A DNA stretch of 30,256 nt from a virus: IMG/VR virus record IMGVR_UViG_3300035181_000463, positions 1 through 30,256 of that record; one strand, written 5' to 3'. The notes beneath the pieces were generated by a model. That model saw nothing but the letters and a program-made list of their open reading frames with translations. It was not told where the DNA came from and made no database searches. A program made the translations under genes and the position numbers. Positions 1-30,256 of the stretch are shown here, piece by piece (positions within the stretch are counted from its first letter, which is position 1; each line of letters starts with the position of its first letter).

Positions 1-127
1 GTTTTGGAAGTCGTGATCAAATCCCATTAAGTGGCTAATTTCATGAGTTACATTGCTAGCTTCATCTAATATCGAAAAATTATTATGAAACTTACGATTA
101 CAGTAAATAATATTACTACCGTCGTTT
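1..127. repeat. Left copy of 127-bp terminal direct repeat (circular assembly overlap)
   Basis: These 127 bases are identical to 30130-30256. An exact 127-base overlap at the two ends is the usual mark of a circular contig closed at an assembler word size of 127. The protease gene stays in frame when the copies are merged, which supports a 30,129-bp circle. A P22-like headful-packaging phage has permuted, redundant ends and would assemble this way. Confidence 0.93.
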
Positions 128-507
128 CTATATCCAACCGTTGACGTTAATCTTGAGAAGTAGAAAGCCAGAATTGCATCTGCTTGTTTCGTCCTCAGTA
201 ACTCCACGCACTGTCTAGCTGTCAATCCGTTAGTTTGTTCAAGGTCTAATCTATTTGATGGGTTACACATCCACGCCATGAAATCGTCTGAAAAAATAAC
301 CGAGTACATTTTATCCACAATTAATGGAATGCGCTTTAACTCGTTTGGGTTACAAGAATTATTCCCCACTATGGTTATGTTTCTTTCAGGCTTAACTGTA
401 CTTGTAGATGGGGGGACAGCTACAGGCACAGTTATAACCGCTTGAGTCGGCGGTACTACAACCGATCCAAAAAATAAACGCTTGAAAAAATTTAATATTC
501 TAATCAT
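1..507 (-). CDS. Metzincin-like zinc metalloprotease, N-terminal 169 residues (continues at 30129-30064)
   Basis: The reading frame starts at ATG 507 behind an AGGAG ribosome site, runs off the left edge, and finishes at a TGA at 30064-30066 once the circle is closed, giving 190 residues. Residues 155-166 read HEISHLMGFDHD, the HExxHxxGxxHD signature of metzincin zinc proteases: H155, H159 and H165 as zinc ligands and E156 as catalytic base. The N-terminus (about residues 1-35) is basic, then hydrophobic and proline/valine-rich, which could be a signal or membrane anchor but is not a textbook signal peptide. Four cysteines (52, 81, 100, 136) could form disulfides in an exported protein. Its start overlaps the stop of the 37-residue membrane peptide (ATGA), and its stop overlaps the start of the HNH gene. 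The substrate is unknown. The zinc motif is certain; the family assignment rests on it alone. Confidence 0.75.
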   Translation of the reverse strand, partial: MIRILNFFKRLFFGSVVVPPTQAVITVPVAVPPSTSTVKPERNITIVGNNSCNPNELKRIPLIVDKMYSVIFSDDFMAWMCNPSNRLDLEQTNGLTARQCVELLRTKQADAILAFYFSRLTSTVGYRNDGSNIIYCNRKFHNNFSILDEASNVTHEISHLMGFDHDFQN

Positions 508-617
508 CTTATCGCTCCTATAAAAATTATGATTGCAAATAGGATCATGAATACTGATGCAATCATTAATCCCACGCACTCGTTTAAAGAACCTGTGTTT
601 AAAACTTCTAAAATCAT
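504..617 (-). CDS. Small single-span membrane peptide (37 aa)
   Basis: This short frame is held in place by two ATGA overlaps: its ATG at 617 overlaps the TGA of the VRR-NUC gene (614-617), and its TGA overlaps the ATG of the metalloprotease (504-507). Residues 15-36 are almost entirely hydrophobic (GLMIASVFMILFAIIIFIGA), one transmembrane segment with arginine as the last residue. A GGTGAG ribosome site lies just upstream. The function is unknown. Coupling to the protease-like gene suggests co-expression and perhaps a membrane partner, but that is inference. Confidence 0.6.
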   Translation of the reverse strand: MILEVLNTGSLNECVGLMIASVFMILFAIIIFIGAIR

Positions 618-961
618 TTACTCACCTTCATTAAATCCAATTTATCCATAACTTCACCAACACTTCTTGCTGTGAAAGCTACGCCACCATTCATGTTAAT
701 TTTTGCAATGAAAAATCCCTGATCAACGCTAAGTCTGCCAGTGGAACTTTTCACTTCAATGGCAAGCATTCTCCCATCGGGCAAAATTCCCAGAATGTCA
801 GACACACCTTTAATTTGGTATTTACCTAATTTTCTAAAAACTTTCTTAGTGGCATCAAAAACACCTATTGATTGATTTTTCCAAACATAAAAACCAAGAG
901 TTAAAAGCATTTTAAGTATTTCATTTTCAATCACCTTTTCAGGTACAACTTTTGTTTTCAT
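614..961 (-). CDS. VRR-NUC domain nuclease
   Basis: A 115-residue protein matching the compact phage VRR-NUC fold of the PD-(D/E)xK nuclease superfamily. The catalytic pattern is visible as D55 in GVSDILGILPDG and E69-V-K71 in LAIEVKSSTGRLS, followed by the family's downstream glutamine (DQGFF). Stand-alone VRR-NUC proteins in phages are thought to cut branched DNA during replication and recombination. It lies among replication-operon genes, starts within the stop of the HNH-like gene (958-961) and ends within the start of the 37-residue peptide. The fold is confident; the exact substrate is not. Confidence 0.85.
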   Translation of the reverse strand: MKTKVVPEKVIENEILKMLLTLGFYVWKNQSIGVFDATKKVFRKLGKYQIKGVSDILGILPDGRMLAIEVKSSTGRLSVDQGFFIAKINMNGGVAFTARSVGEVMDKLDLMKVSK

Positions 962-1218
962 TCTCTCACCAGCTTCACTACACCTAATTGACTAACTAAA
1001 CTCCAACCCTTACTTTTAAGGATCACTGCTAAATGTGGATACTTGTAGACCATGCGACTCCATCCGATTGTATGTTGCTCATTGTGGTGCATTCTACAGG
1101 CTTGAAGGATATTAAAATCTTCAGTAGTGCCACCCGATCCATTGGTTTTGATATGACAAGAATCAGTGGGAGTACGATTACAAATTACGCAAGGGATTGA
1201 GCTAGGTTTGATTTTCAT
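958..1218 (-). CDS. HNH-type zinc-binding nuclease-like protein
   Basis: An 86-residue protein with C10-x2-C13 near the N-terminus, then DSCHIKTNGSGG and ACRMHHNEQH. This arrangement (a zinc CxxC, a core histidine after the first strand, a Cx2HH helix) fits small HNH proteins found in the replication or nin-like regions of phages. It may process recombination intermediates or nick DNA. It is coupled by 4-base overlaps to the zinc-ribbon gene upstream (1215-1218) and to the VRR-NUC nuclease downstream (958-961), so the two nucleases are made from one message. Activity is inferred from the motif only. Confidence 0.65.
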   Translation of the reverse strand: MKIKPSSIPCVICNRTPTDSCHIKTNGSGGTTEDFNILQACRMHHNEQHTIGWSRMVYKYPHLAVILKSKGWSLVSQLGVVKLVRE

Positions 1219-1430
1219 TTCTTCACCAACCCCTCACAATACGCACAAATTTTATTCGTAGTCTTAACCTTCTCGCAGTGAGTACATAACTTCTCTCTAT
1301 GCTCACGACACTGAAAATGTTTTGAAGTGTGTAGCTTTTTGCAAGTCTCAACACTACAAGGCCATGCGCGTTTATCCTTGTACTTTTTAATCATGCTTTC
1401 ACTGTAGGTGTGGCCGAAGAGGGTGGTCAT
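1215..1430 (-). CDS. Small cysteine-rich zinc-binding protein
   Basis: 71 residues with eight cysteines and several histidines arranged as CSVETC, CREHREKLCTHC and a terminal CAYC, enough for two zinc sites. It is strongly basic, as expected for a nucleic-acid-binding protein. I do not recognise a named family. Its ends overlap its neighbours by four bases (1427-1430 and 1215-1218), so it is made with the helicase and nuclease genes and may help one of them bind DNA. Confidence 0.6.
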   Translation of the reverse strand: MTTLFGHTYSESMIKKYKDKRAWPCSVETCKKLHTSKHFQCREHREKLCTHCEKVKTTNKICAYCEGLVKK

Positions 1431-1723
1431 GGTAAATCCTTCCCTTTAAAGCACCGATCACACAAAATGCACCAAATTCCATTTTTGCTCTTATGTGGGA
1501 TAAAGTTTCTGCGTTCTTTGTATTTAATATTTTCCGGCATGTTTTTATAAACATCTAAAAGAAACAACTCACCTTCACTCATTTTGCTTTCAGGTTTAAA
1601 TTTTCTTGGATTAAAAAAATTACATTTAGCGCAAAACCCTCCATCAATAGAACATCCTTCATTAACTAATTGAGCGCCTAATATTCGATCATTCAGTAAT
1701 GATTCAATCTCTAAATTCAACAT
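1427..1723 (-). CDS. Cysteine-rich hypothetical protein
   Basis: About 98 residues with two cysteine pairs, CAKC in the first half and CILCDRC near the C-terminus, which may form one zinc site. I chose ATG 1723 because a GGGGGTG ribosome site lies just before it. A longer version from ATG 1738 is possible but has no such site. It overlaps the end of the helicase gene by 20 bases and the next gene by an ATGA. Function unknown; the position suggests a role in replication or DNA processing. Confidence 0.55.
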   Translation of the reverse strand: MLNLEIESLLNDRILGAQLVNEGCSIDGGFCAKCNFFNPRKFKPESKMSEGELFLLDVYKNMPENIKYKERRNFIPHKSKNGIWCILCDRCFKGKDLP

Positions 1724-2549
1724 AAGCACCCCCATCATATTTCATGTAAAATTTTTCATTCACATAGAAACCACGTTTGCGAATCTTTTTAAAATTAAAC
1801 TCTCTACAAAATTTATTTAGTCCGTTTGGATCATCGCTGTATTCATCTTCATCAAGACGATTCATTAAAAGGATATTAGAAGCCTCTTGCACTGCTGTTG
1901 ATGAACCTTTTATGTCAAACTCACTGGTAATTTTTCCACCGTCTGTTTTTCTTGGGTGCATCACTAAGAAAATATGAATTGGAATGCTTTTGGCAAGCAT
2001 CACGAACTTATGAACCGCATCGTCCATTTCAAGCATTGTCTCGCTCGACTTTGTTGGCTTTAAAAAGAAATTTAAATTATCCAAAACTGCGATTTTCACT
2101 TTGTTGACTTCGCTCATGTATTTTAGCGTTTGAATCATTTCTTCAATATCAACCCTATTGTCATGAGTACTAAAAAAAATGTTTTCCATGATCTCAGAGT
2201 TTTCACTAAGGCGCTTACTGAATGATTGCATCGGAAGCGCTTCGCCTGTATTCACATCACGCTTGCAGACAACTGAGATCATTCTACGCGCAAGATCGGT
2301 AGGCCCTGTTTCTACTGGTGCAGCGAAACATTTTATATTTTGTTTTGTTATGTGAACCAACAAATTTGCAAGGAATTGAGTTTTACCTGCTCCGGTAGCT
2401 CCGCAAAAAATTGTAAATTCATTCATACGAAGTCCACCAGTGAACTGAGAAAACTTTCTCCAATTTGGGATTTGTATTCCCATTGGTGGAGAAACAATTT
2501 CTAAACAAGCCTCATTAAAAACTTCCATTCCAGATTTAATGTTAATCAT
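1704..2549 (-). CDS. DnaB-like replicative helicase (RecA-fold ATPase)
   Basis: The protein has a RecA/DnaB-type ATPase core: Walker A GATGAGKT at about residues 50-57, Walker B at KIAVLDNLNF (D157), and further on a histidine-bearing strand, IFLVMHPRK, typical of the family. At about 281 residues it lacks the N-terminal DnaG-interaction domain of full DnaB, as do many phage helicases that rely on a loader. It should unwind the phage replication fork. I chose ATG 2549, which overlaps the stop of the initiator gene by eight bases. A start at 2588 is possible but overlaps by 47 bases with no clear ribosome site. Its neighbour upstream is the likely origin-binding or loader protein. Confidence 0.85.
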   Translation of the reverse strand: MINIKSGMEVFNEACLEIVSPPMGIQIPNWRKFSQFTGGLRMNEFTIFCGATGAGKTQFLANLLVHITKQNIKCFAAPVETGPTDLARRMISVVCKRDVNTGEALPMQSFSKRLSENSEIMENIFFSTHDNRVDIEEMIQTLKYMSEVNKVKIAVLDNLNFFLKPTKSSETMLEMDDAVHKFVMLAKSIPIHIFLVMHPRKTDGGKITSEFDIKGSSTAVQEASNILLMNRLDEDEYSDDPNGLNKFCREFNFKKIRKRGFYVNEKFYMKYDGGAYVEFRD

Positions 2550-3234
2550 CGCTTGCACCGCTTCCGATTGCAGAGCGAAGGAGGTCATCGCTCATGGGTT
2601 TATTTTTTGGCGCTTTGTCAGCCCACGACTTCCAATCACCGTGAGCATCCCAAAAGCTTGAAAACATTTTTACGAATTGTGTGTTTATTTGTTTTTCTGT
2701 CGAGCAGTGGGCGCGATAGTTTTTTGCAGCTAAAAGGGCTAGGTCATAATCGGCTTGTGTTTTAATCAGTTTCCCGATCTTTGCTATTCCGCTTGCCTTG
2801 TTAGAGTTCCCTTTTCTTTTGGGGTAGGATTTATAGATTTCTTCAAGATCAAAACACACATTACTGTCTGTCTTGTTATGTCTTGTCTTGTTGTGTGGAG
2901 TAACGTCTACGGTACTTGCACGTAACGTCTGCGTAACGTCTACGGTAACTGCCCCAATTAATTGGAGTTTTTCAATTGCTGAAAAGAAATCATCCTTCGA
3001 TATTCCGCTTGATCGATATACATGGATAATATTTGCGGCAATGGTATCAGATTGTTTTTGTGATGCTTGAGAGAGTATGTAAATCCAAGCCTTAAACTCA
3101 TCCCCAGTGAAACTATAAAAATCAGGATCTTCTGTAATTCTATTACTTAATGCAAACCAACTGGGTTTTTTTACATCCTTGCGCTGGTGCTTTCCCCAGT
3201 TGTTTATCGTGATGTTGATTAAATCCGTAGCCAC
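2542..3234 (-). CDS. Phage replication initiator / helicase-loader-like protein
   Basis: A 230-residue protein whose N-terminal half (WFALSNRITEDPDFYSFTGDE, then a helical block ending at LQLIGAVTV) resembles the winged-helix domain of phage replisome-organiser proteins of the lambda O/DnaT type. A polar linker (about 105-125) is followed by a C-terminal domain with YPKRKGNSNKASG and a W-rich helix, common in such proteins. It starts at GTG 3234 after a G-rich tract and is the first gene of the replication operon, directly before the helicase. The origin often lies within this gene in lambdoid phages; I did not find clear iterons. The role is inferred from fold and position. Confidence 0.7.
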   Translation of the reverse strand: MATDLINITINNWGKHQRKDVKKPSWFALSNRITEDPDFYSFTGDEFKAWIYILSQASQKQSDTIAANIIHVYRSSGISKDDFFSAIEKLQLIGAVTVDVTQTLRASTVDVTPHNKTRHNKTDSNVCFDLEEIYKSYPKRKGNSNKASGIAKIGKLIKTQADYDLALLAAKNYRAHCSTEKQINTQFVKMFSSFWDAHGDWKSWADKAPKNKPMSDDLLRSAIGSGASDD

Positions 3235-3272
3235 ACAACCCCCAAAGTTTTAAAACTGAGAGAATTTCTGGG

Positions 3273-3290
3273 ATGTAATTTTACTTACAT
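3273..3290. promoter_or_regulatory. Inverted repeat ahead of the replication operon (candidate operator)
   Basis: A perfect ATGTAA-6-TTACAT inverted repeat lies about 40 bases before the GTG start of the replication initiator. The 8-mer ATGTAAGT within it (minus strand, 3290-3283) also occurs in the regulatory regions at 7082-7089 and 26377-26384. It may be a repressor site; it also occurs once inside a gene near 28381, so it is not exclusive. Confidence 0.35.
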
Positions 3291-3293
3291 GGG

Positions 3294-3314
3294 CCAAAAA
3301 CTCCCTCAGAGTTT
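3294..3314 (-). terminator. Weak intrinsic-terminator-like hairpin between tRNA end and replication operon
   Basis: On the minus strand AAACTC (3314-3309), a 5-base loop, and GAGTTT (3303-3298) form a 6-bp stem that runs into a T5 tract and then GG. It lies 52 bases past the tRNA CCA end and before the replication genes, so it could stop read-through from a reconstituted host tRNA-Leu promoter in a lysogen. The short AT-rich stem keeps confidence low. Confidence 0.4.
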
Positions 3315-3365
3315 CCTTGTTGAGAATTTGTTAATTGTATTGATGAGTTAGATTGAGATATTTTA

Positions 3366-3430
3366 TGGTGCCGAGGACCGGAATCGAACCGGTACGCCCC
3401 TTGCGGAAGCCCAGGATTTTAAGTCCTGTG
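3366..3430 (-). other. attP: attP core: 3' portion of a tRNA-Leu(TAA) gene
   Basis: Read on the minus strand this is the 3' part of a class II tRNA: anticodon stem-loop with loop CTTAAAA (anticodon TAA at 3421-3419), a long variable arm with a GCAA loop, the T arm CCGGTTCGATTCCGG (3392-3378), acceptor strand CCTCGGC, discriminator A and encoded CCA. The D arm and 5' acceptor strand are missing, so it is not a functional tRNA gene. Tyrosine-recombinase phages often carry such a fragment to rebuild the host gene on integration. The integrase gene ends 112 bases away. The host site is therefore predicted to be tRNA-Leu(UAA). Confidence 0.88.
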
Positions 3431-3541
3431 CTACAAAAAACTCAATGAAATCATATCGAAGTTATTAACAAGGAATAAATTTCTTTCGATGAACTATTTC
3501 TAGACTAGGTGGGGCAAATTGTCCACTGCATTTTTTATGAA

Positions 3542-4423
3542 TTATGAAAGTTTCTTTTTAACAAAGTCAAACAAGTCGTCTTGCTCATGGTGAGTGTAGA
3601 CTTTTGTGCTAGAAATCGATTTGTGACCGAGAAGTATCTGAAGCAGTTCATCACTGCACCCATTTGATGAATACATTCTAGCGCACGAATGGCGCAACCC
3701 ATGGCTTGATGAGATCGGCAGATTCATTTCTTGTTGTAATCTTTTCAGAAACTCGTCGTAACTTTTGTGACTCATCATGCCGCCATCGGGGTTAGGGTTC
3801 ACAAACTTTGATTCACTCTTAGCCATCTTCTTTTGAAGAAAAGTCTTTAGCCTTGGAGTCATTGGAACCCGATACTTAGTTTTGTTTTTGGTATGGGGTT
3901 GAATTTGCTTTAAATGGCGATTGTAGGCCTTGGTTACATTTATACAGTCTTTCTTCCAATCTATCTGATCCCATGTCAGGGCTTGAACCTCGCTAACTCT
4001 GATGCCTGTTAGAAGCTGTATCCAAACCGCAGTACCGAATATTTTATCAAACATGCATCTTTGGAGTACTAGCTCGCTTTGTTCTGGTTCCATATAAGCG
4101 CGGTCAACATCCCCCACTTTCGGTCTGTGGTGAGCTTTTCGTACTGGTGACCTTTCAATATAGTCATGGAACTCTTTAGCGTCTTTAAAGATTTTGGAAA
4201 GCACGTTGTAGATTTTGCGTTGCTGATTTTCTGAATGCCCTTTGTCTTTTGAGGCTTGGATGACTTTTGAAATATCTGAAGGGGTAATTTTAGACAGGCA
4301 TAGCTTGCCGAGTATTGGCATGATGTGATCACGGATAATCTGAAGCTGACATAAATGCCAACCCTTAGATACGCCTAGTGTGGCGCTTTCAGACCATTCA
4401 GGAATGTACTCGCTAAACAACAT
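3542..4423 (-). CDS. int: Tyrosine recombinase integrase
   Basis: A 293-residue phage integrase. Residues 1-90 are a SAM-like core-binding domain (MLFSEYIPEWSES onward). The catalytic domain shows R142 in TGIRVSEVQAL, a lysine-rich strand around 180-184, H241 and R244 in HGLRHSCA, H267 in LGHKSI and the nucleophile Y276 in TKVYTHHE. It lacks a long arm-binding N-terminal domain, so it is at the short end of the family. It should recombine attP with the host tRNA-Leu gene and excise the prophage with a directionality factor I could not identify. It is transcribed towards the attachment core and away from the plus-strand RHH gene. Confidence 0.95.
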   Translation of the reverse strand: MLFSEYIPEWSESATLGVSKGWHLCQLQIIRDHIMPILGKLCLSKITPSDISKVIQASKDKGHSENQQRKIYNVLSKIFKDAKEFHDYIERSPVRKAHHRPKVGDVDRAYMEPEQSELVLQRCMFDKIFGTAVWIQLLTGIRVSEVQALTWDQIDWKKDCINVTKAYNRHLKQIQPHTKNKTKYRVPMTPRLKTFLQKKMAKSESKFVNPNPDGGMMSHKSYDEFLKRLQQEMNLPISSSHGLRHSCARMYSSNGCSDELLQILLGHKSISSTKVYTHHEQDDLFDFVKKKLS

Positions 4424-4472
4424 AAAACACCAACGCTTTAAGTCGAGAATGCGATATGTATGCCATCATGTA

Positions 4473-4585
4473 GTAATACTAATCGGAATATCTTCACAAA
4501 ATGTTTAGTTAATAATAAACAATGCAAAGTATACTAATTTGTAATCATTAAAGTTTATTCATTCTGTGTAATACAGAAGTATTAC
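4473..4585. promoter_or_regulatory. Palindromic operator-like sites between integrase and RHH gene
   Basis: The 194-base region between int and the plus-strand RHH gene contains a perfect inverted repeat GTAATAC-AGAA-GTATTAC (4568-4585) and another GTAATAC copy at 4473-4479 nested in TAGTAATACTA. A related AGTATACTAAT lies near 4524-4534. They are well placed for a dimeric RHH protein to control both int and itself. I could not assign convincing -35/-10 pairs. Confidence 0.4.
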
Positions 4586-4617
4586 TGGCACCTCCAAATA
4601 TTTTAAATAGAATACAT

Positions 4618-4821
4618 TTGCAAAGCGTGATAACTGAAACCGTGGAAAACAAAACTACTTTAAAAATCAAAGGTCTAAACAAGATTCCTTGCCCATCTAG
4701 GTTGTCACCAAAGCTGTTTATGGCCCTCAAGGAATACACTGAAGTTAATGGCATAACCAGAAATTCAGTCATCGAGAAAGCCCTCCAAGAATTTCTAAAG
4801 CGTAAGAAAATTAAAATATAG
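4618..4821 (+). CDS. Ribbon-helix-helix (Arc/CopG-type) DNA-binding protein
   Basis: Up to 67 residues. After a variable N-terminus comes the RHH pattern: a strand at IPCPSRLSP, helix A KLFMALKEYTEVNG and helix B TRNSVIEKALQEFLKRKK. RHH dimers bind palindromes through the N-terminal strand, and P22 uses this fold for Arc and Mnt. The start is uncertain: TTG 4618 gives the longest protein, and GTG codons at 4627 and 4642 are alternatives; none has a strong ribosome site. It faces away from the integrase across a region with GTAATAC palindromes, so control of integration or excision is a reasonable guess. It is one of three RHH genes, all on the plus strand. Confidence 0.65.
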   Translation: MQSVITETVENKTTLKIKGLNKIPCPSRLSPKLFMALKEYTEVNGITRNSVIEKALQEFLKRKKIKI

Positions 4822-4902
4822 CGTGATCCAATACCACTCACCTAAGTCATGGTAAGTGATTTCAGAACAAACCACGAATCAAGCTTTCAGCATCGATCAC
4901 GC
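4821..4902. other. Intergenic region able to fold (nested inverted repeats)
   Basis: GCGTGATC (4821-4828) and GATCACGC (4895-4902) are perfectly complementary. They enclose a second near-perfect repeat, CACTCACC/GGTAAGTG, with one mismatch. Together they could fold into an 82-base stem structure just past the RHH gene. It has no T-tract and is not a tRNA. It may be a structured RNA, a convergent transcript end or a protein-binding site. Confidence 0.35.
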
Positions 4903-4925
4903 CATTCCTTGCGGAAGTTTAGAAA

Positions 4926-5123
4926 TTAATATCTTGGCTGTTCTTCTTGCTTTGGTGTGACTTCATAAAGCTCCATTTCTTCTTTCACCAGCCACTTGAC
5001 GTTGCCATCTTTTAGAGTGACTTGATTCATAGTCACTTTCATTCCGTTAATGTTACCGAAAAAAAAGTTGTGTGCTTCATTAAAAGTCAGGCCGCCGATT
5101 GTTCTAGTAAATTTCTTATTCAT
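4926..5123 (-). CDS. Hypothetical protein, last gene of the recombination operon
   Basis: A 65-residue protein of mixed strand and helix character with no recognised family. It begins two bases after the ERF stop, and the end of the ERF gene supplies an AAGGAGAAT ribosome site. The C-terminus is acidic and glutamine-rich. Position suggests an accessory to recombination or an anti-host early protein; nothing in the sequence decides it. Confidence 0.6.
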   Translation of the reverse strand: MNKKFTRTIGGLTFNEAHNFFFGNINGMKVTMNQVTLKDGNVKWLVKEEMELYEVTPKQEEQPRY

Positions 5124-5125
5124 TT

Positions 5126-5656
5126 TTATTCTCCTTGGTTAAAGTTTGTTTGATCCCATTCAGCAGGATAACCGTTAGGTGTAACAACTGGTTTTGTTGG
5201 TTGCGGTCTGGGTGAAAAATTACTCTTAGGTGCGCTCACTGGTGGTTTTGTGGGGATTGGTTTTTGCGTTTGAGTGCTTGTACCTTTACTTGCCTCATTG
5301 CCATCGTCATCGTCTTGCCCAATCGCGAACATTGCAGCAAGTCCGTAGCGTCTAGCATATGTGATCGCGCTCCCTAGTCCTTGCATGTTGTTTTTATCTA
5401 GCACCAAATAGACTTTACTTTCAATGCATTCACCAGATTCACCATGAATTAATTTAGTTCCAACATATTGACCGAATTGGTCTGACTCGTTTCCTTGAAC
5501 AATCACCACTCCGCACTCGTTTGCAATTGTTTTCACAGCATCTAAAACGCTTTCAAGGGTTGCATACTTGCTTTTAAAATGTGGGTTTTTACCGTCTTTT
5601 GTGGCATTTTCAATTTTCTTTTGAGCTTCCAACAATGCTTTTGATATATTTTTCAT
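5126..5656 (-). CDS. erf: ERF-family single-strand annealing recombinase
   Basis: 176 residues matching the ERF family: an N-terminal helix (ISKALLEAQKKIENATKDGKN), then HFKSKYATLESVLDAVK, a central core with GTKLIHGESGECIESKVYL, and the diagnostic MQGLGSAITYARRYGLAAMFAIGQDDDDGNEA. The proline- and threonine-rich C-terminal third is typical of a disordered tail that may bind single-strand binding protein. In P22, Erf circularises terminally redundant DNA after infection, which suits this headful-type genome. I took ATG 5656, one base after the exonuclease stop and preceded by GGAGA; an upstream in-frame ATG at 5677 would overlap that gene. It works with the adjacent exonuclease. Confidence 0.9.
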   Translation of the reverse strand: MKNISKALLEAQKKIENATKDGKNPHFKSKYATLESVLDAVKTIANECGVVIVQGNESDQFGQYVGTKLIHGESGECIESKVYLVLDKNNMQGLGSAITYARRYGLAAMFAIGQDDDDGNEASKGTSTQTQKPIPTKPPVSAPKSNFSPRPQPTKPVVTPNGYPAEWDQTNFNQGE

Positions 5657-5657
5657 A

Positions 5658-6428
5658 CTAAACTGTCTCCATTTCAATTGTCCATTTTGGCAATGTTAAA
5701 CTAATAATTTCAGCTTTAAATTTTGGCGGACATTCGGTCATCTGCATTACATGCATTGCTGTTTCTAATGCTTTTAAATATCGCTTATTAGTAAACTCGC
5801 TCATCACAATATCAGTCAGATCATAAAGCGCGACTTCACATGTTTCAGTTTCAACCGCGATTGCATAAGCTGCCGATCCCTTTACGCTCATCAAGTAGTG
5901 GTAGAGTTGAATGTCATAACGTAGCTCTAATAGTTGACGCAAAAAACCACGCTCCGAAGCATCACGAGTAGTCTTTAAATCAATCACCACGCCGTTTTTT
6001 ACATCAACTAAATCTAATCTTGCCTTAAATTTTTTATCCCCAATATCCCACATCAATGACTTCTCTTTTTCAAAAGTATCAAGCGCATTTTTAACGGCTG
6101 GGATAGCTAAACAATTTTCTTTGATCTTGCTAATCTTAAAAAACTCGTCTTGATCAATAATTAATTTTCCAGCGTTAGCTAATTCAAACGCAGCACTTGC
6201 TTCCTTACCAACCTTGGTGCGCTTATCAAACTTTTCAGAAATTGCATATTGGTCATTGAATAAATGTGGTTCAAGTATGGATGTATGAACTGCGCTTCCA
6301 AATGCCATTGCATCGCTTTGAAAACTTTTTTCATTTAAGAATTTCCAACCAGCATGAGCACTGAACGAACAGGCTTTTAGAAAACTAGCTGAGATAGCTT
6401 TTACTGCAAAATAATCTTGTGGTTTCAT
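5658..6428 (-). CDS. RecE-like PD-(D/E)xK exonuclease
   Basis: 256 residues of the exodeoxyribonuclease VIII (RecE)-type nuclease family. Visible motifs: SFLKAC near residue 20, GSAVHTSILEP (H48), KARLDLVDV (D139), VVIDLKTTRDAS (D150, K152) and the late QLYHY (Q174, Y176). It should resect double-stranded ends 5' to 3' to expose strands for the ERF annealing protein encoded immediately downstream. The pair forms a Red-like recombination module. ATG 6428 is the start. All catalytic residues are present, so it appears intact. Confidence 0.88.
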   Translation of the reverse strand: MKPQDYFAVKAISASFLKACSFSAHAGWKFLNEKSFQSDAMAFGSAVHTSILEPHLFNDQYAISEKFDKRTKVGKEASAAFELANAGKLIIDQDEFFKISKIKENCLAIPAVKNALDTFEKEKSLMWDIGDKKFKARLDLVDVKNGVVIDLKTTRDASERGFLRQLLELRYDIQLYHYLMSVKGSAAYAIAVETETCEVALYDLTDIVMSEFTNKRYLKALETAMHVMQMTECPPKFKAEIISLTLPKWTIEMETV

Positions 6429-6479
6429 GTTTAAATCCTTACTTCTTTTTTGTTAAAACTAGCATATTTACGGGATAAA

Positions 6480-6650
6480 TTACAGTTTTTCTTTACGTTT
6501 CGCATCTTCTATATCTTCCAAAATTGATTCTAACTTTTCGATTTGTGATAAGTAATCTTTAACCGTTTCATCATCTAATTTGTCTTGAGGATCAATACCG
6601 TTATGTTTTTCTAATTTACGTTTGAGTGAGTTTAAATATCCTGTGTTCAC
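6480..6650 (-). CDS. Small charged hypothetical protein (56 aa, GTG start)
   Basis: The GTG at 6650 overlaps the TGA of the preceding gene (GTGA, 6647-6650), a coupling seen throughout this genome. The product, from MNTGYLNSLKRKLEKHNG to EDIEDAKRKEKL, is rich in K, E and D with leucine spacing that suggests a coiled coil. No known family. It lies between the first early gene and the exonuclease. Confidence 0.55.
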   Translation of the reverse strand: MNTGYLNSLKRKLEKHNGIDPQDKLDDETVKDYLSQIEKLESILEDIEDAKRKEKL

Positions 6651-7045
6651 GACTTCACCCTCTCTAATTTATAACCAGAAGCTTCAATGTAGTGCTCAAG
6701 ATCATTAAAAAAATAATCTTTAAACCGCCAATAATCACATTTTGATTTAATTGGCATATCTAACTCATTCCAATCTTTCCAAGCTAAATCACAAATATCT
6801 GAACCTTGGCAGTTCATTTCTAATTCGCTCCATGATGTAAACTCTTCTAAAAAGCCTGTTGATTCTTTGGATAGAATTAAATTAATTGACGGTATTTTTG
6901 ACACGCTACGTGCAATAGATTTTGCACCAAACATTGGAGGTAATCCCTTCAGTAAAAAATTGTCGTTAACCATCTTCATGACTTCCACCGAAACTTCTGA
7001 ATCAGCCATTTCAACGGGTTTAATTGATGTTTTTACTTCTGACAT
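6647..7045 (-). CDS. Hypothetical early protein, first gene of the recombination operon
   Basis: 132 residues, mostly acidic, with no family I recognise. It has tryptophans at SWSELEMN, LAWKDWNELD and CDYWRFKDYFFND, suggesting a compact domain. It sits directly behind the best promoter in the window (7094-7066) with a TTAGGAG ribosome site, so it is probably among the first proteins made after infection. Such first-position early genes often encode host-takeover or regulatory proteins. Its divergent partner is the RHH gene at 7164. Confidence 0.7.
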   Translation of the reverse strand: MSEVKTSIKPVEMADSEVSVEVMKMVNDNFLLKGLPPMFGAKSIARSVSKIPSINLILSKESTGFLEEFTSWSELEMNCQGSDICDLAWKDWNELDMPIKSKCDYWRFKDYFFNDLEHYIEASGYKLERVKS

Positions 7046-7065
7046 ACTGCTTTACTCCTAAGATG

Positions 7066-7094
7066 AGAATAGCCTAACTTAATGTAAGTGTCAA
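7066..7094 (-). promoter_or_regulatory. Strong sigma70-type early promoter (leftward)
   Basis: On the minus strand TTGACA (7094-7089) and TATTCT (7071-7066) are separated by 17 bases. The -35 box is perfect and the -10 box matches four of six. It lies just upstream of the early recombination operon starting at 7045. A 22-base palindrome begins six bases upstream of its -35 box. Confidence 0.8.
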
Positions 7095-7100
7095 TGCTTT

Positions 7101-7122
7101 TTTATATAAAATATTATATAAA
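7101..7122. promoter_or_regulatory. 22-bp perfect palindrome between divergent promoters (candidate operator)
   Basis: TTTATATAA-AATA-TTATATAAA is a perfect 9-bp inverted repeat with a 4-base spacer, centred between the leftward early promoter and the rightward RHH promoter. A further imperfect site (TTTATA, 5 bases, TATAAA; 7148-7164) overlaps the rightward -10 and the RHH start codon. Both suit autoregulation and repression by the RHH protein. Confidence 0.55.
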
Positions 7123-7128
7123 TAAAAG

Positions 7129-7155
7129 TTGACGGTTTGATTAAATATTTATAAT
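7129..7155 (+). promoter_or_regulatory. Promoter for RHH/lipoprotein unit
   Basis: TTGACG (7129-7134) and a perfect TATAAT (7150-7155) are separated by 15 bases, shorter than ideal. Transcription would start around 7161-7163, almost on the ATG at 7164, so the first message would have little or no leader. This resembles lambda cI transcribed from PRM. Confidence 0.55.
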
Positions 7156-7163
7156 CTATATAA

Positions 7164-7364
7164 ATGATGGATATGGCAATAGATGCAAAAAAGATAATGG
7201 ACAAGGCGCTTAAAGGCTCCCGTAAGACTTACTCACTTTCTATAGATGAGGAGCTCATGGAAGCATTTAAAAGCACCTGTGAGAATCAAGGCGCAAAGTA
7301 TTCTTCTGTAATTGAGGAGCTCATAAAAGAGTTTCTTGATTCGTCTAAAACTAAGAAAAAGTAA
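7164..7364 (+). CDS. Ribbon-helix-helix regulator, candidate prophage repressor
   Basis: 66 residues: a helical N-terminus, then the RHH core with strand KTYSLSIDEE, helix A LMEAFKSTCENQG and helix B SSVIEELIKEFLDS, and a lysine-rich tail. It lies divergent to the early operon across a palindrome-bearing control region, the position of a repressor in lambdoid phages, and leads a plus-strand unit with a lipoprotein gene that would be expressed in a lysogen. ATG codons at 7164, 7167 and 7173 are all possible starts; none has a ribosome site, fitting a leaderless message. The RHH fold is fairly sure; the repressor role is inference from position. Confidence 0.72.
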   Translation: MMDMAIDAKKIMDKALKGSRKTYSLSIDEELMEAFKSTCENQGAKYSSVIEELIKEFLDSSKTKKK

Positions 7365-7400
7365 ACTAAAGTTATTTAGTAATTAGTCCGAAAGGAATAT

Positions 7401-7730
7401 ATGAAAACGCTTGTAATGATTTTGATAACTTCCAGTCTGTTAAGTGCTTGTGCAACTACTGCACACAAAATGAATAAAGTCAGCCTTGGCATGTCCAAAG
7501 GTGATGCAATTGATGCTCTTGGAGATCCTGTGAGCGTTAGCGCAATAAATGGAGTCGAATATTTAAATTATAGATTTACTGAAACAAGAGATGATGTTGT
7601 TTATCACAGAGAAACTCCATACTTTGTTAGAATTATTAACGGTAAAGTTGAATCTTATGGACGATCCGGAGACTTCGACAGCACCAAAACACCTACAGTA
7701 AAAGTTGAAACGGTAACAACAAGTAAGTAA
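7401..7730 (+). CDS. BamE/SmpA-like outer-membrane lipoprotein (putative lysogenic conversion)
   Basis: 109 residues. The N-terminus is a lipoprotein signal ending in the lipobox LSAC, with C17 the lipidated residue. Alanine and threonine follow it, which favours the outer membrane. Residues 26-60 carry the SmpA/OmlA pattern: VSLGMSKGDAIDALGDPVSV, then NGVEYLNYRF. In the host, BamE is part of the outer-membrane protein assembly machine. A phage copy expressed alongside a putative repressor could change the cell surface or block a second infection, as other phage lipoproteins do. An AAAGGA ribosome site precedes ATG 7401. The fold is well supported, the role inferred. Confidence 0.8.
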   Translation: MKTLVMILITSSLLSACATTAHKMNKVSLGMSKGDAIDALGDPVSVSAINGVEYLNYRFTETRDDVVYHRETPYFVRIINGKVESYGRSGDFDSTKTPTVKVETVTTSK

Positions 7731-7734
7731 TTTT

Positions 7735-7893
7735 ATGAGAACAAGACACCTTAGAAATGGCACCTATCTTGTTTGGTTAATGACCGCATTGCTCATTGCT
7801 TCTATTTTCAATGATCATGCAATTAGCATTTTTTATGCAGTTGGATTGAATATTATGTGGCAAGCTTTTAGTGCAATTTTATCTGAAAAATAG
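7735..7893 (+). CDS. Small two-span membrane protein (52 aa)
   Basis: Starts four bases after the lipoprotein stop. The 52-residue product has a basic N-terminus (MRTRHLRNG) and two hydrophobic stretches, about residues 11-25 (YLVWLMTALLIASIF) and 29-48 (ISIFYAVGLNIMWQAFSAIL), separated by NDHA. This looks like a helical hairpin in the inner membrane. No clear ribosome site, so it may depend on translational coupling. A lipoprotein plus a small membrane protein is a plausible exclusion pair. Confidence 0.6.
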   Translation: MRTRHLRNGTYLVWLMTALLIASIFNDHAISIFYAVGLNIMWQAFSAILSEK

Positions 7894-7906
7894 CCCATCC
7901 ATGGGC
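7885..7906 (-). terminator. Terminator of the late operon
   Basis: On the minus strand GCCCA (7906-7902), loop TGGA, TGGGC (7897-7893) is followed by TATTTTT. It comes directly after the last late-operon gene, which ends at 7926. The plus-strand side has no T-run, so it serves mainly the minus strand, although it also overlaps the end of the small membrane gene. Confidence 0.65.
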
Positions 7907-7925
7907 AATCATTCATCCTTGAAAA

Positions 7926-8123
7926 CTAGCTAAGTTTTTCCTTATCAGCTACCGTGATAATAAAGCTCTGCGTTCCAATCTTAAGCGTCACTACATTGTG
8001 ATATTTGTGTGATGTCTTAAACTTGAAACCGTCTGGACTCATTAACTCTAAAAGATAATCACTAATCAGGGTGCTAACATCAGACTCTTTGTAATTGATC
8101 ACGCATTTACGTTTGTTCTTCAT
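7926..8123 (-). CDS. Hypothetical protein, last gene of the late operon
   Basis: 65 residues, basic, with alternating hydrophobic stretches (VVTLKIGTQSFIITVADKEK) that suggest a small beta-rich domain. No family recognised. Its start overlaps the stop of the zinc peptidase gene (8120-8123), and a terminator hairpin follows it. Confidence 0.6.
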   Translation of the reverse strand: MKNKRKCVINYKESDVSTLISDYLLELMSPDGFKFKTSHKYHNVVTLKIGTQSFIITVADKEKLS

Positions 8124-8401
8124 ATCACTCCATTTAGTTTTAAGATTTTTAAAATAGCAGATCCAAGAATTTCAACTACCCAATGTGGAATGCCTTTGGT
8201 GTACTCATACTCAATGGCATGCAGGCACTCGTGAATGAAGGCTTCATTTAAATCTGACTTAGATATTCTATTCTTTAAAACAATGATGCGCTTATCAGGG
8301 TAGGCTCTACCATTACAGTTTGGATCATCATCAATTAAATCTGAGTAATGAACTGGGTAACTAATGCGAGCTTTGATGCGAACCTTTGGAGGTATTTTCA
8401 T
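8120..8401 (-). CDS. Small HExxH zinc metallopeptidase-like protein
   Basis: A 93-residue phage protein with the zinc motif HECLHAIEYEY (HExxH, about residues 57-61), after a strand-rich N-terminus with KRIIVLKNRIS typical of compact gluzincin-like phage proteins related to SprT or ImmA/IrrE peptidases. The C-terminal helix HWVVEILGSAILKILKLNG is hydrophobic. Its stop and start overlap its neighbours by four bases. Similar small proteins are common in phages, and their substrate is generally unknown. Confidence 0.7.
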   Translation of the reverse strand: MKIPPKVRIKARISYPVHYSDLIDDDPNCNGRAYPDKRIIVLKNRISKSDLNEAFIHECLHAIEYEYTKGIPHWVVEILGSAILKILKLNGVI

Positions 8402-9366
8402 TTTAGCAATCCCTTCCTGGCTTTCTTATCAAGCAAGTTTTGTTTACCACTTGAAAAAGTCTTACATGATTTACACTGGTAACTTTGAAACATTGCAGCT
8501 TTGGTGAATGTGTATTCCTTTTCTTCAAGATCACTACTTCCACAATTTGGGCAACACATATTCACGCCATTATAAACACCGTAATTAATTGAAGAATCCC
8601 ACTTCTGAAGAGTGTTTAAGTACAGCTCCTCAGTTGAAAGCACATCAGCTATATTGTATTCCATGAGCTCAGCCCATGCAGCCTCATTGCCATTTAAGCA
8701 CTCACTCCATAGTGAAAACCCTGCAAACTGAGCATGTTTTAATTTCTTGTGCTTTTCGTTAAACTTCTCAGTCATGAAAGCAAGCTTTTTACTAGTAAGT
8801 CCTAGCTTTTTAGAAATCCTCATGGTGTCAATTTGTTTAAATGGCTTTGGTGGGCCCAGTCCGTACTCTTCAAACTTTCCATTGAGTTTTGGAATATCAA
8901 AACGAATTGAGTTTTGCCCTAAAGCCACATCACACTCATTTAATAATTCCCAGATCCCTCGAACTATGAGCTCATCATCTTTAAAATCTTTTTGCTTTGA
9001 AACGTCTTGGTAAAATATCTCTTCTCTACCTATCCATTTAGCCGCCCACGATAGAACACTCCAATCCTCTATGATCATATCAAGTCCTATGTTCTGATCA
9101 AACGTGCCCCATACCCACGCTTTAATAGGCTTAGTCTCAATGTCTAATACTAATATCTTTGGATTGCGCTTCTCAATCTTTGGGGCTTGTTCAATCACTC
9201 CAGCAGCAGCGAGAGCATTCTGCCAGGTCTTAAAAAGCAATACAGGGTTTACTCTTGGCAATACTTCCTTGAGATCCTTTTTAGTTGGTATTCTTTGAAG
9301 GTCATCGTGTAGTTTCTTGATGGCCTGTAAAACATAATGTTGCTGTTCTGAATAACTCAAAGTCAC
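8398..9366 (-). CDS. DnaQ-like 3'-5' exonuclease with HNH-associated repeat and zinc ribbon
   Basis: 322 residues in three parts. Residues 10-57 match the homing-endonuclease-associated repeat (AIKKLHDDLQRIPTKKDL, then TWQNALAAAGV), a DNA-binding helical unit. Residues 70-250 are an RNase H-like exonuclease with D75 and E77 in LVLDIET, D157 in NSIRFDIPK, and Y237/D241 in YNIADV, the DEDDy set. Residues 272-301 hold a CxxC...CxxC zinc ribbon. The GTG at 9366 is the longest start, but TTG 9360 lies at better spacing behind GGGGGTGA. It follows the endolysin in the late operon, an unusual place for a DNA-processing enzyme. It may edit DNA ends or degrade host nucleic acid. Confidence 0.82.
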   Translation of the reverse strand: MTLSYSEQQHYVLQAIKKLHDDLQRIPTKKDLKEVLPRVNPVLLFKTWQNALAAAGVIEQAPKIEKRNPKILVLDIETKPIKAWVWGTFDQNIGLDMIIEDWSVLSWAAKWIGREEIFYQDVSKQKDFKDDELIVRGIWELLNECDVALGQNSIRFDIPKLNGKFEEYGLGPPKPFKQIDTMRISKKLGLTSKKLAFMTEKFNEKHKKLKHAQFAGFSLWSECLNGNEAAWAELMEYNIADVLSTEELYLNTLQKWDSSINYGVYNGVNMCCPNCGSSDLEEKEYTFTKAAMFQSYQCKSCKTFSSGKQNLLDKKARKGLLK

Positions 9367-9369
9367 CCC

Positions 9370-9753
9370 CTACGGCATAAAAATACGTTTTCCACTTTTC
9401 GGGCCTGAAATCTGAAAATGAACCCAACCTTTAGTTTTATTTGGATGCTCACACCATAGCCCAATGACTTCTAATAATTTTGTGTTAGCTAGAATGTACT
9501 CGCCTATTTTTCCATCTCGATCTTGAACATCGGCGGCAGCACCAGCCAAGTGCTTTGAATGAACGGCGTTAGTTTTTCCGGCTAAAATTAAATCTTGTTG
9601 TAATTGTTCAGAGCGTAGCCCACTGGTAATTTTTAACTCAAATCCAATTGCGTCTTGAAATTCATTTAGTCTTTGAAATAAAATATCAAGGTTTTTATCT
9701 ATGTTGGGATTAGTTTTGTAATTCTTATGGTTAAGCTCTGAAATTTCTTTCAT
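9370..9753 (-). CDS. Endolysin, peptidase M15 (L-Ala-D-Glu or D-Ala type) family
   Basis: A 127-residue globular M15 peptidase. Motifs: TSGLRSEQLQ (44-52), SKHLAGAAADVQD with zinc ligands H68 and D75, and WVHFQI with H112. This is the set used by phage peptidoglycan-cutting enzymes such as T5 endolysin. It has no signal peptide or cell-wall-binding domain, so release should depend on a holin. It begins directly after the TAG of a 41-residue gene and follows a spanin-like pair. Catalytic residues are complete. Confidence 0.92.
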   Translation of the reverse strand: MKEISELNHKNYKTNPNIDKNLDILFQRLNEFQDAIGFELKITSGLRSEQLQQDLILAGKTNAVHSKHLAGAAADVQDRDGKIGEYILANTKLLEVIGLWCEHPNKTKGWVHFQISGPKSGKRIFMP

Positions 9754-9879
9754 CTAAAATTTACCCCTGTGGTAACACTGGTCTGACTGGTATTTCACAG
9801 CTCCATTAAGGAGTGCCGAGCAATTACCACAAGGGATGGTGATAGGAATTTTACGTCTATGCACCAAATTTAAAATCAT
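9754..9879 (-). CDS. Tiny cysteine-containing protein (41 aa)
   Basis: The ATG at 9879 overlaps the TGA of the lipoprotein-like gene (9876-9879), and its TAG lies next to the endolysin ATG. The product has CGNC (17-20) and CYH (35-37), a possible one-zinc finger, and a basic start (MILNLVHRRK). No known family. The position, fully wedged between two lysis genes, and the overlap support a real gene. Confidence 0.5.
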   Translation of the reverse strand: MILNLVHRRKIPITIPCGNCSALLNGAVKYQSDQCYHRGKF

Positions 9880-10160
9880 GGCTTCACCGCATTTAAGACA
9901 GAATCAATCCATTCCTCGTTACGGTTATAATCAGAAATATTTTTGCACACATAATTCTCCATTGATGTTGGAGTGTTTTTACCTGTGATCGGATCGTAAC
10001 ATTGACCAATACCTTGCGCGTTTGAAATGCAGATAATTGTAGGCGGCCTAGTTGGTATCACTGGAGCTTCACACTCTCTGCGTTGCCCCATACCCAAAGC
10101 ACACGAGCTACTTAGTACGATGATCAGAAAGAAGCTTAGCAAGTAAAATGCGTTCCTCAT
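9876..10160 (-). CDS. Putative lipoprotein, outer-membrane spanin (Rz1-like) candidate
   Basis: 94 residues with a signal peptide (RNAFYLLSFFLIIVLSSSC) ending at a cysteine in an imperfect lipobox. A proline-bearing stretch, EAPVIPTRPPTIICI, follows, recalling the proline-rich Rz1 o-spanins, though this protein is longer and has several extra cysteines. A GGAGG ribosome site lies before ATG 10160. Its first 53 bases overlap the end of the preceding membrane-protein gene in another frame, the usual spanin gene arrangement. It would link to the inner-membrane partner to disrupt the outer membrane at lysis. Moderate confidence because motif and length are atypical. Confidence 0.55.
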   Translation of the reverse strand: MRNAFYLLSFFLIIVLSSSCALGMGQRRECEAPVIPTRPPTIICISNAQGIGQCYDPITGKNTPTSMENYVCKNISDYNRNEEWIDSVLNAVKP

Positions 10161-10311
10161 CTGTAGTGGCCTCCAATATTCTTTTTTCTAAAGTTCTACC
10201 AAAATCAATATTTCTTGCTTCTTTTGCAGCTTTAGCGCCTGCATAGAGTTTATATCCAAGTCCGATCAGTGCCGTTAATGCTGCTGCGATTGTTGCGATT
10301 GATGTAAGCAT
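10108..10311 (-). CDS. Small N-anchored membrane protein, inner-membrane spanin or holin candidate
   Basis: 67 residues: an N-terminal transmembrane helix (MLTSIATIAAALTALIGLGY) then a charged helical tail (KAAKEARNIDFGRTLEKRIL). This topology fits an i-spanin (Rz-like), though it is much shorter than lambda Rz; a holin is the alternative. It overlaps the lipoprotein gene by 53 bases. ATG 10311 has no ribosome site and comes right after a terminator hairpin, so its translation signal is odd. Confidence 0.5.
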   Translation of the reverse strand: MLTSIATIAAALTALIGLGYKLYAGAKAAKEARNIDFGRTLEKRILEATTDEERILLAKLLSDHRTK

Positions 10312-10315
10312 ATTA

Positions 10316-10345
10316 TTTTAAAAAGGGGTGAGTTGCCCCACCCCT
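10316..10345 (-). terminator. Intrinsic terminator inside the lysis cassette
   Basis: On the minus strand AGGGGTG (10345-10339), an 8-base loop and CACCCCT (10330-10324) form a GC-rich 7-bp stem, followed by T5 and AAAATAAT. It lies between the 137-residue gene and the spanin-like pair, so part of late transcription probably ends here, leaving lower levels of the endolysin and distal genes. Confidence 0.8.
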
Positions 10346-10354
10346 AATTATCCC

Positions 10355-10768
10355 CTATTTTTTCAAAGCTTCCATAATTTGATTGTAACCATCATAAGAT
10401 TCTTTGATGAGCTCAACACCTTCAGCAATATCAAGATCTTTGATCTCAGCCGGAACTAGATTGATATTTCCAACCATAGCTTCCATTTTTGATTTAAATT
10501 CTGGATCAGAAATAATTTTAGATACAAGATCAATTCCATCTTGAAGCTGAATACCATCTTTGGCTTTTACAATGATGAATGCACCGATGTCTGTTAAACC
10601 GTCCAACACTTCTTTAGTTTCTTTGATTCCAACTTTTACAACTTCCATTTGTACGTCCTTCTGGCTTAATTTAGCCTGTTTATAATTTAGGTACGTTCTA
10701 CCGAAAAACATTATTCCGGCAATCGCTCCCCAAAAACCTGTTTGATCTTTTGTAAACTCCTCATTCAC
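10355..10768 (-). CDS. Hypothetical protein of the lysis region
   Basis: About 137 residues from GTG 10768, which overlaps the previous stop as GTGA and has GGTGGAG six bases before it; a GTG at 10780 is the longer option. Near the N-terminus is a possible membrane segment (GFWGAIAGIMFFGRTYLNY). The rest is a soluble, acidic alpha/beta-looking domain (VKVGIKETKEVLDGLTDIGA, IDLVSKIISDPEFKSKM). No family recognised. Its position between a holin-like gene and the spanin pair suggests a lysis-timing role, unproven. Confidence 0.6.
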   Translation of the reverse strand: MNEEFTKDQTGFWGAIAGIMFFGRTYLNYKQAKLSQKDVQMEVVKVGIKETKEVLDGLTDIGAFIIVKAKDGIQLQDGIDLVSKIISDPEFKSKMEAMVGNINLVPAEIKDLDIAEGVELIKESYDGYNQIMEALKK

Positions 10769-10947
10769 TGATGACTCCACCCGCTTGATTTAAGCATTAA
10801 CCATAAAAGAGATCCTGCGAGTAGAGTTGAGAACACAGTTGAAACCCATTTTCCAATGCTCTCGAAAGTTTGCTTCTTTTGTTCTTCTAGAAACTCTTTC
10901 ATCGCTAATTTGTATGCTTCCTTTTTTAGATCATCTTCTTTGTTCAT
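10765..10947 (-). CDS. Small single-span membrane protein, holin candidate
   Basis: 60 residues: a charged cytoplasmic N-terminal helix (NKEDDLKKEAYKLAMKEFLE) and one transmembrane segment (WVSTVFSTLLAGSLLWLMLK) near the C-terminus. AAGGA precedes the ATG. Its place between the tail fibre and the endolysin, plus its size, fit a one-span holin or antiholin, but holins share no sequence signature and this is inference. Confidence 0.55.
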   Translation of the reverse strand: MNKEDDLKKEAYKLAMKEFLEEQKKQTFESIGKWVSTVFSTLLAGSLLWLMLKSSGWSHQ

Positions 10948-10967
10948 AGATATCCTTTTTATGACAT

Positions 10968-12311
10968 TTAAAATTTCACAATATTTATATGATCACCAGA
11001 TAATGACAGAGAAGCATTACCTCCAAGCGCAGCGCTTGCATCCGGCCTAACATCGATGTAATCAGTAGTTAATAATTTAACCAAGGCTGAACCAGAGCTT
11101 GGAGTTGATCCAACTGTGTATGTTAAATTTTTATATTTAGTTCCGTTTTTGTATATAGAATAGAAAATGTTTCCTGCTGTGCAGTAAGCTGTGATTGCCA
11201 CTAAATACAATCCATTTTCTGGTGGTGTAAACTTCCACGATCCAACTCCGGTGGTTACTGCACCATGAGAATCAAACTCCTTAGAGTCGTAATTTATTTG
11301 CACCGTTGCAGATACTGTTGGAGATCCAGACACCCAATAACTAGCAGCTATTGGAGTTTTTGAGTTAACAGGATAAATTGATAATTCAGTAGGTGAAGTT
11401 GCCCATGTTCCAGCCGTTGCTTCAGTAATTTTAATTCTGCCAATTAATTTTATTGGAACACCTGTTCTAGCTGTTGTAGAATACATCGATGATCTTGAAG
11501 TTCCCCCTGCTATAGCTAGAGTGGTAACAACAGATCCCTGATCAAAGTAGCTTAAGCTAACAGCTAACTCTGTCGTTCCAGCATTATCAATAGCATAAAT
11601 GTAAATATATTCTTGATCGGCACTTATGGTTCCAATTGTTGTGCTAGCTGGAATAACAATTGAAAGTGAAGCAATTAATTTTCTAATGTTATACGTTCCA
11701 ACAGTAGAAGAAGAATCTCGAAAACCTATGTTTACATAATCTGTAGCGCTTGGATCTATTCCGGCCTTAGTTTTTAGTGCAATAGTTAAAGCATTTGTCG
11801 CAACACTCGCAACTAACCCCAAATTTCTAATTTCATCACTACTTGTTGTAGTGGTAGCATCTAACTTATTACCAGTTATGTTTGCGTCTTTGATATGGTC
11901 TGTAGTAACAGCTCGATTTGCATCAACACTTGAGTCTGAAGCGAGTTTTGCAGAGGTGACAGCAAGTGCCGCAAGTTTTACGGTTGTTACCGATCCGTCT
12001 TGAAGTGCTTCCGTACTCACTGCATTATTAGTGATCAACCCAATCACATTATCAACTGTCCACTGAGTGACATCGGTTGAATCTTTTAATACAAATTTAT
12101 AAGATAACGAAACATCAGTCCAAACATTCGCTTCACCATTTGCGTCTAAAATTACTGGATTAGCATTTGGAGTTCCACCACTTGAATCAGTGTAAGTTGC
12201 TTGTGGAGTAGAAGTACCAGCCTGGTATGAGTAAAGCTTACCTCCTGCTAATGGAACACCATTTACACTAAAGTATCTTTGTCTAATCATTGGAGCTAAA
12301 CTAAATGCCAT
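10968..12311 (-). CDS. Tail fibre / receptor-binding protein with P22-tailspike-like N-terminus and C1q-like C-terminus
   Basis: 447 residues. The N-terminus (QRYFSVNGVPLAGGKLYSYQ to about 90) resembles the head-binding domain of P22-type tailspikes, which attaches to the tail machine. The middle (about 100-150) has repeated alternating motifs such as GSVTTVKLAALAVTSAKLAS, typical of trimeric fibre shafts. The last 100 residues (DSHGAVTTGVGSWKFTPPEN onward, with GLYLVAITAY and ending SLSGDHINIVKF) match the C1q/TNF-like jelly roll used by many phage fibres to bind receptors. No enzymatic tailspike motif is seen. It starts two bases before the ejection-protein gene's stop region and ends the structural block. 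Confidence 0.82.
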   Translation of the reverse strand: MAFSLAPMIRQRYFSVNGVPLAGGKLYSYQAGTSTPQATYTDSSGGTPNANPVILDANGEANVWTDVSLSYKFVLKDSTDVTQWTVDNVIGLITNNAVSTEALQDGSVTTVKLAALAVTSAKLASDSSVDANRAVTTDHIKDANITGNKLDATTTTSSDEIRNLGLVASVATNALTIALKTKAGIDPSATDYVNIGFRDSSSTVGTYNIRKLIASLSIVIPASTTIGTISADQEYIYIYAIDNAGTTELAVSLSYFDQGSVVTTLAIAGGTSRSSMYSTTARTGVPIKLIGRIKITEATAGTWATSPTELSIYPVNSKTPIAASYWVSGSPTVSATVQINYDSKEFDSHGAVTTGVGSWKFTPPENGLYLVAITAYCTAGNIFYSIYKNGTKYKNLTYTVGSTPSSGSALVKLLTTDYIDVRPDASAALGGNASLSLSGDHINIVKF

Positions 12312-12312
12312 A

Positions 12313-14100
12313 TTATTTTCCCATCCCTTGTAATTGATTTTTAATTATTTGAAGTCGTTTACTGTTTGGTGGAAGGTCTGAAGCTTCAATTAAAAGACGC
12401 TTACCTTCTTTTGAATTAACGCTATTTGGATCAATACCTAACTTGTCTGCACCTTTTTGGGCCCAAAGATCCTCGCCTTTTGCTGGTGAACGGTTAACAG
12501 TTGACTTAATTTCTTGAGGTTTATCGATCCCGTTATTATTTAGGTGTTGTTCTAATAGTACGGCAATTTGTGGGTTGTTTTTAATTGCATCAGCTAGTGG
12601 TTTTGATCCGGCCATCATCTTTGCAATAGTACCTTGAGCATTTGAAGCCATAGAGTCGCCAAATGTTCTAGCAAACTTATTTGCAGCACCAAGAACGGCA
12701 GCCAATGGAGCTCCACCTGTTGCCATTCCAGATCCAGCAGCGATGGTATCAGTCAGCCCAAAACTTCTGTTGGCAACATCACCAGCTATCTTTTTCTCTG
12801 CTGCCTTTTGTGCTTGTATAAGATTTCCAATTGATCTATTTGTGCTCTTAATTACTCCACCGTCATTACCCACTACAGAAGCAAGAGCATCAGCACCATT
12901 TTCAATTCCTTTTCTTAATCCACCCTGTACGTCTAGCGTTCCTTGTTTTCCAATTCCTACTTCTCGAACATAGTCGGAATCTTTCAAGAATTTATTCATG
13001 GTAATTTTCAACTTTTGAGCTGCATCAAGTGGAAGTATTTTACCTTGACCTTTTAACCATGTGTCGATCTCATCAAGCGCAGGTTGAATCTTTTCTTCTG
13101 GTACTCCTTGAAACTTTTCTCTAAAAGCTGACTTAAGCTTTTCTGCCATTTCAGCAGGTTTAATGTCTGCATTTTCTAAAGTTTTTAATTGCTCAGGAGT
13201 AGCAGACTCGATGAATTTTGGATCATTAACTTTATTTACAGTGTCAGAAATAAGGTTATTCAGTGCCTCTTCTTTGGTATCAATTGCGCCGCTAATACGG
13301 TCAGAAATACCTTTAGGCGTTGAAAATGTAGGTACAATATTTTCATCACGCAAAGTCTGCCCAACTTGATTAATAGTGCCTTTTTTATTCATTGCAATGA
13401 TGTCGGCCTTACTTGCTCCGGTAGCGCGAACTGCATTCATGTTTGCGCGCTTATTAAACGCATCGGCACCTTTTTCCAGTAACTTTCCAGCACCATATCC
13501 AACTGCACCAGTACCACCACCCACAACAGTTCCAACAGTTGCAGACTTGAGTCTATCAATCGGTTGAAGTGGGCTTATTTCACCTTCTACATCGCCCGGA
13601 TTCGCAACAGCACCAATCAATGCTCCCGACTTTGCACCGAATTTAACAGCGCCCAACAATCCAGCGCCAGCCTTAAACGGAGTTAGTGCAGACGTTGCTA
13701 CACCGCCAGAGATACCACCACCGATTGATCCTAATGTTGAAGCAACTGGATGATCTTCCTTTTCCTGTTTTAATCTTGCAATGTTTTCATCACGAGCTTG
13801 AACGTAAGTTTTATCATCAGGTAATTTAAACCCTTGTGCTCTTAATTTTTCATCTACTCCAGATGGTCCAACGCCAAGAATACTTCCAGCCTTATCGATT
13901 CCTTTTTCTGTCATAGCCTGGAGTTGTGGAATATAACCCATAGCTGCTGCATTACCAAAATGTTCTAGAGCTGCTTGTCCTGCTCCAATTTTTTCTTTAG
14001 GTTCATCTGCACTTTGTTGATCATCCCAATTAAACTTACCAGACTTAACTGGATCAGATGGAGTAACTTCTTGCTGATTATCCCAGTTAAATTTAGCCAT
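12313..14100 (-). CDS. DNA ejection (internal virion) protein, P22 gp16-like
   Basis: 595 residues, the third and largest of three genes in the positions of P22 gp7, gp20 and gp16. Glycine/alanine-rich hydrophobic segments occur at about 120-170 and 185-205 (STLGSIGGGISGGVATSALT; VGTVVGGGTGAVGYGAGKLL) and near 450 (AAGSGMATGGAPLAAVLGAA), as expected of proteins that insert into the host membrane. The N-terminus has two copies of the short motif KFNWD(N/D)QQ. The rest is helical and charged. It probably forms part of the conduit carrying DNA into the cell. The start shares one base with the previous stop. Confidence 0.75.
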   Translation of the reverse strand: MAKFNWDNQQEVTPSDPVKSGKFNWDDQQSADEPKEKIGAGQAALEHFGNAAAMGYIPQLQAMTEKGIDKAGSILGVGPSGVDEKLRAQGFKLPDDKTYVQARDENIARLKQEKEDHPVASTLGSIGGGISGGVATSALTPFKAGAGLLGAVKFGAKSGALIGAVANPGDVEGEISPLQPIDRLKSATVGTVVGGGTGAVGYGAGKLLEKGADAFNKRANMNAVRATGASKADIIAMNKKGTINQVGQTLRDENIVPTFSTPKGISDRISGAIDTKEEALNNLISDTVNKVNDPKFIESATPEQLKTLENADIKPAEMAEKLKSAFREKFQGVPEEKIQPALDEIDTWLKGQGKILPLDAAQKLKITMNKFLKDSDYVREVGIGKQGTLDVQGGLRKGIENGADALASVVGNDGGVIKSTNRSIGNLIQAQKAAEKKIAGDVANRSFGLTDTIAAGSGMATGGAPLAAVLGAANKFARTFGDSMASNAQGTIAKMMAGSKPLADAIKNNPQIAVLLEQHLNNNGIDKPQEIKSTVNRSPAKGEDLWAQKGADKLGIDPNSVNSKEGKRLLIEASDLPPNSKRLQIIKNQLQGMGK

Positions 14101-15299
14101 TACTTAACTACCTTTCCGCCTGATGCGATGGCTTCACCCTTGTCAGACGCATTGACATACATCATTTTTCCTGTTGGTGATTGCATTAGAATTTTACCTG
14201 TTGGAGGTGTTGGAAAAGATCCGGCATTAGCATCACTTCCCAGACCAGGACTCATTCCACCATTTTTTGCTATTGCTTTACTAGATCCCTTGTATGGGGA
14301 GGTGCTATCATATTTAGATAAATCAATTCCCCATGCGCTATTTGTAGGTGAAGCAGATTTGGATTGAAGATAATCTTCAAGTGCCGCCCTTCTTGTCGCA
14401 ATGTCTTTTGCATTATCAAGACCCATAGGACTAATATTTTTGAATGTATTATCCATCGCAGCCTGACGAACAGTTCCCTCTAAATCTTTAAATGTTGGCT
14501 GCATGGCTTGATGTAGAGCTTCTACTGATCTTGGTGTTTTACCAACGCCTGGCATTCCCATTCCCGATGTAATCGCACCGAGTCCACTTGTATCTTTTAC
14601 TGCTTGATCAAAGGCATCCATGATAGATGCACTCATATTTCTTGTATTTTGAGCTGAATCTATTTCTTTTAATGCTGCCGCTTGGTGTTCTTTTGGAACA
14701 TATCTAGGAACTAATTTAGCAGGATCGATAGAGTTATCAATTGACTGACCTAAAGTATTAGGGAAACTCTTAATTGTTTCTCCTCGTAGTTTTGCAGCCT
14801 CTGCATCATTTTTATTTGATGCAGAGTTTTTTGCTCTCAAGTCAGCTATTCTAACTTCAGGATCAATTTTAGCGCTGTTTTGAAGTGCAAAAAGTTGGGC
14901 CTTAGCAGTATCATGAGAAACACCAAGATCCGTATTTTTCAGCACGTTATAAGATGAAGCGAAATGTTGTGGATCATAAATGGCGTTACCATTTTCATCA
15001 TGCGGAATACTTCCCATTGGTATTCCTTGTGAAGACAACTCTTTCATTTTCAATGGAAACTCAACTGCCCTTTTATCTTCTGGTAGGCTTGCAAGATAAT
15101 CCATTGTCGGAAGTGTTGCAGCCTGAATTTTCTTTGCATACTCAAGCTTTTGGTTTTGGCTATCATTCACCAAATCACTTTGCATTTTCTGATTCTGCAT
15201 TCCCAATTGACTCAATTTCATGGCATTTGCTTGAGAATCCATCATGGATGGCATTTCAAATTTTTGAATGTTGTTATATATACTTGTGTCTATTGCCAT
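14100..15299 (-). CDS. DNA ejection protein, P22 gp20-like
   Basis: 399 residues, rich in A, Q, N, S and M at the N-terminus (MPSMMDSQANAMKLSQLGMQ), with long helical central regions and a glycine/proline-rich C-terminus. The composition and middle position among three ejection proteins match P22 gp20. The C-terminal GKILMQSPTGKMMYVNASD looks like a small terminal domain also seen in other podovirus ejection proteins. It should be packaged in the capsid and released into the host envelope. Confidence 0.7.
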   Translation of the reverse strand: MAIDTSIYNNIQKFEMPSMMDSQANAMKLSQLGMQNQKMQSDLVNDSQNQKLEYAKKIQAATLPTMDYLASLPEDKRAVEFPLKMKELSSQGIPMGSIPHDENGNAIYDPQHFASSYNVLKNTDLGVSHDTAKAQLFALQNSAKIDPEVRIADLRAKNSASNKNDAEAAKLRGETIKSFPNTLGQSIDNSIDPAKLVPRYVPKEHQAAALKEIDSAQNTRNMSASIMDAFDQAVKDTSGLGAITSGMGMPGVGKTPRSVEALHQAMQPTFKDLEGTVRQAAMDNTFKNISPMGLDNAKDIATRRAALEDYLQSKSASPTNSAWGIDLSKYDSTSPYKGSSKAIAKNGGMSPGLGSDANAGSFPTPPTGKILMQSPTGKMMYVNASDKGEAIASGGKVVK

Positions 15300-15301
15300 A
15301 A

Positions 15302-16045
15302 TTATTTACCCCAAAAATCATTTGCAGATTGATTGTAATTCATACCACTGAGTGTATTAGTATTTTGAGCACCTGTTGTTTTACTCATCCAATTAGGCTG
15401 ATTATTCATTGCTGCGTAATCCATTCCAGCTTTACCAATTCCAGAAAGCGCTCCACTCCATGCATTTGCTCCAGCAATACCAGCCGCCCCTTGAGCATTT
15501 GCTGCACCCATCATGTTTGATCCAGCGTTGTTAGCGTAGTTTTGTCCTGATATTGCATTAGAATTATTTGCGCCGATTCCCATGCCAGAGATGTTTGAAA
15601 GTCTTCCAAATCGACGGTCACGATCTTGATTGAATCTGTTGTAAGCGTTTCCATATTCATTGGATGCGAAGTTTTGACCGTATTGAGCCAGTGCTTTCAT
15701 TGTTCCACCGCTTTGTAATCCACCGCGAGCGGCTGCTGATCTCTCAAGAGCTTTTTGTCCCTCTTGCATTCTGAAGTCGTAACCAGGATCTTGTTGAAAA
15801 TCCGCCGCTGTGAAATCACGCTTGAAATCTTGAGAACCCATATCAGACAAAGCGCCATAACCAGCATTTCTATAGGCTGCATTGTCATCACGAGTCTGGT
15901 TGTACATTTTTTCTTGAAGGGCCGTTGCTCTATCTGATGCCGCTGATTGCTTATCTGCTGCATCTCTTGCAGCGCTTGAACTAATTGCAGCCCCTGCCAC
16001 TCCTGCAACCGCACTCCCACCAATTGCTACTGCTACAAATGACAT
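15302..16045 (-). CDS. DNA transfer/ejection protein, P22 gp7-like
   Basis: 247 residues with a hydrophobic A/G-rich N-terminus (AVAIGGSAVAGVAGAAISSS) and the conserved block QDPGYDFRMQEGQKALERSA, ARGGLQSGGTMKALAQYGQ, then NEYGNAYNRF, a clear signature of podovirus DNA-transfer proteins of the gp7 type. The C-terminal half is rich in N, A, G and M. It is the first of the three ejection genes. Confidence 0.85.
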   Translation of the reverse strand: MSFVAVAIGGSAVAGVAGAAISSSAARDAADKQSAASDRATALQEKMYNQTRDDNAAYRNAGYGALSDMGSQDFKRDFTAADFQQDPGYDFRMQEGQKALERSAAARGGLQSGGTMKALAQYGQNFASNEYGNAYNRFNQDRDRRFGRLSNISGMGIGANNSNAISGQNYANNAGSNMMGAANAQGAAGIAGANAWSGALSGIGKAGMDYAAMNNQPNWMSKTTGAQNTNTLSGMNYNQSANDFWGK

Positions 16046-16046
16046 A

Positions 16047-16523
16047 TTATTTATCCTCCGTGATATTTTTTAATTCAGTAAAATCTAAAACTTCATTGAA
16101 ACTTTTAGCGATTAACATTTCCTCAATCTTGTCTGTGTCAGTCTCATTTTCTGGGTTGTGGTGAACAGTGATCCACACCGAATCCTCATGAGCAAATCCC
16201 ACGCGCTTAATTCCTGGTTGTGATTTAATGACAGAGGATGATTTAACCTTTTTCATTCCCTCATCAGTCCACACCGATAATTCACCTTGGGATAAAATAT
16301 TTAAATGTTCTGTCTTATGAATTTTTCCTGTAAGTGTTGTTCCTTTAGGAATAAATATTTCTCGCATGTAAACACCTGATGAAAAATGATGAGTCGTTTT
16401 TATTTCAATCTGATGCTCTTTCATTTCCATCATGACAGCTTCAAGCTTTAAAATACTTTCGCGCATTTGCTCTGGAGTTTTATTTTCTGTCTCAATTATT
16501 AGTGGTGTATTATTTTCAATCAT
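16047..16523 (-). CDS. Cupin-like virion-region protein
   Basis: 158 residues from ATG 16523, whose ATGA overlaps the collar gene stop. The core reads EIFIPKGTTLTGKIHKTEHLNILSQG split over two strands, then GELSVWTDEG, GIKRVGFAHEDSVWITVHHN, a double-stranded beta-helix (cupin) pattern with histidines in metal-binding positions. It is a family seen next to tail genes in many phages with no known role. The N-terminal 40 residues look like a coiled coil. It may be a head-tail or assembly factor. Confidence 0.65.
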   Translation of the reverse strand: MIENNTPLIIETENKTPEQMRESILKLEAVMMEMKEHQIEIKTTHHFSSGVYMREIFIPKGTTLTGKIHKTEHLNILSQGELSVWTDEGMKKVKSSSVIKSQPGIKRVGFAHEDSVWITVHHNPENETDTDKIEEMLIAKSFNEVLDFTELKNITEDK

Positions 16524-17206
16524 GTTTTCACCACCCAATTCACATAAACGTTAATTGGTCTAGTCTCAGAGTCTCCACCACTTGTTATCGTGTGAGTGTG
16601 AGCACCCAAAGTATTTGGGCCTGTTGGAGCTGTGATTGTGTTAGTTCCTGCACCTGTTTGAACGGCTGCGATCGTTCCAGTCCAGTGTGACGAGTGCGCT
16701 CCTTGGCTATCTGTAACCATTGGAGTTGTGGGCAATGCTGTTGCAGCTACTTGCACAGATCCTACATTGTTTCCAGTTGCTCCACCAGTTGCCATTGCTG
16801 TGCGTGTAGCAGAGTTTGGATCACGAGCAGCAGCTCCATCTATTCCACGAAGAAATCTTCCACGGTAGTCAGGTAAATTAAAAGTTGTTGATCCGTCACC
16901 AGTACCGTGAGCAGTGCTGATAGCAGTAAAAAGTGCTGAATATGTAGCTCTTGAAACCGCGCTACCATCGCAAAGTAAATAACCAGTAGGTGCAGAAGTT
17001 CCAGCGTATGGGCTTATAATTCCTGCAGGAACGTAATGAGTGCGAATGTCAGCAAGTGCAATGTCTATTTCATCATTAGTAGAAGCTATAGTCCCACCCA
17101 GACGAAAGAAAACTTTTTGAAACCAATCTGACCAATTCTGATTTAAAAAACCATTTTGGTCTAATAGTGGTGTTCTGTGTTGCACTGGGGGTAATTTACT
17201 AGACAT
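16520..17206 (-). CDS. Tail-collar domain protein (replaces the P22 tail needle position)
   Basis: 228 residues. The collar domain spans about 58-125: GIISPYAGTSAPTGYLLCDG, TTFNLPDYRGRFLRGID. The C-terminal part ends GAHTHTITSGGDSETRPINV then YVNWVVKT, typical of phage collar and microcystin-dependent-like tip proteins. The N-terminus (LPPVQHRTPLLDQNGFLNQN, WFQKVFFRLGG) resembles a virion-anchoring stretch. It occupies the place of P22 gp26 after gp10, so it may form the tail tip or plug. It starts within the stop of the gp10-like gene. Confidence 0.85.
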   Translation of the reverse strand: MSSKLPPVQHRTPLLDQNGFLNQNWSDWFQKVFFRLGGTIASTNDEIDIALADIRTHYVPAGIISPYAGTSAPTGYLLCDGSAVSRATYSALFTAISTAHGTGDGSTTFNLPDYRGRFLRGIDGAAARDPNSATRTAMATGGATGNNVGSVQVAATALPTTPMVTDSQGAHSSHWTGTIAAVQTGAGTNTITAPTGPNTLGAHTHTITSGGDSETRPINVYVNWVVKT

Positions 17207-18642
17207 TACGCTAACCCCTCTTCCACTTCAATTTCTGCGCCTATCAAAACAGCTTTTACAGGATCAGTTATTTTTATTTCATAAACTCTATCTCGTGATG
17301 ATCCTAGTCTTCTAAATTTTACACGAGTTTTATATTTTCCGATTTTTCCAGCATCAGCAAATTGTTCATTTGACCATGAATGCCCACCATCATCAGACCA
17401 TCTCATCATTACTTTTGGATCATTACCTTGACCAGTTCCATCAGTTCCAACACCTGTCTCCATGTCTAATTGAAAACTATTGTGTCTGACTAATTTTAAA
17501 TTTTGTGAAAAATGCGGAGCTGCTCTCACTCTACAAATAGAAGTTCCGTTGTCGGTTAAAGTATTGGGATCAAGTGCGTAAATTTTTCCTGTTGCATAAT
17601 CACCCACCACATTTGTCCCAAATGCTAACGAGTGGTTTTCTGCTCTATGACGCTCGAGTGACCATGAGTTAAGGTAAGCACGTTCATGCCAAAACTCTGT
17701 AGCTCCATCATAAACCCATGTTGAATTAGTGCCTGGAAGGTTAAGGCAATAAAAGATATGTCCACCTTGTTGATAAGTGTACGCGGTGGCCGCTGCAATT
17801 TGAGTTGATGTTAAAGCGCGGATTACACTCTCAATTGCTGGTGTACTGATTCTTTGATTCTGAAATCCTTGCATCTTGTAAATAATTCCTGAACCAGTAG
17901 AATCACCGCCGATAAAAAATATTACACCAGATGCTTTGGCGATTGAAAAAGGAGCTATGCACCCAACATCAATTACAGCACCTTGAATCCGTGCAAATGG
18001 TGCATTGGCATCACCACTGTTATAAAAAACCTCTGTGCTTTTAGCTCCAAATAAAAATAATTGCTGATTATTAACAACATGTCCGACTATATAATCAGGG
18101 CTACCTTCCGCCGTTCCAATATCTAATGCGCTAAAATTAATTGAATAAAGATCAGAAAAGAAAAATTGCTGTGAGCTTGGTTTATTAAAAATTAGATAAC
18201 CATCTAAGTATGAAGATTGTGTTGCACCTAGAAAATTAGGGCTAGTTATTTGCGCGAAAGTATTTGTTGCGATAGTCCATGAATAACCGTAAGTTCCATC
18301 CACCACCACGACATGCAATCCATTATCTGAAATTGAAACTGCGCCAGTGTCAGTCAATAGAGTCCCTAATTCAGTTGCTACCCAGCTTGATGATATTTTA
18401 TAAAGCTTGGTTCCACCCACTACATAAAATTCACCGTTTGATGCTGTCCACATTCCACGAATAGGGCTACCTGCAAGAGTGAGTAATAATCTTAAGCCTG
18501 GAGTCGGTACGAGCGCTGCAACTTCGCGTTCCTTACCAGTGCCAAGCGCATTGATTTCAGGAAACCAGTTTACGCAACGCTGACAATCGACATTCACCGA
18601 TTGAAGAGTGTAGCTAGGTCCGATGAATCCTGGAAACCTCAT
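17206..18642 (-). CDS. Packaged-DNA stabilisation / tail accessory protein, P22 gp10-like
   Basis: 478 residues, close to P22 gp10 (472). Characteristic start: GPSYTLQSVNVDCQRCVNWF, followed by beta-rich propeller-like repeats (ISDNGLHVVVVDGTYGYSW; VVNNQQLFLFGAKSTEVFYN) and the late motif MMRWSDDGGHSWSNEQ. In P22, gp10 hexamers close the portal after packaging and hold the tailspikes. ATG 18642 overlaps the gp4-like stop by four bases. Confidence 0.9.
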   Translation of the reverse strand: MRFPGFIGPSYTLQSVNVDCQRCVNWFPEINALGTGKEREVAALVPTPGLRLLLTLAGSPIRGMWTASNGEFYVVGGTKLYKISSSWVATELGTLLTDTGAVSISDNGLHVVVVDGTYGYSWTIATNTFAQITSPNFLGATQSSYLDGYLIFNKPSSQQFFFSDLYSINFSALDIGTAEGSPDYIVGHVVNNQQLFLFGAKSTEVFYNSGDANAPFARIQGAVIDVGCIAPFSIAKASGVIFFIGGDSTGSGIIYKMQGFQNQRISTPAIESVIRALTSTQIAAATAYTYQQGGHIFYCLNLPGTNSTWVYDGATEFWHERAYLNSWSLERHRAENHSLAFGTNVVGDYATGKIYALDPNTLTDNGTSICRVRAAPHFSQNLKLVRHNSFQLDMETGVGTDGTGQGNDPKVMMRWSDDGGHSWSNEQFADAGKIGKYKTRVKFRRLGSSRDRVYEIKITDPVKAVLIGAEIEVEEGLA

Positions 18643-19352
18643 CGACTTGAACCTCCAGTTATAATATTAAATCCACCTTTCGAAATTAAAGCTCTATCAA
18701 CAGTTAGATAGCTAGGCTTGGTGTTCATTCGCTTAATGGATGATTTTGATTCTTCAGCAGTCTTTGCAACTTCTGGCGATACGCTTTTTCCGTACTCTGG
18801 CGCTAATTCGATTGCTCCATTATAAACAAGCGCTCTCTCGTAACCTGGAGGGAATGCAATTGCAGTATCTAAAGTCAATATTGTTGAAAGCGGTTTCCAA
18901 CTAAAAAGAACAACCTTGTATGCAGCCGATGGCATTGGGTAAAGGTTAACTGTCTCGTTAGGGTAAGTTCCTTCAATGTAGATGTCAGTTGGTATGGTGG
19001 AGCTAGATGCTTTTTGATTGATCGAAGCCCATTCTGATAATGATAAAATATTGAGTTTATACTCAATTGCTGGAGATGATGTCTCGACTCTAATTAATGC
19101 TTGATCGATCCTCATTGGACGAGTGGTAACAAAAACACCTGTTGCACCAATGGTATAACTTTGTGTGTTAGGAGTTAACACAAACTCTTCTCTAACTCGC
19201 GAGTAAATTAAAAGTGATTCATTAGACCATGAGTCTAGCATTCTGTTTATGGAAGCTAGACCATCGGTAGCCTCATTCGCTGCAATACTTTCACCTGGAG
19301 CAATAGCACCAATCAAGCGAAGAGAAGCTGATATTAAATCCCGTCCTGTCAT
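18639..19352 (-). CDS. Tail accessory factor, P22 gp4-like
   Basis: 237 residues from ATG 19352, chosen because AGGAG lies seven bases upstream; a GTG six bases earlier is less likely. The protein is the P22 gp4-type head completion protein: TGRDLISASLRLIGAIAPGE, ANEATDGLASINRMLDSWSN, VREEFVLTPNTQSYTIG, and a C-terminal helix region (ERALVYNGAIELAPEYGK). It binds the portal first and recruits gp10. Its neighbour order (coat, gp4, gp10) is that of P22. Confidence 0.88.
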   Translation of the reverse strand: MTGRDLISASLRLIGAIAPGESIAANEATDGLASINRMLDSWSNESLLIYSRVREEFVLTPNTQSYTIGATGVFVTTRPMRIDQALIRVETSSPAIEYKLNILSLSEWASINQKASSSTIPTDIYIEGTYPNETVNLYPMPSAAYKVVLFSWKPLSTILTLDTAIAFPPGYERALVYNGAIELAPEYGKSVSPEVAKTAEESKSSIKRMNTKPSYLTVDRALISKGGFNIITGGSSR

Positions 19353-19383
19353 GATCACTCCTGTAAAAGTTTTTAGTTAAAGG

Positions 19384-19418
19384 ATGGAGCCGAGAAGCAT
19401 CACGCCTCCCGACTCCAT
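19384..19418 (-). terminator. Stable hairpin after the coat gene (partial terminator or processing site)
   Basis: Bases 19405-19418 and 19384-19397 pair along 14 positions, counting three G-U pairs in RNA, around a 7-base loop. It lies 13 bases past the coat stop on the transcribed strand. Only a short T-tract follows (CCTTTAACT), so read-through is likely. It may raise coat output relative to downstream tail genes. Confidence 0.6.
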
Positions 19419-19431
19419 TAATTAGTTTAAA

Positions 19432-20661
19432 TTATCCGAGAATCTTACAAGCCCACTCAGGACGAAGTGCAGCCCAACCGTAGATCACGTCTGCACGAGT
19501 TTTGAATTTATCTGTGCTGATATCGTACTGGCGAACAATACGAATGCTGATACCTGTATCTGGATCAGTTTCAACAGCAGAAAAGTCTACACCTTGTGGC
19601 ATTTCAAGGGTTGCGTAAGCAAGACCGAAAGCCTGTTCATGCATGGCGATGTTGTGAGCAGTAATTGCAGAAGTACCTACAGAAGATCCACCTAGAGTGA
19701 ATGACAAAGCAGCACCAGTTAAAGGCACAGCAGTCACGTTTTGAAGTGATCCAGTAGAATAGATAGTCGGGCTGATAGAGATAGTCGCATTACCTGCACC
19801 ATCAGAAGCACAGTCAGCGGTAACAACGAATTGTTGTAACTGACCAGTGTCTTGCTTAGTGATAGGGTTGACTTTATTTACAGCAGCGATAGTGAACACG
19901 TCACCAGCTTTTAAACGGTTTGCAACAGCAGCAGTCCAACCATTGGTAACAAGAGTAGATGCACCACTTGCAGTAGTTCCGTTCATTAGTGGAGTACCAC
20001 CACGTTGACCGGAAGTTGAACTGTATACGTTTTGTGAGCGATACCAGTCAGCACCGATTGCTTGACCCATAATTCCGCGCTTGTATTGACTTCCGATTGC
20101 ATCACCAGATTGAAATAATCCTTTCAATGCATCAACAATCACGCTTGAAGCAGCAGGATTGATTAACATTGAATAGTTGTCATCTTGTGGGCCTGCACTC
20201 TCAGCAATCTTTTGCATACCTTGTAGGTAAGTTAAAAGAGCGCTTGGAGTAGTCGCAGCAGTACCAACAGCATTGTACACGTTAGTTGCAGCCATAGCGT
20301 AACCATCAAGGTCAACTTTGTTAACTAGAGCGAGTGCAGCAGGTGCTGAGTAACGCTTAGAGAACTCGTCAATAGAGAGAGTTAAATCACTAGAAATAAA
20401 CTCAAAGTCAACGTGCTGTTGAGAGTTGATTGTCAAAGTAACTGAATCTTCAGTCACATCTTGTGCAGAATACGCTGTACCACTGGTAGCAGTAAAACGG
20501 TTTGGTTTACGGATCTTCTCACTTGTACCGATCTTCGCTCCCTTTTTTGCGAAGTCTTTAGAGTAAGATTTATCTACGTTACGTGAAAATCCCATGTTGT
20601 TTTTGAATTGCATCAGCATTTCTTTTGCAATCACACTTGGAGTTAAAATACTATTAGCCAT
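19432..20661 (-). CDS. Major capsid protein, P22 coat (gp5)-like
   Basis: 409 residues (P22 gp5: 430). It carries the P22-coat pattern: ANSILTPSVIAKEMLMQFKN, IRKPNRFTATSGTAYSAQDV, QHVDFEFISSDLTLSIDEF, an insertion-domain-like segment (GDVFTIAAVNKVNPITKQDT), and a C-terminus with DTGISIRIVRQYDISTDKFK and ADVIYGWAALRPEWACKI. It forms the HK97-fold shell. Its gene follows the scaffold, as in P22. The ribosome site is weak (AAAG) for such a highly made protein, perhaps compensated by promoter strength or coupling. Confidence 0.93.
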   Translation of the reverse strand: MANSILTPSVIAKEMLMQFKNNMGFSRNVDKSYSKDFAKKGAKIGTSEKIRKPNRFTATSGTAYSAQDVTEDSVTLTINSQQHVDFEFISSDLTLSIDEFSKRYSAPAALALVNKVDLDGYAMAATNVYNAVGTAATTPSALLTYLQGMQKIAESAGPQDDNYSMLINPAASSVIVDALKGLFQSGDAIGSQYKRGIMGQAIGADWYRSQNVYSSTSGQRGGTPLMNGTTASGASTLVTNGWTAAVANRLKAGDVFTIAAVNKVNPITKQDTGQLQQFVVTADCASDGAGNATISISPTIYSTGSLQNVTAVPLTGAALSFTLGGSSVGTSAITAHNIAMHEQAFGLAYATLEMPQGVDFSAVETDPDTGISIRIVRQYDISTDKFKTRADVIYGWAALRPEWACKILG

Positions 20662-20687
20662 TATTGTCTACTTTCTTTAAAAGCGCT

Positions 20688-21653
20688 TTATTTTCGTCTT
20701 TTAATTTGTTCACGTCTAATCCGCTCGTACTCACTGAATGGGATATCTGGATCAGTAATCGATTTACGAATTGCTCCAGAAGATCCTTTTCCAATTGTTT
20801 CGATTGGTTTAGGCGCATTTGTTATTTTTTTTGTTTCGATTGGTTTACTGTCAGAGGTTTTTAAACTGAGTTTTGATTCTATTTTTCCAACTTCACGAGC
20901 AGCAGCGATGGGTGAAAGCTTGCAAATTCTTGCAAACTCTTCACGGTTTTTCGCCAACTCATAAGTTAACTCAGCGCTATTTTCAGACGACAAGATAATT
21001 TCTTTGATGGTAGATGAAACAGGGATATCATCCACTGATTCAATTACATCGTAATAATCATCATTTTTTTCTGCGAAGGATTTTGCCCGTTCGTTGTAAG
21101 CGGTGATCAGCTTTTGTTGTTCGCTTTGCAAGTTTGATTTCTCAATAGCTTGCTCACGTTCTTTAAACTTCTGTTCAGTTTTCCAATCCGTTAGAGCTTC
21201 TACATACTCAGCATGAGTATCAAAGCTATCTGGAATTGGTTTACCTTCAGAAGCAACAACTTTAGATTCGACAACTTTTTTCTCTGCACTTACATCTTTC
21301 AATGCTTGTGCTTTCCAATATTCGACTTCCTTGTCTTTATCAGAAATACGAGAATTTAATTTATCAATTCTACGCTGAAAACCGCCTTTTTTACGTGGTT
21401 TATCCTTATCAGAATCATTGGAATCATCAGTTTCATTTTCAGATTCTGATTCATCTTTTGACTCGTCTGTTTCCTCTTTTTCTTCAGTTACCGATTCTAA
21501 AGTTTCTTTTTGCACAGAAGACTTAACTTCCGGCGCGGTTTTAGTAATTTCTTCACCACGTCTAATCTTTTGATAATCAGTAAACGAAAGATTCGGATTA
21601 CTGAGATCATTGATTGGAGTAGGTGTATCGATTGCTTCGTTATTGTTGCTCAT
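20688..21653 (-). CDS. Scaffolding protein, P22 gp8-like
   Basis: 321 highly charged residues, mostly helical: an acidic stretch (about 45-85, ESKDESESENETDDSNDSD), a coiled coil near RRIDKLNSRISDKDKEVEYW, and a basic C-terminus (SEYERIRREQIKRRK), which in P22 gp8 is the coat-binding helix-turn-helix. The size is like gp8 (303). The gene lies between portal and coat. It should direct procapsid assembly and leave before packaging. It overlaps the portal end by 14 bases and has a GGAAA ribosome site. Confidence 0.88.
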   Translation of the reverse strand: MSNNNEAIDTPTPINDLSNPNLSFTDYQKIRRGEEITKTAPEVKSSVQKETLESVTEEKEETDESKDESESENETDDSNDSDKDKPRKKGGFQRRIDKLNSRISDKDKEVEYWKAQALKDVSAEKKVVESKVVASEGKPIPDSFDTHAEYVEALTDWKTEQKFKEREQAIEKSNLQSEQQKLITAYNERAKSFAEKNDDYYDVIESVDDIPVSSTIKEIILSSENSAELTYELAKNREEFARICKLSPIAAAREVGKIESKLSLKTSDSKPIETKKITNAPKPIETIGKGSSGAIRKSITDPDIPFSEYERIRREQIKRRK

Positions 21654-23880
21654 TAGAATTTCCTTCTAAGGGTTGACCTGGTGGAAACCCGCCAGTAGGT
21701 TCTTGTTGTCCAGATCCTTGATCAGCACTAGGAGCGCCATTAGGATTAGGATTAAATTGTTGATTTTCTTGTGACTCAGATTGTGATTCATCGGACTCGT
21801 ATTGAATCGGCTGATTAATATCTAAATATTTAAGTCTTTGATTGATTTGATCGATCTCCAAACTAAGTAGAGCGTGTGAATCTTTTGCATCAAGTTCTGC
21901 GCGTTTTATTTCAAGCTGAACTTCTAGTTTTTTAAATTCAATTCTCTCTCTTGATTCGAGTTCAATTAATTTTTGATCGCGTTCATCATGTAATTTATGG
22001 AGCTGTTCAGTTAACTGCTCGATCATGTGACCTTGTTGCTGCATTTGTTGCTGCATCTGTGGAGGTATTGGAGGAGCTTTAGATTTATCGTCATCAGCTA
22101 GCCCTGGTGGAAGTGTCTTTTTAAGACGGTCTGCAATGTCCTGAGCACCAGGCCAATCCATATTTCTAACAACAAGATCACCTGCTGATTGCATGATCGC
22201 TGGATTAGATCGAGACATATCAATCATTGAAGCCGCCGCTTCTTGACGTTTACTCGCAAAGCTTGGCCCTACATCTACAATTGCATCGTATCTCCCGGCA
22301 TCCATCGCATAGATAGTTGGCTTTCCATTGTCATCGAAAGTTTCATTCAATTTAACAATTTTAGGCACTCCATCTTCGCCAATGATTCGAGCTGCGCGTG
22401 CTGTATCGTAAATCTTTGGGATGAGATCAATGATCACTCGCCCAGCATGTCTAAGTGAGCGAGTGAGGTTGTCTACAAAGTGAAAGTTTGAGGTTTGTGC
22501 TTGATTGTTACGGCGTTGAATAGCTACGCCGCTTGTCTCATTTGATTGTTTACCTAATGATGCATCGTAAATACCTGTTGTGGCTTTGATGTCATCAGAA
22601 GCTCCCATTGAAGCTTGCGTGATTGCTCCGATTGAAGTCTCAATAGAATTTCTTTGTGGCGGTGGAACCTGAGTTCCGTTGAGTGCCATTGGCTTGTATG
22701 GAAGGTAAGCATGATTCTTGCGATTAGCAGAGTTCCAAAAATGTTCATACCCTTCCACTTGACCTTCAGCCAAAATGAATGGAGTTCTTGGAGCAAGTGC
22801 AATTGCTTCAGTCTCTGCACTCTTCCAATAGTTGTACATTCGAGCAGGATCTTTAGCGGATCGAACAATTCCTTGCAGTGTGCGCTTTCCATTAATATTT
22901 AATTCTTGGCCGTAAACTGGAATGATAGGAATGTAACTTCCAGGCCAATCCGTTTTTTCTAAAATTTCAATTCCGTTTAATTTGCACCATTTAACAACTG
23001 GTACTTGTGCGGTACGTTCTTTAACTACTGAAACTTGTGCATTAGGATCTTGATTTAAATGTGCTAGCGCATCTTCAAGTTTATCCTTGAAAACTACGTC
23101 ACCATTACTCAGTAAACAGATTTCTTTATCTTCAAACTCTTTGTAAAAGTATTCAGTAACTCGACAGCAATCATCATTTATCCAACCAGGAGACTGACTC
23201 CCAATTGACTCCCATCCATCAGATGATGCGGCCTCTGATTTTGGATAAGTTCTTTTGTATTCATCTTTTGAAATATCTTCAGAGATGAAACCCCAGTTAG
23301 CGTCTGATCCATCAGGTTCTTGTGAGTGTGGATCAAGTCGAGCTGAAAATTGGTTATTTACGCGCTTAATTTTAATTGATTGATTGAAACTTGTTGGGCT
23401 TTCGTACTCGGTAACAATACGAATAAAACCAAAACCACCGCGAACTGCAGCTTCAAAACCAGTGTCATAAGCTGCATCAGCATTGGAGTCGTATTCGATG
23501 TGACGAATAAGCCCCTGCATGATTTTTGCTGTTTCAATATCACCCTTATCATCTACAGGGTGAACCTTGATTGACGGACGATTTTGACGTTGATCATTGC
23601 AAACTTGTTTAACTGACTGCTCGACCTTGTTGATGGTTAGACATGGACGCTGATCTTGCTCGCGCTCAGACTTAATGCTTGAAGGCCATTGATTACCAGC
23701 ACTGAACTCAATATCTTCTAATGCGCTTATTCTGATTTCAGATTCTGCTTTTTCAGATATTGCAAAACGAGCGTGAGCTTCATCAAGAATTTTCTTGTCA
23801 GCTTCGTCTAAAGTTTTCTTCTCATCATCGCTATCGATTGAAGAATCTTCTTTATTTGAATTGTCGGGATTGTTGGTCAC
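21640..23880 (-). CDS. Portal protein, P22 gp1-like
   Basis: 746 residues (P22 gp1: 725). Recognisable blocks: DIEFSAGNQWPSSIKSERE, RPCLTINKVEQSVKQVCNDQ, RQNRPSIKVHPVDDKGD, AVRGGFGFIRIVTEYES, and the long C-terminal helical barrel region rich in Q and E (QMQQQMQQQGHMIEQLTEQL) like the P22 barrel. The dodecamer forms the DNA entry channel and binds terminase and gp4. It starts at GTG 23880 with no clear ribosome site nearby. Confidence 0.92.
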   Translation of the reverse strand: MTNNPDNSNKEDSSIDSDDEKKTLDEADKKILDEAHARFAISEKAESEIRISALEDIEFSAGNQWPSSIKSEREQDQRPCLTINKVEQSVKQVCNDQRQNRPSIKVHPVDDKGDIETAKIMQGLIRHIEYDSNADAAYDTGFEAAVRGGFGFIRIVTEYESPTSFNQSIKIKRVNNQFSARLDPHSQEPDGSDANWGFISEDISKDEYKRTYPKSEAASSDGWESIGSQSPGWINDDCCRVTEYFYKEFEDKEICLLSNGDVVFKDKLEDALAHLNQDPNAQVSVVKERTAQVPVVKWCKLNGIEILEKTDWPGSYIPIIPVYGQELNINGKRTLQGIVRSAKDPARMYNYWKSAETEAIALAPRTPFILAEGQVEGYEHFWNSANRKNHAYLPYKPMALNGTQVPPPQRNSIETSIGAITQASMGASDDIKATTGIYDASLGKQSNETSGVAIQRRNNQAQTSNFHFVDNLTRSLRHAGRVIIDLIPKIYDTARAARIIGEDGVPKIVKLNETFDDNGKPTIYAMDAGRYDAIVDVGPSFASKRQEAAASMIDMSRSNPAIMQSAGDLVVRNMDWPGAQDIADRLKKTLPPGLADDDKSKAPPIPPQMQQQMQQQGHMIEQLTEQLHKLHDERDQKLIELESRERIEFKKLEVQLEIKRAELDAKDSHALLSLEIDQINQRLKYLDINQPIQYESDESQSESQENQQFNPNPNGAPSADQGSGQQEPTGGFPPGQPLEGNSNEQQ

Positions 23881-23946
23881 TTTTTAAGTGTGAACACCTA
23901 AAAACATTAGAGTAGTTAATGAGTATTTAATGTTTTTTATTAATTA

Positions 23947-25527
23947 TCAACCCATCCACCCATTCCCACCACCGCCATAATTGTAATTATTAATTGTTTT
24001 TATTGGAGTGCTTTTTGGAAACTCAGCACCAAGTTGTAGGTCTAATATTCTTGCCCTGCAATCTAAGGAATCATCGTGAACACACACAGGGAAAGCTAGA
24101 TACTCATCAGCAATAAAGTTCTGAACATAATCACGTGTCACGCCTTCAGAGTCTACAAACATCAATCGTTTAGGCATGTAAAACCTGAGCTGTTCAAATA
24201 CTGGAATAAGCTTTTTAATCCTATCCTCTTTAGGAATTGAACCACCAAGTTCAGTAATATTGAAACGATAATTCTTTTGCTCCATGATGTACTGAACGTG
24301 CTCTATGTCGGCTTGTATTCCGTACTTCTCATATCCAACGGCTTTAGGGTTATGGATCTTATGGAGTTCAAAGAGTTTATTTGCTCGCTGGGTAAGATTT
24401 AATCTGTCTCTGATAGCATCAATTAAATAATAATTATTATCAGGAGCAAGTGCGATCACTTCCATCACGGTATAATCTGAAGTTGATTTCTTTGAGCTAG
24501 CTGGATCGACAATGATGTATTTATTCCACTTTGAAGTATCGCCTAGTGTTTCGTAATGCTTAAGCCATTCTTCTTTAAAGCTCATGGCTTTATCAGCCAC
24601 AGGATTTTGTAACATCTGACAACTAAAAGTGTATGGGCCAAAATCCCTACGTTTTTCTGCCAATGATTCTGGAGTTAAGAAAACTGGTTCACCATCCATT
24701 TGACCGTTGTTCGTTGCTGCATAGATTCTTGGCTTAACAGAACCACGATCCATCATCACGCGGTACGTGTCGTGGATATGGTAGCGAGTTCCAATGTATC
24801 GTTTAGATCCACCATGAGCACCTAAGTTTAAAGACAACTCCCATGCTCCTGTGACTTTTTTAATCTGATCAGTGGTGGTAACTGATTCACGAGTGACCAC
24901 ATCGTCATAAACTAGAATTGCAAAGTGCTTTGAAGTGGGTTGACCATCAACTACGCCCCACGCTTCAACTGTTGCCTCTTTAGGGTTAGTTTTACGCTTA
25001 GCAATGATGCCCGAATCAAGTGACCATTTAGGCGCTTCTGATTCAGGCTTTTGGTATAAAACATCTGGGAATAATTTCTTTAGGTATTCATTGGTTTCTA
25101 GTTCTCGTTTGATCTGATCAAGAAAACCTTTAGCAATGGGCCTGGTATGACTGAAAATACCTATCGTCACTTCTGGATCAATTAAAATGTCTTGAATGGT
25201 TTTGGCGTAAGTAATTACCGTACTTTTATAGTGCTCTCTCGCCCATAAGTCTAAATGTCCATTAGGTGAAGCTTGCACCTCACGGCATCGATCATAAAGC
25301 CATTCCTTATCAACGTCTTTTCGTTTGAATGCAATGGTTAACAAAAAGAATAAATCAGTCTTACAAAGTCTACGTTGAGCATGAATGTTGTTAGATGCGA
25401 TCACTCCACGATAAACCTCATTAGATTCATCCCTTGTCATCTTTGAACAATCAATTGATTCAGCTAGCTTGCGGCTTTCCTTTTCTTCAAGGAGTGCTAG
25501 GAGCTCTAGTTTTTCGTTTCGATTCAT
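23947..25527 (-). CDS. terL: Terminase large subunit
   Basis: 526 residues. The ATPase half has the variant P-loop LWAREHYKSTVITYAKTIQD (phage terminases often deviate here), Walker B FAILVYDDVV followed by TRESVTT, and a coupling region. The nuclease half has the first acidic motif in YIIVDPASSKKSTSDYT, then a central GYEKYGIQADIEHVQY and a late HDDSLDC. It powers packaging and cuts the concatemer. ATG 25527 overlaps the stop of a 52-residue gene. A glycine-rich tail (NNYNYGGGGNGWMG) may bind the portal. Confidence 0.93.
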   Translation of the reverse strand: MNRNEKLELLALLEEKESRKLAESIDCSKMTRDESNEVYRGVIASNNIHAQRRLCKTDLFFLLTIAFKRKDVDKEWLYDRCREVQASPNGHLDLWAREHYKSTVITYAKTIQDILIDPEVTIGIFSHTRPIAKGFLDQIKRELETNEYLKKLFPDVLYQKPESEAPKWSLDSGIIAKRKTNPKEATVEAWGVVDGQPTSKHFAILVYDDVVTRESVTTTDQIKKVTGAWELSLNLGAHGGSKRYIGTRYHIHDTYRVMMDRGSVKPRIYAATNNGQMDGEPVFLTPESLAEKRRDFGPYTFSCQMLQNPVADKAMSFKEEWLKHYETLGDTSKWNKYIIVDPASSKKSTSDYTVMEVIALAPDNNYYLIDAIRDRLNLTQRANKLFELHKIHNPKAVGYEKYGIQADIEHVQYIMEQKNYRFNITELGGSIPKEDRIKKLIPVFEQLRFYMPKRLMFVDSEGVTRDYVQNFIADEYLAFPVCVHDDSLDCRARILDLQLGAEFPKSTPIKTINNYNYGGGGNGWMG

Positions 25528-25682
25528 GGCTTCTTTACTTTTTTAAACTTTTCTGCCTTGAGTTTCTTCTCTTCTTCCATTTTAAGCCTAATTAATATCT
25601 CATCCACGGCTTGCGACTTTAAAATGCAAGCTTGCTCATTTGCTGGAATATTCTTTTCTTCGGGTAAGATTCGCTCGATCAT
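25524..25682 (-). CDS. Small charged protein between the terminase genes (52 aa)
   Basis: The ATG at 25682 overlaps the small-terminase stop and its TGA overlaps the large-terminase start (both ATGA). The 52 residues are helical and highly charged, ending LKMEEEKKLKAEKFKKVKKP, with a single cysteine. Double coupling argues for a real gene. It could be a packaging accessory factor; no family recognised. Confidence 0.6.
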   Translation of the reverse strand: MIERILPEEKNIPANEQACILKSQAVDEILIRLKMEEEKKLKAEKFKKVKKP

Positions 25683-26299
25683 TCCTTACCCACTGACCTT
25701 AAAATCATTGCATTAATCTTCGCGTCTAGTTGATCATCTGGAATATCTGACACATCCCTAGTCTCGATTGGTTTACCGTCTGGGCCTGAGTGCTCAAACT
25801 TGTCTGGAGACATTCCTAGGTGTTTGGCTAATGAATCAAGGGCACCCTTCTTCTGTGCAAATTCAACGTCCTTGGTGAATCCGTAAATATCAGCATGTTC
25901 ACCCTGGCCATCTTTATGTTCAAATATTTTGATTTTAGATACTGACCTACGTACATTTTCAGGCATTTCTCTAATTGGTAAAAGTTGTCCGATCTCATCA
26001 TAGGCATCTGCTGGATCAACAAAAGCAATGCGAGACATTTCTAAAAGTACACGCTCACGAGTAACGCCAATCTCTCTCAATGAGTGTTCTGTTAATTCTG
26101 CGATGCGTTCTTTCACTGAAGTTTTCTGAAGTAGCTGATAACCGAGCACATCGTGATTTAAGCCCCTGTACCCCGCCTCTTTAGCCGCTCTCTTAGCATT
26201 CCAGTGCTTAGTGTAGTGCTGACAGAAAGCCTCTCTAATCGGCGTTAGCTTGCGTTTCTTTTGTTTTACTTTGATCGGTAGTGATTCACCATCTGCCAT
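25679..26299 (-). CDS. terS: Terminase small subunit (Terminase_2 type)
   Basis: 206 residues. Basic N-terminus, then REAFCQHYTKHWNAKRAAKE with AGYRGLN, the helix-turn-helix of the Terminase_2 family, a central oligomerisation part (LREIGVTRERVLLEMSRIAF) and a C-terminal region with DSLAKHLGMSPDKFEHSGPD, common in this family. It selects phage DNA and hands it to the large subunit. It is the first gene of the late operon, divergent from a plus-strand RHH gene. Confidence 0.92.
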   Translation of the reverse strand: MADGESLPIKVKQKKRKLTPIREAFCQHYTKHWNAKRAAKEAGYRGLNHDVLGYQLLQKTSVKERIAELTEHSLREIGVTRERVLLEMSRIAFVDPADAYDEIGQLLPIREMPENVRRSVSKIKIFEHKDGQGEHADIYGFTKDVEFAQKKGALDSLAKHLGMSPDKFEHSGPDGKPIETRDVSDIPDDQLDAKINAMILRSVGKE

Positions 26300-26319
26300 G
26301 ATTCTAAGTTACAGAGCAA

Positions 26320-26352
26320 TTAACCTTAAGAAAGTTAATGTTAAATATTAAC
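26320..26352. promoter_or_regulatory. Cluster of GTTAA half-sites between late operon and RHH gene
   Basis: Four copies of GTTAA/TTAAC lie within 33 bases: TTAAC 26320-26324, GTTAA 26334-26338, GTTAA 26340-26344 and TTAAC 26348-26352, giving the palindrome GTTAA-ATA-TTAAC (26340-26352) and a 6-base direct repeat. The spacing suits cooperative binding of RHH dimers. They sit in the 87-base divergent region that must hold the late promoter. Confidence 0.5.
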
Positions 26353-26361
26353 TATATTTTT

Positions 26362-26367
26362 TATAAT
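26362..26367 (+). promoter_or_regulatory. -10 box for the RHH gene at 26387
   Basis: A perfect TATAAT lies 19 bases before the ATG. The hexamer 17 bases upstream (TGTTAA, 26339-26344) is a poor -35 and overlaps the operator-like GTTAA repeats, so the promoter may be regulated. Confidence 0.45.
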
Positions 26368-26386
26368 TATTAAGTAATGTAAGTTT

Positions 26387-26596
26387 ATGGAAGTAAAATC
26401 ATTGGATGAGATTTTTTGTGATTATAACGTAACAAAGAGAACCAAGGTTAAGAAAATGGCCGTTACTGTTTGGGTTCCTGTTGAATCAAAAGAGAGGTAC
26501 GACAAGTTGCAAGAATTAAGCGAGAGAGATTACAGCAAGAAGCTATCAGAGTTATTTGTGGTAGCTGTAAATAATGACTTTCAAAAGGTATCTTAG
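26387..26596 (+). CDS. Ribbon-helix-helix-like DNA-binding protein at the late-operon boundary
   Basis: 69 residues: an N-terminal extension, then strand KMAVTVWVPVES, helix A KERYDKLQELSERD and helix B YSKKLSELFVVAVNND, fitting an RHH fold though less perfectly than the gene at 7164. It is divergent from the small terminase across a GTTAA-repeat region, so it may repress or activate the late promoter. It is the only plus-strand gene between the late operon and the end of the replication operon. Confidence 0.6.
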   Translation: MEVKSLDEIFCDYNVTKRTKVKKMAVTVWVPVESKERYDKLQELSERDYSKKLSELFVVAVNNDFQKVS

Positions 26597-26604
26597 CCCA
26601 TCAC

Positions 26605-26841
26605 TCACCCCAACTCCTTAATCTTATCTAGTGCTTCTATTGATCTCCTACCGCCAATAATAATATCAAAATCATCACTTGCCTTTGCTTTAACGTCATC
26701 GTCTAAAATATTTGTGCAATCTCTATGATACCCAATCCAATGATCTTGGTTTGAATAGTATTGTAGAGCATTAGTAGCAATCTCAAGCTTCGCGGTGAGT
26801 TGATCAATAACTTCTTTATGTTCCATGCAATTACAATTCAT
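26605..26841 (-). CDS. Hypothetical phage protein, end of replication operon
   Basis: 78 residues with CNCMEH at the start and a coiled-coil helix (VIDQLTAKLEIATNALQYYS) like many small accessory phage proteins of the Ea22-like kind. The rest is acidic. ATG 26841 overlaps the upstream stop (ATGA). Function unknown. It converges on the plus-strand RHH gene with an 8-base gap and no clear terminator. Confidence 0.65.
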   Translation of the reverse strand: MNCNCMEHKEVIDQLTAKLEIATNALQYYSNQDHWIGYHRDCTNILDDDVKAKASDDFDIIIGGRRSIEALDKIKELG

Positions 26842-27017
26842 ACCCCACCCTCGCTTTGGTTTTTCATTATTTGTAATTTTTTAAGTTTTCGTTTAGTCGA
26901 AAGCAAATCTCTACGATGCAATTTTAATTCTTTTTTAAAAGCATTTTTTCGCTCAGTAATATAGTTTTCTTGCCATTCAACTGATTCAATAAGCTTCTTT
27001 ATTTCAGTTTTACTCAT
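26838..27017 (-). CDS. Small basic coiled-coil protein (59 aa)
   Basis: 59 residues rich in K, E and R (TERKNAFKKELKLHRRDLLS and TKRKLKKLQIMKNQ), almost entirely helical. The ATG at 27017 lies within the end of the preceding gene (8-base overlap) and the stop overlaps the next start (ATGA 26838-26841). Function unknown; the charge suggests nucleic-acid or protein binding. Confidence 0.55.
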   Translation of the reverse strand: MSKTEIKKLIESVEWQENYITERKNAFKKELKLHRRDLLSTKRKLKKLQIMKNQSEGGV

Positions 27018-27344
27018 CTTTCCATCCCTTCATTATCCCCTCAACAGTGGTGAGTGACTCTTTTGCTTCAATATATTCACACACTAATGGACTATGCACA
27101 TTTTCATCTACCATTGAATCAAACCAAGAAATAAAGTCCTGCATTCCTTTTTTCTGCACCTCAACACATCTCTCAAGGTCGGCTATGTAGTCGAGGAGTT
27201 TTTCTTGTTGCTCACACAATCTTATTGCTACGCTGACATTGGTATATGCAGGTGCTCCAATATTGTTTCCATCTTCTTGTGTTTGAAGAATTGAATCGTA
27301 TATTAAATCTAATTTATCTCGGATACTTTTAAGGTTTAAATTAT

Positions 27345-27348
<4 letters not shown>
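27010..27348 (-). CDS. Hypothetical helical protein
   Basis: 112 residues of mostly helical character (SIRDKLDLIYDSILQTQEDG; IRLCEQQEKLLDYIADLERC) that suggest a coiled coil. No family recognised. It is coupled by ATGA to the alanine-repeat gene upstream and belongs to the accessory part of the replication operon. Confidence 0.65.
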
Positions 27349-27904
<556 letters not shown>

Positions 27905-27908
<4 letters not shown>

Positions 27909-28276
27909 TCATCAAATCCCAGTTCTTTTAAAACTTCATACTTATTAGCAACCACACATTCAGTTAAAGCTTTTTTAACATCATCCCTCGACAAAATTCT
28001 TTCGCCGTCTTTTAGCTCAACTAGCTTTGTTGTTTGGCACATTGTTTCATGGTGCGAACAATCTAAATTTGACCAAGTTTCTTTTTTAGATATTTCATCT
28101 CGGTTAATCCACAACTCAATGCGCTTTGGTTCTTCCTTCGGGGGTTCTTCTAGCTCAATGGTTCGGGTTCCTAGAAACTCGTGATGAAATAATTCTTTAT
28201 CATCAAATGGTTTAATTCTCTCATGTAAGAAGTTTGTTTCTTTAGTTTTATAACAATACAATTTTATTTTTTTCAT
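27905..28276 (-). CDS. Hypothetical protein
   Basis: 123 residues, charged, with histidines and cysteines in NLDCSHHETMCQTT and a proline/glutamate-rich link (EEPPKEEPKRIELW). The C-terminal part (ILSRDDVKKALTECVVANKY) looks like a small helical domain. No family recognised. It is joined by ATGA overlaps to the glycosyltransferase upstream and the repeat protein downstream. Confidence 0.65.
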
Positions 28277-29292
28277 AAACCTCCACGAACAAAATCAAAC
28301 CACGATTGAGTAGCCATGATTTCATGGTTCTTGAGTAACTTCTGATTGTGACTAATTAAACATGGGTACTTTTGAGCCACATGTAAGTATCTCACTATTT
28401 TTTCAATTTCATTATCAGAACACTTTGAGAACCTACTCGCCCAGTAAACCTCTTTTGATGCTACGAGTGGAACACCAGCCGTAACAACATCGGCGGCCAC
28501 TACGCAAAAAGTTTCGGTTAACGATACTTGCATTCCAATGTCGATTTTCATTTCTAGCTGACGAATAAATTCTTCTGGTTCATGCCAAGCGTGTTGAATT
28601 AACTGTGTGTGCTTAGTTCGCGCAAATAACTCCAGCATGTTTTTAAGTACTGGTGATCCCATTGTCTCAACACGGCTTGCATTGATATGAAACCGTAGCG
28701 TCTTACCGATTTCTTTAGAGTATTGAATTGCCGCCATTGCTTGAAGCAATTGATTTTTAAGCGGACGAATTGCACCAAAACAACCAATGTCAACATGCGT
28801 GCCGTGCTTATTGTATGGCTTAGGTTCTTTAGGATTAGTGATGTAAACATTTGGTAGATAAATTAATCCATCGTGGCGTAACACCGATTTAAATGCTTTA
28901 TAAGATGGCAATGAATTAGCAATCAATCCAATTCCTTTTTCTCCATACTCATCTAGCCATTCCATTGCAATTCCTTCGAGTGCTAAGAAAGGAATATGTG
29001 AATGTAAATGCACAAACCATTTAACTTTAGGATGAAGCGGCTTTAATTCATTAAACTTTGAAGGCACAACCCATAACGCTTCAATGACTACAATGTTAGC
29101 TTTGAATGCTGTAACTTCTCTATCAATATCGTTATTATCATTCACCTCAACTATTTTGGCGTGAACACCTCTAGCCGCTAACGACTCCACGATAAACCGA
29201 GTAGAATTATACAGTCCACTTGAACGTCTGGTATTAGTGGTAAAGCCGTAACATTCATTCTTCTTACAAATAAATAATATTCTTGTACTCAT
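28273..29292 (-). CDS. GT-B fold glycosyltransferase (family 4-like)
   Basis: 339 residues. The N-terminal Rossmann-like domain has RILFICKKNECYGFTTNTRR and a helix region (STRFIVESLAARGVHAKIVE). The C-terminal nucleotide-sugar domain has DIGCFGAIRPLKNQLLQAMA, LRFHINASR, HAWHEPEEFIRQLE, then MQVSLTETFCVVAADVVTAG, close to the E-x7-E motif of GT4 enzymes but with aspartate in the second position. It should transfer a sugar from a nucleotide-sugar donor. In a phage early operon the target could be phage DNA, a host surface glycan or a protein; no base-hydroxylating enzyme is seen here to supply a DNA target. Confidence 0.82.
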   Translation of the reverse strand: MSTRILFICKKNECYGFTTNTRRSSGLYNSTRFIVESLAARGVHAKIVEVNDNNDIDREVTAFKANIVVIEALWVVPSKFNELKPLHPKVKWFVHLHSHIPFLALEGIAMEWLDEYGEKGIGLIANSLPSYKAFKSVLRHDGLIYLPNVYITNPKEPKPYNKHGTHVDIGCFGAIRPLKNQLLQAMAAIQYSKEIGKTLRFHINASRVETMGSPVLKNMLELFARTKHTQLIQHAWHEPEEFIRQLEMKIDIGMQVSLTETFCVVAADVVTAGVPLVASKEVYWASRFSKCSDNEIEKIVRYLHVAQKYPCLISHNQKLLKNHEIMATQSWFDFVRGGL

Positions 29293-29477
29293 TTTTTCCC
29301 TTTTTCCACTAATTCACAATAATTATTAATTGTGTCGTTAAACTCTTGATCACTTAAAAGTAATTTCACAAACACCTTAATCACTTCCCTCGCATTCCCA
29401 GCATTCAATTGCTTCTTACCTTTTTCTTTTTCACACAATTTCTTAACCAATATATTCAGACATTTTGTTTTACTCAT
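29289..29477 (-). CDS. Small hypothetical protein (62 aa)
   Basis: ATG 29477 is preceded by AGAAGGAAAT, a good ribosome site; a GTG at 29576 gives a longer protein but has none. The 62 residues, starting MSKTKCLNILVKKLCEKEKG, are basic and helical, with AREVIKVFVKLLLSDQEFND. The stop overlaps the glycosyltransferase ATG. Unknown family. Confidence 0.6.
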   Translation of the reverse strand: MSKTKCLNILVKKLCEKEKGKKQLNAGNAREVIKVFVKLLLSDQEFNDTINNYCELVEKGKK

Positions 29478-29596
29478 ATTTCCTTCTTTCATTTTTTTAT
29501 TTAATCCCCACTCAAAGTTGAAACCTAAACAGATATAAAATTTATTTAGCAATGAGTGAGGAGTTTCATCGGTCACTGGAGAGTTTACCGATAAAG

Positions 29597-30067
29597 TTAA
29601 GTTATTTTTCCTTGTTTTTTATCTCTGTATTTAATTTTTCTTAATCTGTTACATATCCTGCAATAATTTCTTCCTGATGGATCTGTATATAGATTTTCTT
29701 TAATAATCAGATCGTGACCATTAAAACAAATAATAGGTCTTTTTGCTTTTGATGCACTCATCGGAATTCCATTACTTGAGTATTTTTCAGGTCTAGTCCT
29801 ACCCTTCTTTTGACTATCTCTAATATTTTCAAGATTAGTTCCTAAAGACAGATGTGATGGGTTTACACATGGTCTGTTGTCACATGAGTGGAGTATGTGC
29901 ATTCCCTTTGGGATTTCACCTTTATGGATTGTGTAAGAATATCTGTGCGCCAACCAATGTTTTTTATCGGCCCACATGTCACCATATCCATTAGTTTTAC
30001 CTTTAGTCCATATCCAGCATGAATCAGTTTTTATAACCATAGATAAGAAAATATTAATTGCACTCAT
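29597..30067 (-). CDS. HNH homing-type endonuclease
   Basis: 156 residues. The N-terminal domain (CWIWTKGKTNGYGDMWADKK, AHRYSYTIHKGEIPKG) and the core HILHSCDNRPCVNPSHLSLG with TNLENIRDSQKKGR match the HNH_3 family of free-standing phage homing endonucleases: two histidines, the asparagine and two zinc cysteines visible. A second cysteine-rich part (CFNGHD...YCRICN) may hold another zinc. It probably cuts related phages lacking the gene. Its ATG overlaps the metalloprotease stop (ATGA 30064-30067). Confidence 0.9.
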   Translation of the reverse strand: MSAINIFLSMVIKTDSCWIWTKGKTNGYGDMWADKKHWLAHRYSYTIHKGEIPKGMHILHSCDNRPCVNPSHLSLGTNLENIRDSQKKGRTRPEKYSSNGIPMSASKAKRPIICFNGHDLIIKENLYTDPSGRNYCRICNRLRKIKYRDKKQGKIT

Positions 30068-30256
30068 TGGTTAATCCCATCAAACGCCGCATTTATTCGG
30101 TATGGGAAGCTGTACGGTCTGCGGGAAGTGTTTTGGAAGTCGTGATCAAATCCCATTAAGTGGCTAATTTCATGAGTTACATTGCTAGCTTCATCTAATA
30201 TCGAAAAATTATTATGAAACTTACGATTACAGTAAATAATATTACTACCGTCGTTT
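30064..30256 (-). CDS. C-terminal end of the metzincin-like protease (joins 1-507)
   Basis: Read from the right edge this is the end of the protease that begins at 507: bases 30256-30130 repeat 127-1, and 30129-30064 add the last 21 residues (TSRRPYSFPYRINAAFDGIN, then Q) and a TGA. The frame is continuous across the join, so the gene is whole in the circular genome. Confidence 0.85.
   Translation of the reverse strand, partial: NDGSNIIYCNRKFHNNFSILDEASNVTHEISHLMGFDHDFQNTSRRPYSFPYRINAAFDGINQ
30130..30256. repeat. Right copy of 127-bp terminal direct repeat
   Basis: Identical to bases 1-127; see that entry. One copy should be removed when treating the genome as a circle. Confidence 0.93.

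Follow-up and report, generated by a model that had tools for sequence, protein, structure and literature searches.

Directly behind the probable repressor gene of a temperate tailed phage lies a gene for a small lipoprotein which, by sequence profile and predicted fold, is of OsmE/BLIP type and resembles BamE at the superfamily level only. The reading put forward here, tentatively, is that the + strand island at 7164–7893 is a repressor-proximal, lysogeny-side transcription unit, in which an Arc-like repressor is followed by cargo (moron) genes, and that the lipoprotein excludes other phages.

The window is the whole stretch of DNA analysed, a virus record of 30,256 bases with a GC content of 38% and nearly all genes on the − strand. 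It encodes an Erf-like annealing protein, exonuclease VIII, a DnaB-type helicase, a T7-like large terminase, a portal and a coat protein. A tyrosine integrase gene at 3542–4423 (PF00589, 94.5 bits) marks the phage as temperate. The same virus recurs in its sample series, since portal and coat are matched at 100% identity by contigs of two other metagenomes, 3300035180 and 3300035182 (L002 and L003). Three further genes drew attention by themselves. A second ribbon–helix–helix (RHH) protein is encoded beside the integrase (4618–4821, + strand); its Arc-like match is weak (E 2e-4) and it is possibly an excisionase or a second regulator. The C-terminal half of a 187-aa ORF at 27345–27908 (− strand) contains an extended low-complexity repeat rich in Ala and Asp (AAADAAADAA), and a 339-aa ORF beyond the terminase genes (28273–29292, − strand) reads as glycosyltransferase-like.

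The + strand island consists of an RHH protein, the lipoprotein and a 52-aa hydrophobic peptide, separated by gaps of 36 and 4 nt. It is divergent from the leftward recombination operon and convergent on − strand genes that end at 7926. A sequence scan found no terminator between the three genes. Between the convergent gene ends lies a terminator-like hairpin (7893–7906) with its T-run on the − strand side; one such hairpin was found against 0.6 expected by chance. The RHH gene (7164–7364, + strand, 66 aa) encodes an Arc/CopG-like DNA-binding protein. Its domain matches phage Arc-like repressors (phrog_3180, ‘Arc-like repressor’, 4.5e-10), with weaker matches to CopG_antitoxin (3.4e-5) and ParG (2e-4), and the gene is a probable repressor gene. 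The original prediction had placed the lipoprotein behind a candidate repressor, and this arrangement is borne out, in a phage that also carries an integrase. Upstream, a promoter-like pair TTGACG–15 nt–TATAAT (7129–7155, + strand), read from the sequence as a consensus match only, ends 8 nt before the RHH start codon, a position from which a leaderless mRNA is likely. The promoter scan accepts spacers of 16–18 nt only and therefore does not list this pair. Its best site in the region, scoring 10/12, is TTGACA–17 nt–TATTCT (7066–7094, − strand), a candidate promoter that may serve the leftward early (recombination) genes. Between the two divergent pairs sits an AT-rich palindrome (7097–7128; arms 7097–7115 and 7110–7128, 84% complementary), a candidate operator for which the AT-richness makes the evidence weak. 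Pairs and palindrome are consistent with a genetic switch but do not prove one, since shuffles of this AT-rich stretch contain promoter matches at least as often.

The lipoprotein gene occupies 7401–7730 (+ strand, 109 aa), and the peptide gene 7735–7893, exactly as originally called. The N-terminus has a signal-peptide-like start and a lipobox LSA-C (Cys17) followed by Ala at +2. In E. coli-type lipoprotein sorting, location follows the +2 residue, and by this rule an outer-membrane location is predicted. A Shine–Dalgarno sequence AAAGGA precedes the ORF, with a duplex energy of −5.6 kcal/mol that falls among about the best 5–10% of random sites, and phage-like codon preference is seen in the ORF's own frame only. 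Ribosome site, codon preference and homologues together indicate a real gene. The SmpA/OmlA-type motif GMSKGDAIDALGDPVSVSA is present as originally described. Lipobox Cys17, GMSKGDAIDALGDP and the fold match to 5d0o_E (below) make this a lipoprotein with the SmpA/OmlA helix–loop–helix motif and an alpha–alpha–beta fold, features common to OsmE and BLIP and not specific to BamE.

Whether the 52-aa ORF is also a gene was judged from several properties. An ATG ORF of that length arises in the 195-nt gap in 0.7% of simulations, and codon usage favours its own frame; its ribosome site is weak (−0.9 kcal/mol). The ORF is probably a gene, and its start, 4 nt past the lipoprotein stop, makes translational coupling possible. 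The product is hydrophobic and probably membrane-embedded. The two membrane spans first ascribed to it are not established: hydropathy is moderate (19-residue maxima of 1.6 and 1.46), and AlphaFold, run on the sequence by itself, models residues 3–51 as one continuous helix. No homologue was found in any search (domain profiles, PHROGs, viral contigs). A search elsewhere for the gene pair had been proposed, and the pair does not appear as a conserved unit, as the peptide is without relatives and the gene following the lipoprotein in a satellite-like element (below) is a different one.

Family assignment of the lipoprotein depends on weak sequence matches and on a predicted fold. The Pfam BamE profile PF04355 scores 18.2 bits (E 0.0022), under the curated gathering score of 23.2. 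Among PHROGs, phrog_3135, whose function is unassigned, matches at E 1.6e-4, and the PHROG of Cor, phrog_1119, gives a weak match over residues 1–74 (E 0.012) that is probably driven by the signal peptide. OsmE gave no match in NCBIfam up to E 1, in a library that may lack an OsmE model, and PADLOC returned no credible match. An AlphaFold model built on a seven-sequence alignment (A3) has a pLDDT of 71 overall and of about 75–93 over residues 21–90, with the topology helix–helix–strand–strand–(helix)–strand–strand. Foldseek places OsmE (4dm5) first (E 2.6e-3, TM 0.50), followed by a BLIP-like protein and BamE, none of them below 0.001. VIA-align also ranks OsmE highest (Z 9.2 over 75 residues; next match Z 7.8). 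Its other matches include BLIP (Z 7.7), BamE (5d0o_E; Z 7.4, 68 residues, rmsd 2.9) and the type VI secretion (T6SS) immunity protein BtiO (Z 7.2), at values where Z below 8 can reflect merely a common arrangement. A search with the A3 profile found BLIP (2e-5) ahead of BamE (0.01); that the sequence profile also finds these two supports a common superfamily despite the Z values. A domain bound to the adhesin AtaA is a further fold match. With it and BtiO among the matches, the OsmE/BLIP/BamE fold is a general protein-binding fold.

Each of the named families differs from the phage protein in some respect. OsmE, its best structural match, is likewise a small lipoprotein with a helix–helix–beta sheet fold, but is only 19% identical. 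OsmE is a chromosomal, osmotically regulated protein, and we know of no molecular role for it. BamE (SmpA/OmlA) is a lipoprotein with the motif GM(S/T)-x-LG-x-P and a comparable fold (Z about 7), whereas the phage protein is sub-threshold to its family profile and the alignment covers little beyond the two-helix motif of the superfamily. BLIP (beta-lactamase inhibitory protein, PF07467) belongs to the same fold superfamily, but is a secreted tandem-domain protein where the phage protein is a single-domain lipoprotein. The description ‘BamE-like’ in the original prediction thus stands as a superfamily-level resemblance and fails as a family assignment. A survey of BAM components by hidden Markov models (HMMs) reports that a relaxed BamE HMM collects OsmE-like lipoproteins, which it does not count as BAM subunits (PMC3359395). 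For epsilonproteobacteria the same survey found nothing to indicate that BamE belongs to the BAM complex, and genuine BamE is reported absent from Campylobacterota (PMC3359395).

The closest relatives are chromosomal. A scan of a bacterial genome collection with a 60-aa query gave three, 61–65% identical over that query: a Sulfurimonas MAG (L087), an Opitutia MAG (L088) and Marinomonas (L089). Over 88–108 residues of the core, the Sulfurimonas, Opitutia and Marinomonas (L092) proteins are 48–59% identical to the phage lipoprotein, the 59% being over 88 residues, and core-domain tblastn matches to this BamE-like plus SHOCT family (L087, L088, L092 and L093) have E values of 1e-33 to 1e-15. These relatives share with the phage protein the stretch YFVR-x3-GKVESYGR-x-GDFDST, and the core residues conserved among them are kept in it. 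They differ in bearing a C-terminal SHOCT domain (PF09851, 35–36 bits), before which the phage protein ends. Their surroundings hold no obvious phage context and no tie to defence. The gene is rare: counting without each centre genome, it was found in 0/48 genomes of the Marinomonas family, 0/390 of the order and 3/368 of the class (the last at E 1e-10), in 0/176 of the Opitutia order and in 1/396 of the Sulfurimonas phylum, where the single copy has an internal stop. Such rarity points to an accessory gene, not a BAM subunit.

The only other close relative found to lack SHOCT lies, like the phage gene, on a phage-like element. This copy (G106:C4:66405–66734; 46% identity over 104 residues) belongs to an element of about 8.1 kb (G106:C4:60306–68412; L101, L102) bounded by a tRNA-Thr gene and a 29-bp direct repeat (60306, 68384). 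The element encodes a tyrosine integrase (80.6 bits), an HTH_17 excisionase-like protein (29.1 bits), an AAA_25 primase-type ATPase (123.5 bits), two lipoproteins, a 243-aa protein and a terminase small subunit (PF03592, 37.7 bits). None of its genes was recognised as coding for capsid or tail, and in layout it looks like a Gram-negative phage satellite. The 243-aa gene follows the lipoprotein gene in the place held in the phage by the 52-aa peptide. Two SHOCT-less elements are too few to argue for selection on phages.

Other searches of mobile DNA gave more distant relatives or none. Tblastn with the window lipoprotein found no match in annotated phages and one weak Vibrio match in plasmids. 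Among 2.9 million viral contigs there was no close relative of the lipoprotein, the 52-aa peptide or the RHH protein, and none of the lipoprotein when the A2 alignment or the L097 homologue served as query. The BamE profile had no convincing match over 46 related virus records, and the A3 profile none in 9,405 ORFs of portal-related virus loci and three related Gammaproteobacteria prophage contigs, all of them fragments that hold mostly the structural half of the genome. Absence from these related contigs, with great rarity in bacteria, is as expected of swapped cargo. BamE-domain lipoproteins, more distant, do occur on plasmids of 4.5–14 kb in Vibrio and Acinetobacter. On three of these plasmids (L084, L085 and L086; 4.5–6.5 kb, two of them MOBQ) the lipoprotein gene is among very few genes, and surface-exclusion or phage-exclusion cargo is one possible role for it there. 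Fifteen Pseudomonas phage records contain BamE-domain proteins, two of them annotated ‘outer membrane protein assembly factor’. Small BamE/OmlA-annotated proteins comparable to the lipoprotein are carried by Pseudomonas phages PP9W2, vB_PaeS-D14Q and YMC11/07/P54 and by Flyfo siphovirus Tbat2_3; in PP9W2 and Tbat2_3 the gene lies near the tape-measure gene, whereas in the window phage it lies behind the repressor. Phage-borne SmpA/OmlA lipoproteins are thus already on record, as annotations, and a partial literature search found no published test of any of them.

The case for exclusion starts from position. Genes for lysogenic conversion or exclusion are classically found at the repressor-proximal site of a temperate phage. 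The lipoprotein gene lies next to the repressor gene, codirectional and 36 nt behind it, which suggests expression in lysogens; the lipoprotein is probably expressed there as cargo. In the proposed mechanism it would be exported, lipidated and, to judge by lipobox and +2 residue, sorted to the inner leaflet of the outer membrane. Its OsmE/BLIP-type domain would hold the periplasmic face of some envelope protein. An outer-membrane protein used by other phages would thereby be altered or blocked, and the lysogen protected, as with T5 Llp and probably Cor. As for the 52-aa peptide, it may be an additional membrane product that works independently. Exclusion of phages by small lipoproteins at the outer membrane has already been described for T5 Llp and Cor (PMC9586334). 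Llp, located on the periplasmic side of this membrane, binds FhuA and jams it, folding the outer loops of FhuA inward, and Cor (phi80, N15, T1) probably acts likewise (PMC9586334). These are, like the candidate, small phage lipoproteins, but there is no convincing homology between them and it, and Llp has about 61 residues with a disulphide. Llp (8A60) is absent among the fold matches listed, which is no proof of difference. The parallel is offered as one of analogy.

Several other roles have to be weighed against exclusion. The lipoprotein could be cargo for general envelope fitness: a stress lipoprotein of OsmE type that makes the outer membrane of the lysogen more stable under osmotic, detergent or antibiotic stress and has no anti-phage role. 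This is possible, and almost as likely as exclusion: OsmE is the best fold match in both structural searches, the closest relatives are chromosomal accessory lipoproteins, and weak BamE-HMM matches are assigned to OsmE-like proteins (PMC3359395). On the other side, both SHOCT-less members are on phage-like elements, and an OsmE match says little on function where OsmE itself has no known molecular role. A simpler view, that the gene is a decaying passenger from a bacterial genome which lost SHOCT and has no selected function in the phage, would suit the patchy distribution and the missing C-terminal domain. It is unlikely, given an intact ORF, lipobox, ribosome site and conserved core residues, and a satellite-like element whose version likewise lacks SHOCT.

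The fold match to BtiO and to BLIP inhibitors, together with the small mobilizable plasmids on which a BamE-domain lipoprotein has few genes beside it, might instead indicate an immunity or entry-exclusion protein that binds a contact-delivered toxin, a bacteriocin or a competing mobile element in the periplasm. That role is distinctly unlikely, as no toxin partner was recognised in the window and a fold match is by itself no sign of immunity. In the mechanism first suggested, a mimic of BamE would join or block the BAM complex and so alter insertion of outer-membrane proteins, including phage receptors; the SmpA/OmlA motif and the similarity to the BamE fold speak for it. This mechanism now appears improbable. 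The family score is below cut-off, the fold resembles OsmE or BLIP at least as much as BamE, the profile prefers BLIP, the sequence match covers little past the two-helix motif, and the relatives are rare, SHOCT-tailed accessory proteins that occur also in Campylobacterota, which are reported to lack genuine BamE (PMC3359395); interference with BAM has no support beyond gene position. Least of all is a lysis function to be expected, in which lipoprotein and adjoining hydrophobic peptide would form a spanin or holin-like pair. The other strand has, at 9370–10947, a VanY-type endolysin accompanied by lipoprotein and membrane ORFs of its own, a folded OsmE/BLIP domain is unlike spanins, and strand and position of the island fit lysogeny-side expression. 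Within that lysis region, between the endolysin and small membrane ORFs, a 94-aa Cys-rich lipoprotein-like ORF (LSSSC; 9876–10160, − strand) without a family match is a candidate outer spanin.

Exclusion by the lipoprotein thus remains the tentative preferred reading. A wider version of it is rather doubtful as it stands: that temperate phages and phage satellites more than once acquired a rare bacterial lipoprotein of BLIP/OsmE fold, which shed its SHOCT tail and serves them as a repressor-coupled exclusion lipoprotein, with a target and fold unlike those of Llp and Cor. Should the lipoprotein serve some other end, the case is a caution against taking a sub-threshold BamE match on a mobile element for a BAM subunit. 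If it does exclude phages, the few lipoprotein exclusion factors would be joined by one with the OsmE/BLIP fold, and the proteins of phages, satellites and small plasmids that are annotated ‘SmpA/OmlA’ or ‘BamE’ would gain a function.
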